Of a stretch of DNA of 64,000 nt, positions 1-64,000 are shown in pieces. Source of the DNA: Corynebacterium urogenitale (GTDB lineage Bacteria; Actinomycetota; Actinomycetes; Mycobacteriales; Mycobacteriaceae); NCBI RefSeq assembly GCF_009026825.1, contig NZ_CP045032.1:1612001-1676000 (forward strand), in the 5' to 3' direction. Position 1 is the stretch's first letter. Each line of letters opens with the position of its first letter. The position numbers and the translations under genes were made by a program. A model generated the notes under the pieces. It ran no database searches. It was given only the letters and a program-made list of their open reading frames with translations, and was not told where the DNA came from.

Positions 1-1126
1 TTTCTGCGCTCCCACATTGGTCACACTGGCATGGGCATTGTTCATCGAACGATGCACGAACATCACCAGCACCTCCGAAGCCTCTACCGTGATGGAATCG
101 ATTCCGAAGGCGGTCTCTCATGCTGTCCTCCCGGCGATCCTGGGTGGGCCGTGGCAGTGGGATCGTTGGATCCCTTCGCAAGCCTTTGCCGCCCCGGCAC
201 CATGGCTGTGGATTCCCTCGTTCATGATCGTTCTTCTCGCCATCGGACTGTGGGTGTGGCGCAGTCCTGCCCGCTTCATCTCACTCATTCCGATCGTGGG
301 CTACTTCTTGGTGATCATGCTGGTCCTCACGAACACTCGCACGGGCGCCGGCACCACGGATCTTCTGGCCCGAAACCTTCACTATTACGTTGACTGGTGG
401 GCTCTCGCCGTGATCGTGGTGGCACTAGCGACGGCACGCTTCCCGGCCGTGCGCCACTCACCCTTGCCACGTGTTGCGCCCATCGTCGTCCTTATCCTCG
501 CACTCTCTTCCGCAGTGACGACTATCAGCTGGGTTTCTGCGTGGCGAGACGACCCCACCGCACGCTACCTCGCCACCCTCAAGGAATCAGTTGCCCAGGA
601 TCCTTCACCGCTACTGTCCCAGCCCGTTCCACTGGAAATCCTTACTCCGCTGCTGAGCCCATACAACACAGTAGAAGGGATCCTCGGTCGACCGGCGGCG
701 ACCTGGGTCACCGAGCCAAAAGTTGTGGACAATAACGGTGCCATCGTGCCTGCGGCCGTCTTGCACTCTGCCATGACCGAACAGGGCGACGCTCCGCAAT
801 GCGGCACGCGTATCGCTAGCGGCAAGCGCGCAATCCTGCACATCGATAATCCCTTGCCTTTTGGGGAATGGACTTGGGAAATGAACGCGGTGGCGTCGAA
901 CAAAGGCATGACCGTCACACTCACCACACCGAATGGCTTGGAAACAGAGCAACAAAGTCGGCAGCGCGCCAGCACCGTCCCCGTGCCCACCGAGCTAGCC
1001 ACCCATTTCGTTCGAGTCGATGGTGGTGGAGGATTCCTCCAAGTGGAAGTCACAGGAGGACACGTAGGAGATAGCGTGTGCATCGGCGCCGGCGGCATTG
1101 GGCCGCTCCTAGCGAACGAGAACTAA
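1..1126 (+). CDS. Membrane protein, C-terminal part (cut by window start)
   Basis: The frame is open to the left edge, so the true start lies outside the window; the TTG at 17 is only the first possible start inside it. About 370 residues are visible. Four hydrophobic segments occupy roughly residues 10-170 (for example around FMIVLLAIGLWVW and ALAVIVVALATA), followed by a hydrophilic domain of about 200 residues, probably extracytoplasmic, with two cysteines (DAPQCGTR and DSVCIG) that could form a disulfide. The layout, several membrane helices followed by an outer domain, resembles envelope glycosyltransferase-like or hypothetical membrane proteins of corynebacteria, but I do not recognise the family. 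A possible RBS for the next gene lies 58 bp downstream. Confidence 0.6.
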   Translation, partial: FCAPTLVTLAWALFIERCTNITSTSEASTVMESIPKAVSHAVLPAILGGPWQWDRWIPSQAFAAPAPWLWIPSFMIVLLAIGLWVWRSPARFISLIPIVGYFLVIMLVLTNTRTGAGTTDLLARNLHYYVDWWALAVIVVALATARFPAVRHSPLPRVAPIVVLILALSSAVTTISWVSAWRDDPTARYLATLKESVAQDPSPLLSQPVPLEILTPLLSPYNTVEGILGRPAATWVTEPKVVDNNGAIVPAAVLHSAMTEQGDAPQCGTRIASGKRAILHIDNPLPFGEWTWEMNAVASNKGMTVTLTTPNGLETEQQSRQRASTVPVPTELATHFVRVDGGGGFLQVEVTGGHVGDSVCIGAGGIGPLLANEN

Positions 1127-1183
1127 GAGGTGTACCAAGGGGGACACGGAACAAAAAAACTCGCACGCGAAGGAGAATGAGAA

Positions 1184-1849
1184 ATGTCCAAGGTGATGAT
1201 TTTTGGCGGCCATGGAAAGGTAGCTCTGCTCGCAACACCTCTGCTGCGAGAAGCCGGCCACGATGTCACGGGAGTCATCCGCAAGCAGGAGCAGGTCGCC
1301 GATGTGGAAGCGGCCGGAGCCACGGCCCGCGTGGCCGATCTGGAAACCCTTGATACCGAAGCTATCGCTGAGCTGATCGCCGAACAGGACGTCCTCGTGT
1401 GGTCTGCCGGCGCTGGCGGTGGAAGCCCAGAACGCACTCGGGCAGTTGATTACGACGCCGCTGTGCGCACCATGGATGCGGCAGTAAAGGCCGGGATTCG
1501 CCGTTACATTATGGTCAGCTATTTCGGTGCCGGGCAGAACCATGGTGTCCCAGAGGAGCACAGTTTCTACACCTACGCCCAGGCGAAGGCAGATGCCGAT
1601 GATCATCTGCGCGGTAGCCAACTCGACTGGACCATCCTCGGCCCTTCAGAGCTCAGTTTGGAAGAGCCCACGCGAAAGATCGCGACAAAGCAGGCTGGTG
1701 CGGATGGCTCGGAGAAGACCTCCCGCGCGAACGTCGCCGCCATGGTCGCAGCAGTGGTAGATACGCCAAGCACCGCCGGTTCCTTCATTGAATTTACCGA
1801 CGGTGCTACGGAAATTAAGGAGGCTTTGGCACCCCTGATTGGCAACTAA
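1184..1849 (+). CDS. NAD(P)-binding atypical SDR (NAD(P)H-binding/NmrA-like)
   Basis: 221 residues. The N-terminus has the Rossmann nucleotide-binding motif GGHGKVA (residues 8-14) after a beta strand, and the later segments YIMVSYFGAG and YAQAKADADDHL fit atypical short-chain dehydrogenases of the YwnB/NmrA type, where the usual Tyr-x-x-x-Lys is present as Y-A-Q-A-K. It probably binds NAD(P)(H) and acts as a small oxidoreductase or redox sensor; the substrate cannot be inferred. An AAGGAGA ribosome site lies just before the ATG. A second protein of the same kind is encoded at 5742-6356. It may be translated after the upstream membrane gene, but the 57-bp gap leaves the operon uncertain. Confidence 0.8.
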   Translation: MSKVMIFGGHGKVALLATPLLREAGHDVTGVIRKQEQVADVEAAGATARVADLETLDTEAIAELIAEQDVLVWSAGAGGGSPERTRAVDYDAAVRTMDAAVKAGIRRYIMVSYFGAGQNHGVPEEHSFYTYAQAKADADDHLRGSQLDWTILGPSELSLEEPTRKIATKQAGADGSEKTSRANVAAMVAAVVDTPSTAGSFIEFTDGATEIKEALAPLIGN

Positions 1850-1857
1850 CTGCTAAG

Positions 1858-1917
1858 GGCTGCCTGGCATCCGACTGCCAAGCGCGAGGAGCTCTCACAC
1901 TCTGCGGGCTGGCAGCC
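1858..1917. terminator. Nested hairpins between convergent genes
   Basis: GGCTGCC at 1858-1864 can pair with GGCAGCC at 1911-1917, and an inner TGGCA...TGCCA hairpin sits at 1865-1880. They lie between the convergent SDR and cutinase genes, as expected for a shared terminator. There is no T tract, so this is a weak call. Confidence 0.3.
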
Positions 1918-1922
1918 GAGCC

Positions 1923-2849
1923 TTAAGCTAGGCGCGCCTGAATGTAGGATTGCGCGATAGCCGGTCCGCCGATCGCGTAGTAATCAGTGTGAATGATCGA
2001 GCCGTTGATGAACTCCGGCAGAGCGGTGAAGCGCTGGCGAACAGTCATCGCATTAACAGCATCCGCGATTTCGCCGACGTTGACGTTGCCAGCGAGAACA
2101 GCGACCTTCGCGACTGCTGTGGACAAGTGGGAGGCCGAATCAGGGGTATCGCAGACAACATCCCCCTTACGGCAAATCTCCAGCACGCGACCGGAGAGCT
2201 TGCCATAGCCACCCGGCAGCCCACCAAAGGCACCCTTGGTGTGGCGTGGAGCGTTACCAGCCTGGGCAACTCCTGCCACACCACGGTTAGGGTTGGCAAT
2301 GAAGACCGCAGAGCTTAGACGATCGGCTGAGATCGGTCCCCGACCAGCAGAGATAGCTTGGGTGATGCGGGACGCGATGTCCGCACCCATGGAGTAGCCC
2401 ACGAGGGAGAACTTCGCATTAGGGCAGTGTGCGGCATCCCGAGCAAGGATGTTCCATGCGCGGTTGTACCCGTTCTGGCGAGTCTGGTTGTAGCTGTGCA
2501 GCCCACCTGGAATGGAATTGTAGGAAGCGTAGCGATCGATCACCCGGCCAGGGTTGGCAGCGCGCAGATTCTTTCCCACATCTTTCACATTCGCGCCGTG
2601 TGGGTAGTTCTCTGGGAGGAAGCCGTAGGAGTTGGCGCCGCCCGGGATATTCACAACGATGTTCGGGGCACAGGCGCTGCTATTGGCAGCGAGAATGCCA
2701 TTTCCACCCGTTCCGAGCGGGTTCATCCCCGCGGTGAATCCAGTGGGTAGATTGCCCAGAGGATTGGCCTGGGCTGGGGCTACGAGGGCGCCCATGGCTG
2801 TCGTCACAGTCAAAGCTACGGACGCAAATACTTTAGCGAATCGCCGCAT
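1923..2849 (-). CDS. Secreted cutinase-family serine hydrolase
   Basis: 308 residues. A Sec signal peptide covers residues 1-28 with cleavage expected after A-Q-A. The alpha/beta-hydrolase nucleophile elbow GYSMG places Ser153; Asp230 in KGDVVCD and His241 in SASHLS sit where cutinases carry the rest of the triad, and Cys60/Cys142 and Cys226/Cys233 can form the two disulfides typical of the family. The protein should hydrolyse lipid or polyester esters outside the cell, and mycolic-acid bacteria use such enzymes on host or envelope lipids. It is monocistronic. A candidate DtxR box 54 bp upstream of the ATG suggests repression by iron. The exact substrate is not evident. Confidence 0.85.
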   Translation of the reverse strand: MRRFAKVFASVALTVTTAMGALVAPAQANPLGNLPTGFTAGMNPLGTGGNGILAANSSACAPNIVVNIPGGANSYGFLPENYPHGANVKDVGKNLRAANPGRVIDRYASYNSIPGGLHSYNQTRQNGYNRAWNILARDAAHCPNAKFSLVGYSMGADIASRITQAISAGRGPISADRLSSAVFIANPNRGVAGVAQAGNAPRHTKGAFGGLPGGYGKLSGRVLEICRKGDVVCDTPDSASHLSTAVAKVAVLAGNVNVGEIADAVNAMTVRQRFTALPEFINGSIIHTDYYAIGGPAIAQSYIQARLA

Positions 2850-2902
2850 GATATGTTCTCCCGGAAAACAAAGCTGAGTTCTATATCTCTACATATATAT
2901 GA

Positions 2903-2921
2903 CTTAATTAGCATAACCTTA
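2903..2921 (-). promoter_or_regulatory. Candidate DtxR (iron) box upstream of the cutinase gene
   Basis: Read on the minus strand, TAAGGTTATGCTAATTAAG agrees with the DtxR/IdeR consensus (TTAGGTTAGGCTAACCTAA) at 13 of 19 positions by hand alignment, including most of the GGTTA-GCTAA core. It lies in an AT-rich stretch (about 2880-2930) that should hold the promoter. Degenerate agreement in AT-rich DNA can occur by chance. Confidence 0.45.
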
Positions 2922-3043
2922 GATTTTCATCGCGCAACGTGACACGAAATGCAGTACATTGAAATGACTTCATAAACGGGAGCAGGTGCCTCCTAGTGGC
3001 GTGCCACCGCCGCCCCCTATACCCGACATTCAGGAGCACGAAT

Positions 3044-3964
3044 ATGGCCGTTGGCCTTGCAGCATTACTCGACGACGTTGCACTCATCGCCCGCACCGCC
3101 GCGGCCAGCGTAGACGACATCGGCGCGGCCGTCGGCAAAACTTCGGCCAAGGCAGCGGGCGTAGTGATCGATGACGCTGCCGTAACACCAAAGTTCGTCG
3201 ACGGTGTCACCCCCTCCCGCGAGCTCCCGATCATCTGGAAGATCACCAAGGGGTCTCTCCGCAACAAACTGCTGATCATCCTGCCCATTGCGCTGCTTCT
3301 CAGCGTCATTGCCCCCTGGCTGCTCACGCCACTACTGATGTGCGGTGGCACCTACCTCTGCTTCGAGGGTGCGCACAAAATCATCGGTAAGCTCCTGGGG
3401 CACGGCGAACACGACGCGCCGCAAAATGAAGAAGAGCGCAAGGATGAAGACTCCCTCGTCAAGGGTGCCATCACTACGGACTTCATCCTTTCGGCGGAAA
3501 TTATGGTCATTTCCCTCAACGAGGTCGCCGACCAGCCGCTATGGATGCGCGCGATCATCCTCGCTATCGTTGGCCTGCTTGTCACCGTCGTCGTCTACGG
3601 TGCCGTGGCAGTGCTCGTGAAGATGGACGACGCCGGCCTCGCTCTCACCAAAAAGGATTCCGAGGGTGCGAAGAAACTCGGCACAGCACTGGTCAAGGGC
3701 ATGCCTGTCATCCTGTCCATCATTGCTGTCATCGGCACAGCCGCCATGCTGTGGGTCGGCGGACACATCCTGCTCGTCGGGTTTGAAGAATTGTTCTGGG
3801 CATGGCCGTACGAGACTGTTCACCACATGGCTGAAGCCGCAGGCGACAACGCTGCAATCCAGTGGCTGGTCAACACCTTCTTCTCCATGATCTTCGGCTT
3901 CATCATCGGCGCGATCGTTGCCCTGATCGTCCACTTTCTGCCGACCGGTAAGAAGTCACACTGA
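3044..3964 (+). CDS. DUF808 family membrane protein (YedI-like)
   Basis: 306 residues when started at the ATG at 3044, which has AGGAG eight bases upstream; an earlier in-frame ATG-like start at 2996 lacks such a site. The opening MAVGLAALLDDVALIARTAA followed by a DDIG segment and a K-A-A-G-V-V-I-D-D-A-A-V stretch is the signature of the DUF808/YedI family, whose function is unknown. At least five membrane helices follow (around residues 85-120, 165-200, 220-250 and 275-300), separated by a charged loop near residue 130. It stands alone between the cutinase and patatin genes. Confidence 0.85.
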   Translation: MAVGLAALLDDVALIARTAAASVDDIGAAVGKTSAKAAGVVIDDAAVTPKFVDGVTPSRELPIIWKITKGSLRNKLLIILPIALLLSVIAPWLLTPLLMCGGTYLCFEGAHKIIGKLLGHGEHDAPQNEEERKDEDSLVKGAITTDFILSAEIMVISLNEVADQPLWMRAIILAIVGLLVTVVVYGAVAVLVKMDDAGLALTKKDSEGAKKLGTALVKGMPVILSIIAVIGTAAMLWVGGHILLVGFEELFWAWPYETVHHMAEAAGDNAAIQWLVNTFFSMIFGFIIGAIVALIVHFLPTGKKSH

Positions 3965-4050
3965 TGTGGTGATGAAGTTTCGCTAAAGTAAAACGGTCAT
4001 CCCAATACTTTTCAGCATCCCAAAGCTCATCAGTTCGGAGGAATGCGGTT

Positions 4051-4926
4051 ATGGTTCACGCAGCAAACGTCGCACTCGTTTACGAAGGTGGCGGAATGCG
4101 CAACGCCTACACCGCAGCTGTAGTCGACCGTTTGGTTTTCAACGACGTCAGCTTCGGCTGGGTGGGCGGAATCAGCGCCGGAGCTACGCATACTGCGAAC
4201 TTTCTTTCAGGTGACCGCATTCGTGCCCGCAAGAGCTTTGTGGAATTCGGCGCCGACCCTCGGACAGGTGGCGTGAAAAGCTTGGTGCGCGGCACGGGCT
4301 ATTTCAATGCCGAATACATCTACGAAACCGTCGGCGCCCCAGAGGCAGACCTCCCCTTCGACTGGGAAGCTTTCCATGCCAACCCCACGCCATTCCGCAT
4401 TGGCTCCACCCGTGCCGACACCGGCGAAACTGTTTATTGGGGTCGCGAGGATATCCAAACAATGCCGGATCTCATGCGTCGCGTGCGATGCAGTTCTACC
4501 CTGCCGGGATTGATGCCAGTGCCAGTTGTGGATGGGGTCGAATACGTCGACGGCGCGCTCGGCCGCTCCGGCGGTCTCGCCGTGGACGCGGCAATCGATG
4601 ATGGCTTTGAAAAATTCCTCATCATCCGCACCCGCCCCCGCGGCTTCCGTCGCACTCCCCCGCGGAGCCCGCAGCTGATCAAACGAATGCTCCGCAAGCG
4701 CCCAGCCGTGGCGGAAGCCATGCTCACACGCCACGAGCGCTATAACAAGTCCTGCGAGCTCATCGACGAGTTGGAGAAGAGCGGCCAGGCAAAGGTTTTC
4801 TACCCGCAGAACATGAACATCTCCAACATGGAGCGGAATTTCAACAAACTGAAATTAGCATTCGACTTCGGCCTTCAGGAGACAAACCAGGCGTGGGACG
4901 AATGGATGGAGTTCTTGGTGGCCTAA
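4051..4926 (+). CDS. Patatin-like phospholipase family protein
   Basis: 291 residues. The patatin fold shows the oxyanion loop GGGMRN (residues 13-18), the nucleophile elbow G-I-S-A-G with Ser42, and the catalytic Asp167 in YVDGALG; together they form the Ser-Asp dyad of bacterial patatins such as YjjU/RssA-like proteins. It should be a cytoplasmic acyl hydrolase acting on phospholipids or acyl lipids. The ATG has a GGAGG site 11 bases upstream. No signal peptide or membrane segment was seen. It is not clearly in an operon: the DUF808 gene ends 86 bp upstream and the next gene is convergent. Confidence 0.88.
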   Translation: MVHAANVALVYEGGGMRNAYTAAVVDRLVFNDVSFGWVGGISAGATHTANFLSGDRIRARKSFVEFGADPRTGGVKSLVRGTGYFNAEYIYETVGAPEADLPFDWEAFHANPTPFRIGSTRADTGETVYWGREDIQTMPDLMRRVRCSSTLPGLMPVPVVDGVEYVDGALGRSGGLAVDAAIDDGFEKFLIIRTRPRGFRRTPPRSPQLIKRMLRKRPAVAEAMLTRHERYNKSCELIDELEKSGQAKVFYPQNMNISNMERNFNKLKLAFDFGLQETNQAWDEWMEFLVA

Positions 4927-4945
4927 ACGCCTTTCGACGCTGCAA

Positions 4946-5614
4946 CTACCCCAGCGTTTCCACGAGTTTCAGGGCACCGATAAAAATCAAGATCGCAGCA
5001 ACTATGTAGCCAGACGCTGCCGTGAGACGCTCCTTATGGCGCCCCATTCCCTCAATAAAAAGGGCTACAGGCGAATCAGGGTGACGTCGAATAAAACCGA
5101 TCAGCAACGCAAAGGCAAACGGCAGGCTCAACGCCAAGCTGGCGTAGAGAACAAGGCCGAGATACTTCACCTGAATCGCCACATCCGTAACAGACAGGTA
5201 GCCGAGGCCAGCGAAGAACGGGAAAGACGTGGCGGACTGAATCAGGCCCAGCACCATGCCAGCGCCGAATGTCGTGGCGTTTGGATTCTGCAGAGGCGCA
5301 ACGAGGCGATCGATCATCGGCGTGGGGTCGCCGCCACGGTAGGACAGGATTGCGCTGATCACACCCACAATAATGAGCGAGTATCCCATGATCGGGGATT
5401 CCAGGAAATGCTGCACGGGCTCGCCGATCCAATCGAACAGCAGCAACGTCGCCAGGGACAGCACGAACACGCCGAACCAATCACCGAACACCAGCAGAGC
5501 CGCGACCTTGCCGTACTTACCCTTTCGCGCGTGCATCACGGCAACCGCGAAGAGCACGCCAATGAGCAGGACGTTGAGCGAGTCCAGCAAGGCATAGCTC
5601 ACGGCGTGCAGCAT
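4946..5614 (-). CDS. Six-helix integral membrane protein (GAP/LysE-like)
   Basis: 222 residues with about six hydrophobic helices: near residues 8-27, 38-60, 75-92, 115-140, 148-170 and 200-220. The even spacing and small glycine-rich helices (GAGMVLGLIQSATSF) resemble the GAP/LysE/CcdA-like transporter group, but no cysteine pair or other diagnostic motif is present, so the function is unassigned. The gene is convergent with the patatin gene and divergent from the SDR at 5742, with which it shares a promoter region of about 125 bp. Confidence 0.7.
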   Translation of the reverse strand: MLHAVSYALLDSLNVLLIGVLFAVAVMHARKGKYGKVAALLVFGDWFGVFVLSLATLLLFDWIGEPVQHFLESPIMGYSLIIVGVISAILSYRGGDPTPMIDRLVAPLQNPNATTFGAGMVLGLIQSATSFPFFAGLGYLSVTDVAIQVKYLGLVLYASLALSLPFAFALLIGFIRRHPDSPVALFIEGMGRHKERLTAASGYIVAAILIFIGALKLVETLG

Positions 5615-5741
5615 GATGTGGGTACCTCCTCGAGCGGGGCGGATGCATGGTTGGCGCCAAGGCGAGAGCGCAATTGTCCAATCAGGACTGCGTTGCAGCC
5701 TCGTACCAGCCTACAGTCTTGCGCAGTGTACCTTTGTGAGC

Positions 5742-6356
5742 ATGAATCTCACGATTATTGGCGGCTCGCAGGGAACGGGCGCACAGCTGGCACAGCAAGC
5801 TATCGATGCAGGCCACAAGGTCACGGTCGTCTCACGTAGCGGCCGTGGTCCCGCCGGAGCGCAGATCTTCACCGGCAGTGCGACGGACCCAGAAGTGGTC
5901 AAGAAATCTCTTTCCGAAGCAACCGCGGTAGCGATCACCGTGGGCGGGTCCAAGGACAACCCTCAGCAGCGCACCGAAGTCACACGCACAGTCATTATGG
6001 CCATGAACGACGTTGAGGTGACCAGGTTAATCGTCCAATCCTCGCTCGGTGCCGGAGACTCCATGAAGCAACTCCCCGCGCTGCTCCGCCCGCTAATGAA
6101 GGTGGTTTTGGCCAAGCCTCTCGCTGACCACGACCGGCAGGAAGCCGCCGTGCAAGCGTCTGACTTGGACTGGACGATCGTGCGACCGTCTGGGCTCAAG
6201 GATGGCGAGGGCTCTGGCAACTGGGCGACCTTGACGACCGAGGAGTCCGGAACGCTCAAGGGCACCGTTCAGCGTGCCGATGTGGCCGCCTTCATGCTCA
6301 GCATCCTCGAGGACGCCGCAACCTTCGGAAAGGCCTACGGCATGAGTAAGGCCTAG
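5742..6356 (+). CDS. NAD(P)-binding atypical SDR
   Basis: About 204 residues from the ATG at 5742 (a GTG two codons upstream is an alternative). The start is chosen because the protein then opens with a beta strand and the Rossmann motif GGSQGTG (MNLTIIGGSQGTG); the open frame before it has no domain character. Later segments (LIVQSSLGAG, SDLDWTIVRPSGL) match NAD(P)H-binding proteins of the NmrA/YwnB group. No clear ribosome site precedes it, so it may be leaderless. It is related in type to the protein at 1184-1849. Substrate unknown. Confidence 0.78.
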   Translation: MNLTIIGGSQGTGAQLAQQAIDAGHKVTVVSRSGRGPAGAQIFTGSATDPEVVKKSLSEATAVAITVGGSKDNPQQRTEVTRTVIMAMNDVEVTRLIVQSSLGAGDSMKQLPALLRPLMKVVLAKPLADHDRQEAAVQASDLDWTIVRPSGLKDGEGSGNWATLTTEESGTLKGTVQRADVAAFMLSILEDAATFGKAYGMSKA

Positions 6357-6399
6357 GCTCACCACGTTATCGGTGGCCTAGGCCCTGGAGGAACGGGTG

Positions 6400-6927
6400 C
6401 TAAGCCTTGCCGAATTCCTCCACGATGGCTTTATTGAACGCCTCAAGGTCAGCCGGGGTGCGGGAGGATACGATGTTGCCATCGACCACTACTTCCTCAT
6501 CAACCCAGTTGGCTCCAGCGTTCTTCAAATCGGTCTTGATGGAGCTGTAGGACGTCACAGTCTTGCCGCGCAGCACGTCGGCATCCGTGAGGATCCAGCC
6601 ACCGTGGCAGATCACGCCCAGCGGCTTTCCAGCCTCGACATGCTTCTTCACGATCTCCACTGCGGACTCATCCATGCGAATCTTATCGGCGTTGCCGGTG
6701 CCACCTGGGAGGATCACCGCGTCGAAGTCCGTACCCACGGCATCGGCGGTCGTCACATCAACCTCCGCAGTGGAACCCTTCTTACCTTCAAGGGTCTCCT
6801 TCTTCGGTGCGACGACCTGCACGGTGGCGCCTGCGTCCTTCACAGCCTTGATAGGCTCGGCGAATTCTGCGTCGTCGAATCCGTGGGTGCAGATGACGGC
6901 GACGGTCTTTGTGGACAGATCAGCCAT
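6400..6927 (-). CDS. DJ-1/PfpI family protein (type 1 glutamine amidotransferase-like)
   Basis: 175 residues from the ATG at 6927, chosen over an ATG three codons earlier because AGGAG lies eight bases before it. The nucleophile elbow V-I-C-H-G-G places Cys107 with His108, and acidic residues near position 21-24 fit the PfpI/YhbO branch of the DJ-1 superfamily. Members act as deglycases, chaperones or proteases in stress protection; the exact activity is not settled for the family. It is cytoplasmic, monocistronic, and convergent with the preceding SDR gene. Confidence 0.88.
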   Translation of the reverse strand: MADLSTKTVAVICTHGFDDAEFAEPIKAVKDAGATVQVVAPKKETLEGKKGSTAEVDVTTADAVGTDFDAVILPGGTGNADKIRMDESAVEIVKKHVEAGKPLGVICHGGWILTDADVLRGKTVTSYSSIKTDLKNAGANWVDEEVVVDGNIVSSRTPADLEAFNKAIVEEFGKA

Positions 6928-7065
6928 GGTGATCACTCCTTAAAGTTCACTAGTTTCGCGATGTCTTCGCGCTGTTCGTCCCCCAGCCTAACGACACGAA
7001 AGCATGGCTGCAGGCGGTCAGGTCCTGTCCTCGAGGTTTAGAATGCTTCTCGTGAAGGAGGGGCA

Positions 7066-7973
7066 GTGAGTCATATTAAAGAGCTTTTCGCGCTGACCTC
7101 GCCATTTACGCCACATTCAGCGCCTTCACCGGGCTCTACGCACGACATGAAGCGCACCGCTCCCGTTTTCTGCGCCAGTCTCTCGCTGGAGCAATGTTTG
7201 TCGTCTGTGTGACAATCGGTGCCACTATGAGTTGGCTGGGCGCAAACGTCTGGGTCGTTAGTTTCATCTCTTCGCTCATCTCCAGTGCCACCGCTGTGGT
7301 CGCGGCGAAGTGCAGCCTCAAACCCGCCGGGTCTATTTTCTTCGTCTTCGCCACCGCTGCTGTAGGTTCCATGCACGGTGGCTCTGGGCCGTTTATCGCT
7401 TTTCTTGTGGCAGCGGTAACAGCGGGTTTCTGCGTGGTGCTTAGAGCATTAGCGCACCTCCTCGGCGAGGGGCCTCTTCCTGGAACGCTTCCGATGACTG
7501 TGCAGCACTTCACCGTACGGGAATTGGGTGGACATGGTCTGCGATTTTTCATCGCACCCCTCGTTGCGGGATCACTCGGCGCCGTTTCCATGACTATGGT
7601 GCCGGAGCTATCGCATTCCTACTGGGCGATGGTTGCCTCAGTCGCCCCCATCTCCCCTCCTCGCTATCGAGATCGCTTGACTCGCTCTGTCCATCGCATC
7701 ATCGGCACCCTCGCGGGCGTGGCGACGGCGGCTTTCCTGCTCTCTTTCCCCTCGCAACCGTGGCAGCTCGTCGTATGGGTGATCATCCTGCAATTCCTCG
7801 GTGAGATGTACGTTGGCCGCAATTATGCCTTCGCCTTAACGTTCATTACGCCAGTGGCGTTGATGATGACCCAGCTGGCTCACCCGATGCCCGCGGATAT
7901 GTTGCTTCTCACCCATTCCGTAGAGACGGTCCTCGGCGCGGGTGTAGCTATGTTTGTTGTGGCCTTTGGTTAA
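7066..7973 (+). pseudogene. FUSC-type membrane transporter, frameshifted near its 5' end
   Basis: A GTG at 7066 has a strong AAGGAGG site, but its frame (VSHIKELF) runs out of family character after eight codons. The FUSC-like sequence continues in another frame: RADLAIYATFSAFTGLYARH, followed by five or six membrane helices to 7973. In that second frame a stop at 7077-7079 lies upstream and there is no ATG, GTG or TTG before codon 7194. Adding one T to the four-T tract at 7085-7088 would join the two frames exactly. Family members are aromatic-acid or fusaric-acid type exporters. The gene is either a true pseudogene, subject to slippage, or carries a sequencing error. A GTG/ATG start at 7194 would remove the conserved first helix. 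Confidence 0.65.
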
Positions 7974-8090
7974 TCCGTGGACAATCCGCACGTAGTGAAG
8001 AAACTAGGATCCTCATTAAGGAAGCAGTTCGTGGCCTTGCCGAGCTCTCGCGTCGCAACTGGGGTCTCGATCTTCACTAAGCTCGTGACT

Positions 8091-8510
8091 ATGCCTCTGA
8101 TTCGACTCATCCTCAACATCATCTGGTTCGTTACCGCCGGCATCTGGCTGTGGCTTATGTACGTCCTCGCGGGTGTCTTAGCCTGCATCTTTATCATCAC
8201 TATCCCCTTTGGTGTGGCCAGCTTCCGCATCGCCAACTATGTCCTCTTCCCGTTCGGCCGCGAGGTCGTTGATATTGGTCAGGCTTCCGGTGCCTCCACC
8301 TTTGGCAATATCATTTGGTTCGTCGTCGCCGGGGTATGGCTGGCCATCGGTCACATTGCAACTGCTGCAACACAGGCACTGACGATTATCGGCCTCCCGC
8401 TGGCGTGGGCGAACATCAAGCTCATCCCCGTCACTTGTTTCCCATTTGGAAAGAAGATCGTCGATTCCGACGATGACCGCGCGCAATTGGTTCCCGTCGC
8501 CCGCCGGTAG
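8091..8510 (+). CDS. YccF domain-containing inner membrane protein
   Basis: 139 residues from the ATG at 8091. The sequence has two copies of the YccF module: an N-terminal helix hairpin (LILNIIWFVTAGIWLW, then GVASFRIANYVLFPFGR) and a second one (NIIWFVVAGVWLAIGH, then IKLIPVTCFPFGKK). This duplicated pattern is diagnostic of YccF, a small membrane protein of unknown function. A GTG at 7977, four bases after the FUSC stop, would add 38 residues without similarity to the family; I prefer the inner start, although its ribosome site is weak. Confidence 0.85.
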   Translation: MPLIRLILNIIWFVTAGIWLWLMYVLAGVLACIFIITIPFGVASFRIANYVLFPFGREVVDIGQASGASTFGNIIWFVVAGVWLAIGHIATAATQALTIIGLPLAWANIKLIPVTCFPFGKKIVDSDDDRAQLVPVARR

Positions 8511-8528
8511 TTCGCGCCGTGTGAAGCA

Positions 8529-9116
8529 TTAAGTCGCGGGCAGTCTGCGGATGAGCAGCTCGCGCCTCGTCATAATCACGCCCGCGACCAGCGCTCCGAG
8601 CCCACCTGCGATCATGTCCGTAATAGTGTCGCCGTATTCCACCTTGATTTCACGGGTAATGAACTCAAATCCGAGCCACTCGATAATCTCCCAGACAGCA
8701 GCCAACGCCAGCCCCATCAACACAGTGAGTATGCATCCTTGTACCTGGTGTTGGGATGAATCCGTCGGATAGGCAAACACCCCGAGGTTGGCAAGAGCGA
8801 AAACGAACAGCCCGGCAACGATGCCCGTACACACGAAATGTACGAACAAATCCCAACCACTGATACGTGCGTAGAGATCACTAATGTTGCTCAACGCAGC
8901 GATCAAGAGCATCGATGTTGCGCAGGCATCCCACCACGGCTTGAGCCCTACGAACTTGGGCAAGAGTAATCCCGGCAAAGTGAACGCCATGATGCCCGCA
9001 TCTGTCCAGCCGTTCCGGAACAATACGAATACGACTGCCAGAGCGCCAAGCACTCGCAGCAGATCTGCCACTATCTCACCTAGGAGTTGTGGACGTCTGA
9101 GAAAGTTGTCAATCAC
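8529..9116 (-). CDS. Multi-pass membrane protein (YjdF/DUF2238-like)
   Basis: 195 residues from the GTG at 9116, which overlaps the stop codon of the upstream RNA-ligase-like gene and suggests translational coupling. About five helices are present. The conserved polar signature lies in the C-terminal half: AAVWEIIEWLGF followed by YGDTITDMIAGGLGA, with a Glu pair and D-T-x-T-D-x-I. This arrangement resembles YjdF/DUF2238 proteins, which lack a known function. The assignment to that family is by eye only. Confidence 0.6.
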   Translation of the reverse strand: MIDNFLRRPQLLGEIVADLLRVLGALAVVFVLFRNGWTDAGIMAFTLPGLLLPKFVGLKPWWDACATSMLLIAALSNISDLYARISGWDLFVHFVCTGIVAGLFVFALANLGVFAYPTDSSQHQVQGCILTVLMGLALAAVWEIIEWLGFEFITREIKVEYGDTITDMIAGGLGALVAGVIMTRRELLIRRLPAT

Positions 9117-9627
9117 TAGTGCTCTCGCCTCCTGCGAAGACTCTGAGTTCACGACTTGCCGGGCGCCACAAAGCCGCCCGATGGGCACGTAACTTCTTGA
9201 AGTGGGAAGACGTTACTTCTTCCAAGGCGTCGAGGTAGGCAGGGATCAAGTCCTTGGGCAGGCGCAGCCCCACAGTCAGATGGGGGATCCACCTGCAACC
9301 ACGACCATCTGGATTGGCTGCACTAATCTGCCGCGCTGCTATCTCTAGCTCATCACTGGTCTCCAGCAACCATGCGACAGTTCGCTTGCTCTTCGTTCCG
9401 AAAACCACCGTCCCAACGCGACGAAACTCCGCTGGCACCACCGGCGGCAAAAGCTCTGCAGCCCGTTGCACGACCGGTTCACTTATGCGCGGAGCAAAAG
9501 TGATAGTGATGTGAGGAGTCTGGTTCTGCTTGGGAAAACCTCGTGCCTCTAACTCCTCGAAAATCGCACGCACTTGCTGCTCATCTGAGGGGTCAAGGTA
9601 CAGCAGGATGTTATCGGGGGATGTCAT
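9109..9627 (-). CDS. 2'-5' RNA ligase superfamily protein
   Basis: 172 residues with two H-x-T-x motifs, PHITITF (His39) and PHLTVGL (about residue 117), the paired active-site histidines of the 2H phosphoesterase / 2'-5' RNA ligase superfamily. Such proteins are cytoplasmic cyclic phosphodiesterases or ligases acting on RNA ends or small cyclic nucleotides; the substrate cannot be predicted. It is the first gene of a two-gene unit: its stop overlaps the GTG start of the membrane protein downstream. Confidence 0.85.
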   Translation of the reverse strand: MTSPDNILLYLDPSDEQQVRAIFEELEARGFPKQNQTPHITITFAPRISEPVVQRAAELLPPVVPAEFRRVGTVVFGTKSKRTVAWLLETSDELEIAARQISAANPDGRGCRWIPHLTVGLRLPKDLIPAYLDALEEVTSSHFKKLRAHRAALWRPASRELRVFAGGESTSD

Positions 9628-9704
9628 GCGTTGCGTTTACTCCTCCTGCCATTGTGCTCGAACTTCATGGCGGGCGCAGGACCAGTGATCTCGGGGTATG
9701 AATG

Positions 9705-10265
9705 CTAACCTAACCGCGCTTTTAATCTGGCCTCGACCTGTGGCCATTCCTCTGGGGTGATGGAGAAATAGTCCAGATTGACCACGGAACCATCCGCGCC
9801 CCGCCGATAGTTGCGCAAAGTCCCTTCAAACGTAGCGCCAAGCGCAGCAATTGCTCTGCGGGAGCGGCCGTTCCGGCTATCACAACGTAGGGCAACCCGA
9901 TGGAAACCTCGTTCCTCGAAACAGTGTTTCAACAGCAAGTACTTAGCAGTAGGGTTCACGACCGTTCCTCGAGCTTGTTGCCCGTAATAGGTGGATCCGA
10001 CCTCCGTACGCAATCCCTCGACAATGCCGTACAGTGCGGTCCGCCCGACGAACTCGTCGTTGTAGAGGACTGCCCAAGCCTGGGTACCAGAGCTTTCGAT
10101 CATGCTGTGGAGCTGCTGTTCAACGTCCTCAACACTGTCGGGCACGGGCGTGGCCATGCCTTGCCAGGCCTCGGCTTCCACTAGGTCGAAGAACTCCGGT
10201 GCGTCTGCGACCTCGAGCGGTCGTAGGGTCACTGGGCCAGAGCTTAGGATCACGTCGTGCTGCAT
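9705..10265 (-). CDS. GNAT family N-acetyltransferase (RimJ/RimL type)
   Basis: 186 residues. The order of elements matches RimJ/RimL-like acetyltransferases: VTLRPLEVADAPEFF at the N-terminus, GRTALYGIV, EVGSTYYGQQARGTVVNPTA around the acetyl-CoA loop, and HRVALRCDSRNGRSRRAIAALG in the C-terminal part. It should transfer an acetyl group to a protein N-terminus or a small amine. It is monocistronic, reading away from the decay zone at 10400-13020. Confidence 0.88.
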   Translation of the reverse strand: MQHDVILSSGPVTLRPLEVADAPEFFDLVEAEAWQGMATPVPDSVEDVEQQLHSMIESSGTQAWAVLYNDEFVGRTALYGIVEGLRTEVGSTYYGQQARGTVVNPTAKYLLLKHCFEERGFHRVALRCDSRNGRSRRAIAALGATFEGTLRNYRRGADGSVVNLDYFSITPEEWPQVEARLKARLG

Positions 10266-10447
10266 GTTTTCTGACGCTACACTTCATTCTCTCCACTAGG
10301 TGCACCTAGACGCAGGAACCTGCTACGTGTGCCCCACCCCCACACCATTATCCGCTGTCCACTTCCTGGCTCTGTCACCATCGACATGTGCGGACCACGG
10401 CGCGCTCGTACCCTGCCACTTCGAGTGCTCCGATACGTTGCTGCCAG

Positions 10448-10834
10448 TCATATCGCATCCCAGCTGGACACCGAAGTCAACAATCCCGCGTTTTTGAACG
10501 CGCACATAAGCAGGTAGCACTCCTCCTCATGACTTGTTCGCCCAGGATTGGCAAAGTGCCAGGCGAGAGCTCACCTCATGTGCTCGGGAGTCGCCCACAC
10601 ATTCTCGATGAGCCCAGGGCAGTGACGGCGAAGGCCACGCATTCGCTTGCTAAAAAGAGCCATGCGTGCTGCCCTCACGTGTGTCGAACACAGCCCCTCC
10701 AATCCGTCCGGACCATCAGTGACCAGTGCACGGACAAAAGCCTCGTGGCGCTGACGCAGTACCTCCCTGTCCTCATGCCTCATAGAGCCATTTTCAGCAG
10801 TCCCGGGAGTACCACGGCTCTTATCCAGTGCCAC
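10448..10834 (-). pseudogene. Broken partner gene of the DUF692 cassette (SCO6045-like)
   Basis: The open frame 10571-10834 (87 residues) contains LRQRHEAFVRALVTDG and ARMALFSKRMRGLRRHCPGL. These follow the pattern of the small protein that accompanies DUF692 enzymes in actinobacteria (R-Q-x-A-L-x-x-A-L-V-x-G ... A-R-R-A-L-L-x-K-R), known from Streptomyces as the SCO6045-like domain. A TGA at 10571-10573 cuts it, but the same frame continues with HEEECYLLMCAFKNAGLL to a second TGA at 10448-10450, which fits the next part of the domain. It lies 49 bp downstream of the DUF692 gene on the same strand. I infer a decayed gene rather than a short functional one. Confidence 0.6.
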
Positions 10835-10883
10835 GACCCTCCACCTCTACGCGTAGCCCAGAGGCCGGTGTGATGCGCCGAAC

Positions 10884-11993
10884 CTAAGCGACATCCGCGA
10901 GGGCATGCAGTTCTGCGAAATGCTCCGCCCGAGGCGGAAAGTTATCGTCTCGCTCTAACATCAGGGGCAGCGGACCAACCTCGGCTAAGACCGCCTCCGC
11001 TAGTTCCAGAACCGCACGAATCACAGGGTCAGCGTGTGTGCCGTGGTACATGTGCTCAGTCCACCTGCCTCCAGCGATGTGGCAGTAGGCGATACGGTCC
11101 AGCGGCATGGCGAGGATATCGCTCAACGGATCTCGGCCATGGTTAGTGGCATTAGCCCAGACGTTGGCAATGTCTAACACCAACAGGGTGTCCGTGCGCT
11201 CCAGCAGTTCCGTGACGAATCTTCCTTCCGGGATCTCCGGCTCCGGCCATTCCACGAGAGTGGCGATAGGTTCCAAGGCCAAAGGCACACGCAGAGACTC
11301 TTTCGCTTCCTGCACGTTATCCACCATCGCGTCCAATTGCAGCCGGGATAGTGGCACTGGCAGCAGGTGACCTGCCTTCAGCACCTCCTGGTGCAGGGAG
11401 TCGTAGCCTGGGTCTGCCTGAGCGCGGACTAGCGCAATATGCTCGCTGATCAGGGGCGACGCGTACAGTTCCGCGATCCTATTGAGCATTCTCAGCGTCT
11501 GAGGATCCGGGCAGTTCGAAGACCCGAGGGACAGTGAGACCCCGTGAGTGACCACTGGTATCTGGCCTCGGACAAAAGACACCACGCGCGGATCAGGTGC
11601 ACTGACTGACATGTTTTCTGCAAGCACTTCAACGAAGGCTGGGGTGAAAATGAGCCAGATGGTGAGCACCGCACTACCAGTCCTTCCACGAAGGAATCCG
11701 TCTCGGATAAGACCCTGCTCTAAAGCCTCGAGGTACGGGCCAATCGGCGACACCGGCGCGTTACGCGCCGCAAAGGAATTCGTGTTTCCACGGGCCAATT
11801 GTGCCAACCCGTGAAGTGGATCATTGAGCGCTCTGCGGTACAGCGGGCGTGGGTTATGAGCCTCGTGTGTGTGGGCGAAGCGATCCTCCAACAAGTTGGA
11901 GGTAGTGAGAACCGCTGCTTACTCTCCGTTGAACCCCGCCAACATCCAACCTTCCTCGGGGTCATATCGGCTCCGTGTATCGGCTGGCTTCAT
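10884..11993 (-). pseudogene. DUF692 (MbnB/TglH-like) oxygenase fused to a TIGR04222 remnant, interrupted
   Basis: The open frame 10884-11894 encodes 336 residues. From about residue 95 it is a DUF692 protein, the multinuclear-iron oxygenase family that modifies cysteines of ribosomal peptides: FVEVLAENM, VVTHGVSLSLGSS, LISEHIALV, LDIANVWANATNHG, CHIAGG and MLERDDNFPP carry the His, Glu, Asp and Asn metal ligands. The usual first strand (GVGxR) is missing. Instead the first 90 residues (NDPLHGLAQLARG, YLEALEQGLIRDGFL) look like the middle of a TIGR04222 membrane protein, the usual upstream neighbour. That similarity extends upstream (DPEEGWMLAGFNGE) across a TAA at 11919-11921 to an ATG at 11991-11993. 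An in-frame deletion appears to have joined the two genes. Confidence 0.6.
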
Positions 11994-12036
11994 GTGCAGA
12001 CAGCCAACGCCTTAACCCTTCGAGCCCCAGCCGTAG

Positions 12037-13017
12037 AACTTCCAATGTGGGACGTGGGGTGGAACCACCATTGTCGACGTAATCAGCGCAGAGCAACTGT
12101 CCGAAGGGATCCCCATAACGGATCTAACAGGACATGATGTATTTCCTAGTTTGATGAACACCCACGCACACCTCTTCTCCGACGGCAAGCCCTTACCGTC
12201 GATCTCTGCTTCTCCGGCAATCAAACGCCTCCTCGGCGCTGTACTCCACGGTCCGATCGGTCGCACTATTCTGCGTTCGAGGACGCGCAAGAATGTACTC
12301 ACACAACTCCACACTGGCGTGACGACCATCCGCAGCCTAGGAGATTTTCGGTAACGAGGTTCTCACGGTACGCGACAAGATCAATGCAGGTAAGACCCCC
12401 TGACCGATGATTTTGGCCTCGGGTCCGCTTCTGGCTGCAACCGGCCGAGTGACCGACGCACGCTCCTTGGGTGAGGCAGGACGAGCACAGCTCACCACCG
12501 AGGAAATGGCGGCCATCTGCGAAGAGGCACACAATGCCGGCAAGGTCGTCGCCGCTCACGTACAGGGCGAGACCGACCTGCTAGCTGCGCTGCGGGCCGG
12601 AGTGAACACGATAGAGCACGGCTGCACTCTTTCGCCGGAAGCAGTAGAGCTATTCCACGACAACCCGAAGGCACTTCAAGGACGCTCCTTCTTGGTGCCT
12701 ACCCTATGCGCAGCATTACCTTTCGCCGATCTGGACCAGTCGTAAAAAGGTTTCCGATGTGGTGAAAGGCAACGGCGAGAAGATTTTCCGCGGTATGGTC
12801 GAAGAGCTTCAAGGTGCGCTCGAACACGACGTGGCTCTCGGCATCGGTAATGACTCCGCGATGACGTACCTGACGCACTATGACTTCTGGCGCGAGTTGG
12901 AAGCATGGACCATGTACGGCGGACTCTCGAGGGCGCACGTGCTTAACGTCACCACTCAAGGCAACGCCGACATGTTGGGGCTCACTTCTAAAGGTCGCAT
13001 CGAGCCAGGTAAGGAGA
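12037..13017 (+). pseudogene. Amidohydrolase family remnant with several frame breaks
   Basis: Successive frames carry a metal-dependent amidohydrolase of the imidazolonepropionase / prolidase-like group: DLTGHDVFPSLMNTHAHLF (metal motif H-x-H), LHTGVTTIRSLGDF, then after one extra base near 12346 GNEVLTVRDKINAGKTP, a TGA at about 12399, MILASGP, VVAAHVQGETDLLAALRAG and VNTIEHG. Another frame change near 12740 leads to ALGIGNDSAMTYLTHYDFWR and SKGRIEPGK, where similarity stops abruptly at about 13017, next to the end of the opposing gene. The N-terminus is also eroded. At least three lesions make a functional enzyme impossible. Confidence 0.82.
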
Positions 13018-13026
13018 TCTGCTGCT

Positions 13027-13542
13027 TTACTTGTGCAGCTGCTGAAGGAGGCGTGCATCCAGAGGAAGTTGAACTGAACCCTTTGCGGTTGGGTACACAA
13101 CACAGCCGGTGAGAGTCTGGAAGTCACCGGCCAGTCCCCATTCGCCCTCACAATATGCCGGTGCCTTACCGCTAACCTTCACGGTGCTGTTTGGACCAGC
13201 GATCGCCAGCGCTAGGCCAAACTTATTTCCCCAAGCCTCTGCGTGGGAGTTAGGCCCCACTGCGATTGCTGCAGGGGCACCGAATCCGGAAGCCTTGGTG
13301 ACAGCCTTGCCGCCATCAACGGATGCGCCTAGAGCAATGGCGTTGGTTGCGGTGGCCGAGGCTTTGCCGTTTTCTGCGTTCTGGTTAGGCAACGCACCCG
13401 CTAGCTTGACCTTACCGACGGTTGGCTGAGGGAGTGGAGAGTCGACGGTGGCCGCTCCCGCGGTACCCACGCCGGCGGCGGTAGTACCTGCGACGAAAGC
13501 GAGAGCGATGCCGGTACGACGAAGAACAGTAGAGATGCTCAT
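13027..13542 (-). CDS. Secreted Ala/Gly-rich protein (DUF6764-like)
   Basis: 171 residues from the ATG at 13542, chosen because it opens with a signal peptide (MSISTVLRRTGIALAFVAG, cleavage probably after AGA near residue 30) and has AGGA nine bases upstream. The mature part alternates short alanine- and glycine-rich strands (KASATATNAIALGASVDGG, AIAVGPNSHAEAWGNKFG, ALAIAGPNSTVKVSG), the look of a beta-roll-like exported protein, and ends with two cysteines (AYCEGEW, TGCVVY). It resembles DUF6764 proteins of mycolic-acid bacteria, from memory only. Its C-terminus abuts the deletion edge of the amidohydrolase remnant, so its end may have been rebuilt. Confidence 0.65.
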   Translation of the reverse strand: MSISTVLRRTGIALAFVAGTTAAGVGTAGAATVDSPLPQPTVGKVKLAGALPNQNAENGKASATATNAIALGASVDGGKAVTKASGFGAPAAIAVGPNSHAEAWGNKFGLALAIAGPNSTVKVSGKAPAYCEGEWGLAGDFQTLTGCVVYPTAKGSVQLPLDARLLQQLHK

Positions 13543-13864
13543 GTGGTGATTCCTAACTGAGTAGAAAGATCCTGCCCGAGGCGCTGTGTGTCCTCCTTGG
13601 GCCTTGCATGAGTAGTTCGTCGCCAAACGACGCCAGGTTGGTTGCAAATCCGTCTACTAACCCCTGAATGGGGGTCACACTCATTACCCTTGGCGAATAA
13701 TTGCACGTCATCCTGCTGAGCCTTTCGCACGCACATGCTTCGAGTGCCTAGGTGAGTCAACAAGGAGAGCGTCACTGCTCACAGCAAAAAGAAAAGGCTC
13801 AGATGTAACAACGGAACAACACCCGTCTAACACCTGAGCACTCAATAGCCCCTAAGCAGGGAAC
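13543..13864. other. Intergenic space before ychF terminator
   Basis: 322 bp without a credible gene. It should hold the promoter of the secreted protein at 13027-13542 (its right part, read on the minus strand) and contains the ychF terminator at 13786-13839. I see nothing else in it. Confidence 0.5.
13786..13839 (-). terminator. Rho-independent terminator of ychF
   Basis: On the minus strand GCTCAGGTGT pairs with ACATCTGAGC (one G-U pair) around a loop of about 20 bases, and is followed by TTTTCTTTTT. It begins 25 bp after the ychF stop codon. Confidence 0.85.
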
Positions 13865-14950
13865 TCACACGTTGAACTTGAACTCCACGACGTCCCCGTC
13901 AGCCATCACGTAGTCCTTGCCCTCCTGGCGGACCTTGCCGTGAGCCCGAGCCTCGGCCATCGAGCCGAGCTCATCAAGGTCCTCGAAGGCTACGATCTCG
14001 GCTTTAATGAAGCCGCGCTCGAAATCTGTGTGGATCACACCTGCCGCCTGGGGGGCTGTGGAACCCTTGCGGATCGTCCATGCACGGGACTCCTTAGGCC
14101 CCGCGGTCAGGTAGGTCTGCAGACCTAGGGTGTCGAAACCCGCCTTGGCCAGCGTCTGCAGACCAGGCTCATCCTGCCCCACGGACGCCAGCAGCTCAGC
14201 GGCCTCCTCGTCGTCGAGCTCAAGCAGCTCCGCCTCGGTCGCCGCATCGAGGAACACACAATCCGCCGGCGCCACCAACTCACGCAGCTCGTTCTTCTTC
14301 TCCTCATCCGTCAACACGGCCTCATCGGAATTGAAGACGTAGAGGAATGGCTTGGCGGTCATCAGGTGCAGATCACGAACCGTTGCGAGCTCAATCTCAC
14401 CCTTGGCAGCCGCGGACGATAGCGTCCGCCCATCTTCCAAAATCTCCTGCGCCTTCTTGGCGCCCTCGACCTGCTCAGTCAGCTCCTTATTCTTACGGGC
14501 TTCCTTCTCCAAGCGCGGCAGCGCCTTTTCGATGGTTTGCAGGTCGGCCAGGATGAGCTCAGTCTCAATCACGGAGATGTCTGCGGATGGATCAACACGA
14601 CCGTCTACGTGGATCACATTGTCGTCGGAAAAGGCACGGACGACCTGGCAGATCGCGTCAGCCTCGCGGATGTTGGCGAGAAACGCATTGCCCATACCCT
14701 CGCCATCGGATGCTCCCTTCACGATGCCCGCGATGTCCACGAAGGACACAGTGGCTGGGAGAATCCGCTCCGAACCGAAGATCTCTGCCAGACGGTTCAG
14801 GCGCGGATCCGGTAGCTCCACCAGACCAACATTTGGCTCAATGGTGGCGAACGGATAGTTCGCTGCGAGCACGTCGTTACGAGTCAGGGCATTAAACAAG
14901 GTGGACTTGCCAACATTTGGCAGACCAACGATTCCGAGAGTAAGAGTCAC
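13865..14950 (-). CDS. ychF: Redox-regulated ATPase YchF (OLA1 family)
   Basis: 361 residues, full length. The P-loop GLPNVGKSTLFN sits at residues 8-19, the switch segment DIAGIVKGASDGEGMGNAFL at about 72-91, and the G4 element reads N-S-D-E (FNSDEAV) instead of N-K-x-D, as expected for this Obg-like family that prefers ATP over GTP. The C-terminal TGS-like domain (TAGPKESRAWTIRKGSTAPQ, HTDFERGFIKAEIV) is complete. YchF binds ribosomes and acts in stress and translation control. The gene is transcribed alone and ends at a strong terminator. Confidence 0.97.
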   Translation of the reverse strand: MTLTLGIVGLPNVGKSTLFNALTRNDVLAANYPFATIEPNVGLVELPDPRLNRLAEIFGSERILPATVSFVDIAGIVKGASDGEGMGNAFLANIREADAICQVVRAFSDDNVIHVDGRVDPSADISVIETELILADLQTIEKALPRLEKEARKNKELTEQVEGAKKAQEILEDGRTLSSAAAKGEIELATVRDLHLMTAKPFLYVFNSDEAVLTDEEKKNELRELVAPADCVFLDAATEAELLELDDEEAAELLASVGQDEPGLQTLAKAGFDTLGLQTYLTAGPKESRAWTIRKGSTAPQAAGVIHTDFERGFIKAEIVAFEDLDELGSMAEARAHGKVRQEGKDYVMADGDVVEFKFNV

Positions 14951-15297
14951 GCCCGCTATCCTATCCCCTCCTCAGGCGTGACCAAACCCGGGGAGTCATT
15001 TATAAATTCGTACTCAAGTGAGGAGTTCCCGCACTCCATCGGAAACTTGATTGTTACAGCAACGTCACACCCCCGCCATTGCCACACCCTTTTGAGACTT
15101 TTCCCAAGATTTTCCAAGATTTAGCTAGGTAAAACCTCTTCGCTCTGCCTATATTCATTGCACATCGTTAATGTGATCTCGCTCAAGCGCGGACATCTTA
15201 TGCGACATAGCCAACATGATTGTTGAACACTTCGGCATCGTGAGGGCCATGACACAACTAGATTTCCCGTGAACAGTGGCATCCGGCAGGAAGAGAA
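14951..15297. other. Divergent intergenic region between ychF and metP
   Basis: 347 bp without an open frame I can support. It must contain the promoters of ychF (minus) and metP (plus). It is AT-richer than its surroundings. I looked for a McbR-type TAGAC-N6-GTCTA operator, which would fit methionine transport, and did not find one. Confidence 0.5.
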
Positions 15298-16947
15298 ATG
15301 AGCATGGCAAGCACTACTCACAGCTCCCGCTCGAAAAGGGAGACATTCAATAACCGCCTGATGTTCATGATGGCTGCAATCGGCTCCGCCGTCGGCCTCG
15401 GCAACATTTGGCGCTTTCCCTACGTCGCGTACGAGAACGGCGGCGGCGCGTTCCTCGTCCCCTACCTGGTGGCACTGATCACCGCCGGCATCCCAATCCT
15501 GTGGTTCGACTTCGCCATTGGCCACCGCTACCGTGCCTCAGCTCCACTGGCATTCCGTCGCATTTCCCGCTGGGCCGAACCCATCGGCTGGTTCAAGGCA
15601 GGCGTCTGCTTCTTCATCGCCATCTACTACGCCGCGATTGTTGCCTGGGCTGGCCTCTACACCGTCAAGTCCTTCAACACGGCGTGGGGTGACGACCCTG
15701 AGTCCTACCTCATGGAGGAATTCCTCAAGCTGGACGCCGCCTCGACCTTCTCCGGCGAGTTCGTCACCCCGATTTTGCTGACGCTGATTGGCGTCTGGGT
15801 GTTCTCCATCATCGTGCTGGCTCTCAACGTCAACAAGGGAATCGGTGCGCTGACCCTGGTGTTCGTTCCGGTGCTCATTGTCCTGTTCGCCATCATGGTG
15901 GTCCGCGCCCTCTTCCTCGACGGCGCTCTCGAGGGCCTCAACGCCCTGTTCACCCCGGACTGGTCCGTTCTGACTGACAGCTCCGTGTGGATCGCAGCCT
16001 ACGGCCAGATCTTCTTCTCTCTGTCCGTCGGCTTCGGCATCATGATCACCTACGCCTCCTACCTGAAGGCCCGCACCAACCTCACTGGCACCGGCTCCGT
16101 CACCGCCTTCGCTAACTCGTCCTTCGAACTGCTCGCCGGTATTGGCGTGTTCGCAACCCTCGGCTTCATGGCCGTCGCCAGCGGAGTGGCCGTCGACGAA
16201 GTCGCAAGCTCCGGCATCGGTCTGGCATTCATCGCCTTCCCAACGATCATCAACGAAATGCCGATGGGCGCACTGTTCGGCGTGCTGTTCTTCGGCTCCC
16301 TGTTCCTTGCGGGCATCACCTCCCTGATCTCCATTCAAGAGGTTGTGTTCGCCGCCCTGCGCGAGAAGCTCGGCTGGAGCCGTTCCATGACCGCCATCGT
16401 CTTCGGCGGCCTGATGGGCATTCTGTCCACCGTCCTTTTCGCCTCCACCTCCGGTCTGGTGATTCTGGACATCATGGACAAGTGGACAAACAACCTGGGC
16501 ATCGTGTTCTGCGCTACCGTCGCGCTGCTCGTCGTCGGTTGGGTCACTGGCCGACGCAACGAGATCGCCCAGCACCTCAATGCCGTGTCTTCCTTGCGCG
16601 TCGGCGCGGTATGGGAGTTCTGTGCCTTTATTTTGACGCCAGTAACCCTCATCATCATGCTCGTCCTGGAGGTCAAAAGCATGCTTGCTGAGCCTTACGA
16701 GGGCTACGCCTCCGCACAGCTCAACCTCTACGGCTGGGGTGTTGTAGCGGCAATTATCGTCGCAGGCATCATCCTGTCCGTCCTTCCGTACAGCAAGAGG
16801 ACCACCACCGATGGCATCCCTGGCTCTGACTTTGGCGTCCCACCAAAGGGCCGCAAGAAGGGCGAGCCTAACCCCCTGGCAGCTGACACCGCGGTGAATG
16901 CAGCTACCACCGCCACTGTAGATTCTTCCGCTACCTCAAGGAGCTAA
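15298..16947 (+). CDS. metP: Na+-dependent symporter, NSS family (methionine/alanine importer large subunit)
   Basis: 549 residues and about twelve membrane helices. The first helix carries the neurotransmitter:sodium symporter signature IGSAVGLGNIWRFPYVAYEN (about residues 25-44), which lines the Na+ and substrate sites. The short gene immediately downstream encodes the MetS-type small subunit, and that pairing identifies this as the MetP component described in Corynebacterium glutamicum for methionine and alanine uptake. An AGGAAG site precedes the ATG. The hydrophilic C-terminal tail (about 45 residues, Ala/Thr-rich) is cytoplasmic. The substrate is inferred from the pairing, not from residues. 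Confidence 0.9.
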   Translation: MSMASTTHSSRSKRETFNNRLMFMMAAIGSAVGLGNIWRFPYVAYENGGGAFLVPYLVALITAGIPILWFDFAIGHRYRASAPLAFRRISRWAEPIGWFKAGVCFFIAIYYAAIVAWAGLYTVKSFNTAWGDDPESYLMEEFLKLDAASTFSGEFVTPILLTLIGVWVFSIIVLALNVNKGIGALTLVFVPVLIVLFAIMVVRALFLDGALEGLNALFTPDWSVLTDSSVWIAAYGQIFFSLSVGFGIMITYASYLKARTNLTGTGSVTAFANSSFELLAGIGVFATLGFMAVASGVAVDEVASSGIGLAFIAFPTIINEMPMGALFGVLFFGSLFLAGITSLISIQEVVFAALREKLGWSRSMTAIVFGGLMGILSTVLFASTSGLVILDIMDKWTNNLGIVFCATVALLVVGWVTGRRNEIAQHLNAVSSLRVGAVWEFCAFILTPVTLIIMLVLEVKSMLAEPYEGYASAQLNLYGWGVVAAIIVAGIILSVLPYSKRTTTDGIPGSDFGVPPKGRKKGEPNPLAADTAVNAATTATVDSSATSRS

Positions 16948-16952
16948 ACACC

Positions 16953-17126
16953 ATGACTGCACCAGCAATTATCCTGATGGTTCTGTTCATCCTGGTCATT
17001 TGGGGTGGCTTGGTCGCAACGATCACCATGCTCAGCGGCACCGATGATGACACAACTGGAGAGCTGGGTAACGCCCCAGGAACCGATGATGCATCACTCA
17101 CGCAAATCACGGAGGGCGTCCACTAA
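16953..17126 (+). CDS. metS: MetS-type small subunit of the NSS transporter
   Basis: 57 residues: one N-terminal membrane helix (APAIILMVLFILVIWGGL) and an acidic tail (TMLSGTDDDTTGELGN). It starts five bases after the metP stop with AAGGAG eight bases before the ATG, so the two are translationally linked. Proteins of this size and shape next to an NSS transporter are the small subunits required for MetP function in Corynebacterium. It is easily missed by annotation because of its length. Confidence 0.88.
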   Translation: MTAPAIILMVLFILVIWGGLVATITMLSGTDDDTTGELGNAPGTDDASLTQITEGVH

Positions 17127-17212
17127 GGCGACCGTCCTCTAGATCAACAAAAGTCGAGGCAATTTCACGCCCCAACACTGCAATCCCGTCCAGGTAGTGC
17201 ACAATAGGGAGA

Positions 17213-18856
17213 ATGAGCCCTAGAACCAATGGTCGCGACCCTCGCGATGAGCACAATGGACGGGATTTCGCCGATTTCCTGGCAGGATCCGGACGCATGA
17301 ACCCTGAGGACATGCTTCCCCTACCTGATCGCCAGGATTACAGCCAGAAACCTCCCGTCATCCCGGAAGGCACGGCAGACGATTCTGGCTTGGGTACTAC
17401 GAGCAACGAGCCGACATCCGAGCTCCACAAGGATTACGTTGAGAAGGCGTCGCAGTCTCCCTCCGATGAGGATGAAGATGGCGCCGCCCTGTTCAACAAG
17501 CCGAAGGACTCGGAGGAAGTCAAAGCAGCCAAGCGTGAGAAACTGTTGAACCCGGGAAAGTCCCTAGATAAGTCCTACGACGGCGACGACAATCTCAATC
17601 CAGAGCTGCGCGACCGCGCCGAAGTGATCGGCACTTCTGTCCGTTGGTTTGCCGGTTGGTGCCTGCGCTTCCTCATCATGGCCATCGCCGCCTTCGTTCT
17701 CTTCAATGTCATCGGCAAGCTGTGGGCGGGCATTCTGCCTATTCTGCTCTCCCTGATCGTATGTACGGTGCTGTGGCCGGTGGTTCGGTTCCTCCGCAAG
17801 ATCTACGTGCCGAATGCCTTGGCGGTGGCTCTCACTATCGTCGGATTCTTCGCCGCCATCGGTGGTATCTTCGCGCTCATTGCGCCGTCGGCAGTCGATC
17901 AGTCCCGCGCCCTGATTAACCAGGCGAACGACGGTATCCGCACTATTCAGGATTGGCTCGCAGGTCCTCCGCTGAACTTGGAGGAGACACAGCTCAACGA
18001 TGCCCTCGACCAAGCCACGTCTTGGTTGCAGGAGCAGTCCGGCAACATCGCCTCTGAAGTCGCGGCTGGCGCTACCGCCACGTTCTCCGCTCTGGTCACG
18101 CTGCTGGTGATGCTGGTGCTGACGTTCTTCTTCCTCAAGGACGGTGAGCGCTTCCTGCCGATGGTTCGTCGTGTCACGGGTCGCCGCGTTGGCTGGCACC
18201 TTACTGAGATCCTCACCCGCATGTGGAACACCTTGGGTGGCTTCATCCGCACTCAGGCGATTGTGTCCTTCATCGATGCCCTGTTCATCGGCATCGGCCT
18301 GGTCATTCTCAACGTCCCACTGGCCGGAGCCTTGGCCGTACTGACATTCTTCGCGGGATTCATCCCAATGGTCGGTGCGGTCACCGCCGGCGCTCTCTCC
18401 GTGTTGGTCGCATTGGTTGCGGTGGACTTCAAGACCGCAGTGATCGTCCTGATCCTGATCATTGTTGTGCAGCAGCTGGAAGGCAACGTCCTCCAGCCAG
18501 TACTGCAGTCCCGCGCGATGGATGTCCACCCTGTGATCATCCTGCTGGCGGTGACCGTGGGTTCCACCCTCTTCGGCATCATTGGCGCATTCCTTGCTGT
18601 TCCAGTTGCCGCGATGATCGCCGTTGCTCTGCGGTACATGGGGGATCTCACCGACCTGTCTACCGGTGAGAAAACCAGCGACGACATTAATTTCGCTACC
18701 ACAGCCGGAACCTTGACAGGCGCACAATCCGAGCGCAACGCTAAGCGCTGGCAAGAATGGCGCAAGCAGATTCAGCAGGAGACGGAAAAGCTCAACTTCG
18801 CTAACTTGCTCAACCCGCTGCGAGGAAATGACAAGAACTCCACCGCGGAGAAGTAA
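17213..18856 (+). CDS. AI-2E family transporter (PerM-like) with long acidic N-terminus
   Basis: 547 residues. The first about 140 residues are hydrophilic, disordered-looking and acidic (SPSDEDEDGAALF); the rest is the AI-2E/PerM fold with about seven helices, including FFFLKDGERFLP, the FIRTQAIVSFIDALFIGIGL segment and FFAGFIPMVGAVTAGALS, which are hallmark regions. The family contains AI-2 exporters and Na+/H+ antiporters, so the substrate is open. It probably heads an operon with the DUF6542 gene 11 bp downstream. A possible -10 (CACAAT) lies just before the ATG. Confidence 0.9.
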   Translation: MSPRTNGRDPRDEHNGRDFADFLAGSGRMNPEDMLPLPDRQDYSQKPPVIPEGTADDSGLGTTSNEPTSELHKDYVEKASQSPSDEDEDGAALFNKPKDSEEVKAAKREKLLNPGKSLDKSYDGDDNLNPELRDRAEVIGTSVRWFAGWCLRFLIMAIAAFVLFNVIGKLWAGILPILLSLIVCTVLWPVVRFLRKIYVPNALAVALTIVGFFAAIGGIFALIAPSAVDQSRALINQANDGIRTIQDWLAGPPLNLEETQLNDALDQATSWLQEQSGNIASEVAAGATATFSALVTLLVMLVLTFFFLKDGERFLPMVRRVTGRRVGWHLTEILTRMWNTLGGFIRTQAIVSFIDALFIGIGLVILNVPLAGALAVLTFFAGFIPMVGAVTAGALSVLVALVAVDFKTAVIVLILIIVVQQLEGNVLQPVLQSRAMDVHPVIILLAVTVGSTLFGIIGAFLAVPVAAMIAVALRYMGDLTDLSTGEKTSDDINFATTAGTLTGAQSERNAKRWQEWRKQIQQETEKLNFANLLNPLRGNDKNSTAEK

Positions 18857-18867
18857 TATTTACTGCC

Positions 18868-19887
18868 GTGACTGAAAGCACCCGAAACCGATCTCGTTCG
18901 AAGTCCCGCCATGCCGCGGTGACTTCCGATCGTCCTCTGTTCCCCGTCTGGGCGCCCCCATTGGTGATGATCGCAGTGACCATCACGGGCTTAGTGTTAG
19001 CTGCAGAGACGGGCACCGCACCGATGGCTTATTTCGTGTTGTTTGCTGTCGCGTGCGTGGTGTGCACGGTGTTGGTGGAATCGCGAGGCCTGTTTCTCAC
19101 AGTTGCCGCGCAGCCACTGTATTTCCTCATCGGTGCCCTGGCGATCGGCTGGCTTTCCTCTCAAGCCACGGCGGGCAATAGCTCGAAGACGAAGCTCATC
19201 ACGGCAATTTATCCCACGATCGAGCACTTCCTGTGGCTCTTGATCCCTTTCCTCATCTCCGTGGTAATCGCCGTGATTCGCTGGCGCCACTACCGACGAG
19301 TTCTTGCCCGACGCCAACGGGAGGATGTTTCAGCTCGCCGCCGACGTCGCACGTCTGAGGATTCCAATCTCGCCACTTACTCCCGCTCTCGGCGCTACTC
19401 AGGAAATTCCGCTGCCGACAGCGAAACCGACGGAGACAAGGGCACACTCCGCGGCAGAGCAGATGAGGAGCCGAGTTCCTCTTCAGGCCAGCGCGGCATG
19501 GGATCACTGTCTTCCCGTGGAGAAAGCCGCCGGAGGGCCGAGAACTCGGCTCGTTCCTATAGGAGGCATGGAGGTAACTCCAACTCTCGTTCCGTGGAGG
19601 AACTCATCCGCCGTAGCGAGGAGCGGCGCGCTTCAAGGGCTGAGCGCGACCGTAATAGCAGCGCAGTAAGCGATCGTGGCGGCAACGGGGCTAGCGACCG
19701 CACCAGCAGCGCAGTGAGCGATCGTGGCGCCAATGGACTGACGGACAACACCGGTGCGGAGAACGACCGCGGTCGGCACGATGCTACGGGAGAAAGCCAA
19801 GGGCGCCATTACTACCGGAGCCGCTCACCACTGCCGAAGAAACGAGCTCCTTATTTGGACGAAGAGTTCACCATCGAGGAGAACTAG
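18868..19887 (+). CDS. DUF6542 membrane protein with arginine/serine-rich tail
   Basis: 339 residues from a GTG. Residues about 25-145 hold four membrane helices with the DUF6542 layout (FPVWAPPLVMIAVTITGLVL, ESRGLFLTVAAQPLYFLIGA). The remaining about 190 residues are cytoplasmic, highly charged and rich in Arg, Ser and Gly, with two near-identical blocks (RNSSAVSDRGGNGASDRTSS, then SAVSDRGANGLTD), suggesting repeat expansion. Function unknown. It sits next to ispH and xseAB as in other corynebacteria, and follows the AI-2E gene in the same direction. Confidence 0.8.
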   Translation: MTESTRNRSRSKSRHAAVTSDRPLFPVWAPPLVMIAVTITGLVLAAETGTAPMAYFVLFAVACVVCTVLVESRGLFLTVAAQPLYFLIGALAIGWLSSQATAGNSSKTKLITAIYPTIEHFLWLLIPFLISVVIAVIRWRHYRRVLARRQREDVSARRRRRTSEDSNLATYSRSRRYSGNSAADSETDGDKGTLRGRADEEPSSSSGQRGMGSLSSRGESRRRAENSARSYRRHGGNSNSRSVEELIRRSEERRASRAERDRNSSAVSDRGGNGASDRTSSAVSDRGANGLTDNTGAENDRGRHDATGESQGRHYYRSRSPLPKKRAPYLDEEFTIEEN

Positions 19888-19935
19888 CTCCCCACGTCCC
19901 CCGTGGGATCTCACTCCTCCCCATAAGATGCAAAA

Positions 19936-19997
19936 TCCGCGGGGTTTTCGGTGCTAAAAAGCAGGTAATCACACCGGAAACCCCGCGGTTTTTGCAA
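19936..19997. terminator. Bidirectional terminator between the DUF6542 gene and ispH
   Basis: CCGCGGGGTTTTCGGTG pairs with CACCGGAAACCCCGCGG almost perfectly. TTTTT follows on the plus strand and A residues precede it, so it can stop both convergent transcripts. Confidence 0.9.
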
Positions 19998-20009
19998 CTG
20001 GCGTACCCC

Positions 20010-21011
20010 CTAAGTGCGGGCTGGGCGCAGCTCCCGTGGGAGGGAGAAGATCAGATCCTCGGTCGCAGTCGTGACTTCCTCCACGGTGCCGAACCCCTGA
20101 TCCGCCAGCAGCTCCAGCACACCCCGGACGAGAATTTCCGGCACGGACGCTCCGGAAGTGACGCCCACTGAGGTCACACCCTCCAGCCACGACAGATCAA
20201 CCTGCTCCGCGTAATCCACCAAGTAAGCCTCCTTGGTGCCATACTCCAGCGCGACCTCCACAAGCCGCTTGGAGTTAGAAGAATTCTGCGAGCCCACAAC
20301 GATCATCAGCTCGACCTTCGGAGCAATCGCCTTCACCGCAACCTGGCGGTTCTGGGTTGCGTAGCAGATGTCATCGCTCGGCGGATCCTGAATCTCCGGG
20401 AACTTCTCACGCAGCATCTTGACCGTCTGCATCGTCTCATCCACGCTCAGCGTGGTCTGGGACAGCCAGATGAGCTTCGTACCCTCCGGGAAATCCAAAG
20501 CATCCACGTCCTCCTGGCCATCCACCAAGTGCACCACGTCCGGTGCCTCTCCCGCAGTGCCCTCGACCTCCTCGTGGCCGTGGTGGCCGATGAGGATGAT
20601 CTGATAGCCCTGACGCGCGAAGCGCTTGACCTCCTGGTGAACCTTGGTCACCAGCGGACAGGTAGCGTCGAACGTCTTCAATTCCAGCTGCCGCGCCTCT
20701 TGATGCACCATGGGCGACACTCCGTGGGCGGAGAACACCACGTTGGAGCCCTTTGGAACCTCGCTGGTTTCATCAACGAAGATCACGCCCTGCTCCTCAA
20801 AGGTCTTCACGACGTGCTTGTTGTGCACAATCTCCTTGCGGACGTACAGGGGAGCTCCGAACTTCTCGAGTGCTTTCTCCACTGTTTCCACGGCGCGATC
20901 GACGCCTGCACAGTAGCCGCGCGGAGCAGCCAGCAAAACCCGCTTTTCGCTGGGGTTCTGGCCGGTATTGTCGGTGGTCTCTGCTGGGTGCGTTGAGGTC
21001 ATATGTGCCAT
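20010..21011 (-). CDS. ispH: 4-hydroxy-3-methylbut-2-enyl diphosphate reductase
   Basis: 333 residues, full length. It catalyses the last step of the MEP pathway, reducing HMBPP to IPP and DMAPP with a 4Fe-4S cluster. The three cluster cysteines are visible as Cys34 (RGYCAGV), Cys118 (DATCPLV) and Cys216 (ICYATQNRQ), and the E-I-V-H-N and S-A-H-G-V motifs carry substrate-binding His residues. An ATG three codons into the frame is an alternative start. It is divergent from xseA across 65 bp. Its product supplies prenyl units to UppS (48225-48998). Confidence 0.97.
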
Positions 21012-21076
21012 CGTATCGCACTGCGCATACGGGAGTTAGCGCCCTCTTGTCGCGGCGACCAATACAATGAGCAATC

Positions 21077-22462
21077 GTGACGGATAAGCAACAGTCAAAG
21101 CAATCGCCGGGTGGCGGAAATGCCGGGGGGCCAAGTCCCGACGCGCCGTGGCCTGTCGCTCAGCTCAATGCGCAAGTGAAGAATTGGATCGAGCGCTTGG
21201 GGCATATCTGGGTGGAGGGGCAAGTAACCCAGGTCAATATGAAGTCCACGTGGAAGCTTTCCTACGTGACGCTCCGCGACGTGGAGCAGGAAGCCTCCGT
21301 GCAGGTCACTCTCAGCACGGCCACGCTGCGTAACATGTCCACCCCGCTGAAGAATGGCGACCGCGTGGTGATGTATGGCAAGCCAGCATTTTACGCGGGC
21401 CGCGGCAGTTTTTCTCTGTGGGTGACGCAGGTACGGCACGTTGGTGTGGGAGAACTCCTCGCGCGGATCGAGCAGTTGAAGCGCGCCTTGGCCGCGGAGG
21501 GTCTGTTCGATGAGCGGCTCAAGCGTCCCCTGCCTTTCCTTCCCCACTGCATCGGGTTGATCACTGGCCGTGGCTCGGCTGCGGAGCGGGACGTTTTGTC
21601 TGTGGCGAAGGATCGGTGGCCGGCGGTGCGTTTCGAGGTGATCAATACTGCGGTGCAGGGTCCGAACGCTGTGCCGGAAATACTGGCAGCTCTGGAGAAG
21701 CTCGAGGCCAACCCGCAGGTGGATGTCATCATCGTGGCGCGTGGCGGCGGGTCTGTGGAGGATCTCCTGCCGTTTTCCGAGGAGGCACTGTCGCGTGCTG
21801 TGTCTCGAATGACGACGCCAGTAGTCTCCGCCATTGGCCATGAGCCCGATAATCCAGTGTTGGATCACGTGGCAGATGTGCGAGCAGCAACCCCGACTGA
21901 TGCTGCGAAGCGGGTAGTGCCAGATGTAGTTGGGGAACGCCAGTACGTCGCAGAGCTGCGTGGTCGCGCGGCAGCTGCGCTGCGTGGGTGGGTTGCGCAC
22001 GAGCGAAAGGCTCTCAGCAACGTTCGCTCCCGCCCTGTGTTGGCGGATCCGATGCTTCCCGTCACGCGCCAACAGGAGATCCTGGCGGAATCGGTGCAGC
22101 GCAAGGATCGGGCTCTGGGGCTGGCGGTGCGGGAACGCCGTAATCACATCGCGGCCCTTAAGGCGCAGGTCAATGCCCTGGGTCCTTCTCAAACACTGGC
22201 GCGTGGCTACTCCATCGTGCAGGTCGTGCCCCGGGATGGCTCTGGGCCGGCAGTGGTGACCACGGTGGATGAGGTTCAGCCGGGCTCGCAGCTGCGGATC
22301 CGCGTTCCCGATGGATCCGTGACAGCTGCTGCGATGTCCGTGCAGCGGGCGCCTGGTGGCGTCGATGAACAAGGAAAGGGCGCCACACGTGGCGCTGAAG
22401 AGATCCCGGACAAAACTCTCCAGGACAACGAAAAACATGCAAATGACGAGGCAGAAGGATAA
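21077..22462 (+). CDS. xseA: Exodeoxyribonuclease VII large subunit
   Basis: 461 residues from a GTG. An N-terminal OB-fold ([40 protein letters not shown]) is followed by the catalytic domain with [14 protein letters not shown], the [20 protein letters not shown] loop and [20 protein letters not shown]. The C-terminal coiled region and a short strand domain ([10 protein letters not shown]) complete the family pattern, with an extra hydrophilic tail of about 40 residues. With XseB it forms the nuclease that degrades single-stranded DNA in repair. It is translated with xseB, which starts four bases after its stop. Confidence 0.96.
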
Positions 22463-22466
22463 AAAC

Positions 22467-22703
22467 ATGGCAGAGCAGCAACAGAAGTTCCGTCCGGTGG
22501 ATGAGCTCAACTACGAGCAGGCACGCGATGAGTTGGTGGAGATTGTGAAGATCCTCGAGCTCGGTCAGATGAGCCTGGATGAATCCCTCAATTACTGGGA
22601 ACGCGGTGAAGAATTGGCGGCCTACTGCGAGAAGTACCTCGACGGAGCATCTTCGCGCATTGAAAAAGCCCTCGAGCGCCGCGAAGGGCAGAACGAGGGC
22701 TAG
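22467..22703 (+). CDS. xseB: Exodeoxyribonuclease VII small subunit
   Basis: 78 residues from the ATG at 22467, preceded by AAGGA. The sequence [20 protein letters not shown] and [20 protein letters not shown] is the standard helical hairpin of XseB, which wraps the large subunit. The start is chosen because it gives the normal length; an open frame extends upstream inside xseA in another frame without family character. It is the last gene of the xseAB unit. Confidence 0.96.
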
Positions 22704-22774
22704 GGCTCAGGGGTAAGGCTCGGAGCGAAGGCTAGGCCAGGGCTAACGCCACCGCTAGCGACTGAGCCCGGGGA

Positions 22775-23416
22775 CTACTCTGAGCGTTGCTCATCAGCCG
22801 GTTGATTACCTGTCGGTCCGGCATTGCTCGTTGCCCCGGCGGAAGCGTTACGCTCAATCGGCTGGGCCTTTTGCGCTGCCTCTGCCGCGGTACGCATCAG
22901 GTCATCATTTGCCATGCCCTCGAGGGCTAGGCGGACATCGCCCAAGTCTGTCGCCCACACCGGCCGCGTGTCCTCGCCTTCCAGAACGATCCACCGCTGG
23001 CCGTCAATGTTTTCCTCTCGAACCTGCTCGCGGTAATCCTCATCTGGCTGCTTCGCATCGTCCAGAGGCGCCGGTGTCTGGGTCAGCGAAATATACATTT
23101 CCTCATCAATGACCCAACCCGTGAGGACGGAAATCTGCTGCCCCACTTCCGTGCGGCGTTGCGAATTTGGCACCCAGCCCTCAGGCATTTCTACGTAGCG
23201 GATGGGGAAATCCAACGCCTGCGCATCCATCTTCAGAATGGATTCCGCCTCGACCTCCCTCACGGGTCCCTTAGCCTCTGGTCGACCAGGATCGACCGAG
23301 CACAGTCCGGTGAAACCGACCACCAGGAACATGGAGAGCAAGAGGACAACCAAAGTCATGACGATGTCTTTGGTGGACTGGAAGACGCGAGGCTTTTCGA
23401 TACGCACGCCAGCCAT
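22775..23416 (-). CDS. DUF4245 single-pass membrane protein
   Basis: 213 residues. A short cytoplasmic start (RIEKPRVFQSTKDIVMT) leads into one membrane helix (LVVLLLSMFLVVGFTGLC), followed by an outer domain with FPIRYVEMPEGWVPNSQRR and ISVLTGWVIDEEMYISLTQT, the DUF4245 pattern found between xseB and glpX in actinobacteria. The C-terminal about 35 residues are Ala/Gly/Asn-rich. Function unknown. Convergent with xseB and divergent from glpX. Confidence 0.88.
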   Translation of the reverse strand: MAGVRIEKPRVFQSTKDIVMTLVVLLLSMFLVVGFTGLCSVDPGRPEAKGPVREVEAESILKMDAQALDFPIRYVEMPEGWVPNSQRRTEVGQQISVLTGWVIDEEMYISLTQTPAPLDDAKQPDEDYREQVREENIDGQRWIVLEGEDTRPVWATDLGDVRLALEGMANDDLMRTAAEAAQKAQPIERNASAGATSNAGPTGNQPADEQRSE

Positions 23417-23544
23417 TATCGCATTAACTTCACCTCGACCCCCTAATAGGTGGTTCGAAATCTTAACGAAATGTCACAGCAGTGACACAATGGTGGGGTA
23501 CGACTAAAGGGTTAAATCAATCAATGAGAAAAGGGTTGGTGCAT

Positions 23545-24579
23545 ATGTCCACCGAAGCAAACCTCACCACGCCAGGCTCCCGCGGCGAGGCACCTGATCG
23601 CAACCTCGCCATGGAGCTCGTGCGCGTGACTGAGGCCGCAGCGCTCGCTTCTGGAAAGTGGGTCGGTCGTGGGCAGAAGGAATCCGGCGACGGAGCTGCT
23701 GTGGATGCCATGCGCCAGCTCATCAACACCGTGAACATGAACGGCGTGGTCGTCATCGGCGAAGGCGAAAAGGACGAGGCGCCGATGCTGTTCAACGGTG
23801 AGAAGGTCGGCACCGGTCAGGGCCCAGCAGTGGACATCGCCGTGGATCCAGTAGACGGCACCACCCTCATGGCTGAGGGTCGCCCGAACGCCATCTCCGT
23901 CATCGCTGCCGCCGAGCGTGGCTCCATGTACGATCCATCCGCCGTGTTCTACATGGAGAAGATCGCCGTCGGTCCCGAGGCCGTCGGCGTGGTGGACATC
24001 GAAGCTCCAGTCGCACACAACATTCAGGCCGTGGCGAAGGCCAAGAGCACCGTTCCAGGCGACATCACCGTCGTCGTTCTGGACCGCCCACGACACGCAG
24101 ATCTTATCCGGGACATCCGCGAAGCAGGCGCGAAGGTGCGCCTCATCGGTGATGGCGACGTGGCAGGTGCGGTCGCGGCTGCCCAGGACAATGCAACCAA
24201 CTCCGTCGACATCATGATGGGCATCGGTGGCACCCCGGAGGGCATCATCACCGCCTGTGCGATGAAGTGCATGGGTGGTGAGATCCAAGGCAAGCTGTGG
24301 CCGAAAGATGAGGCTGAGCGCCAGAAGGCGATCGACGCAGGCCACGACCTCAACCGCGTTCTGACCACCAATGACCTGGTGAACTCCGAGCACTGCTACT
24401 TCGTGGCGACCGGTGTCACCAACGGCGATATGGTGCGCGGCGTCTCCTACCGCAAGAATTCCGCAACCACCCGCACCCTGGCTATGCGTTCCAAGTCCGG
24501 TACTGTGCGTTACGTGGAATCCGTCCACCAGCTGCAGAAACTGCAGGAATACTCCGTGCTAGACTACACCCGCAAGTAG
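23545..24579 (+). CDS. glpX: Fructose-1,6-bisphosphatase class II
   Basis: 344 residues from the ATG at 23545, preceded by AAAGGG; an ATG at 23524 would add seven residues. The gluconeogenic phosphatase signature is complete: [19 protein letters not shown] and [20 protein letters not shown] bind the metal ions and phosphate, and [20 protein letters not shown] and the C-terminal [13 protein letters not shown] agree with actinobacterial GlpX. It converts fructose-1,6-bisphosphate to fructose-6-phosphate, needed during growth on fatty acids. Single-gene transcript ended by the hairpin at 24638. Confidence 0.97.
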
Positions 24580-24637
24580 TTCGTCATCTGGGTTCACCTG
24601 GACCCACTCGAGGGGATGGCACCCGTCCCCCCATTTG

Positions 24638-24693
24638 CCCCGTCAGGCTCCCGTGCTCCTCGCAGGTACGGGGACCTGACGGGTATTCTTATT
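24638..24693 (+). terminator. Terminator of glpX
   Basis: CCCGTCAGGCTCCCGT pairs with ACGGGGACCTGACGGG (nine outer base pairs perfect) and is followed by the T-rich TATTCTTATT. Confidence 0.8.
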
Positions 24694-24729
24694 AGCGAGA
24701 ATTCATCAACCAGTGAAGGTGGCTTTTAC

Positions 24730-26133
24730 ATGAGCGATCAAGAGTTCCGCATCGAACACGACACGATGGGCGAAGTCAAGGTTCCTGCTAAGGCTCTGTG
24801 GCGTGCACAGACCCAGCGCGCAGTGGAAAACTTCCCTATCTCCGACCGTCCGCTGGAGGCTGCACAGATCCGCGCCATGGGTCTGCTGAAGGCTGCTTGC
24901 GCCCAGGTTAATAAGGATCGTGGCCTGCTGACCGATGAGCAGGCGGATGCCATCATCTCCGCCGCGAAGGAAATCGCCGATGGTCAGCACGACAGCGAGT
25001 TCCCGATCGACGTCTTCCAGACCGGCTCCGGCACCTCTTCCAACATGAACACCAACGAGGTCATCGCGTCCATCGCGAAGGCCAATGGTGTGGAGGTGCA
25101 CCCGAACGACCACGTCAATATGGGCCAGTCCTCCAACGACACCTTCCCTACCGCAACCCACGTCGCAGCGACCGTTGCTGCCGTTAATGACCTCATTCCA
25201 GGTCTGAAGGTTCTCGAGGAGTCCCTGTCCAAGAAGGCTGCGGAATGGAAGGACGTCGTGAAGTCCGGCCGCACCCACCTGATGGACGCCGTCCCAGTCA
25301 CCCTGGGCCAGGAGTTCGGTGGCTACGCTCGCCAGATCGCTGCTGGCATCGAACGCATCGAGGCCACCCTGCCTCGCCTCGGCGAGCTGCCAATCGGTGG
25401 CACCGCTGTGGGCACCGGCCTGAATACCCCAGCTGACTTCGGCGCTAACGTCACCGCTGAGCTCGTTAAGCTCACCGGTGTGGATGCTCTCAAGGAAGCC
25501 GAGAACCACTTCGAGGCTCAGGCCAACCGCGACGGCCTGGTCGAGTTCTCCGCTGCAATGCGCGGCGTGGCAGTCTCCCTGAACAAGATCGCCAACGACA
25601 TCCGTTGGATGGGCTCCGGCCCACTGACCGGGTTGGGCGAGATCCACCTCCCAGACCTGCAGCCAGGTTCTTCCATCATGCCGGGCAAGGTTAACCCTGT
25701 TCTGTGTGAGACCGCTACCCAGGTCGCCGCTCAGGTCATCGGTAACGACGCCGCCGTGGCTTTCGGTGGCGCCAACGGCCACTTCGAGCTCAACGTGTTC
25801 ATCCCAGTGATGGCTCGCAACGTGCTCGAGTCCTCCAAGCTGCTTGCTAACACCGCGCGTCAGTTCGCTACCCGCCTAGTCGACGGCATCGAGCCTAACG
25901 TGGAGCGCATGCGCACCCTAGCCGAGTCCTCTCCGTCCATCGTGACCCCGCTGAACTCCGCCATCGGCTACGAGAATGCAGCGAAGGTCGCCAAGACCGC
26001 TCTGAAGGAAGGTAAGACCATCCGCCAGACGGTCATCGACATGGGCTACGTCGACGGTGACAAGCTGACCGAGGAAGAACTGGACAAGCGACTCGACGTG
26101 CTGGCTATGGCTAACACGGATCGCGATAAGTAA
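24730..26133 (+). CDS. fumC: Class II fumarate hydratase
   Basis: 467 residues from the ATG at 24730 with an AAGGTGG site; the frame is open upstream but overlaps the glpX terminator. Family motifs are complete: [18 protein letters not shown], the [20 protein letters not shown] segment with the catalytic base region, and the signature loop [11 protein letters not shown]. It interconverts fumarate and malate in the citric acid cycle without an iron-sulfur cluster. Monocistronic, ending at the hairpin at 26151. Confidence 0.97.
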
Positions 26134-26150
26134 ACCTCCAACTCTCCTTG

Positions 26151-26206
26151 ACGCCCTCGGGCGCCGTTCCATCATCCGTGATGCGCTCGGCGACTGAGGG
26201 CGTTTC
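26151..26206 (+). terminator. Terminator of fumC
   Basis: ACGCCCTCGGGCGCC pairs with GGCGACTGAGGGCGT at 13 of 15 positions, and TTT follows. It starts 17 bp after the fumC stop. Confidence 0.7.
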
Positions 26207-26307
26207 GACATGTTCGAGTGCAACAGTGCCACAAGGATCTTTCTTTCATCCTGTACATACTTACACGCTGTTGTTTACCTTGCGCGGTGGAAGCGTATGC
26301 TACACGT

Positions 26308-27039
26308 GTGAACGATCAACACTCCGCCAACAACACCACGACTGCCGGGCTGACACCGCCGGATCTTCGAAGCATGGGCCTGCGCGAAAGAAAGCGCCGC
26401 GAAACGTACCTTCGAATCGAAGATGAGGCAACGCGGCTGTTCTTGGAGAAAAGCTACGACACCGTCACTCTGGAAGAGATCTGCGAAGCCGCTGTAGTCT
26501 CACGCCGCACCTTCTTCAACTACTTCCAATCCAAGGATCATGTAGCCATCGGTGACGTGCCCACCTCTCTGAGCGACGAAGAGCTCAACAATCTAGCCAA
26601 TCTGCAGCTGGAGCCTGGTCAAAAGTTGTCCCAGTTCCTACTCGACTACATGACAAAGCGCCGTATCAGGCACGCGGAGAAGATGATGGCCGGTTCCATC
26701 AATCCCGCTCTCTCGGAGATCATCTCCGAACGCCGTGCCGAAATTCTGCGCCGCAACCCTACGCTGGGTTTGTCGAACCTCAATGGTTTTGAGCAAATGC
26801 GCCGCGGACTCGTCGATGCAGTCGTCCGAAACCTCGATAAGTTCCCCGCGCACCGCAACTTGACAAACGTTACGGCTCGGGAAGAAGCCAGTTTGACGGT
26901 CGTCGCTATCGTGACTACCCAGTGGACTGAGGCGATGTTCCTCACCGAGGTTCCCGCAGGCTATTCAGCGCAACAGTCGCTGGACCGCACGGTGGATAAC
27001 TTTGCGCAAATGTTTGCTACCCTCAGCAACCGCGAGTGA
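26308..27039 (+). CDS. TetR family transcriptional regulator
   Basis: 243 residues from the GTG at 26308. The N-terminal DNA-binding domain (about residues 25-75) shows the TetR helix-turn-helix: VTLEEICEAAVVSRRTFFNY and FQSKDHVAIG. The C-terminal ligand domain is helical and unassigned. A -10-like TATGCT ends six bases before the GTG, which suggests a leaderless transcript starting at the start codon. The MFS exporter gene 175 bp downstream, in the same direction, is the likely target, although a terminator separates the two. Confidence 0.9.
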   Translation: MNDQHSANNTTTAGLTPPDLRSMGLRERKRRETYLRIEDEATRLFLEKSYDTVTLEEICEAAVVSRRTFFNYFQSKDHVAIGDVPTSLSDEELNNLANLQLEPGQKLSQFLLDYMTKRRIRHAEKMMAGSINPALSEIISERRAEILRRNPTLGLSNLNGFEQMRRGLVDAVVRNLDKFPAHRNLTNVTAREEASLTVVAIVTTQWTEAMFLTEVPAGYSAQQSLDRTVDNFAQMFATLSNRE

Positions 27040-27063
27040 GAAATAGGCGTAATCTTCACATGT

Positions 27064-27094
27064 GTGGCGACAGGAGTTTCCTGTCGCCACTTTT
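27064..27094 (+). terminator. Terminator of the tetR gene
   Basis: GTGGCGACAGGA and TCCTGTCGCCAC form a perfect 12-bp stem with a three-base loop, followed by TTTT. It separates the regulator transcript from the MFS gene. Confidence 0.93.
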
Positions 27095-27214
27095 CCCGCC
27101 GCCCCCATGGACCATCTCCCCAAGAGAGTTTCCTGACCAATCCGGCACCGATGGAGCTCTCCGGCCCGGAGGACGACACTGTAGCCAGCCATCTCGACAG
27201 TGAAAGGTTGTTAG

Positions 27215-28825
27215 TTGTCAGATTCCAGCACTAACGTTTCCGCCACCTCACCACTCGCTTCCGAGGACTCAACTCCCTCCGCTCCTGCACCGACACCGAA
27301 GAACAACGTTCCTGTCGTCGTGGGCTGCCTCATGCTCGGCATGCTGCTGTCTTCCCTCGGCCAGATGATCTTCGCCACAGCTCTGCCTACCGTTGTGGGT
27401 GACTTGGGCGGTGCGGGGCATATGAGCTGGGTTATTACCGCCTTCATGCTGTCAATGACCATCGCTATGCCGGTGTACGGCAAGCTTGGTGATCAAATCG
27501 GCCGCAAGCCGTTATTCCTCGCCGCAATCGCAATCTTCCTCGCGGGCTCTGTCGTCGGAGCCTTGGCACAAAACATGTCCACGATGATCGCTGCACGTGC
27601 GATTCAGGGCCTCGGCGGTGGCGGCTTGATGGTGCTTTCGCAGGCGATCATCGCCGATGTGGTACCAGCCCGCGAGCGTGGCAAGTACATGGGGGTAATG
27701 GGCGCTGTGTTCGGCTTCAGTTCGGTGCTAGGCCCGCTGCTTGGTGGTTTTTTCACCGACGGCCCTGGTTGGCGCTGGGCTCTCTGGTTCAACATCCCCC
27801 TCGGTGTCCTGACCTTGGCCATCGCGTCGGTCGCGCTGAAGCTGCCCCGTCGTCATTCCGACGCCAAGCTGGACTATTGGGGCACGCTAGCCATGGCCAC
27901 GGCCACGACGTGCCTGATCCTCACCGTGACGTGGGGTGGTCGGGACTACGAGTGGACTTCCCCAGTCATTCTGGGCCTGATCGTCGGCACCCTCGTCATG
28001 GCCGTAGCCTTCGTGCTCATCGAACTGCGGCATCCGAACCCGCTGATCCCCATGTACCTGTTCACTGCAAGGAATTTCGTGCTGACGACGATCAGTGGCG
28101 TCATCATGGGCGTGGGTATGTTCGGCACGCTGAGTTACATGCCCACCTACATCCAGATGGTGCATAACCTTTCGCCGACTGCCGCCGGCCTCATGATGAT
28201 CCCGATGATGGCAGGCATGCTCATTACCTCCACGGTCGTTGGCCAGCTCGTCACCCGCACCGGTAAGTACAAGTGGTACCCCGTGATCGGCATGGTCATC
28301 ATGGGCGTGGGTCTGTTCTTCGTTGGCCAACTAGAGGCGAAAGATTCACTAATCCACCTCGGCGTGGTGCAGGCTGTGATGGGCGTGGGGCTAGGCTTTG
28401 CCATGCAGACGCTCGTGCTCATCGTTCAGAACACCTTCCCCCTGCGCATGGTCGGTACCGCCACGGCCTCCAACAACTTCTTCCGCCAGATCGGCGGCGC
28501 CATGGGCGCTTCGATCGTTGGTTCCCTGTTCATGCACCGGGTTAGCGAAAAACTTGCAGCCACGCTGCCGGAGACGCTGAAGGCGATGGGACCAGAAGCA
28601 GCTCCCTACGCAGAGAAATTCTCCCAAGGCGAGGGCGCACAAAGCTCCATTACCCCGGAGTTCGTGCACCAAGCACCAGCGCAGCTGCAGGAAGCGCTCG
28701 TCAACGGTTACAACGATGCGCTCGTACCAGTTCTCGGTGGCCTCGCACCGCTGGCAATCATCGCCGCTGTGATCGTCGCCTTTGTCCGACACGAACGTTT
28801 GAAGACGACACTGGATCTCGACTAA
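27215..28825 (+). CDS. MFS multidrug exporter, DHA2 (14-helix) type
   Basis: 536 residues from a TTG with AAAGG upstream. After about 30 disordered residues come 14 predicted helices. Motif A is [13 protein letters not shown], and the export-specific motif C region is [14 protein letters not shown] with [12 protein letters not shown], placing it with EmrB/QacA-type drug:H+ antiporters. A long outer loop rich in Ala, Pro and Gln precedes the last helix (about residues 445-510). Its position after a TetR gene suggests drug- or metabolite-induced expression. Substrates cannot be read from sequence. Confidence 0.93.
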
Positions 28826-28851
28826 TTACTCCCACCTCGTGGTGGGAGTAA
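28826..28851. terminator. Symmetric hairpin between convergent genes
   Basis: TTACTCCCACC and GGTGGGAGTAA are perfect inverted repeats around a TCGT loop, directly after the MFS stop and 15 bp before the end of the opposing GNAT gene. There is no long T tract. Confidence 0.65.
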
Positions 28852-28866
28852 CTGAAGAATCCGGAA

Positions 28867-29466
28867 CTAGTCCTCGCAGTCACACGGCTGCGTTTTGTCC
28901 TCCTCGTTGCGGTTCTGGAAAGCCTCCCATGCTGGGCCACGTTCAAGGACGACTTCCATCAGGAGGTTATCCCGCCACGTGCCAGCCTTCGGCCCGTAAT
29001 CCATCATGCTCATGCTGTGGAGCACGCCCACAGGGGTAAAACCGCGGGACTCGTGGAGCTTCACCGAACCCACGTTGTCGGGGAAGATGTGGGAGTGCAT
29101 CGCCCAGTAGCCTTGCTCCGCCGCACTCTTCAGCAGGTGGTCGAGGAGCTGGCCCGCCACACCCTTACCTGCGGCGTTCTCTGAGACGTAGATGGAATCC
29201 TCGATCACACCGCGGAATACTTCACGGTGGCTGATCGGGGATGCAGTGACCCAACCCAGAATTTTAGCGTGTTCGGAGTCCTTTTCCTCCGCCACGAACG
29301 CGAGGTTCATGAGGCGATTCTCGGTGAAATTCGGCCATTCGGGAGCTTTACGCTCGTAAGTGGCCTCGCCTGTGTCCATACCGGACTGCAAGATTGCTTG
29401 GACCTGTGGGTAATCGTCCTCCGTCATCGGACGGATGGAGACGGCAGCCTTTTCCGCGGAACTCAT
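28867..29466 (-). CDS. GNAT family N-acetyltransferase (phosphinothricin acetyltransferase-like)
   Basis: 199 residues. VSIRPMTEDDYPQVQAILQS at the start, ILGWVTASPI in the middle strand, the acetyl-CoA loop VSENAAGKGVAGQLLDHLLK, and ESRGFTPVGVLHSMSMMDYG near the end follow the PAT/Bar branch of GNAT enzymes, which acetylate small amino-acid-like amines. The acidic C-terminal tail ends in a Cys-Asp-Cys-Glu-Asp stretch, which is unusual. Monocistronic and cytoplasmic. Confidence 0.87.
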   Translation of the reverse strand: MSSAEKAAVSIRPMTEDDYPQVQAILQSGMDTGEATYERKAPEWPNFTENRLMNLAFVAEEKDSEHAKILGWVTASPISHREVFRGVIEDSIYVSENAAGKGVAGQLLDHLLKSAAEQGYWAMHSHIFPDNVGSVKLHESRGFTPVGVLHSMSMMDYGPKAGTWRDNLLMEVVLERGPAWEAFQNRNEEDKTQPCDCED

Positions 29467-29550
29467 ACAATAAATTGTGCACTAGGGTTCGGCTCGCGTG
29501 CCACGATTTTTCAAAACATTTATCGGATTATTGCCATTCGCGGGGATGAC

Positions 29551-30948
29551 CTACCCGTTTTCAAGCAGGTTCGTCACAAGCTCAGCGATTTCGGAGCGCT
29601 CCGACCGCTTGAGGGTGACGTGTGCGAAGAGCGGATGACCCTTGAGCTTCTCAATTACCGCCTGAATGCCGTCGTGGCGGCCGACGCGAAGGTTATCCCG
29701 TTGAGCGACGTCATGAGTCAGCACCACGCGCGAATTGCGCCCGAGCCTTGACAAGACCGTGAGCAGCACATTTCTTTCCAGCGACTGAGCCTCGTCGACG
29801 ATCACGAAGCTGTCATTGAGACTGCGACCGCGGATATGGGTCAGCGGCAAGACTTCGAGCATTTCGCGGTGGACAACCTCATCGATGACGTTGTCCGAGA
29901 CCACACCCTCGAGGGTGTCGAAGACAGCTTGCGCCCATGGGTTCATCTTTTCAGCTTCGTTGCCTGGCAGGTAGCCCAAGTCTTGGCCACCAACGGCGTA
30001 GAGGGGACGGAAGACGACTATCCGCTTGTACTTGCCTCGCTCCATGACCGCATCCAGTCCAGCGCACAGTGCGAGGGCGGATTTGCCAGTGCCTGCGCTA
30101 CCACCGAGCGAGACAATGCCAATCTCATCGTCGAGGAGAAGGTCGAGTGCCACTCGTTGCTGGGCGCTGCGTCCACGGATCCCGAAAGCATCGAGATCGG
30201 CCGGCACCTGCTCTAGGATGCCATCGCCCACAACCCGCCCCAGCGCAGATTGGCTCCCCGCGCTGAGCTGGATGCCGCAGTGGATCGGCAACTCATCAGC
30301 GTCATTGCCATCGACCGTGACATAGCCAGTGAGGTCAACTTCCCCCACGTCGTAGAGTTCGTCGATGACAGTTCCAGGCACCTCGACGCGGGCCATACCG
30401 TTGTATCCGGTGAGGACCACGTCCTGCGCCTTGTATTCATCCGCATTCAGTCCGACGGCTCCGGCCTTCACGCGAAGAGGCACGTCCTTGGTCACAAGAG
30501 TGACGTCGTGGCCTTCCGCGCGCAGATTCAGCGCACAGGCGAGGATGCGGTGATCATTGTCCTGCCCGCGCAGGCCTGAAGGCAGGATGTTCTGGTCCAC
30601 ATGGTTGAGTTCGACCTGGACTGTGCCGCCCTCCTCATTGGCAATACACGGGAGATCCAGGCGACCGTGTTCATTGCGTAGATCCTCGAGGAGCCGAAGC
30701 GCCTGCCGAGCAAACCAGCCGAGTTCCGGGTGGTGCCGCTTGCCTTCGAGTTCGCTGACGACAACAACGGGCAGAATCAGGCGGTGTTCGGCGAACTTTG
30801 TCAGGGCGAAGGGATCGGAAAGCAAAACGGACGTGTCTAGCACGTAGGTGCGTAGACTAACGTCCGTTGTCTGCGTGGTCTCGGAGGAACCGAGCTCCCC
30901 ACTATCAGAGCCGTGGGGACAAAAGGCGTGAGGTGTTGTGGTTTCCAT
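29551..30948 (-). CDS. PhoH2: PIN-domain ribonuclease fused to PhoH ATPase
   Basis: 465 residues. Residues about 30-170 form a PIN domain ([13 protein letters not shown] with its metal-binding Asp, [28 protein letters not shown]); residues about 240-465 are the PhoH ATPase with Walker [13 protein letters not shown], Walker [15 protein letters not shown] and the RTRLG-like region [15 protein letters not shown]. PhoH2 proteins unwind and cut RNA and in mycobacteria have been described as part of a toxin-antitoxin-like unit. No obvious antitoxin gene lies directly upstream here; the gap to the next gene is about 100 bp. Cytoplasmic. Confidence 0.94.
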
Positions 30949-31049
30949 GCCAATGACGCTAAGCGCGCGGCGTGGAAATTACATGAGTGTGAGTTGAACA
31001 GTGTGTGAATAAGTCCCACGCTCAACCCGAGCCTTAGGGTTTTTGGCCT

Positions 31050-31640
31050 TTAGTTCTTCTCGACGGTATCGGTGTACTCGCCGTTGTCACCCTTGGCCCA
31101 GGTGATGGTGCCATTCTGGAAGGACTGGGTCCAGCCGTTGGCTGCGTCGCCCTTCTCAGGAGCGGTTGGCAGGCCGATCTCGTTGTCTAGGCCGCCACCA
31201 TTGCTCCAGGTCTCGCCGATCTTGCCGACGAGCTTCACAGCACCGGTCTCCTCAGAGTGAGTGACCCAGCCGTTAGCGAACGTTGCCAGGGTGCCCTTGT
31301 CACCAGAGGTGATGCTCTCCAGCTCACCAAGAGCGCCGGACTCGCCACCCTCGTTATCCCACAGGGTCTGGATATCGGCTGGCAACTCGCTATCGGTGGC
31401 GTCATCCTCACCGGACTCTGCACCCTCGGATTCCTCAGCGGAGCCGGACTCCTCTTCTGCGGAGTTCTCAGCGGTTGCGGAATCGACAGCGGAGCCAGCA
31501 GCTGAAGTAGCATCGCTCGCCGCGGAGGTGGCCTTGTCCGAAGCATCTTCTGCCTCGGAGCAAGCTGCAACGCCGAGGATCAGAGAGGTGCCAGCTGCCA
31601 GTGCCAGAGCTGCGCGGCGGGTGGAAGTCTTCAGTGCCAT
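31050..31640 (-). CDS. LGFP-repeat lipoprotein
   Basis: 196 residues. The signal sequence ends in the lipobox L-G-V-A-A-C, so Cys27 should be lipidated. A linker rich in Ser, Ala, Glu and Asp (about residues 28-95) leads to a C-terminal domain with an LGFP-type repeat (GGLDNEIGLPTAPEKGD, then WTQSFQNGTITWAKGD). LGFP repeats occur in cell-wall-attached proteins of mycolic-acid bacteria and are thought to bind the envelope. It is expressed alone, from an AT-rich region around 31640-31760. Confidence 0.88.
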   Translation of the reverse strand: MALKTSTRRAALALAAGTSLILGVAACSEAEDASDKATSAASDATSAAGSAVDSATAENSAEEESGSAEESEGAESGEDDATDSELPADIQTLWDNEGGESGALGELESITSGDKGTLATFANGWVTHSEETGAVKLVGKIGETWSNGGGLDNEIGLPTAPEKGDAANGWTQSFQNGTITWAKGDNGEYTDTVEKN

Positions 31641-31762
31641 TGGGAAATCTCCTTAGTTAAATGTGTTGTTGAACGCCATCCAGTCCTACCCGCACTCAAT
31701 CTGAGATTTCACTAATGTTTCCCAAGTTGTTCCTTTATTGTTGTAAAAATGTAACAACTCAC

Positions 31763-32383
31763 TTACCTATTTTTTGCTGCCCTCCCCCGCTTCGACCTGC
31801 TATTTTGCTGACGCGAACTCTCGGCCTTGCGGCCACGACAAATTCCCACAAAGTCCTGAATCACGTCATCATCACGGTCGATTTTCCAGACGACAGCGAC
31901 GCGCGTGGGACCAGCAGGGGTCTCACCAAGAAGATCACGATGCACCACACCGCGCACATTTAATGCCCGCAGCAGGGGCCGAGGCGCGATGGCCACGCCA
32001 ACATTTGCCGCCACGACACCCAACGCCTCCCGCAGCTTGTCGATATCCACTTCCCCATCCTCGTGAGTGATGTACATTTCCATCTCCCCCTCCAACTCCG
32101 CGTAGTGCACCGCATCCATCACTTTGACAGGGTGATCCTTCGGGGCAGCCACCCCTACCTGCTCGTCATAAAGGTGAACCTGGTGCAAAACGTTCTTATC
32201 GACGTCCTCCTGTCCCAAACGCACCAGTGCTACGTCGGCGGCTCCCGCGCGCACATACTTCAGTGGGTTATCGGTGGCCGCGCCCGCGACTCGCCAGCCT
32301 GGAACGCGGGTATCGAAGCGACCAAACCACTTATCCGGCCGTACGCCGGGGCTGAACACTACGCGGAGATACTGGGGTGCCAT
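31763..32383 (-). CDS. LysR-type substrate-binding domain protein lacking a DNA-binding domain
   Basis: 206 residues from the ATG at 32383. The whole protein corresponds to the effector-binding half of LysR regulators: YLRVVFSPGVRPDKWFGRFD, KYVRAGAADVALVRLGQED and VHLYDEQVGVAAPKDHPVKV are the two-lobed periplasmic-binding-like fold. There is no N-terminal winged helix. The C-terminal tail is basic (RSKRGRAAKNR) and might contact nucleic acid or a partner. It is divergent from the DUF5997 gene with only 37 bp between the starts, an arrangement conserved in actinobacteria as far as I recall. Confidence 0.82.
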   Translation of the reverse strand: MAPQYLRVVFSPGVRPDKWFGRFDTRVPGWRVAGAATDNPLKYVRAGAADVALVRLGQEDVDKNVLHQVHLYDEQVGVAAPKDHPVKVMDAVHYAELEGEMEMYITHEDGEVDIDKLREALGVVAANVGVAIAPRPLLRALNVRGVVHRDLLGETPAGPTRVAVVWKIDRDDDVIQDFVGICRGRKAESSRQQNSRSKRGRAAKNR

Positions 32384-32420
32384 GACGCATATTGTAGAGG
32401 TTCCCGCAGCTACCACTAGG

Positions 32421-32786
32421 ATGGCGGTTGTGAGCTCTACGAATCCTAAATCCGGACCATTGATGAAGCCCCTCACAGCGGCGAAGAAGCTGGGTATCTA
32501 CCTGCCTGCAACCCCGCAGGAATTCCAAGACACGCCTTTGACCCACGAGCAGTTCGTGGAACTGCAGAAGAATCCGCCGGAGTGGTTGGAAACGCTGCGG
32601 CGTGAGGGCCCCCATCCTCGCCCTGAGGTGGCCCGCAAACTGGGTATCACGATCACCGCTTTGAAGAAGCACGATCTGGATCATGCGCTGACAACCGCCC
32701 AGATTAAGGAATTGCTAGCCAATCAGCCAGAGTGGCTGCGCGTCGCTCGGCAGCAGCTCGCTCAGGAACGCGCGGAGAAGAGCTAA
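32421..32786 (+). CDS. DUF5997 family protein
   Basis: 121 residues. LTAAKKLGIYLPATPQEFQD, FVELQKNPPEWLETLRREGP, and HPRPEVARKLGITITALKK followed by LTTAQIKELLANQPEWL match the DUF5997 family. The PEVARKLGITITALKK segment (about residues 73-88) looks like a helix-turn-helix, and W-L-E/R segments recur at both ends of the protein. Function unknown. Its divergent partner supplies a LysR-like ligand domain, which suggests the two together may do the job of a regulator. Confidence 0.85.
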   Translation: MAVVSSTNPKSGPLMKPLTAAKKLGIYLPATPQEFQDTPLTHEQFVELQKNPPEWLETLRREGPHPRPEVARKLGITITALKKHDLDHALTTAQIKELLANQPEWLRVARQQLAQERAEKS

Positions 32787-32825
32787 AGAGAAGAACTAAG
32801 CTGAGCGCCCGGTTGAGCTGCAGCC

Positions 32826-33596
32826 TTAGTCCGGGCTAAAGGCTGCCTTGCGCGCCGCTCTCCGTAGCGTCGCCAGGACAGGATGCGCAGTGAATGCCAA
32901 CAGCACTGCGGTAAAAAGTGCGCGCCCAATATCCCAGCCCAAAGTTGTGCTCAGACTAAAAAGCGCAAAACGGTGCAGGTTCTCGTTCACTGCCGCGCCG
33001 GGCTCAAAGGACACACCAGTGCCCAACCCCACGGAAAAGGGCCAGAAGCTGAGGTTCATCACTGCCCCGTATAGCAGACTTGAGGTCACTCCATAGCCCA
33101 CGATCAGGATCACCTCTTTCACGCCCCGCCACTGTGGCAGGCATCCCGCACCGAAGGCCACCCATGCGCAAGCCAGCATTTGATACGGCAGCCACGGCCC
33201 CACGCCACCGGTGATCAGGGCGGACGCGAACAGCCCGGTGCAGCCCAGAACGAAGCCGAACGCGGGTCCAAACACGCGACCCCCGAGTATCAGCACGAAG
33301 AACACTGACTCGAAACCTGCACTACCGGCACCGAGCGGCCTCACCGCAGCCACAGCCGCGGAGAGTACCCCCAGCATTGCCACGGCTTTCACATCGAGAC
33401 CATGCTCGCTGAGCTGCGCCAGAACCACAGCGATGATCAGCGGAATGAGCAGCGCAAAGTACAGCGGCGTGCGGCTATCGTGCCCCAGTCGGGAATCGGG
33501 CGCGACGAACAGCGGCCACGTAAACATCGCGGCACTAGCCAGGGCCAGAATTCCCAGGAGAAGCCAAGATTTGGGCTGCAGCTTCACTGCATTCAC
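32826..33596 (-). CDS. ECF transporter S component (cobalamin-type by regulation)
   Basis: 256 residues from the GTG at 33596, whose GTGA overlaps the stop of the ATPase gene; GAGGTGAG lies just upstream. Seven or so membrane helices are visible with the S-component look (LIPLIIAVVLAQLSEHGLDV, then GGRVFGPAFGFVLGCTGLFA and GVGPWLPYQMLACAWVAFGA). In ECF transporters this subunit binds the vitamin. It is the last gene of the five-gene unit behind the cobalamin riboswitch at 38760-38965, so cobalamin or a precursor such as cobinamide is the likely ligand. Other vitamins cannot be excluded from sequence alone. Confidence 0.82.
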   Translation of the reverse strand: MNAVKLQPKSWLLLGILALASAAMFTWPLFVAPDSRLGHDSRTPLYFALLIPLIIAVVLAQLSEHGLDVKAVAMLGVLSAAVAAVRPLGAGSAGFESVFFVLILGGRVFGPAFGFVLGCTGLFASALITGGVGPWLPYQMLACAWVAFGAGCLPQWRGVKEVILIVGYGVTSSLLYGAVMNLSFWPFSVGLGTGVSFEPGAAVNENLHRFALFSLSTTLGWDIGRALFTAVLLAFTAHPVLATLRRAARKAAFSPD

Positions 33597-35380
33597 GGCT
33601 GTCTCACCTCGCACGCGTCAATCACATCCTGGACGGTGAGCCAGCGCGGCTCGTGGTGAAGTCCGGCGGTCATCTTCGCCACCTGTGGAGCATAAGCCGG
33701 CGAGCTGCCGACGATCTCTACCGCAGGGCCGGCCGCCACGATCTGCCCTTCGGATATGACCTCGACTCGATCCGCGCACTGGGCAGCAAATTCCACATCG
33801 TGCGTGGCGATCATCACCGCCGTGCATTTCTCCTTCAAATCCTTCATCGACGCCACCAGTGCCGCCTTCGCTTCATAGTCCAGGCCACGGGTGGGTTCAT
33901 CGAGGAGGAGCACCGGCGGCTCCGCTGCCAGCTGGATCGCTAGCGCTAAGGCGAGGCGCTGACCCTCGGAGAGGTCCCGAGGATGGGTCTCATCGTCAAT
34001 CCCCGGCGCGAACTGGTCTAGGAGAGCGCGCGTGCGTCCAGAGTCTGCACTCCTCGGTGCATTGCCACGACTATCCACAGCAGTAGCTGCGTCACTGCGC
34101 TCGAGCTCTCTACCGACTGTCGCTTCGTACAGCAGGTCCGTGGGATTCTGTGGCACCAGTCCCACATGCCGGCGGCGTTGCTGGGGTGGCAGCGTCGCCG
34201 GGTCTACCCCGCTGACATCGACACGGCCGGATGTGCGCGCACCAGTGCCCTGGAGCGCCCACAACAGTGTGGATTTGCCACAGCCATTACGGCCCATGAG
34301 CACGGTGACTTCTCCAGCGTGCAGCTGGACGCTCACGCCATCGACTGCTCTCAAGCCCGGGAAATCCACTGTGATGTCCCGAGCTGTCAACAGCGCATCA
34401 CGCTCCGGAACTACCTCCGCGCCCCCACGCTTCTTCCGCATCAGTCGGCGCGACGTGGTGCGTGCGGGGGTTGTCTGCGACGCCCTCCCCTCGGCACGCC
34501 ACCGGCCATTTGCCGACAGTAGTGGCTCATACAAGCGATGGCGCAGCTCCGCCCCGGCCTGACGCGCATCGCGGACGGACAGCGGCAGTGGTCGCCAGCC
34601 AGCCCAGCGCCCCAGCTCCACCACCGGCGGTGCCACGTCAGCTGCTTCCATGATGTCTGCCGGGCTGCCGACCGTGACGTGCCCATCGCGCCCAACGTGC
34701 GCGATGCGGTCGGCGTACTGCAGTACTCGCTCGATCCGATGCTCCGCCAAGACCACGGTGGTGCCCAGGTCATGGGCCACACGCGTGATGGTGGCGAGCA
34801 CATCCTCCGCACCATTGGGATCGAGCGCACTGGTGGGCTCATCCATGACGATCAACGCCGGGCGGGATGTCAGCACAGCTCCCAGGGCAACGCGCTGCTG
34901 TTCACCTCCGGAGAGACTGCGCAAAGGCATGTGCCTCAGGTCGGCGATCCCGAGCAGGTCGAGTATCTCCTCTACCCGTTTGCGCATCACGGGTGGGGCG
35001 ATGCCTTGCTGCTCCATCCCATAGGCCAATTCCTCGGCGACCGTATCTGCGACGAAACCCGCACGAGGGTCCTGCCCCACCACACCGACTGCATCGGCAA
35101 GCATTCGCGGAGGGAACTCCCGCGTATCCCTGCCGATCACGCGCACCCTGCCACCGAGAGTTCCACCGGTGGTATGGGGCATCGCACCGGTCATCGCCTG
35201 CAGCAAGGTGGACTTGCCCACTCCCGTGCGACCGATCACCAGCAGAATCTCCCCTTCATGGAGAGTGAGGTTCACGTCCTTCAGAACCTCCCGTGCATCC
35301 CCTTCATAGTGCGCGCTCACACCGTCCATCTCCAGCACCGGGTCGCTGGACCATGGCAGCCGTACTGGCACCCCACTCAT
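33593..35380 (-). CDS. ECF transporter fused A-A' ATPase
   Basis: 595 residues with two complete ABC nucleotide-binding domains. The first has Walker A GRTGVGKST (about residue 50), signature LSGGEQQRVAL and Walker B LIVMDEPTSALD. The second has Walker A GRNGCGKST, signature LSEGQRLALAL and Walker B VLLLDEPTRGLD. Both have His switches (AEHR and THD). They are joined by a linker of about 60 residues rich in Arg and Thr. Such fusions replace separate EcfA and EcfA' proteins. It is coupled to the T gene by an ATGA overlap and to the S gene by a GTGA overlap, so the stoichiometric complex is made from one message. Confidence 0.94.
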   Translation of the reverse strand: MSGVPVRLPWSSDPVLEMDGVSAHYEGDAREVLKDVNLTLHEGEILLVIGRTGVGKSTLLQAMTGAMPHTTGGTLGGRVRVIGRDTREFPPRMLADAVGVVGQDPRAGFVADTVAEELAYGMEQQGIAPPVMRKRVEEILDLLGIADLRHMPLRSLSGGEQQRVALGAVLTSRPALIVMDEPTSALDPNGAEDVLATITRVAHDLGTTVVLAEHRIERVLQYADRIAHVGRDGHVTVGSPADIMEAADVAPPVVELGRWAGWRPLPLSVRDARQAGAELRHRLYEPLLSANGRWRAEGRASQTTPARTTSRRLMRKKRGGAEVVPERDALLTARDITVDFPGLRAVDGVSVQLHAGEVTVLMGRNGCGKSTLLWALQGTGARTSGRVDVSGVDPATLPPQQRRRHVGLVPQNPTDLLYEATVGRELERSDAATAVDSRGNAPRSADSGRTRALLDQFAPGIDDETHPRDLSEGQRLALALAIQLAAEPPVLLLDEPTRGLDYEAKAALVASMKDLKEKCTAVMIATHDVEFAAQCADRVEVISEGQIVAAGPAVEIVGSSPAYAPQVAKMTAGLHHEPRWLTVQDVIDACEVRQP

Positions 35381-36639
35381 GCGCGCACCGTCCTCTCTGT
35401 TTCTGTTTCCTCTGTCCCTTTCCTCTCTGCGCTTTTTCTCTCAGCGCTGGGGCTTCTGTGATCCCCGCTGGCGGATACCTCTGCACCTGGCGCGATCCTG
35501 CGTGATTGGGGCTGGTGGCGTCGGGCATGACGGCGCGCAGCGGGGGGAGGAGCGGGGGCGAGGACAGCCGGCAACGCGGCGAGAAGCAAGCCCAACACAG
35601 CCGCCGCGGGAACGGACGGCGGGGCGAGCGGGAACAGCGGCATCGCAAGATCCCCCGAGACCCCCGCACGAGTGGCGAGCACAAGCACCAACGCAGCGAT
35701 ACCGCTGACCGCCGTCAGCCACTCGCCTCCGCGCCACGGAATCCGGGCGTAACGCGTCGTCAGGTAACCAGCACCCGAAAGCCAGAGCGCACCAACCAAC
35801 GCAGCCACGCCGATGAAGAGCACAAGGACGTTGAAGGCGGGCGCCATCGTGGCCTCAAGGAGCAGGTACGAACCCACAGTCACGGCAGCCAGCCCGATCA
35901 ACGACAGGCTGGTCGTAAGCCTTCGCATGGCTGTGGGCAGGAGAGCGCGGCGACCATAACCACGGGCATCCATACTGGCCGCCAGCTTCAACGCGCCGTC
36001 GAGGGTATCCTGCAGCACCGGCAAAACCAACCGGCCGGCTCCGCGGAGCCCTCGCACCGACTCACCCCGCAACTCGCGGGCCTTGCGCACGCGAACGAGA
36101 GCCTCTGCCATCTGCGGCGCCAGTGACAAGGCGATGACCACCGCCGTGCCGACCTCTCCCAACGCCGCCGGAAGGGATCGCACGAGCTGTGTAGGATTCG
36201 CCAGGCTATTGGCCGCACCGACCGCGATGAGGATCGTGCCTAGACGCAAGCCATCGAGCCCCGCCTGCACAACCCCCTCCAGGTAGATGGTGCCAAGCAC
36301 CGTAATTCCTGCCGCCCACTCCGGCAGCTGAACGCTCGGCAACTGCACCAACACCACACTGCCCGCTTTCAAGCCCACGAGGATGTGCATTCCGACGCGG
36401 AAAACCACAATGAACCCGGCCACCCACAGGTACAGCCCAAAGGCGCGGGCCCACGGGGAGGAGCCCCGGCGCGCGGTGACCACCAACCACAACACGGTAA
36501 TGATGAGCGCGAGCAGCACCGGATTCGTCGTCATGCTCGCGGCTGCGGCGATGCTCAGTGCCCACAGCCACCATGCCCACGGGTTAAGGCAGCGGCGCTG
36601 ATGAATGATCGCGCGTAGTCGCTGCGTCACAGCCCACAT
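35377..36639 (-). CDS. ECF transporter T component (CbiQ-like), with extended C-terminus
   Basis: 420 residues. The CbiQ/EcfT fold appears as about six helices with the coupling motif region VRVRKARELRGESVRGLRGA (two Ala-Arg-x-x-like elements on the cytoplasmic side) followed by ASMDARGYGRRALLPTAMRR, the second coupling motif. A further group of helices after residue 230 and a basic, charged tail (about 60 residues, RKSAERKGTEETETERTV) make it longer than the usual 250-270 residues. GGAGGAAGG precedes the ATG. It links the membrane S component to the fused ATPase. Confidence 0.9.
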   Translation of the reverse strand: MWAVTQRLRAIIHQRRCLNPWAWWLWALSIAAAASMTTNPVLLALIITVLWLVVTARRGSSPWARAFGLYLWVAGFIVVFRVGMHILVGLKAGSVVLVQLPSVQLPEWAAGITVLGTIYLEGVVQAGLDGLRLGTILIAVGAANSLANPTQLVRSLPAALGEVGTAVVIALSLAPQMAEALVRVRKARELRGESVRGLRGAGRLVLPVLQDTLDGALKLAASMDARGYGRRALLPTAMRRLTTSLSLIGLAAVTVGSYLLLEATMAPAFNVLVLFIGVAALVGALWLSGAGYLTTRYARIPWRGGEWLTAVSGIAALVLVLATRAGVSGDLAMPLFPLAPPSVPAAAVLGLLLAALPAVLAPAPPPAARRHARRHQPQSRRIAPGAEVSASGDHRSPSAERKSAERKGTEETETERTVRA

Positions 36640-36666
36640 CGTGGTCCTTCCTCCTCTGTGGGAGCG

Positions 36667-37407
36667 CTAGAGCTCGCCGTTGAACGTGTTGTGATCGACT
36701 GCGCGGCGTTTCTTCATCGCGAATCCAGTGCCGATGAGCGCGCTGATCAGCGCAATTACGCCGATGATCGGCAGCCACGCACTGCCGTTGTTTTCCTCCG
36801 ACGCCACCGCGGAGCCATCCGCGGTGTCCGCACCATCCGTCTGCTGGTCAGGTTCTGTATCCGTGTGCTGATCAGCTTCTGGGGCGCTATCGGCGCTGGT
36901 GGCCTCCGGCACAGACCCGGGCTCCTCGCCGGCGCCGAATGCCCAGCCTTCCACGGTGCCAATACGGGTGGTGGAATCACTGGCACCACGGGTGCTGTAG
37001 CTCCAGTCGCCACCGAGCGGTGCGTGATAGTAGGCCCAGTAGGAATCGGCGGGAGGAGCATCATTGCAGTCCGTGTTGTCGGGAACTCCTCCGATGCGGC
37101 AGATCATGCCTGGAAACTTGGCCACTGGTGTCAGGCTGAATCCCGCCTCCTCCAGAGCTTGCCGACCAGTTACTCCCGCGGAGGCGCAACCGGTACCCTG
37201 CCCCTTAACGACGACGGTCACCTGCTCAGCACCGCAGGGTGATGCTTCAGCGTGTGCCGCGGGCAGGCTAATAGGCGATGGGCTGTGCTGCCCATCAACT
37301 GGAGACAGGTATGCGCAACACGCCGCGAGCGCCACGGCCCCTCTCTGGATGGAGGTGCTCGTGAATCCACTGCCGTCGGTGCGATCCACCGCACTGTTCC
37401 TGAACAC
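36667..37407 (-). CDS. Surface-anchored SCO2322/DUF4430-like protein
   Basis: 246 residues from the GTG at 37407, preceded by GGAG five bases upstream; the frame is open back to 37455 without a good site. A signal peptide (VALAACCAYLSP, cleavage near AHA) leads to a small beta domain: VTVVVKGQGTGCASAGVTG, ALEEAGFSLTPV, GMICRIGGVPDNTDC, SYWAYYHAPLGGDWSYSTRG and GTVEGWAFGAG. This order resembles the SCO2322 family and the DUF4430 / transcobalamin C-terminal beta domain, with cysteines for disulfides. A Pro/Glu/Asp-rich stalk and a C-terminal membrane helix with a basic end (WLPIIGVIALISALIGTGFA) tether it outside the cell. It follows the alpha-repeat gene by about 48 bp. Confidence 0.75.
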   Translation of the reverse strand: MFRNSAVDRTDGSGFTSTSIQRGAVALAACCAYLSPVDGQHSPSPISLPAAHAEASPCGAEQVTVVVKGQGTGCASAGVTGRQALEEAGFSLTPVAKFPGMICRIGGVPDNTDCNDAPPADSYWAYYHAPLGGDWSYSTRGASDSTTRIGTVEGWAFGAGEEPGSVPEATSADSAPEADQHTDTEPDQQTDGADTADGSAVASEENNGSAWLPIIGVIALISALIGTGFAMKKRRAVDHNTFNGEL

Positions 37408-37455
37408 TAAAACTCCACTCCCTACGAGTAACCTTCCTACAGCTCTAGGGCGCAA

Positions 37456-38628
37456 CTACTTCTTGCTCTGAGAGTTCTTGCGGACAGCGAACACGCCTCC
37501 GGTCAGCACGGCGAGCACACCGATAGCAATGGCGACGATGCCCCACGTGGGCATCCCATTGGCTTCCTCTGAGGCTTGAGCAGAGTCGGAGGGCGTATCA
37601 GTGAACTCAACGGTTGCATAGTTCTGACCGGCCAGGGCGAGAGCAGCCTGGGTGGTATTGCGGCGCAAGGTGTCATTCGGCTCGGCGGTCTCGCCCAGTT
37701 CTTCCTCGTTACTGGCCACCCCGCCACGGACGGCCTCCGGAGCGGAGTCATCGAGTTGCAGGCCCTGGAGGAACTTCTCTGCTTCCTTCGCCTGATCTTG
37801 TCTCTCGGCAGAGCTCAAAGCCATGGCGGCCAGTGCAGTGGAGTTGGCATTCTCCGGCGCCCAAGAGGTCTTCACTCCACCCTTGTCACCCTGTTGCTCT
37901 TCCAGGAACTCTGCTCCCTTGGCTGCCTCATCATTGGCACCCACCGCGGCCAACACCTGCACGGCGAAGCCTGTGGGGTCGGTCTCCCCCGAACACTTGT
38001 TGGCGTAATCGCGGAAGCTGCCATCCTCACACTGCAATGAGGCCAGGTAGGTCACCGCTGGGTGGGTAGCCCCTCCTTCCAGCTGGCCTGCGCGAAAGAG
38101 ACCGAGCACCACCCACGCCTGGTTCGTGGAATCCAGAGTCTCTTTTCCATCGGCTTTGGCCTTAAATGAACCGTCCTCCTGCTGCAAGTCCTTCAATCCC
38201 TGCAACAGGTCGACCTCATCGATGGAGTTAGGATCTTCCCCGACGAGGGTGGCATAGGCCAGTGCCTTGCCCATCGCACCGGCACCGCCAGCAGTGTATT
38301 CCGCGATGTGGTCCGAGGTGTACTTCACGATGGACTCGGCATCTTGCTTTGTCGCCCCGCCTGCCGCTGTGGCAAAGGCTGCGTCGATATTCAGGCCAAT
38401 GTCATCGAACTTCTCCCCGTCGTATTCACCCATAAAGTGGCCATTGGGAGCGGCCGCATCGCGCAGGAGATAGTCGGCGGCTGCACCTGCTGGCGTCGAG
38501 GAATCAACGGCAGCGGCGCTGGGGCCAGCAACGGAACAGAGAGCAAGAGCCGTACCTGCCGCGAACACCGTGTATTTGGTGCCGTGGCCAAGAAGGCTCC
38601 GAACCCGGGTGGAAGTCATAGTGGTCAT
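37456..38628 (-). CDS. Surface-anchored alpha/alpha-repeat protein (prenyltransferase/squalene oxidase repeat; transcobalamin-like)
   Basis: 390 residues. A signal peptide (FAAGTALALCSVAGPSAAA) is followed by about five helical-hairpin repeats, each with D/N-S/T-x-x-A-x-x-x-L-A-L and D-G-S-F turns: QEDGSFKAKADGKETLDSTN, AWVVLGLFRAG, CEDGSFRDYANKCSGETDPT, NSTALAAMALSSA, NTTQAALALAG. This is the alpha6/alpha6 barrel used by squalene cyclases and also by intrinsic factor and transcobalamin. A C-terminal helix with a basic tail (IVAIAIGVLAVLTGGVFAVR) anchors it. It is the first gene behind the cobalamin riboswitch, so cobalamin capture is more likely than lipid cyclisation; the catalytic D-x-D-D motif of cyclases was not seen. 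Confidence 0.8.
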   Translation of the reverse strand: MTTMTSTRVRSLLGHGTKYTVFAAGTALALCSVAGPSAAAVDSSTPAGAAADYLLRDAAAPNGHFMGEYDGEKFDDIGLNIDAAFATAAGGATKQDAESIVKYTSDHIAEYTAGGAGAMGKALAYATLVGEDPNSIDEVDLLQGLKDLQQEDGSFKAKADGKETLDSTNQAWVVLGLFRAGQLEGGATHPAVTYLASLQCEDGSFRDYANKCSGETDPTGFAVQVLAAVGANDEAAKGAEFLEEQQGDKGGVKTSWAPENANSTALAAMALSSAERQDQAKEAEKFLQGLQLDDSAPEAVRGGVASNEEELGETAEPNDTLRRNTTQAALALAGQNYATVEFTDTPSDSAQASEEANGMPTWGIVAIAIGVLAVLTGGVFAVRKNSQSKK

Positions 38629-38640
38629 CCTTGTCTACGG

Positions 38641-38670
38641 GGAGCGTTTTCTGTTTCTCAGGGACGCTCC
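38641..38670 (-). promoter_or_regulatory. Expression-platform hairpin of the cobalamin riboswitch
   Basis: On the minus strand GGAGCGT and ACGCTCC form a seven-base stem around a 16-base loop, ending 12 bases before the start codon and next to the AAGGA ribosome site. It probably takes part in switching translation or transcription; there is no T tract. Confidence 0.5.
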
Positions 38671-38759
38671 ACCCCGGCACAGCTCAAGCGCTGCCACCGG
38701 AGGCGACCACCACGAGACTCAGAAACCGTGTATCCCGACGGTCATTAAGAGTCGTACCG

Positions 38760-38965
38760 CTCCCCTCGGGCATTCGGGCTCGGCCACTCCGCACGCCACC
38801 GGGGTTCATCAAACCAACGCGGACAAAGCCAACGCGGTTTGCGCGACAACCACCAGCAGGCGCGCCGGGCGGCTCACCGTTGCGGAGTCAGCGCCGGATT
38901 CTCACCGGACTTCCCCCAAGGGCGAACGTGTGCGTGGCTCTCATCCTATCCCGTGGCCACGAACT
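38760..38965 (-). ncRNA. Cobalamin riboswitch
   Basis: On the minus strand the conserved core is unmistakable: GGGGGAAGTCCGGTGAGAAT, CCGGCGCTGACTCCGCAACG and GTGAG at 38873-38924, matching the GGGAA...GGTG-AA-TCC...GC-G...CCGC-ACGGT consensus. A B12-box-like stretch, GAGTGGCCGAGCCCGAATGC, follows at about 38775-38795. The exact 5' and 3' limits are estimates. It precedes the five-gene operon that ends with the ECF S gene and should shut it off when adenosylcobalamin is plentiful. Confidence 0.92.
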
Positions 38966-39037
38966 TTCCCTAAAGGTTGCCGCATCCCCCGCGGAAACCT
39001 TTTTACATCCCGCTCACCCGCGCGTCTTCAGCTGCCG

Positions 39038-41470
39038 CTAGGCTCCTGCCTTCACCACGCGCGCGACGTCCTCCGGAGCCTCCCAGATTGGCGAGTGACC
39101 CGATCCCTCAATCTTGACGACGTCACCAGCCCGCTGAGTGGCCCATTCGTCGTATGGCGCCGGTGCCACCCGCTGGTCTTCGGTGCCGAAGACCACCTGC
39201 ACCTCCACACCTTGAGCCTTGATCTGCTCGAAGCGCTCCGTCAGCGCAGTGGCATCCAGATAATCATTGATCGACTGGTTAGCCTGCAAGAAGCCACGTA
39301 GTCCAGTGCTCTTGAGGTCTTGTGCGAAAGCATCCGGCAGTTGGTCTTCACCGGTGTACGGGTCGCGGAACTTCGGGGCAACCAGGCTGCTCAGGCTCTT
39401 CTTCGCCATCGCCGGAGTCATCGCCTTCCACGCCAACTGACCGATCACGGGCTTGGCCAGTATTTTCTCCGCAGACTTGGCAGCAGCCAGTCGGGTCTCG
39501 GTCGTCGCGGGGCTATTGACCGCAATGACCTTAGCGACCAGTTCCGGCGCCATCGCCGCCAACTCCGTCGCGACTAGCCCGCCACGGGAATGGCCGATGA
39601 GCGTCACCTTCTGCCCACCATTGTCCCGAGACAGAGCGCGGAGTTCAGGGAGCACGGCGGTGGCGTCGGACTCAATTGACTCGAGTGCGCGCAGCAACGG
39701 GGCGGATGAGGCAGAGGCAGGCAGCAACGCACGCACGCGGTTAAAGATGCTCGGCGAACATCCCAGACCGTGCAGGTACATGACTGGGCCGAGCTGCTGT
39801 GCGTCATCCTTCGATGGCTCGCTCCCCTCGAGCGCTGCGGCGGAGTCGGACGATGCATCCGACACAGCACCTGCGGGGAGAGCGCTGACGGAAGCAGGCG
39901 GCGTGAGTTCGTGATGCTCTGGGTGGAAAGTGTGCAGCCTGCGGTGGTAGTCGATCAGCGTGCCTGGCCACACCACAGAGTTACGACCGGTGGAATCCAG
40001 GTACCAGCTGCTGCAGCCGCCGGCGACCCACACGGAGCCATCAGTCTTCTTATCGACCATGGCCGTGTAATCGCGCTGCGCCTGGGTGGTTGGCTGAATG
40101 GCAGTGTAACCAGCGCCATCGGCGTATTTCACGGACTGAATGATGTAGCGGAACTGGGCTTCGAACATGGACACCATGGACGAATGACCCAGCGCAAGGT
40201 TCGGCCCGTGGATCAGGAATAGGTTCGGGAACCCGTGGACGGTCGTGGAGTTGTATGAGGTCGGGCTTTCGCCCTGCACCTTCTGCATAGAACGGCCGCG
40301 CTCATCGAAGATCTTGTCCGTTAGCGGCAGGCCCAAGGTGTGGAATCCGGTGCCGAAGATGATCATGTCCACGTCGTGGTGCTCACCGCTGCTATCGACG
40401 ATGCCCGTCGCATCGATCCGGTCGACGCCACTGGTGACCACATCCACATTGTCCTGCGCGAGAGCCGGATAGTAAGTGTTGGACAGCAGGATGCGCTTAC
40501 AGCCAATGCGGTAGTCAGGCAGGAGCTTCTTGATCAGCTCCGGGTTCTTCCCGTTGCTATTGATGCCCTTGCGCATGTGAGCCTTGGCAACCTCCTGCAC
40601 GACGCGCATGATCAGCGGGTTCTGGAAACCCACCACCATCCACTCGCGCTCGAAGAAGATCCAGTAGCGCTTCAACCAGTTGAGCAGCGGGAAGCGGCGT
40701 TGGCGCTGCTTTTGCTTTTCAGTAATTTCCCGGTCGCGGCGCGGCAAAACCCACGCTGGAGTGCGCTGGAACAAGCTGAGCTTGCCCACATCCGGCTGGA
40801 TCGCTGGCACGATCTGAATCGCGGAGGCACCAGTACCAATCATCGCGACGCGCTTACCGGTGTGGTCAACGGAGTGGTCCCAACGGGAGGAGTGGAAGGC
40901 TGCGCCCTCGAAGTCTTCCAGACCCGGAATGTTCGGAATGATCGGATCGGCCAGAACACCGGTTGCGAGGATCACATATTCAACGTCCATGTCGCCTTCC
41001 TCCGTGCTCAAATGCCACACGGAGCGTTGCGCATCCCAGTGCATCTCCTTTACAGAGCAGCGCAGGCGGATATCGCGGTAGAGGTCATGATCTTTGGCGA
41101 CTTCCTTGAGGTAGGCGAAAATTTCCGGCTGCTTGGCGAACATGTTGCTCCACTCCGGGCTGCGCTGGAAGCTGAAGGAGTATAGGTAGCTCTGCACGTC
41201 GCAGGCCGCGCCGGGGTAGGTATTATCGCGCCACACACCACCGACTTCACCCTCGCGTTCGAAGATCGTGATGTGCTTGTAGCCAGCCTTGCGCAGTTCG
41301 ATGGCCGCACCGAGGCCGCCGAAGCCCGAGCCGATGATGGCGAAACGTGGCGAGGAGCCGGAGGCGGTGGTTCCACGAGGGGAGGCTCCTGCGGTGGCAG
41401 TGTGGTCCAGGGACGTCTCTGTCGTCGCACCAGATGCTGATGCCGCGGCGGGGATATGTGAAGAATTCAT
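39038..41470 (-). CDS. Baeyer-Villiger-type flavin monooxygenase fused to an alpha/beta hydrolase
   Basis: 810 residues in two enzymes. After about 40 disordered residues comes a class B flavin monooxygenase: FAD motif GSGFGG (residues 47-52), the Baeyer-Villiger fingerprint F-x-G-x-x-x-H-x-x-x-W as FEGAAFHSSRW (187-197), and NADPH motif GTGASA (212-217). Residues about 560-810 are a hydrolase with LHGLGCS, nucleophile GHSRGG (Ser628), Asp765 (GTEDQRV) and His792 (GSGHSPI). The first enzyme would insert oxygen into a ketone to give an ester or lactone, and the second could cleave it. Transcribed alone, away from the short iron-box transcript at 41645-41920. Substrate unknown; a lipid-derived or xenobiotic ketone is plausible. 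Confidence 0.9.
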   Translation of the reverse strand: MNSSHIPAAASASGATTETSLDHTATAGASPRGTTASGSSPRFAIIGSGFGGLGAAIELRKAGYKHITIFEREGEVGGVWRDNTYPGAACDVQSYLYSFSFQRSPEWSNMFAKQPEIFAYLKEVAKDHDLYRDIRLRCSVKEMHWDAQRSVWHLSTEEGDMDVEYVILATGVLADPIIPNIPGLEDFEGAAFHSSRWDHSVDHTGKRVAMIGTGASAIQIVPAIQPDVGKLSLFQRTPAWVLPRRDREITEKQKQRQRRFPLLNWLKRYWIFFEREWMVVGFQNPLIMRVVQEVAKAHMRKGINSNGKNPELIKKLLPDYRIGCKRILLSNTYYPALAQDNVDVVTSGVDRIDATGIVDSSGEHHDVDMIIFGTGFHTLGLPLTDKIFDERGRSMQKVQGESPTSYNSTTVHGFPNLFLIHGPNLALGHSSMVSMFEAQFRYIIQSVKYADGAGYTAIQPTTQAQRDYTAMVDKKTDGSVWVAGGCSSWYLDSTGRNSVVWPGTLIDYHRRLHTFHPEHHELTPPASVSALPAGAVSDASSDSAAALEGSEPSKDDAQQLGPVMYLHGLGCSPSIFNRVRALLPASASSAPLLRALESIESDATAVLPELRALSRDNGGQKVTLIGHSRGGLVATELAAMAPELVAKVIAVNSPATTETRLAAAKSAEKILAKPVIGQLAWKAMTPAMAKKSLSSLVAPKFRDPYTGEDQLPDAFAQDLKSTGLRGFLQANQSINDYLDATALTERFEQIKAQGVEVQVVFGTEDQRVAPAPYDEWATQRAGDVVKIEGSGHSPIWEAPEDVARVVKAGA

Positions 41471-41644
41471 AGTTCAAAACTAAGCATGACTCTGTATTCT
41501 TCGTGCCATTTTCGTAAATAAAGCTATATTCACGCCGCTCGCAGCGCTCGTCGAAGATTCCGCTCAGCAGCACTAGCCACAGTTTCTCACCCGGGCAACC
41601 CAACCTCGCCCCATACAATGCAACCCACCAAGAAGATCCACTAT

Positions 41645-41920
41645 CACGTGAAGCACCAAGAAGGCCCACCACCGGACGTATCCGGCGGTGGGCCTTCGAC
41701 CATGACGCTTCCGAGTTTCCGGTGACGAGCCTGAAACGATGCGCCAGTGGTGGGGTATCTCCGTGAAACCCGACGGGTGACGAGGCCGCCGGCCGAATTG
41801 GATACCGCTTCCGCCACAAAGACCCGTGAGCTGAACACCCGGTGAGAAGAGAGCCAGGGGTTCTGGGTCTGCGGCCGATCCACAACTGCAGTGCATCCCA
41901 GGTGACTAGCCTGTGACACG
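41645..41920 (-). ncRNA. Candidate iron-regulated small RNA or small leaderless mRNA
   Basis: A consensus promoter overlapped by a DtxR box (41925-41956) would start a transcript at about 41920, and a very strong hairpin at 41661-41696 would end it after about 260-275 nt. The frame starting with GTG at 41919 is open for about 91 codons (to 41644), but the hairpin then lies inside it and no domain or signal peptide is recognisable, so I favour a non-coding RNA. It is not known to me from any described family. Confidence 0.4.
41661..41696 (-). terminator. Strong hairpin ending the short transcript
   Basis: AAGGCCCACCACCGGA pairs with TCCGGCGGTGGGCCTT with a single mismatch around a CGTA loop. 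On the minus strand it is followed by the T-containing CTTGGTGCTTC, so termination is plausible in that direction although the T tract is weak. Confidence 0.6.
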
Positions 41921-41924
41921 TTCA

Positions 41925-41956
41925 TCAGGTTAGCCAGACCTCACTTAGCCTGTCAA
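41925..41956 (-). promoter_or_regulatory. SigA-type promoter overlapped by a DtxR box
   Basis: On the minus strand TTGACA (41951-41956) and TAACCT (41927-41932) are separated by 18 bases. The -10 lies within TGAGGTCTGGCTAACCTGA (41925-41943), which agrees with the DtxR/IdeR consensus at 15 of 19 positions by hand count. Binding of iron-loaded DtxR here would block the promoter. Confidence 0.62.
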
Positions 41957-42181
41957 CCTTTTCGCAACAATAAAGTTGCGTTAATTCCAATGTCGCAGCT
42001 TAAAGCACATAAAAAATCGCAAATTTGTTAGCCTCCCGACCCCTCCCCCACAAAAAGACGCGATTATTCGCGCACGCCGTGAGGAACAACTATGGTTATA
42101 AGTATTGAGAGGCGCACGTCACATTGACGTCGCACTATCTCCTAGACCATAAACCTGTTCCAAATTCTCTAAGAGGGAGCT

Positions 42182-43357
42182 ATGAAGAACTACCTGCCAC
42201 GCGATATTTTCGAAGAAGAGCACAACATGTTCCGCGAGGCCGTCCGCGACTTCGTCGCCGCGGAGATCAAGCCAAACGTAGAGCGCTGGCACGACCAGGG
42301 CTACTGCGACCGCGAGCTTTTCCAGAAGGCTGGCGCGCAGGGCTTCCTCGGCATGATGGCTCCTGAGAAGTTCGGCGGCGGTGGAATGGCCAACGACTAC
42401 CGCTTCAACGCCGTGCTCACCGAGGAGCTCACCCAGGCCGATTCCGGCTCCATCATCGTGGGAATCCAGACCATCAATGACCTGGTCATCCCATACCTCG
42501 ACCGCTTCGGCAACGACGAGCAGAAGGAGCGCTTCCTCAAGCCACTGTGTGCCGGTGAGAAGATCGCTGCACTCGCCATGACCGAGCCAGGCGCTGGCGC
42601 CGACCTCGCAGGCATCCGCTCCTACGCCCGTAAGGATGACAACGGGGACTACATCCTCAACGGCTCCAAGACCTTCATCTCCAACGGTGTGCAGGCAGAC
42701 TTCACCCTCGTTGTGGCCGTCACCAACCCAGAGGCTGGCCGCGCTGGCGTTTCCATGCTGATCATCGAAGACGGCATGGAGGGCTACACCAAGACCGGCC
42801 CACTGAAGAAGGTCGGCCTGAAGTCCCAGGACACCGCTGAGCTGTCCTTCGAGGACGTCCGCATTCCGAAGGAGAACCTGCTGGGTGAGGAAGGCGCAGC
42901 CTTCGGCTACCTGCGCACCAACCTTGCTCAGGAGCGCCTGTCCATCGCTGTCGGCTCCATCGCCACCTCCCGCCGCGCCCTCGACCTGGTCATCAAGCAC
43001 TCTGAGGATCGCAAGACCTTCGGCAACCGCCTGATCGATCACCAGGCTTACCGCTGGGAGCTCGCCAAGATGGCCACCGAGATCCAGGCTGCACAGTCCT
43101 TCGTGGACGCCGCCATCATGGAAAAGGTGCGTGGCACCCTGGACGAGGTCACCGGCGCTATGACCAAGTACCACACCACTGAGCTGCAGATTAAGGTTGT
43201 CAACCAGGCTTTGCAGATGCACGGTGGCTACGGCTTCATGATGGAGTACCCAATCGCCACCCACTACCTGGACTCCCGCGTCCAGCCAATCTACGGCGGT
43301 CCAAACGAGATCATGATCGAGATCATCTCCCGCAGGCTGGCCAAGGGCGACAAGTAA
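42182..43357 (+). CDS. Acyl-CoA dehydrogenase
   Basis: 391 residues, full length for the family. FAD and substrate motifs are clear: ALAMTEPGAGADLAGIRSYA, FISNGVQADFTLVVAVTNPE, RKTFGNRLIDHQAYRWELAK and QMHGGYGFMMEYPIATHYLD, followed by VQPIYGGPNEIMIEIISRRL, the C-terminal helix signature. It oxidises an acyl-CoA to the trans-2-enoyl-CoA in beta-oxidation or branched-chain catabolism; chain-length preference is not evident. GAGGGAG precedes the ATG. The enoyl-CoA hydratase-like gene lies downstream but convergent. It ends at the hairpin at 43371. Confidence 0.94.
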   Translation: MKNYLPRDIFEEEHNMFREAVRDFVAAEIKPNVERWHDQGYCDRELFQKAGAQGFLGMMAPEKFGGGGMANDYRFNAVLTEELTQADSGSIIVGIQTINDLVIPYLDRFGNDEQKERFLKPLCAGEKIAALAMTEPGAGADLAGIRSYARKDDNGDYILNGSKTFISNGVQADFTLVVAVTNPEAGRAGVSMLIIEDGMEGYTKTGPLKKVGLKSQDTAELSFEDVRIPKENLLGEEGAAFGYLRTNLAQERLSIAVGSIATSRRALDLVIKHSEDRKTFGNRLIDHQAYRWELAKMATEIQAAQSFVDAAIMEKVRGTLDEVTGAMTKYHTTELQIKVVNQALQMHGGYGFMMEYPIATHYLDSRVQPIYGGPNEIMIEIISRRLAKGDK

Positions 43358-43370
43358 GTCCCCGCCTAGT

Positions 43371-43404
43371 AGGCCGCGCTTCTCTCTGAGGGGGCGCGGC
43401 CTTT
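43371..43404 (+). terminator. Terminator of the acyl-CoA dehydrogenase gene
   Basis: AGGCCGCGC and GCGCGGCCT form a perfect nine-base stem, followed by TT. Confidence 0.8.
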
Positions 43405-43509
43405 CCAATTTCTAGGGCTGCTGTGGTCGCTGGCCTGCTGGCGTCGTTCTTCCTCCTCTTCCTCCCCGCCCTACGACACCAGCCCGCCCAACTACTCTCC
43501 CCAAAACCT

Positions 43510-43618
43510 CGGCACGCCCCGCCCACGCGAAGCGAGGACCTGCTACCAACTACCTCCCCACAAAGCCCGGCGCGCCCCCACCCACGCGAAGCGGGGACCT
43601 GCTACCTACTAATTCCCC
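43510..43618. repeat. Two tandem 58-bp imperfect repeats
   Basis: The segment CCCACGCGAAGCGAGGACCT with its flanks (43510-43560) recurs 58 bp later as CCCACGCGAAGCGGGGACCT (43568-43618), including the following TGCTACC. The second copy runs up to the stop codon of the enoyl-CoA hydratase gene. Confidence 0.7.
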
Positions 43619-44700
43619 TGGAACCTTGGCGCGCGCTTGTCGAGGAAAGCCTGAATCGCCTCGAGATGATCGTTCGTTAGGCCCAGCCCATCCTGAGCCA
43701 TGCCCTCATCAGAGGCGGCCGAAATCACTGTTGCGACATCCTTCACCAACTTCTTGGTCTGGATGTAGCTAGCAGTCGGCCCTGCCGCGAGGCGCTGGGC
43801 CAACTTCTGGGTTGCAATCTCGAGTTCCGCGGGCAGCACCATGTCGGTAATTAGGCCCAGCTTCTTCGCCTCTTCCGCCGAGATCTTCTCGTCTAGTAGG
43901 AGGATCTCTAGGGCTCGGGCACGACCAACAGCATGGACCAGGGTGGCGGACAACCCCGTGTCGGCGGTGAGACCAACATCGGAAAAGGCTCCCTTGAAAG
44001 ATCCTGCAGTGGACATAATGCGAAAATCGCACGCCATCGCCAGACCCCACCCTGCACCTGCGGCCGGTCCCTGGATGGAGGCGATGACCGGCACCGGAAT
44101 GCTGAGCAGGGCGGCGGCCATCGGGTTGTAGTCGTTCACGACCTTGCCGATCGCGGTGCCAGACTGCATGTCAGCAAGTTGCTCCTTGAGATCCTGGCCA
44201 GCGCAAAAAGCCTTGCCGGAAGCTTTGAGTACCACTACGCGCACGTGCCCTTGAGCGGCGTCCCGTGCAGTACCAACGAATGCATCCATGAGCTGTGCCC
44301 GCAGCTCGTAGTTGAGGGAGTTGTAGGCCTCGGGGCGATTGATAGTAATCGAGCGTATCCCGTCTGAGGTCTCCTCGAGTACCACTGCCACTTCCGCCTC
44401 TTGACCTTCCTGCCCCGCGGAGGGCTTCCCCACCGCTGCCTGCCGTTCCGCCGAGGACTTCCCCACCGCTGCCTGCCGTTCCGCCGAGGACTTCCCCACC
44501 GCTGCCTGCCGTTCCGCCGAGGACTTCCCCACCGCTACGGTCCCTGCTGCATTGTTCTGCGCAACTGCCTGCTCGTCGGCAGTGTTCCGCGCATGTGCCT
44601 GCTCAGCTGCAGTATTCCCTTCGGTATGGCACACCTCGGTCCCCTTGCGGTGGGCCCGCGGTGCAGCATTTTGCTCTGGAGTGTTGCGTTCTTGGCTCAT
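43609..44700 (-). CDS. Enoyl-CoA hydratase/isomerase (PaaG-like) with a repetitive N-terminal extension
   Basis: 363 residues from the ATG at 44700. The crotonase domain starts at about residue 105: ITINRPEAYNSLNYELRAQL, ASGKAFCAGQDLKEQ, and the oxyanion region PVIASIQGPAAGAGWGLAMA. The active-site strand reads F-S-D-V-G-L-T-A-D-T-G, with Asp rather than the usual hydratase Glu pair, which favours an isomerase such as PaaG over a standard hydratase. The first about 100 residues are Ala/Glu/Gln-rich and contain three perfect copies of an 11-residue unit, AVGKSSAERQA; normal family members start near the crotonase domain. Single gene, convergent with the acyl-CoA dehydrogenase. Confidence 0.85.
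   Translation of the reverse strand: MSQERNTPEQNAAPRAHRKGTEVCHTEGNTAAEQAHARNTADEQAVAQNNAAGTVAVGKSSAERQAAVGKSSAERQAAVGKSSAERQAAVGKPSAGQEGQEAEVAVVLEETSDGIRSITINRPEAYNSLNYELRAQLMDAFVGTARDAAQGHVRVVVLKASGKAFCAGQDLKEQLADMQSGTAIGKVVNDYNPMAAALLSIPVPVIASIQGPAAGAGWGLAMACDFRIMSTAGSFKGAFSDVGLTADTGLSATLVHAVGRARALEILLLDEKISAEEAKKLGLITDMVLPAELEIATQKLAQRLAAGPTASYIQTKKLVKDVATVISAASDEGMAQDGLGLTNDHLEAIQAFLDKRAPRFQGN
44425..44537. repeat. 33-bp minisatellite inside the enoyl-CoA hydratase gene
   Basis: Three identical 33-bp units (44425-44457, 44458-44490, 44491-44523) starting CTTCCCCACCGCTGCCTGCC, plus a 13-base partial fourth, encode the 11-residue repeat on the minus strand. Confidence 0.95.
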
Positions 44701-44750
44701 AGCCTCAGCGTATCGGCTCTGCTGCCTGACCGTACCTACTTCCGCCACTC

Positions 44751-44890
44751 TAATTCCAGAAACGCGACACCGCCTGTCGCAAACCCGGAATTAAGCCAAC
44801 CCGTACCCCGCAAAACCCCAGGTCGCACAACCCAGCCCCCGGCCTAATTCCAGAAACGCGACACCGCCTGTCGCAAACCCGGAATTAAGC
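44751..44890. repeat. Two identical 43-bp two-tier inverted repeats
   Basis: The element occurs at 44752-44794 and 44845-44887, identical including flanking bases, with a period of 93 bp. Each has an outer pair TAATTCC/GGAATTA and an inner pair GCGACA/TGTCGC around the loop CCGCC. The spacers after each copy also share CCCCAGGTC-CACA, so a unit of about 93 bp seems to have been duplicated. It lies between the enoyl-CoA hydratase start and the pncA end. Confidence 0.9.
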
Positions 44891-44968
44891 TAGCCAGCGG
44901 CCCAATCCTTGCTAGCCAACCACCGGCCAAAAGACCCCAGGTCACACAGCCAGCAACCCAAGCCCCAG

Positions 44969-45628
44969 CTAGCCGACCAGCACCCCAGCCGCGCGAAGCT
45001 CATCGAGCGCCTCCGCAGCGCCCTCCTCCGAAACCGGTGCGCACAGCGACTCAATCACCGTCGTGTGAAAGCCCGCCTTCTGCGCATCCAGAGCGGTCGC
45101 GCGAACGCAGAAATCCGTCGCGATGCCCACCACGTCCACGTGCGTGACCTCACGATCCTTAAGCCATTGCTCTAGGCCAACCGTCTTGTAGCGCAGGGTC
45201 AACCCGCGTCCCTGCCCGGCCCCGTCAAGAGCCCGACCAGCGACGCCACCAATCATCCCAGCCAACGTGCTCGTAGCAGGAACTAAAGACCCCTCAAAAC
45301 CGGAATACGCGGCGCTGTACTCCCCCTTCCGGAACCATGCCTCAATTGGCTCAAGATCCAGTGCTGAAAAAGGCTCCGCGCCTTCGGACCCCGCAACACA
45401 GTGAACCGGCCACGTTTCCGAGTAGTCTGGCTCCTCTCCCTCGTCGGCAAAGTGTCCGGCGGGGTCGATGTGCCAATCGAGGGTGCCAACGATGTGTGCG
45501 TACCTGTTGGCGTCGGAGGAGAAAAAGGAAGAGATGGCGGCGGCCACATCGGCACCGCGCGCCGTCCCGAGGGAACCGTCCACGAAATCCTTCTGGACGT
45601 CAACAACAATGAGCGCGCGGCGAGACAT
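44969..45628 (-). CDS. pncA: Nicotinamidase (isochorismatase-like hydrolase)
   Basis: 219 residues from the ATG at 45628, five bases after the glyA stop. Catalytic residues of PncA are all in place: Asp10 (VVDVQKDF), Lys101 (FRKGEYS) and Cys174 (GIATDFCVRATALDA), with the metal ligands Asp51, His53 and His59 in DWHIDPAGHF. It hydrolyses nicotinamide to nicotinate for NAD salvage and, by analogy with mycobacteria, could activate pyrazinamide. The tail (about residues 205-219) is short. It is the second gene of a glyA-pncA unit; no clear ribosome site is seen, consistent with coupling. Confidence 0.92.
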   Translation of the reverse strand: MSRRALIVVDVQKDFVDGSLGTARGADVAAAISSFFSSDANRYAHIVGTLDWHIDPAGHFADEGEEPDYSETWPVHCVAGSEGAEPFSALDLEPIEAWFRKGEYSAAYSGFEGSLVPATSTLAGMIGGVAGRALDGAGQGRGLTLRYKTVGLEQWLKDREVTHVDVVGIATDFCVRATALDAQKAGFHTTVIESLCAPVSEEGAAEALDELRAAGVLVG

Positions 45629-45633
45629 AACTT

Positions 45634-46920
45634 TTAGACCAACTTCCAATCTTCTAGGCCCTCGTACAGCGGGAAGTCCGCGGCGACCTTTTCAACGCGG
45701 GCGCGCAGAGATGCAACGTCCGCCTTCCCGGCAAGAGCAGTGGCGATAACGTCCGCCACCTCGGTAAACGCCGCGGAATCCAGACCGCGGGATGCTAGCG
45801 CGGAGGTGCCGATGCGCAGGCCGGAGGTGACCATTGGCGGACGCGGATCGAATGGCACGGCATTGCGGTTGACGGTAATGCCCACCTCGTGCAGCAGATC
45901 TTCCGCCTGCTGTCCGTCCAGCTGCGAATTGCGCAAGTCCACCAGCACCAGGTGCACATCCGTGCCACCAGTCAGCACCTGCACGCCCGCTGCCTTGGTG
46001 TCTTCTCCATTGAGGCGCTCGGCGAGGATCTGCGCGCCGTCGAGGGTGCGCTGCTGACGGTCCTTGAACTCTTCGGTGCCGGCGACCCTCATGGCCACAG
46101 CCTTCGCAGCCACTGCGTGCATCAGCGGTCCACCCTGCTGGCCTGGGAAAACGGTGGAGTTGAGCTTCTTCGCCCACTCCTGCTTCGCCAAGATCATGCC
46201 GGAGCGGGGGCCGCCGAGGGTCTTGTGCACGGTGGTGGACACAACGTCCGCGTGTGGCACCGGCGATGGGTGCAGGCCTGCGGCAACCAGGCCAGCGAAG
46301 TGCGCCATGTCCACCCACAGCTTCGCCCCGACCTCGTCAGCAATGGAGCGGAAGGCCTCAAAGTCCTGATGGCGTGGGTATGCGGACCAGCCGGCGATCA
46401 GCACTTGTGGCTTTTCGGCGATGGCTTGCTCGCGGATCTTGTCCATGTCGAGGCGCATGGTCTCCGGATCGACTTCGTAGGCGGCCACTTCGTAGAGTTT
46501 GCCGGAGAAGTTGAGGTGCATACCGTGCGTGAGGTGGCCGCCGTGTGCCAAGGACAGGCCCATAATCTTGTCACCGGGGTTGGCCAGTGCCATGAGTACG
46601 GCGGCGTTGGCCTGCGCACCTGCGTGTGGCTGCACGTTGGCGAACTCTGCGCCGAAGACTTCCTTAGCACGGTTGCGTGCGAGGTCTTCGATGACATCCA
46701 CGTATTCGCAGCCACCGTAGTAGCGGCGCCCTGGGTAGCCCTCTGCGTACTTGTTGGTGAGAACGGATCCTTGCGCCTGCAGCACTGCGCGCGGCACGAA
46801 GTTCTCGGAGGCAATCATTTCCAGGGTGTTGCGCTGGCGACCCAGCTCCCCGGCAATGGCTTCTGCTACTTCCGGGTCGAGCTCACCGAGTGGCAGATTG
46901 TGCTGGCGCTGTGAGGACAT
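45634..46920 (-). CDS. glyA: Serine hydroxymethyltransferase
   Basis: 428 residues, full length. PLP enzyme features are clear: [60 protein letters not shown], and the lysine loop [20 protein letters not shown] with the PLP-binding Lys. It interconverts serine and glycine and supplies one-carbon units. Its 5' region is divergent from coaA (about 120 bp). pncA follows in the same transcript. Confidence 0.97.
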
Positions 46921-47042
46921 AAAGTGTGTACCTTCCTTGGCGGGCGGAATGCTTCAATGTGATGTGGGTATCTCCATGATAGCCACCTCGGGGCCTCGGG
47001 TTAATCTTTGGAATTTCCGCTACCGCTTAAAGAGGGTGCACA

Positions 47043-48179
47043 ATGGTTCGCATGACTCCTCCTTCTTCCTCGCCTTCTGCGTCATCTGGTGCTGACTTTT
47101 CTTCTTCGTCCGACGCCAATTTCGAGGCGGATTTTGCAGCGGATTTTGCATCAGCCGGTGAGGAGCGGGCGTTAAAGGGGTTTGAGGCTGAGTTCCCTCA
47201 TGTTGATTTCTCCCAGGGGCAGTCTGTGGATACCGAGTTCACTGGGGCGAGCTCTTCCTCCTCGCCTGATTCTTCTCCTTATATCGAGATGCGGCGTGAC
47301 CAGTGGCTGAAGCTGCGCAAGTCGATGCCACAGGTGTTGACTGAGGATGAGCTGGAGCAGCTGCGCGGTATCGGCGATGAGATCGATTTGGAAGAGGTCT
47401 CTGAGATTTATCTTCCGCTGAGCCGTTTGATCAATCTGCGTGTTGAGGCGCACCGGAAGCTCAATGAGGTGTCCAGCACCTTCTTGGGTGAGCAGTACAC
47501 GAAGGTGCCGTACATCATCGGCGTGTGCGGTTCGGTGGCTGTCGGCAAGTCCACCACTGCGCGCGTGCTGCAGGTGCTGTTGCAGCGTTGGGAGTCCAGC
47601 CCACGCGTGGATCTGATCACGACAGACGGCTTTCTGCTGCCGACGAAAGAGTTGGAGGAACGGCGGTTGATGCACCGCAAGGGCTTCCCGGAATCCTACG
47701 ATCAGGCGGAACTGCTGCGCTTCGTGACGAAGGTCAAGTCCGGTGCACGCAACGTGGAGGCCCCTGTGTATTCGCACGAGGCCTACGACCGCGTCCCAGG
47801 CGAGTCCGTGGTGGTAGACCAGCCGGATATCCTCATCGTGGAGGGCTTGAATGTGCTGCAGACTGGCCCAACGCTGATGGTCAGCGACTTGTTCGATTTC
47901 TCCGTCTACGTGGATGCTCGCCGCGAGGACATTGAAGATTGGTACATCGACCGCTTCCTGCGCCTGAAGAATACGGCTTTCCAAAAGCCGGACGCGCACT
48001 TCCACCACTTTGCTGGGCTTTCCGACATGGAGGCGACGTTCGTGGCTCGGGAAATCTGGCAGACGGTGAATCTGCCGAACCTGATGGAGAACATTCTGCC
48101 TACGCGCGTGCGCGCCTCGCTCGTGCTGCGGAAGGGCGCCGATCACCTGGTACAAAAGGTCCGCATGCGCAAGATTTAG
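47043..48179 (+). CDS. coaA: Type I pantothenate kinase with N-terminal extension
   Basis: 378 residues against about 310 for most CoaA proteins. The kinase starts at about residue 80 ([20 protein letters not shown]); P-loop [18 protein letters not shown] at about 160-177, [20 protein letters not shown], and [20 protein letters not shown] near the end are diagnostic. The extra N-terminus is Ser/Asp/Phe-rich ([20 protein letters not shown]) and may be disordered; a later start, for example a downstream codon near the kinase core, would remove it, but the ATG at 47043 is the first after the divergent promoter. It catalyses the first step of coenzyme A synthesis. Confidence 0.94.
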
Positions 48180-48224
48180 GGATGAGCCTAGCGCGAGGGC
48201 GCGGTGGCGTCGAATGGAAGGAGT

Positions 48225-48998
48225 CTAGAGGCCGAAGCGACGGTTCCGCTCCCCGTAAGAACGCAACGCGCGGAGGAAATCGACCCGGCGGAAAGCTGGC
48301 CAATAGGTGTCCGTGAACCAGATTTCCGAGTAGGCCGACTGCCAGAGCAGGAAGCCACTCAGCCGCTGCTCGCCGCTGGTACGTATGACCAAATCTGGGT
48401 CCGGCTGGCCAGAGGTGTAGAGGTGATCGCCTAGTTTCTCCGCCGTAATCCGATCCGCCATGTCCTGCGCCTGTACGCCCTCGTCCGCCAACTCCGCGAC
48501 GAAGTTCTTCACGGCGTCCACGATTTCCTGACGTCCGCCGTAGCCGACAGCCACGTTCACGCGCACGCCATCGTGATCGGCAGTGAGCTCCTCGTTAGCT
48601 CGCAGGCGCTCGTGCAGACTCTCCGGCAGCAGATCCAAATGCCCCACGGTGCGCAGGCGGAACCCCGCCTCATCCTTGGCTAGCTCCTCCGCCACATCAC
48701 CAATGATCGTGCACAGCAGGCTCAGCTCCTCCTCGGAGCGCTTAAGGTTCTCCGTGCTGAGGAGGTAGATCGTGACCGTCTCAATTCCCAGCTCATCGCA
48801 CCAGCCGCACATTTCCGCGATCTTCTTCGCCCCCACGCGGTGGCCGTGGGAGACATCAGTGAACCCATTCTCGCGGGCCCAGCGGCGGTTGCCGTCGGCC
48901 ATGATCGCGATGTGCTTCGGGCTCGGACGGCCTTGCAAGCTCCGGGCCAATTGGGCCTCGTACAGCGGATACAGAAACTGGGGAATGCGAAGGTTCAC
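48225..48998 (-). CDS. uppS: Cis-prenyl diphosphate synthase (UppS-like)
   Basis: 257 residues. The catalytic Asp35 lies in HIAIMADGNRRWARENG, followed by GHRVGAKKIAEMCGW, the SNW-like STENLKRSEEE region, and the C-terminal DLVIRTSGEQRLSGFLLWQS and YSEIWFTDTYWPAFR. It condenses IPP onto an allylic diphosphate; actinobacteria have two such enzymes, a short-chain Z-FPP synthase and a decaprenyl synthase, and sequence alone does not decide here. The MNLRIPQFLYPLYE opening and position beside mca suggest the Z-FPP synthase type. It takes IPP from the IspH pathway. Confidence 0.92.
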   Translation of the reverse strand: MNLRIPQFLYPLYEAQLARSLQGRPSPKHIAIMADGNRRWARENGFTDVSHGHRVGAKKIAEMCGWCDELGIETVTIYLLSTENLKRSEEELSLLCTIIGDVAEELAKDEAGFRLRTVGHLDLLPESLHERLRANEELTADHDGVRVNVAVGYGGRQEIVDAVKNFVAELADEGVQAQDMADRITAEKLGDHLYTSGQPDPDLVIRTSGEQRLSGFLLWQSAYSEIWFTDTYWPAFRRVDFLRALRSYGERNRRFGL

Positions 48999-49051
48999 GA
49001 AAATCTCAACCCTTTAGGAAACGCTCGATGGATCGCTCGCTAACCGCAGCG

Positions 49052-49525
49052 CTACTTTTCCTCGTCGCGGGCAGCACGGCCTTCGGCGCCAGGGTTGGCG
49101 CTGGTGGAGCGGTTGGTTCCGGAGGAACGATCCTTACCAGTGGGGGTTGGGCCGGCGGCGCGCTTTTCCGCGTCAATGGCGTCCGCACCCGTAGCGATTC
49201 CGGAGACTGGCTGGAAGCGATCGTCCGTCATCGGCACTTCCGTACGGGCGAACATGATGCCGCCCTTCCGGGTCTCGTCGTAACCAGCTTCCCACATCGC
49301 ACGCTCTAGGCGTTCCGTATCGAACAGGTCGATGCCGTGCTTCTCCGCGAACGCGCGACGACGCTCCAGGCGGCGGATGCGCTTATTCATGAGGAAACCG
49401 AGCAGCAGGACGACCACGAGCAGGGCAAGAATCACAAATAGGCCAACAGGTGCAGCCTTGCCGAACTCCGGACCCATCGGGCCCTTGTTGGTCTGATCCT
49501 GGGCGAAAATCAGCAGATTCATCAT
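49052..49525 (-). CDS. Small membrane protein next to mca
   Basis: 157 residues. One membrane helix (APVGLFVILALLVVVLLLGF, about residues 25-44) is followed by a basic stretch (NKRIRRLERRR) that keeps the C-terminal half in the cytoplasm, a conserved-looking block (KHGIDLFDTERLERAMWEAG), and a disordered tail rich in Ala, Gly and Ser. A gene of this kind sits between mca and uppS in mycobacteria as well. It starts six bases after the mca stop, so it is probably cotranscribed. Function unknown. Confidence 0.78.
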   Translation of the reverse strand: MMNLLIFAQDQTNKGPMGPEFGKAAPVGLFVILALLVVVLLLGFLMNKRIRRLERRRAFAEKHGIDLFDTERLERAMWEAGYDETRKGGIMFARTEVPMTDDRFQPVSGIATGADAIDAEKRAAGPTPTGKDRSSGTNRSTSANPGAEGRAARDEEK

Positions 49526-49531
49526 CGGGTG

Positions 49532-50500
49532 TCAGTGTCCTTGTGGTGCGTGATCGGAAGTGGTGCCCCGTTGCGCCCCGTCGAGCTTGGGCGCTGGTTC
49601 GCTATCCACGGTTGGGATAGCTTCCAGCCCAGCAAAGAGGTCGGTCTCCGGGAATTCTGTCTCCACTCTACTTTTCGCGAGCTCGAATTCCTCAGTCGGC
49701 CACACGCGGCGTTGAATGTCCAGGTCGGCGATGAAGAACGGGCCGTCCGGATCAACCTGCGTGGCGTGGGCGCGTAATGCATCATCGCGACGTTCGAACC
49801 AATCCCCGACCTCCACCCGTGTGGTGACACGCGGGTAAATATCCGGCAGGGCTTTCCACCGAGCGACGCGTGCGAGTGCGTCCCGCGGAATATCCGAGTT
49901 TTCGGCATACTCCAGCGCAGCCTTGAGCTCCTGCTCGATCAACTCGTAGCGCCGGCTGACGAAACCATGCGTGTAGTACATCTTTTGGATCTCCCATGCC
50001 GAACCGAGCTCCGGATGGTAGTTGGGATCTGCAGCCGCATCCCACGCGCGCATGGAAATCGCATGCACCTTGATGTGGTCTGGGTGCGGGTATCCGCCAT
50101 TCTCGTCGTAGGTGATGATGACGTGAGGGCGGAAGCTACGCAGGTGGAAGACAAGCTTTTGGACGGCCTCATCGGTGTCTGCCAAGGCGAAGCACCCCTC
50201 GGGAAGAGGAGGCAGGGGATCACCTTCCGGCAATCCCGAATCCACGTATCCCAACCAGCAGTGCTCCACTCCGAGGATGCTGGCGGCCTTAGCCATTTCC
50301 TCGTGGCGGGTGGCGATCATGTCATCCACTTCCCCGTAATTCGGGTTGAGGATATCTCCGCGTTCACCGCCGGTGCAGGTGAGAACGCGAACCTGGTGGC
50401 CTTCGTCGGAGTAACGAGCCATCGTCGCTGCACCCTTGCTGGATTCATCATCCGGGTGCGCGTGGATGGCGAGCAACCTATAGCGCGAGGATGTGCTCAT
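49532..50500 (-). CDS. mca: Mycothiol conjugate amidase
   Basis: 322 residues from the ATG at 50500 (an ATG two codons earlier is an alternative). The LmbE/PIG-L zinc motif AHPDDE places His15 and Asp18, with the third ligand region HPDH in GGYPHPDHIKVHA; VLTCTGGERGDILNP and FRPHVIITYDENGGY are typical of Mca. It cleaves mycothiol S-conjugates to a mercapturic acid and GlcN-Ins, detoxifying alkylators and antibiotics. Its presence shows that the organism uses mycothiol. MshB is a close relative, but the C-terminal half (WFERRDDALRAHATQVDPDG) favours Mca. Confidence 0.95.
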   Translation of the reverse strand: MSTSSRYRLLAIHAHPDDESSKGAATMARYSDEGHQVRVLTCTGGERGDILNPNYGEVDDMIATRHEEMAKAASILGVEHCWLGYVDSGLPEGDPLPPLPEGCFALADTDEAVQKLVFHLRSFRPHVIITYDENGGYPHPDHIKVHAISMRAWDAAADPNYHPELGSAWEIQKMYYTHGFVSRRYELIEQELKAALEYAENSDIPRDALARVARWKALPDIYPRVTTRVEVGDWFERRDDALRAHATQVDPDGPFFIADLDIQRRVWPTEEFELAKSRVETEFPETDLFAGLEAIPTVDSEPAPKLDGAQRGTTSDHAPQGH

Positions 50501-50614
50501 CTGCATTCTCGCCTTCCTTGCAGTTCACATGAATTTCTTAACTCTTCAAACTTACTCGCTCGGAGTTGCCGAGACCGAATTGCACCACTTGCTAATTCGT
50601 GAGCCTTCAGTGCG

Positions 50615-50705
50615 TGGGTTCTGTCGCACCGGTGTCAGGCGATAGCGTCGCAGCAATTCTGAGCTTTCGACGTCTGGGTTCTGTCGCACCGGTGTTATAC
50701 GATAG
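50615..50705. repeat. Duplicated 31-bp element in the promoter of the DUF4307 gene
   Basis: TGGGTTCTGTCGCACCGGTG, T, five variable bases and CGATAG occur at 50615-50645 and again at 50675-50705. The second copy contains GTTATACGATAG, a possible -10, and ends eight bases before the start codon. Confidence 0.9.
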
Positions 50706-50712
50706 AGCCATC

Positions 50713-51156
50713 ATGAAAAGTGTAGATACCCCAGTGCTCAAGGAGCGTTACGGCAACAGCCGCAACAGCAATTTCACCGGCAGGATTCTCGTCATCATCT
50801 TCGCCGCGATGATCATCGCAGCAGGTATCTATATCTTCTCGATGGCCACCCGCATGAACGAAGCCACAGTGACCGCCGTGGAAACCGGCGGACGCATCGT
50901 CAATGACAACAAGCTCACTAGCCAAATCGATGTCACCCGCGATGACACCTCCAAGGCTGCATACTGCATCGTCAACGCACTGAACTACTCCAAGGATGAA
51001 GTCGGGCGACGCGAAGTACTGATCCCTGAAGGTGGCGAACGCGTAACACGCTTAGAGCTGGACATCCCCACCCGCGAGCGTGCCCACGCCGCGAAGGTCT
51101 ACGGCTGCTCAAACGCTATCCCGCCGCACCTCACTGAGAGCATCGCAGCACAATAG
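50713..51156 (+). CDS. DUF4307 single-pass membrane protein
   Basis: 147 residues from the ATG at 50713; the open frame upstream is made of the promoter repeat. RYGNSRNSNFTGRILVIIFA leads into one helix, then an outer domain with QIDVTRDDTSKAAYCIVNAL and VYGCSN, with the two cysteines of DUF4307. The same family occupies the position between greA and mca in Mycobacterium tuberculosis. Function unknown. No ribosome site is evident, so the gene is probably read from a leaderless or very short leader transcript starting in the repeat. Confidence 0.85.
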   Translation: MKSVDTPVLKERYGNSRNSNFTGRILVIIFAAMIIAAGIYIFSMATRMNEATVTAVETGGRIVNDNKLTSQIDVTRDDTSKAAYCIVNALNYSKDEVGRREVLIPEGGERVTRLELDIPTRERAHAAKVYGCSNAIPPHLTESIAAQ

Positions 51157-51378
51157 CTTCATCAGCTTTCATCCCTTCAGTACCACTCCCCTTCGCCACT
51201 AGTCCCTAGCCCGCCCAAGCGCGGACATGGAGGAGCGGGTGCGGGTGCGGGCTGGTGACGTCGAAGAGAAACGAGCGAGGCTACGCGCTCATCCGGCGAT
51301 GCGGGTGCTACACTGGCTCGGACTATTCACGGCGTGCGGGAACACGCACGCTGCAGAAACAGAAGGATGTGTAACACG

Positions 51379-51900
51379 ATGGCTGAAGACCAGACTCGCT
51401 GGCTCACGCAGGAAGCCTACGACCGCCTCAACCAGGAGCTCACCTCCCTCAAGGAAAACCGACCTGTCCTCGCGGCTGAAATCAACGAACGTCGCGAAGA
51501 GGGCGACTTGAAGGAGAACGGCGGCTACCACGCTGCACGCGAACAGCAGGGCCAGGAAGAAGCTCGTATCGCATACCTCGAGGAACTGCTGGACAGCGCC
51601 ACCATCGGAGAGGCGCCTCAGGAGTCCGGCATCGCCGTCGTAGGCTCCGTGCTGCACGTGTACTACGATGATGATGAGGACGACAAGGAGACCTTCCTCC
51701 TCGGTACTCGTGGTCTGGAGAGCTCCAACCCAGACTTGGAGACCTACTCCACCGACGCACCGCTGGGTGCTGCGATCGTGGGTGCGAAGAACGGTGAATC
51801 CCGAGAGTACAAGACCCCTAACGGCGACACCGTGAAGGTCACCCTCATCACCGCGGAGCCTTACGACCCAGACCGCGACGTTCCACGCGCTGAGCAGTAG
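51379..51900 (+). CDS. greA: Transcription elongation factor GreA
   Basis: 173 residues from the ATG at 51379, preceded by AAGGA. The N-terminal coiled-coil ([20 protein letters not shown], then [20 protein letters not shown] with the acidic D-L-K-E-N tip) and the FKBP-like C-terminal domain ([20 protein letters not shown]) are complete. It rescues backtracked RNA polymerase by stimulating transcript cleavage. An acidic loop Y-Y-D-D-D-E-D-D between the domains is longer than in Escherichia coli GreA. Transcribed alone and ended by the hairpin at 51971. Confidence 0.96.
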
Positions 51901-51970
51901 GGCCCCAACAGCGACAGGCTGAAAACAGCTGGGGGTAGCCCGAACGCTGCCGTCGCTGGGGTTCGCGAAG

Positions 51971-52013
51971 TAGCCGGTACCCGATACCCCTCGGGCACCG
52001 GCTTTTCGCTTTT
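51971..52013 (+). terminator. Terminator of greA
   Basis: AGCCGGT-ACCCGA pairs with TCGGG-CACCGGCT, followed by TTTTCGCTTTT. Confidence 0.88.
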
Positions 52014-52154
52014 GCTGGATATCTGCAAGGAGTCATCGAAAGCAAGTCAGGGATGTAAGGAATCGCCAAGAAAATGTAGCTTTGGCCGGCGATTACTCAG
52101 TTTTTCCTGGCGATTGCTGACATTCGCCCCCAAGCAGCCGTTAGCTGGAACACG

Positions 52155-52203
52155 AAAGGCCCCTGCCCCACCTCGATTAAGAGGTAGGAGCAGGGGCCTT
52201 TTT
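52155..52203. terminator. Bidirectional terminator before the Bax1-I gene end
   Basis: AAAGGCCCCTGC and GCAGGGGCCTTTTT form a long stem with an inner ACCTC/GAGGT pair; A and T runs flank it on both sides, so it can serve the minus-strand Bax1-I gene and any plus-strand readthrough. The rest of the 333-bp gap from greA holds only the greA terminator. Confidence 0.9.
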
Positions 52204-52233
52204 GCAATCCCCGGCTATCCCGGCAACAAGCTA

Positions 52234-53178
52234 CTAGTCGTTTTGCATGTAGCTCAGAAGACGCAGAATCTCGGTGTACAGCCAGACCAGGGTGATCGCC
52301 AAACCCATTGCCACGCCCCAAGCCATCTTGGAAGGAGCACCCGCGCGGACCAAGCGATCAGCCTCGTCGAAATCCAGCAGGAAGCTAAACGCGGCCAAGC
52401 CAATGCAAGCAATGGAGAAGATCCAAGCAATCGGAGAACCGTCACGCAACGGACCCGCACCCGAGCTGAACAGGCCAATGAGCAGGGAACCCAAGGACAT
52501 CACGAGGACACCGATCATCGCACCCACCATGAAACGGGTGAACTTCGGAGTCACGCGAATGGCGCCAGTCTTGTACACGAAGAGCATGCCGGCGAACACG
52601 CCGATCGTGCCCAGAATTGCCTGGCCAATCATCGTGCCGGCGTTAGCACCACCGATCGTCATGCCGGCAACGACGAAGGTGAAACCACCCACGAACAGGC
52701 CCTCAAACGCGGCATACGTCATGGTCACCGCTGGAGAACCATACTTGCCACCGAAAGAAGCGACCAAGACAGTGATCAAGCCACCGATCATGCCCACAAA
52801 GGTCAAGATCATAGCCAGGCCAGGGTTGGAAGCTCCGATGAAGAAATTCACCGCAGCCAGAGCCACAATAATCGCCAGCGTAATGCCCGTCTTTGCTACG
52901 ACATCGTCGATAGTCATCGGACGATCCGCAGCACCAGCGCGGCCATAATTCGCAGCATCCTTAGCCGCGTTCTGGCTGCCATACTGATGAGCAGCGGTAG
53001 CCAAGCCGCCGCGCGCGGAAGCCATATCATTCACAGAACCATAAGGATTCTGCTGACCGTGACCACCCTGCGCATAAGGATTGTCGAACTGCTGGCCGCC
53101 CTGAGAACCCTGGGAGAACGGGTGCTGCCCCTCGTTCTTGGCCAGCGAGCCCATAAACGGGTTAGAAGATCTTTGCAC
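52234..53178 (-). CDS. Bax inhibitor-1/YccA family membrane protein
   Basis: 314 residues. The first about 85 are hydrophilic, Gly/Gln/Asn-rich (SQGSQGGQQFDNPYAQGGHG), then MTIDDVVAKTGITLAIIVAL begins seven helices with the Bax1-I layout (NPGLAMILTFVGMIGGLITV, TYAAFEGLFVGGFTF, AFSFLLDFDEADRLV). The acidic pair in the D-F-D-E-A-D loop is the proposed pH/Ca2+ sensor region of bacterial BI-1 homologues such as BsYetJ. Physiological role in actinobacteria is unknown. Single gene with a divergent start opposite gabD2. Confidence 0.92.
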   Translation of the reverse strand: MQRSSNPFMGSLAKNEGQHPFSQGSQGGQQFDNPYAQGGHGQQNPYGSVNDMASARGGLATAAHQYGSQNAAKDAANYGRAGAADRPMTIDDVVAKTGITLAIIVALAAVNFFIGASNPGLAMILTFVGMIGGLITVLVASFGGKYGSPAVTMTYAAFEGLFVGGFTFVVAGMTIGGANAGTMIGQAILGTIGVFAGMLFVYKTGAIRVTPKFTRFMVGAMIGVLVMSLGSLLIGLFSSGAGPLRDGSPIAWIFSIACIGLAAFSFLLDFDEADRLVRAGAPSKMAWGVAMGLAITLVWLYTEILRLLSYMQND

Positions 53179-53443
53179 TATTTACTCACTCCATAGATCG
53201 TGCTCAGTGTGATCGTTCACAGTCTCTGAGTGATCGTTCTCAGTCTCTGATCACGAGAAGTTCACATACGAAAGCTATTGTTCCAAAAGCTTCCGCACCT
53301 TTCATCCCCTTAACGTACCGCGTGTACAAAAAGTTCCCAGACATACAAAGAACGCTGAGAAAAGCGGCAGCGTGGCGTCGAACAGGAAGGGAAACTCGGA
53401 AACACAGCACCGCGCAACCATAAATTCAGTAGTATCGCGAAAC

Positions 53444-55033
53444 ATGACACCACAGCGACTCGAACTGGGACCCCTACCCGAAGATTTTGCGGCCGAGCTG
53501 CGCGGACTATCCGCGAACGCCCGCCTCGACCAGCTAGATGCTAACAGCGGCGACAACCTTCACATCGAAGCACCATGGACCGGCGAAACCATCGGATGGG
53601 TCGGCGCCGGCAACGAAGAGACTGTCAACGAAGCATTCCGACGCGCCCGCCGCGCGCAACAATCCTGGCAGCACGTGCCATTCGCCGAGCGCCGTCAGAT
53701 CTTTAGCCGCTTCCACGACGCCGTCCTCGCCAACCGCGAACTACTTGCAGACATGGTGCAGCTGGAGACCGGCAAATCCCGTAACGGCGCCTTCGACGAG
53801 GTGCTCGATGTCGCCAACAACACGCGCTTCTACACCAACCGGGTCGAAAAGCTGATGAGCCCCAAGAAGCGGCGCAGCGCCGTGCCAGTGCTGGCCAACT
53901 CCCGCGAACACCGCCAGCCGCTGGGCGTTACCGGACAGATCGCGCCATGGAACTACCCGCTGACGCTCGGTATCTCCGACGCGATTCCATCCCTGCTCGC
54001 GGGTAACGGAGTGGTCGCCAAGCCAGACTCCTCCACCCCGTTTACCTCGCTCCTGGTCTTCAAGTTGCTCTACGAGGCCGGCCTGCCGCGCGACCTCGTC
54101 CAACTGGTCACCGGATCCGGGCGCGTGGTCGGCACCGCCATCGCCGAGCAGTGCGACTACCTGATGTTCACCGGCTCCACCAAGACCGGCAAGCTGCTGG
54201 GGCAAACAATGGGTGGCCGCCTCGTCGGCTTCTCCGCTGAGCTTGGCGGCAAGAACCCGATGATCGTCGCCAACGACTGCGACATGGACAAAACGGTACG
54301 CGGTGCCGTGGACGCCTGCTTCTCCAACTCCGGACAGCTATGCGTGTCCATCGAACGCATCTACGTGGAACAGGGCGTAGCAGAGGAATTCAGCCGGCGC
54401 TTCTCCGAGCGCACGAAGGCAATGTCGCTCGGCGCAGGCTTCGACTACGAAACCGAGATGGGCTCGCTGGCCAGCGCTGATCAGCTGAAGACCGTCGACG
54501 AGTTCGTGGAGGATGCGCGCGAAAAGGGCGCAAAGATTCTGGCGGGTGGCAAGGCACGCCCTGACCTGGGCCCATACTTCTACGAGCCGACCGTGCTCGC
54601 AGATGTGCCGGAGGATGCGCGCCTAGTGCGCGAGGAAGTCTTCGGCCCGGTGGTCTACATCCAGCCGGTCGCTGACCTGCAAGAAGCTGTCCGCTTGGCG
54701 AATGACACGCAGTACGGTCTGAACTCTTGTGTGTGGGCGAAGCCGGAGACCGCGTGGAACGTTGGGCCACAGATCCAAGCTGGTTCCGTGGCGCTCAATG
54801 ACGGTTACGTGGCGCCATGGTCCGCCATCGAAAACTCCTCCGGCGGCATGAAGGAGTCCGGCATGGCAGCCCGCCACGGTGACGCTGGCCTGCTGAAGTA
54901 CACCGCCGGCCAGAACGTCACCGAGCAGCGTTTGATGTCAATGCGCGGCCCGGAGTCGCTGAAGCGCAAGCACTACGCTGCGATTATGTCGACCGCGCTG
55001 AAGCTGGGTAAGAAGCTGAAGATGCTGCCGTAG
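53444..55033 (+). CDS. gabD2: Succinate-semialdehyde dehydrogenase (aldehyde dehydrogenase family)
   Basis: 529 residues from the ATG at 53444; the open frame upstream lacks a ribosome site. Aldehyde dehydrogenase motifs are present: QIAPWNYPLTLGISDAIPSL, FTGSTKTGKLLG, ELGGKNPMIVANDC with the general-base Glu, and FSNSGQLCVSIERIYV with the catalytic Cys. The overall pattern and length follow the actinobacterial succinic semialdehyde dehydrogenase GabD2, which feeds succinate from the GABA shunt or the alpha-ketoglutarate bypass into the citric acid cycle. NADP preference and substrate are by family resemblance. Confidence 0.85.
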   Translation: MTPQRLELGPLPEDFAAELRGLSANARLDQLDANSGDNLHIEAPWTGETIGWVGAGNEETVNEAFRRARRAQQSWQHVPFAERRQIFSRFHDAVLANRELLADMVQLETGKSRNGAFDEVLDVANNTRFYTNRVEKLMSPKKRRSAVPVLANSREHRQPLGVTGQIAPWNYPLTLGISDAIPSLLAGNGVVAKPDSSTPFTSLLVFKLLYEAGLPRDLVQLVTGSGRVVGTAIAEQCDYLMFTGSTKTGKLLGQTMGGRLVGFSAELGGKNPMIVANDCDMDKTVRGAVDACFSNSGQLCVSIERIYVEQGVAEEFSRRFSERTKAMSLGAGFDYETEMGSLASADQLKTVDEFVEDAREKGAKILAGGKARPDLGPYFYEPTVLADVPEDARLVREEVFGPVVYIQPVADLQEAVRLANDTQYGLNSCVWAKPETAWNVGPQIQAGSVALNDGYVAPWSAIENSSGGMKESGMAARHGDAGLLKYTAGQNVTEQRLMSMRGPESLKRKHYAAIMSTALKLGKKLKMLP

Positions 55034-55173
55034 CGGCTTAGCTCTGACATCGCGCGGTGACGCCGCGGTGCCGCGTGGTGCGAGGTGCAGTGACGCTGCG
55101 CCGATGCCGATGCCTCGTGATGCGAGGTGCGTGGCGCGTGGAGAGGTTGTGCGGCCTCATTAAGCTGGGCTGC

Positions 55174-56301
55174 ATGACCTCTTCATTTTCGTCTTCTTTA
55201 CCGTCCGACGCCAGCATTTCCCGCGCGCACTGGGATAGCGATGCCGGTCGGTATGTTGCTGAACACGAGGACTACTTGGGGGATTTCTACTGGTGTCCGG
55301 AGCGTTGGACGGAGACTGAACTTGGGCTTTTGACGGGTAGTGTGGGCGAATCTGGCGTCGCGGGTGGCGCTGAACATGCTGGCGGCGCCGGTGGCGCTGG
55401 ACATGCTGGCGGCGCCGGTGGCGCTGGACATGCTGGCGGCGCCGGTGGCGCTGGACATGCTGAGATCACTAGTGCTGACTGTTATGACAGTGAGGCAGGC
55501 AAGTCGACGATCTCTCGCAAAGGCACTAGCTCTCTCGTCGGCAAGAGAGTCCTGGAGATCGGTGCGGGGACGGCGCCGTGTTCACGATGGGTCGCGGAGC
55601 AGGGGGCTTTTGTGGTGGCGCAGGACATCTCGGGCGAGATGCTGCGCCGTGCCAGAACTGAACTGAGGACTGCGGCTACTGATGACGATGGGTGCCAAGC
55701 CACGGTCGTTGATGCGGCTGGCACTGGCACTGGCACTGGCACTGGCACTGGCACTGGCACTGGCACTGGCACTGGCACTGGCACTGGCACTGGCACTGGC
55801 GGAGTATTACAACTGGTTCAGTCAGATGCAATGCACCTGCCCTTCGCGGACAACACCTTTGACGTGGTGTTTTCAAGCTTCGGCGCGTTCCCTTTCATCG
55901 GCGATTTGCCCGGCGCGCTGGCTGAGGCGAAGCGGGTTCTGAAGCCCGGCGGGCGCTGCGTGATTGCTTCCAACCACCCGATGGCGTGGTGCTTCCTGGA
56001 CGATCCCGGTGCCCATGGACTGGTCGCCCAGGTGCCATATTTCGAGAAGGTCTACGAGGAGTTTGGCGAGGATAACCCCACCCCGCCCAGCGATGACCCG
56101 GTTATCAACGCAGCAGCTAGGACGTACGCCGAGTACCACCACACTGTTGGAGATTGGGTTCGCGCCCACGCTCAGGCAAAGCTCCAGCTAGTAGATGTGA
56201 TCGAGCCGGAATGGAAACCTGGAACTCCCACGTGGGGCCAATGGTCAGAGCTGCGTGGCCAAATCTTCCCCGGCACAGCTATCTTCGTCAGCCAGGGGTA
56301 A
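55174..56301 (+). CDS. Class I SAM-dependent methyltransferase carrying two in-frame repeat insertions
   Basis: 375 residues from the ATG at 55174. RAHWDSDAGRYVAEHEDYLG, motif I VLEIGAGTAPCSRWVAEQGA, VAQDISGEML with the acidic loop, DAMHLPFADNTFDVVFSSFG and EAKRVLKPGGRCVIASNHP define a Rossmann methyltransferase of the UbiE/MenG-like type. Two repeats interrupt it: three copies of G-G-A-G-G-A-G-H-A before motif I (about residues 70-96) and a run of thirteen Gly-Thr dipeptides (about residues 183-208) between the acidic loop and the next strand. Both keep the frame. Substrate unknown. The long C-terminal half has W-rich segments (EPEWKPGTPTWGQWSELRG). Confidence 0.85.
   Translation: MTSSFSSSLPSDASISRAHWDSDAGRYVAEHEDYLGDFYWCPERWTETELGLLTGSVGESGVAGGAEHAGGAGGAGHAGGAGGAGHAGGAGGAGHAEITSADCYDSEAGKSTISRKGTSSLVGKRVLEIGAGTAPCSRWVAEQGAFVVAQDISGEMLRRARTELRTAATDDDGCQATVVDAAGTGTGTGTGTGTGTGTGTGTGTGTGTGGVLQLVQSDAMHLPFADNTFDVVFSSFGAFPFIGDLPGALAEAKRVLKPGGRCVIASNHPMAWCFLDDPGAHGLVAQVPYFEKVYEEFGEDNPTPPSDDPVINAAARTYAEYHHTVGDWVRAHAQAKLQLVDVIEPEWKPGTPTWGQWSELRGQIFPGTAIFVSQG
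55381..55461. repeat. 27-bp minisatellite in the methyltransferase gene
   Basis: Three identical units of 27 bp, each GGCGGCGCCGGTGGCGCTGG plus ACATGCT, with a degenerate partial copy just before (55363-55380). Confidence 0.97.
55720..55800. repeat. Hexanucleotide microsatellite (GGCACT)13 in the methyltransferase gene
   Basis: Thirteen perfect copies of GGCACT run from 55720 to 55797, plus GGC, and encode a Gly-Thr run. Confidence 0.98.
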
Positions 56302-56364
56302 GCACCGCGGAGCTCTTCTAAATCCAGTGACTTCGGGGTTACTGCGGCGGTTTACTGCGGCAGT

Positions 56365-56404
56365 GTCCAAGAAGTCCTCCAAACGTTCGGCGGATTTTTT
56401 GGAG
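56365..56404. repeat. 40-bp palindromic element, copy A
   Basis: Left half GTCCAAGAAGTCCTCCAAAC is complementary in reverse to GTTCGGCGGATTTTTTGGAG over most positions (17 of 20 counting G-U pairs), with the centre at 56384/56385. It closely resembles copy B at 62199-62238. A related right half (GGTTTGGGGTTCTTTTTGGA) lies at 56464-56483. Confidence 0.75.
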
Positions 56405-56515
56405 CTTCACCCTTTTCGCTGGTCAGAGTCCCCACTATTTCCTGTATCAACACTTCACCTAAAGGTTTGGGGTTCTTTTTGGACAGCCTCGCTTACAGTG
56501 CGCACAATTCCCATC

Positions 56516-56580
56516 ACAGCGAAGCTACTGCTTAACAGCGAAGCTACTGCTTAACAGCGAAGCTACTGCTTAACAGCGAG
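56516..56580. repeat. 19-bp tandem repeat
   Basis: ACAGCGAAGCTACTGCTTA occurs three times head to tail (56516, 56535, 56554) with a partial fourth unit. Confidence 0.97.
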
Positions 56581-56661
56581 GCTTTCGCTGGATAGGCGTC
56601 CTGTTGGAATTCTGCGCCACAAGGAAAGACCATCCCAACAAGCCAAAACCTTGACGCGCTT

Positions 56662-57456
56662 TTACTTACCGTTCGCTGGACGGATAACCAGCTCCTCAAT
56701 CACGGAATCGTCACCCAAGTCCACTGCCAGCCGCACCGCCTGCGCAATAGACTCCGGCTTGATGAACTGGCTCGGATCGTACTCATTGCCACGAGCAGCC
56801 TGAATCTGCCGCTGCATGTCGGAGTCCGCCTTACCTGGGTGAATTGATGTGACGCGGATCTTGCCGCGCTGCTCCTCACGCAGAGCATCGGTGTAAGCAC
56901 GAAGCGCATGCTTGGTGCAGGCATATGGCCCGTATCCCACACCCGAGTGATTGCCGGCACCGGAGTTAATGGCCACCAGCGTGCCACCGGTTTTTTGCAG
57001 GGCTGGAAGCAGCAACCTTGTCAGCTCGGCCACGGCGAAAAAGTTCACATCAAAGGCTTTTTGCCATTCCGGTGCGCTCGTCTCAGTGGTCGCCTTGTGT
57101 GCCACCACTCCCGCTCCATGTACGATCACGTCCAAAGACTCGACGCCAACGCGCGCCACCTCCTGCTGAATCTTCTTCAGATCAGTCAGATCGGCAACGA
57201 ATGGCTCGGCGCTGGGTAGTTCTTTCGCTACTTCTACAGCAGTTTCGCTGGAGCCACCGACAATAATGTGGTGGTCTTTCGATAGTTCTTCAGCGATAGC
57301 TCGACCAAGTCCGCGGGTCGCACCTGTGATGAAGGCGGTTTTTGCAGGGCGCGAGCTAGCAGTAGTAGCACTTTGAGTGCTGGACAGCTCCGTGGCATTA
57401 TTCCTGGAAGCGTGATCGATGGATGCTTGGGCTTCATTTGGGTTAATGGTAGTCAT
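56662..57456 (-). CDS. Short-chain dehydrogenase/reductase
   Basis: 264 residues from the ATG at 57456. After about 35 disordered residues comes the Rossmann motif TGATRGLG, then VHGAGVVAH (N-A-G equivalent), the catalytic Ser in VAINSGAGNHSG and Tyr-x-x-x-Lys in YACTKHALRAYT. TSIHPGKADSDM is the loop after the active site. It is an NAD(P)-dependent oxidoreductase of the classical SDR type; substrate unknown. It is followed, 108 bp upstream on the same strand, by the nnr gene, whose message might include it. Confidence 0.9.
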   Translation of the reverse strand: MTTINPNEAQASIDHASRNNATELSSTQSATTASSRPAKTAFITGATRGLGRAIAEELSKDHHIIVGGSSETAVEVAKELPSAEPFVADLTDLKKIQQEVARVGVESLDVIVHGAGVVAHKATTETSAPEWQKAFDVNFFAVAELTRLLLPALQKTGGTLVAINSGAGNHSGVGYGPYACTKHALRAYTDALREEQRGKIRVTSIHPGKADSDMQRQIQAARGNEYDPSQFIKPESIAQAVRLAVDLGDDSVIEELVIRPANGK

Positions 57457-57564
57457 GCCCTCTGTTCTACCCGTTTTGGTTCTGCGCCGAGCAGCATTTC
57501 TCGAGCGCTCAGACACTTCCCTGTCCCGAACGCACACTCCCCGCCCCTGACACATTGCGAACTC

Positions 57565-59412
57565 CTAGTCACCGGAGCCAGGACCAACTCGGCAGGGCTC
57601 ACCTTGATTGAGCACAGCAATTGCCTTCGGAATCTTTTCTGCGATCTTCGAGGCACTCGTCGGCGCAAAACCTACTGGAGTTCGCGCCGACTCATACGCC
57701 GCCACAGAGTGAATAAACTGCCCTACCAGCGCTGCTTCGGCAGTCCGGCCACGCTCTGCGAGCAAAGCACCAATGATTCCGGCCAGCACATCACCCGAGC
57801 CCGCAGTCGCAGCCCACGATGAACCAGCATCCACTACGTTCACCCGCACACCATCAGTTATGACGGTGAATCGACCCTTGAGAAGCACAGTGCAGTTCAG
57901 CTCTCGCGCCATAGCCGAAGCAGCCTCAATACGGCCCGCTGCGAGGTCGAAACGCATCGCGTCCTGCTCCTCGTCCGCTGTCGAGCTTTCCCTACCAAAT
58001 TTCGTAGCTCCCTCCCGAACTGCCATGCCTGCCTCTTCAACTGCCATGCACCCCTCGTTAACTGCCATGCACCCCTCTCCAACTGCCAAGCGCTCCTCTC
58101 CAGATTCCGGTTCTCCCCCACTGACCTTCAGAGCCTCCGATAGCCGCGCGAACTCGCCAGCATGTGGTGTCAGAATTGTCAGGCGAGCAACCTCTTTTAC
58201 CCCAGCGGACGCACCGGACGCAGATCTATCGTCAGCATAAACGCCTGCACTTCCCCTATCTCGAAGCTTCCTCAACAGCTCAGGATTCTTCGCCAGCAGA
58301 GTCAACCCGTCCGCATCTATGAGCACGGGCTCCTCGCGGTCCAGGATCAGGCTTAGCTCGTGAGCCGCATCGGCCCCCGTACCCCTACCTGGGCCAAACA
58401 CCCATGCCTGAACCCGGCCACACTCCTCCACCGACGGATGGGCAACGACCTCCGGGTTATTCAGCACAATGGCCAGCGGATCCTCACCAATCCACCGCAC
58501 CATGGAGCTCGTCGCGCGCACTGCCGCTGTCGTGGCCAGAATTCCTGCACCTGGGTACTGCCTCCCGCCAGCGCAGATACCGACTACTCCCCCTGAGTAC
58601 TTATCACTAGAAGCCCCTGGCTCACCCGGCATTTCAAAGGGCAATGCAGAATCACCAGTTGTCGGACCGTACAGGCTCACGCTCAGCCCGCCGTCTCGCT
58701 GCGTCTGCAGATTCTGTTCCAGCAGCGCATCCGCCAGGCACTGCCCATCCAGCAAACGAATGTCACGGCACACCACTCGTCCACAGTCCACAGTCAACCC
58801 GTGTGCACGTCGCAACCCGCCAAAAGTCACGGTCACATCAGCACGCACGTGATTCGCAAACTCCACCTGCGCGCCGACAGGCTCAGGAACCGCGCCCGTG
58901 TCACCCGCCACGCCGCTGGGGATATCCACTGCAAGCACCGGAGCGTCCGACCAATGCAGGAACTCAGCGATCTGCTCACCGACGCCACCACGGCTCCCCA
59001 AACCAAACAACCCGTCAATAACCAGGTCATAGCCCTGAGACGTACCTACGCCCAGATCGCCGTCAAGACTATCCAGGAAGGTGCCACCCGCCTCCTCGAA
59101 GGCTGCACGCGCCGTCGCGTGCGTCTTTTCAGGACCTGCGAACGCGAAGGCACAGACCTGGAAGGAAGAGTCGCAAGAAGACAGGAGGAGATCCCGACCC
59201 GCATACAGCGCATCGCCCCCGTTACCTCCCGGTCCAACCAGCAGCAAAACGCGGGGCGCCCGGGTGAGCTCCACAGGATCGGGCAGCATTGAGCGCGCGA
59301 CATCTGCAACCTCTGAAGCGGCAGACTGCATCAACTCATCGGCCACAGACTGCTGCTCCAATAGCGCGTGCTCCGCTGCGCGAACCTGTTCGACTGAGTA
59401 AAGGAAGCTCAT
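57565..59412 (-). CDS. nnr: Bifunctional NAD(P)H-hydrate epimerase/dehydratase Nnr
   Basis: 615 residues from the ATG at 59412. The N-terminal YjeF_N epimerase domain (about 1-215) shows YSVEQVRAAEHALL, VGPGGNGGDALYAGRDLLL and DIPSGVAGDTGAV; the C-terminal ribokinase-like dehydratase domain shows YPGAGILATTAA, PVLIDADGLTLLAKNPELL, LTPHAGEFARL, TVLLKGRFTVITDG and the phosphate loop TAGSGDVLAGIIGALLA. It repairs hydrated NAD(P)H. Between the LTPHAGEFARL motif and the LKGRF strand a loop is enlarged by about 60 residues holding four copies of a 7-residue unit (G-C-M-A-V-N-E type). Confidence 0.93.
   Translation of the reverse strand: MSFLYSVEQVRAAEHALLEQQSVADELMQSAASEVADVARSMLPDPVELTRAPRVLLLVGPGGNGGDALYAGRDLLLSSCDSSFQVCAFAFAGPEKTHATARAAFEEAGGTFLDSLDGDLGVGTSQGYDLVIDGLFGLGSRGGVGEQIAEFLHWSDAPVLAVDIPSGVAGDTGAVPEPVGAQVEFANHVRADVTVTFGGLRRAHGLTVDCGRVVCRDIRLLDGQCLADALLEQNLQTQRDGGLSVSLYGPTTGDSALPFEMPGEPGASSDKYSGGVVGICAGGRQYPGAGILATTAAVRATSSMVRWIGEDPLAIVLNNPEVVAHPSVEECGRVQAWVFGPGRGTGADAAHELSLILDREEPVLIDADGLTLLAKNPELLRKLRDRGSAGVYADDRSASGASAGVKEVARLTILTPHAGEFARLSEALKVSGGEPESGEERLAVGEGCMAVNEGCMAVEEAGMAVREGATKFGRESSTADEEQDAMRFDLAAGRIEAASAMARELNCTVLLKGRFTVITDGVRVNVVDAGSSWAATAGSGDVLAGIIGALLAERGRTAEAALVGQFIHSVAAYESARTPVGFAPTSASKIAEKIPKAIAVLNQGEPCRVGPGSGD
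58018..58101. repeat. 21-bp minisatellite in nnr
   Basis: Four units of 21 bp beginning AACTGCCATGC (58018, 58039, 58060, 58081; the last AACTGCCAAGC) encode the heptapeptide repeats on the minus strand. Confidence 0.9.
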
Positions 59413-59721
59413 GAAGCCAAGTCTAATGACGCGCGAGACGTCTCTCGCGTCACAAACTATCGCAACGCCAACTTCAGCCATCCCTCACACAGAGACCTCA
59501 CAGGAGTAACTATTACGTTTTGTCCCACCGATTTAGTAACTTGTGAAAGGATGATTCGTGCTCGAATGACGGAAGCCTAGGAAAGCGTAAAATGCGCACT
59601 GACCTGCGCTAATATTAAACTCCTAGGCAATAACGGGCACAACTTTTCTGCACGCCTGGTGGCGTCGAGAAACAGACAGCAAGACCAACACAACCGCAGT
59701 TCAGTGAGGTAATCAGCGCCA

Positions 59722-61812
59722 ATGCCACGGCCGATTAACAAAAACCATCGCTACGTCTCCGGCCTCGACGGCCTGCGCGCGCTCGCAGTGGCCGTCGTAG
59801 TGCTGTACCACCTGAATGTGCCGGGGTTCGTTGGCGGACTGCTGGGCGTCGGTGTGTTCTTTACGCTGTCCGGCTACCTCATCACAACCAACCTCATGCG
59901 CTCCTGGGACAAGCGCGGCAACCTCGGGTTGAAAACCTTCTGGCTGCGGCGCTTCCGGCGCCTCATGCCCGCCGTCATCCTGACGCTCATCGCGGTCCTG
60001 ATCCTCACCGCCGCGCTGGAAAAGCAGAACCTGAAGCAGCACGGACTGGAAGCGCTGTCCAGCCTGTTCTACGTGAACAACTGGCACATGATCTTCCAGG
60101 AAAAGTCCTACTTCGATAACTTCGGCGGCCCCAGCCCCCTGAGCCATATGTGGTCGCTGTCGGTTGAGGAGCAGTTCTACCTGGTTTGGCCAATCCTGCT
60201 GCTCGTGCTGCTCTTCGCGCTGCGCAGCCGATTTGTGGTGACGCTGGCGACCCTGGCGATCGCGGTGGGCAGCTTCGTGTTGATGTGGGTCATCGCTGAC
60301 CCGGCGATGGACAACACCCGCGCCTACGAAGGCACCGATACCCGTGCGGGTGGCCTGCTGGTCGGTGCGGCGCTAGCGATCTGGCTTTCGAGCCGCGCCT
60401 ACAAGGGCAAGCAGACCAAGCCTGATCTGAAGTTCGCGAACGCGTTCGGGCTCATCGGCGTGGCCGGCATTGTGGCGCTGGTGGTGCTGCTGCCGCAGGA
60501 ATCGATATTCCTGTACCAGGGCGGGCTGGTGCTGCTGTCGGTAGCTTCTCTGCTGGCGATTTTCTCTGTACTGCACGAAGGGACCGTGTGGTCGAAGGTC
60601 TTCGGCTGGGGGCCAATTCGCTGGATCGGCGAGCGCTCCTATGGCATCTACCTGTGGCACATGCCGGTGATCGCTTTCATGCCGCAGGCGTGGCTCGAGG
60701 AGCACAAACTGTGGGCCACCCTGATCACGGTTGCGGTGTCTGTGTCCATTGCCGCCCTGAGCTGGTCTTTGGTGGAGGATCCGATCCGCAAGCACGGCGT
60801 GATCCCACCGATCCGCGAGTGGCTGCGCTCCCGCAGGGCCAACCGCGAGCTAGGTGTCACGGACGCTCAGCCATCGCCGTTCACTCGCCCGTTCCCGGCG
60901 TTCTTCGCCACCGGCGCTGCCGTGGTGTTAGCGGCGATTGTTGCGGTAGGTGCCACGCCTGTGTTCGTTAATCCGACGCAAACAGCCGCCGCAGCGGGAG
61001 GCGTTCCACTAGCGATGGAGCTGGATTCCGGTGACAAGAGGGCGGCGACCGCTGCTGGTGGCGGCCAGGGTTCTGCAGATGCAGGCGGTTTGGAGGCTGC
61101 GGATGGTGGCGCCGAGGCCGCAGCTGCCGGAAAGAATAAGAAGGCTGGACAGATGTCGTGTGAACGTGTGGTGCATGTGGGTGATTCCACGTCCATCGGC
61201 ATGTTTGCAACTGACCAGGTCAATACGCCGGAAGATAGCGCCTTCAATACCTACGTTGAGTACGGGGCGAAAGAGGTCGTGGACAGTGTCTTCGGTGCCC
61301 GTTCCACTACTGAAGGCTGGGACGCTCCGGATGGTTCCGCCAGCTACCCTTCTGCCATTGATTCCGTGAACGAGCTCAAGGCGCGCGTACCAGCCGAAGG
61401 AACATGCTGGGTTGTGGCGACCGGTGTGAACGATGCTGCGAATATTTCCGCAGGTGCAAGCTTAGGTCACCGCGAGCGTATCGACGAGATGATGGAGCTC
61501 CTGGGTAAGGATGCGAAGGTGCTGTGGCCGATGGTGACCACCAATACGGATTCCGGTCATTACGCCCGCTCCAACATGGAGATCTTCAACGATGCCCTGC
61601 GCGAGGCCACTGAGGACTACCCGAACCTGCGCCTGTACGACTGGCCGAGCGAGGTGGACTATAACTGGTTCGGGGTGGATGACTACGCCCACTATGGCTC
61701 CGAGGGCAACACGCAGCGTGCGCACCGCTTTGCAGCCGCGCTGGCCAAGGCGTTCCCTGCAGAAAAGAATGGGGAACCATCTGAGGAAAAGATCCTGACC
61801 AGCGGGCTGTAG
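59722..61812 (+). CDS. Acyltransferase-3 membrane protein with C-terminal SGNH domain (OafA-like)
   Basis: 696 residues. Residues about 10-380 form the acyltransferase-3 domain of ten helices with GLDGLRALAVAVVVLYHLNV, FFTLSGYLITTNLM, FWLRRFRRLMPAVILTLIAV and WSLSVEEQFYLVWPILLLV. After an Ala/Gly-rich linker (about 430-475) the outer SGNH domain follows: VVHVGDSTSIGMFAT (Ser), VATGVNDAAN (Asn) and DYAHYGSEGN (His). Such proteins move acyl groups across the membrane onto envelope sugars or lipids; in corynebacteria candidates are arabinogalactan, lipoglycans or trehalose mycolates (TmaT-like), which sequence cannot decide. Single gene with a 240-bp upstream gap. Confidence 0.92.
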   Translation: MPRPINKNHRYVSGLDGLRALAVAVVVLYHLNVPGFVGGLLGVGVFFTLSGYLITTNLMRSWDKRGNLGLKTFWLRRFRRLMPAVILTLIAVLILTAALEKQNLKQHGLEALSSLFYVNNWHMIFQEKSYFDNFGGPSPLSHMWSLSVEEQFYLVWPILLLVLLFALRSRFVVTLATLAIAVGSFVLMWVIADPAMDNTRAYEGTDTRAGGLLVGAALAIWLSSRAYKGKQTKPDLKFANAFGLIGVAGIVALVVLLPQESIFLYQGGLVLLSVASLLAIFSVLHEGTVWSKVFGWGPIRWIGERSYGIYLWHMPVIAFMPQAWLEEHKLWATLITVAVSVSIAALSWSLVEDPIRKHGVIPPIREWLRSRRANRELGVTDAQPSPFTRPFPAFFATGAAVVLAAIVAVGATPVFVNPTQTAAAAGGVPLAMELDSGDKRAATAAGGGQGSADAGGLEAADGGAEAAAAGKNKKAGQMSCERVVHVGDSTSIGMFATDQVNTPEDSAFNTYVEYGAKEVVDSVFGARSTTEGWDAPDGSASYPSAIDSVNELKARVPAEGTCWVVATGVNDAANISAGASLGHRERIDEMMELLGKDAKVLWPMVTTNTDSGHYARSNMEIFNDALREATEDYPNLRLYDWPSEVDYNWFGVDDYAHYGSEGNTQRAHRFAAALAKAFPAEKNGEPSEEKILTSGL

Positions 61813-62408
61813 GGTTTAAGGTTGGGCTGGCTTGGCAGGCTGGGCTGTAGGCCTGGCAAGAGTACCTAGTTTTTGGGGGCTGGGCTCTGAACTGGCTGGG
61901 GCTGACGGGACTGTAGGGCTGGCCAGGGATGGAAGAGCTCGTTCCAGCAATCCACAGCAGATACAAGGCTAGCCAGTTCGTTGGCGTGGACAGGGCTCGG
62001 CCGTTGACGGTTCCACTCTGCAGCTGCCACTCCGCCAATTACTTGGAGCAACGCTGATAGCAAAGCCTCTCAGGCAGGGGCTTAGACGCTCCTCGCCCAT
62101 CGAGCCAAAGCAGGGTGGTCCAAAAAGTCCTCCGAAGATCGCCGGGGCGACCGCACAAGCGCAATTCGAAACCCCTGTGAACAGGCATGGTCTAAAGTGT
62201 CCACAAACTCCTCCAAACGTTTGGTGGTGTTTTTGGACATGGGGGCTTGTAGCAAGCAGGAATGGAGCCTGAAGAAGGCCCCATTACCGACACCAAAACT
62301 AGGCAAAGCGAATGCAAAGGCAGGAGCAGAGCCCGAGGCAACGGTAGGCGCAGAGCCAGGAGCAGAGCCATAGGCAAAGGCAGAGGTAGAGAGGTATGGA
62401 GGCAGAGG
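61813..62408. other. Long repeat-bearing intergenic region
   Basis: 596 bp between convergent genes. The left part (61813-62090) is G-rich, with repeated GGCTGG/GGGCT words, and shows no gene. A half palindrome GTCCAAAAAGTCCTCCGAAG lies at 62118-62137 and the full copy B at 62199-62238. The right part (62280-62400) is a purine-rich stretch of irregular GGCAGAG/GCAGAGCC words like a decayed minisatellite. I found no supported coding sequence. Confidence 0.65.
62199..62238. repeat. 40-bp palindromic element, copy B
   Basis: GTCCACAAACTCCTCCAAAC and GTTTGGTGGTGTTTTTGGAC are inverted repeats matching at 17 of 20 positions with no spacer; centre at 62218/62219. Sequence and architecture match copy A at 56365-56404. 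Confidence 0.85.
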
Positions 62409-64000
62409 CTACTTCACGTCTCGGGACAACAGTCTCTTGAAGGCCGAGTCTTGCCGACCATCGGGATTCATAAGCTCGGTGGCCGTTCCCTGCTGCACCA
62501 CGCGACCTGCATCCACAACGATGACATGGTCGGCATCCATCGCCGACTGAACGCGGTGAGTGACTTCAATGATCGTGATGTGTGGCAACGCTGCTCGCAC
62601 AGAACGGCGGACCTTAGCTGCCAATTCCGGATCAAGGTGGGCGGTGTATTCGTCAAGAATTAGCACTTTCGGCCGGGTAACCAAGGCACGAGCAAGCGCG
62701 AGCCGCGCGCGCTGACCGCCCGACCAAGAACCAGCCAATTCACCGACCGGAGTATCAATCCCTTTCTCCAGCTTCTCCACATGCTCCGTGATATGGGCGA
62801 TTTCGCACGCAGCCCAGAGGTCACTTGTCTTCGCTTCGGGTCGCCCCATCAGCAGGTTTTCTCGTACACTCCGGTTGAACAAGAACGGAACCTGAGACAC
62901 GTAGGTCACGGTGCTGCGGAGCTCTTGCAGGCTCACGGTGGTCAGAGGCTCTTCCAGCTTCCGATCACTGCCGTTAAACACTTTGTCGTCGGCACCCTCG
63001 CCAGCACTCGCGGCCTCACCACCGCTAGCGCCCTCGCCAGCACTCGCGGTTTCACCACCGCTAGCGCCCTCGCCAGCACTCGCGACCTCACCACCGGTAG
63101 CACCCTCGCCAGCGCACTCAAGACCGCCACCGGCCGCGCGGCCAGTACCATCAGCACCCTGACCAGCTTGGTCTCCGTCACCGCCACCGACCACAACAAC
63201 GCGCCCAGCATCCGGATCTGCGTAGCGCATAAGCAACTGCATCAATGTGGATTTGCCGGAACCACTGGTGCCCACAACGACCGTGTGCTTGCCCGCCGGA
63301 AACTCCGCTGAGCAATCCACAAGCGCTGGCGCACGATCACAATCCGGATACGCATAGGTCACGTCCCGCATGGAGAACCCCAGAGCGCCAACCGGCAGCT
63401 GCCGAGCCCCGCTCGCCACGTCGGCGCCGTCATCCTTCACCAGCGGTTCTTGCTGCGTCAGAGTGAAGAGGCGCTCTGCGGAGGCGAAAGTACTATCCAA
63501 CGTCTGCTGCAGCTCTTCAAACTCCTTCGATGGTTGGAAGGTGCGAAACGCCACAACCATTGCCACTGCTGCCAGCACTGTGGGATCCAACGTCACTGCA
63601 CTGAACATCCCCAGCACGCCAGTGCCCTCAGCCGCAACGTAGCGCGTCGCAGCTCCGGACCCGAAGCCCCCGTGGCTCTCCCACGCACCTACGATAAACA
63701 CCGCCAGCGGCGTCACCCAACTCACCAGCAAAGATAGGAATTTCCGCCCACCAGTGATCATCGCTGAGGACTCGACTGCCTCCACGATCTCTTCACCAAT
63801 CCCACGCGACTGGCTTTGACGCTCAACCTGCAGCGAGTAGCCCACGACCTCCGTCCGCCCTTGCACGCTGTCGGTCACGCTCTGCGCCAGCGCACCGCGC
63901 AGTTCGCCCTGCTTTTCAGCATTACGCCGGGCCGCGCGCATCCCCAGCGCAGGCACCAGCAGAATCTGCATCGCAAGCCCCGCCGCCAGCACGCCAGCCA
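62409..64000 (-). CDS. ABC exporter, permease-ATPase half transporter (partial, CydC-like)
   Basis: The frame is open through the right edge, so the N-terminus is missing; about 530 residues are visible. The first about 190 residues are the end of a membrane domain, followed by a nucleotide-binding domain: Walker A VVGTSGSGKSTLMQL, signature GSWSGGQRARLALARALV, Walker B KVLILDEYTAHLD and switch VTHR. The D-E-x-T-A-H-L-D wording is common in CydC/CydD exporters, so a thiol or cytochrome-assembly exporter is possible. Between Walker A and the Q-loop (TYVSQVPFLFN) lies an insertion of about 75 residues with three copies of a 12-residue unit (G-E-G-A-S-G-G-E-x-A-S-A). Confidence 0.85.
   Translation of the reverse strand, partial: AGVLAAGLAMQILLVPALGMRAARRNAEKQGELRGALAQSVTDSVQGRTEVVGYSLQVERQSQSRGIGEEIVEAVESSAMITGGRKFLSLLVSWVTPLAVFIVGAWESHGGFGSGAATRYVAAEGTGVLGMFSAVTLDPTVLAAVAMVVAFRTFQPSKEFEELQQTLDSTFASAERLFTLTQQEPLVKDDGADVASGARQLPVGALGFSMRDVTYAYPDCDRAPALVDCSAEFPAGKHTVVVGTSGSGKSTLMQLLMRYADPDAGRVVVVGGGDGDQAGQGADGTGRAAGGGLECAGEGATGGEVASAGEGASGGETASAGEGASGGEAASAGEGADDKVFNGSDRKLEEPLTTVSLQELRSTVTYVSQVPFLFNRSVRENLLMGRPEAKTSDLWAACEIAHITEHVEKLEKGIDTPVGELAGSWSGGQRARLALARALVTRPKVLILDEYTAHLDPELAAKVRRSVRAALPHITIIEVTHRVQSAMDADHVIVVDAGRVVQQGTATELMNPDGRQDSAFKRLLSRDVK
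62995..63102. repeat. 36-bp minisatellite in the ABC exporter gene
   Basis: Three 36-bp units (62995, 63031, 63067), each starting CCCTCGCCAGCACTCGCG, differ at a few bases; a shorter partial unit follows. Confidence 0.95.

Follow-up and report, generated by a model that had tools for sequence, protein, structure and literature searches.

On its minus strand at 32826–38963, the window (the whole 64,000-nucleotide stretch of Corynebacterium urogenitale DNA analyzed here) carries five closely spaced genes behind a leader RNA, which together probably constitute a corrinoid (vitamin B12) acquisition system. As suggested by sequence comparison and predicted structures, two secreted and anchored proteins, henceforth referred to as alpha and beta, would clamp cobalamin and pass it to the S component of an ECF importer. 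An earlier note on this DNA had proposed that the two surface proteins are the separated halves of such a clamp feeding an ECF B12 transporter. That proposal is supported by computation in outline, namely by the fold of beta, the toroid of alpha, natural fusions of the two, the cobalamin riboswitch that precedes most related clusters, and the usual position of beta directly before EcfT.

Operon organization and riboswitch leader

The five genes lie on the same strand behind the leader, with all gaps or overlaps below 50 bases, as the earlier note had described. The alpha gene (37456–38628, minus strand) encodes a secreted, SCO2321-like alpha/alpha-toroid protein with a C-terminal membrane anchor. 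The beta gene (36667–37407, minus strand) encodes a secreted, SCO2322-like beta-grasp protein of the transcobalamin type, also with a C-terminal membrane anchor; its start codon is GTG at 37407 and the reading frame is open to 37455. These are followed, on the same strand, by the EcfT transmembrane component of the CbiQ family (35377–36639; PF02361, 37.6 bits, cut-off 25), a fused EcfA-A' ATPase pair (33593–35380) with two PF00005 (ABC_tran) stretches, and the S component, a substrate-binding membrane protein (32826–33614) that matches PF12822 weakly (18 bits, cut-off 30.7). EcfA-A' and EcfT overlap by 4 bases. The previous assignment of these three genes as ECF T, fused A-A' and S held, weakly in the case of S.

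The best NCBIfam rows for EcfA include ECF_ATPase_1 and cbiO models. In an alignment of 21 S components (A10: the window and 20 relatives), the window protein is 50–64% identical to its relatives, and PF12822 was matched at E ≤ 0.01 by 17 of the 21 rows, the window's included. Sequence comparison of S with the PDB gave no relative at E ≤ 1 and therefore did not connect S to CbrT, a characterized B12 S component. The presence of EcfT, two ATPase domains and S within a single operon is a group I-like ECF make-up, and no CbiM/CbiN-like gene was read among the five operon genes, as judged by eye.

The leader was identified as a cobalamin riboswitch at 38747–38963 (minus strand) by model R1, with 56.4 bits and an E value of 2e-11. 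R1 was built from 15 riboswitches of relatives (14 RF00174 and one AdoCbl-II, the window left out), all above gathering score and drawn from 28 scanned loci; it was searched against 79 sources (1.28 Mb), and this was its single match in the window with E ≤ 0.01. The conserved core of the leader matched RF00174 at 38768–38916 (minus strand) with 28.0 bits and an E value of 2.9e-5 when the whole genome was searched. This score lies below the Rfam curated gathering score of 31.5, at which the window has no match. The core proposed previously, 38873–38924, overlaps the RF00174 match and is contained in the R1 match, and is thereby confirmed. A riboswitch search without a cobalamin match would, according to the earlier note, have refuted its reading; significant matches were obtained with both models, that of RF00174 lying below the gathering score. 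No promoter was found by a promoter scan. Two terminator-like sites were detected against 0.3 expected, one of them on the operon strand within the leader (38853–38834).

Fold and family of beta

Since Pfam and PDB sequence searches with beta gave nothing useful, beta was placed by fold search alone. In the AF2 model, residues 71–180 (counted from 37455; 36916–37245, minus strand) are mostly confident, with pLDDT blocks of 82–97, and comprise the beta-grasp domain. The top 14 PDB structural matches are all beta domains of transcobalamin, haptocorrin or intrinsic factor, with alignments covering residues 75–176; none of the Foldseek matches reaches an E value of 0.001. The beta-grasp core, a feature of the transcobalamin-like clade of the SLBB superfamily, is present in the order strand 78–83, strand 87–92, helix 97–103, and strands 108–110, 118–121, 140–146 and 167–173, in which the two short strands following the helix are read from the model as a hairpin. 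In the transcobalamin-like clade, a conserved hydrophobic residue of the hairpin stacks on the base of cobalamin; a possible counterpart in beta is position 117, adjoining the second hairpin strand, which is Phe in 82% of rows and Met in the window. A hydrophobic C-terminal anchor was read from the sequence at 36706–36789 (minus strand), where Gram_pos_anchor matches weakly (13.3 bits, cut-off 20).

The earlier description of beta as SCO2322/DUF4430-like stood with respect to the transcobalamin-type fold and failed with respect to Pfam. DUF4430 (PF14478) matched neither the window's beta nor anything else in its own genome in the Pfam scan, and was matched by one of 83 beta rows, at E 0.012. 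Beta was consequently dropped as a Pfam DUF4430 member, falling below the curated cut-off. A profile-profile comparison of beta with a DUF4430 set of 29 scored 21.9 (probability 12%), a score reached by 0 of 60 column-shuffled profiles against the same set (best 17.6); a remote relation to DUF4430 is possible on this comparison.

The alpha toroid

Alpha was confirmed as an anchored alpha/alpha-repeat surface protein. The predicted structure shows the toroid fold, with structural matches in the model spanning residues 43–336 (37621–38502, minus strand), and the Pfam scan gave a PF00432 match of 28.9 bits (cut-off 26.5). The anchor, a hydrophobic C-terminal helix with a basic tail at residues 361–388 (37465–37548, minus strand), is a helix in the model and was also read from the sequence.

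Support from the cobalamin-binding family was sought by profile, as proposed previously, and was not obtained: Cobalamin_bind (PF01122) did not match the window's alpha in the Pfam scan and matched one of 66 alpha rows at E 0.0014. The 50 structural matches listed for alpha, which are filled by other toroids, do not include intrinsic factor or transcobalamin. A cobalamin-binding signature pattern matched 0 of 66 alpha rows, which argues that alpha is not close kin of the animal proteins.

Most alpha and beta rows match the NCBIfam families SCO2321 and SCO2322 (63 of 66 and 78 of 83, respectively, at E ≤ 0.001), while the scores of the window proteins fall well short of the curated cut-offs (alpha 69.6 bits against 300; beta, with NF040672, 23 bits against 85). 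Both family names are locus tags without function.

Recurrence among actinobacteria

A scan with the beta alignment, in which each of 84,980 species was represented by a single genome, gave 354 pattern matches. A relative is encoded by 320 of them, and the best 80 of these 320 were kept, corresponding to 79 loci, all named as actinobacteria; subsequent counts rest on these best 80 plus loci L091–L094 unless stated otherwise. The loci are not independent, as match values are identical for L011 and L012 and several loci belong to Salinispora and Lentzea. The order alpha-beta(-beta)-T-A-S was found in 51 of the 79 loci from the best 80 matches and in 55 of 93 strand-wise gene lists from the larger set, three with a fused or double toroid. 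Many other loci are ended by contig borders or hold pairs without a transporter. Beta stands directly before EcfT in 74 of the 93 lists.

A cobalamin riboswitch precedes 89 of 102 alpha/beta clusters, counted when it lies on the same strand and its 3' end falls between 900 bases ahead of the first domain and 150 bases within it. The 102 clusters comprise the 89 with a match, two of which (L013, L024) have fewer than 400 upstream bases, and 13 that lack one despite having 400 or more upstream bases; five more had no room. Clusters were split wherever a riboswitch stood between genes, which favors this count; the unsplit count is 74 of 87, coincidentally the same figures as those obtained without the 15 R1 training clusters. 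At least one riboswitch was found in 67 of 77 loci. The R1 search left out six loci (L017, L037, L039, L050, L051 and L085). The 13 clusters lacking a match, by which the link is not universal, include lone alphas (L019, L038, L055, L059, L063, L089), lone betas (L080, L061, the latter also with a beta-alpha fusion) and alpha-beta clusters (L016, L031, L047, L071); L071 has a riboswitch match further upstream, at 6114–6249. Since actinobacterial relatives repeatedly show this gene set downstream of a cobalamin riboswitch, the gene arrangement exceeds chance.

Searches with alpha matched 0 of 36 same-genus genomes and 5 of 24 genomes of other genera, yet the whole operon is present in an uncultured Corynebacterium (L013) and in Dietzia (L011), with 62–66% identity to the window in S and 62–63% in EcfA. 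As judged from these genomes, the operon is patchy within Corynebacterium, through gain or loss.

Fused, anchored and unanchored forms

Alpha and beta share one open frame in seven loci. Six are beta-alpha fusions (L041, L074, L061, L060, L071, L087), with a second toroid in L060, L071 and L087 and a masked stretch in L060; the seventh, L049, is an alpha-beta fusion followed by repeats that resemble cell-wall-binding repeats by eye. When two genes are neighbors in some species and fused in others, their products are usually partners, and it is mainly on this ground that a joint alpha-beta clamp is proposed.

Anchors were assigned by a rough rule, a mean hydropathy of at least 1.6 over 19 residues after the domain, with the L048 beta just below it. 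By this rule, 68 of the 74 betas directly before EcfT are anchored, compared to 2 of 41 betas elsewhere that are not ended by a contig border. The rule assigns an anchor to 50 of 65 alphas lying upstream of EcfT and to 6 of 18 alphas elsewhere (fused and double-toroid chains not counted), some of the unanchored ones bearing other C-terminal repeats. Solely unanchored genes follow 21 of 90 riboswitches (13 alpha-beta, 7 lone beta and 1 lone alpha), the borderline L048 among them. The lone unanchored betas with their own riboswitch are found in Salinispora (L056, L058, L062, L068, L082) and in L076 and L078, and extra unanchored betas are common among relatives. In a beta tree with few columns and many open forks, unanchored betas cluster, with 10 changes against a shuffled mean of 22.8.

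These data suggest that a shed set and an anchored set coexist in some species; the window holds the anchored set alone. A relay is a tentative reading of the contrast between 68 of 74 and 2 of 41 anchored betas and of the riboswitches with unanchored genes only. In such a relay, which we consider rather doubtful, a shed alpha/beta pair might scavenge B12 outside the cell, much as haptocorrin does, and pass it to the anchored pair loading the ECF importer, in a mammal-like two-step process in which each set can have its own B12 riboswitch.

B12 use in the genome

RF00174 has one other match in the same genome (47 bits), located directly before a 761-aa gene read, and named by eye, as metE, the B12-independent methionine synthase. 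MetH is present, its frame end being MetH-like by eye. Neither methylmalonyl-CoA mutase nor the adenosyltransferases PF01923 and PF02572 were found in the genome, so that MetH is the sole B12 user identified by sequence among the B12 enzymes searched.

Proposed mechanism and alternative explanations

In the proposed mechanism, the leader would repress the operon upon binding B12 and permit its expression when intracellular cobalamin is scarce. The anchored alpha toroid and the beta-grasp domain of beta would then dock and close over cobalamin from two sides, in the manner of the two halves of intrinsic factor and transcobalamin, and would pass it on to the S component in the membrane, itself presumed to bind corrinoid. 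Turnover of S would be brought about by EcfT and EcfA-A', and the vitamin taken up would serve MetH, the second riboswitch of the genome sitting before metE.

The same operon could import B12 without a shared clamp, with beta alone catching the corrinoid and alpha acting, for example, as a wall tether or on another surface ligand. Beta stands first behind the riboswitch with no alpha between in four streptomycete loci (L055, L066, L067, L089), and the lone riboswitch-linked betas and the extra unanchored betas described above point the same way, as does the isolated transcobalamin beta domain solved with cyanocobalamin according to the title of entry 5np4. Alpha is also the more diverged partner, the window and Dietzia sharing 33.6% identity in alpha compared to 57% in beta and 66% in S. 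We nonetheless regard this arrangement as unlikely, given that alpha and beta are fused in both orders and usually adjacent, and that toroid sites D76, D82, K121, D217, T219 and Q327 are kept in 97–98% of 61–66 filled rows.

An enzymatic role for alpha, as an active toroid of the squalene-cyclase or glycan type, with beta carrying another ligand and the transporter importing a B12-regulated non-corrinoid such as cobalt, is less probable still. Among the 50 structural matches listed, the nearest solved structures to alpha are terpene cyclases, prenyltransferases, epimerases and glycosidases or other glycan enzymes, alpha profile A6 matches squalene-hopene cyclase at E 1.2e-32, and the CbiQ/CbiO families are also named cobalt transporters. 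DXDD is the catalytic motif of class II terpene cyclases. It occurs somewhere in 8 of 66 alpha rows but at the aligned cyclase site in one (L038), the window reading ETDPTG there, and a working terpene cyclase was accordingly judged unlikely; the first structural matches of beta are B12-binding proteins, and the operon genes as read include nothing like CbiM/CbiN. The clamp might instead serve a B12 precursor or analogue (cobinamide or other cobamides) rather than cobalamin itself. Haptocorrin, which accepts B12 analogues, is among the top matches of beta (4kki), and the riboswitch and fold evidence do not separate cobamides; we give this substrate very little weight relative to cobalamin, although nothing specific speaks against it.

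Relation to known systems

Compared to animal intrinsic factor, transcobalamin and haptocorrin, to which identity is 15–18%, the window encodes two separate anchored proteins with a transporter alongside and no endocytic receptor of the kind involved with the animal carriers. The closest published idea is that of Burroughs, Balaji, Iyer and Aravind, who defined the SLBB superfamily in 2007 (PMC1796856). The accessible part of that article describes bacterial toroid and transcobalamin-like proteins with both domain orders, anchors and CbiO/CbiQ neighbors, and predicts that they scavenge B12 and were transferred to animals; besides animals, it gives the transcobalamin-like clade as low-GC Gram-positives, planctomycetes and some euryarchaea. 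The likeness to the present family extends to the beta-grasp with a hairpin insert after the helix, toroid fusion in either order, secretion, Gram-positive anchors, CbiO/CbiQ operons and a second SLBB copy. The actinobacterial family differs in escaping Pfam DUF4430, in usually having alpha and beta as separate genes, and in its tie to cobalamin riboswitches, unmentioned in that part of the article.

The system is therefore less unprecedented than the earlier note held when it knew of no characterized corynebacterial example, toroid and transcobalamin-like scavengers beside CbiO/CbiQ having been published in 2007. In the open-license literature, as far as its text was accessible, no experimental work on the alpha/beta pair of actinobacteria was found. 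ECF-CbrT of Lactobacillus delbrueckii (PMC5997447) is a characterized B12 ECF transporter and shares ECF-type B12 import with the system proposed here. It differs in that CbrT uses an ECF module common to other S components (group II), whereas T, A-A' and S of the window lie in one operon, and in that surface capture proteins such as alpha and beta are unmentioned for CbrT in the accessible text. The accessible text of two papers on cobamides in skin bacteria (PMC9600381, PMC11774034) contains neither 'ECF' nor 'cbrT'.

What is new here, as judged from sequences and models, is a putative actinobacterial B12 clamp, usually of two genes and riboswitch-linked, that would feed an ECF importer, a variant of the kind already predicted. 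It offers a proposed function and mechanism for the SCO2321 and SCO2322 families, which recur in Actinomycetota, and joins the 2007 prediction of transcobalamin-like scavengers with ECF vitamin transport and cobalamin riboswitches. Following the 2007 proposal, as far as the article was accessible (PMC1796856), it would be a bacterial counterpart of the architecture behind the animal B12 carriers, and its two-gene form, in which the halves are separable, could show directly how two proteins share a corrinoid clamp.

Genomic surroundings and cobalamin riboswitches

The operon is preceded upstream by a single 810-aa frame combining an FMO-like flavin-binding monooxygenase with an alpha/beta hydrolase (39038-41470, minus strand). 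Its downstream neighbours encode a DUF5997 protein (32274-32786, plus strand), a protein with a LysR-type substrate-binding domain (31763-32476, minus strand) and an LGFP-repeat protein (31050-31640, minus strand); no link to B12 was evident for these three.

The best cobalamin riboswitch of the genome, scoring 47 bits, was located elsewhere (G000:C1:358096-358288, G000 being the window's own genome), directly before a putative metE, the gene read as such lying immediately 3' of it (L090:7812-10097, minus strand, L090 being a locus of the same genome). Cobalamin riboswitch leaders thus appear on two transcription units of G000. Although these riboswitches are present, searches of the genome with the PduO-type and BtuR-type adenosyltransferase families gave no match, and the sensed ligand may therefore be other than adenosylcobalamin.

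Related domains in other genomes

Sampling 296 genomes from the window's phylum yielded 51 that contain true Pfam DUF4430 matches, and 49 of these 51 belong to classes other than the window's own. Within ~3 kb around 30 of the matches (L101-L130), neither alpha- nor beta-family matches were detected. At three loci, beta is fused to two tandem toroids in a single chain (L060:11229-14378, L071:3163-6120 and L087:11072-14203). Alpha/beta pairs devoid of the anchor, each behind its own riboswitch, were observed at L064, L060, L052, L084, L086 and other loci, and these riboswitch-equipped pairs are candidates for shed B12 carriers.
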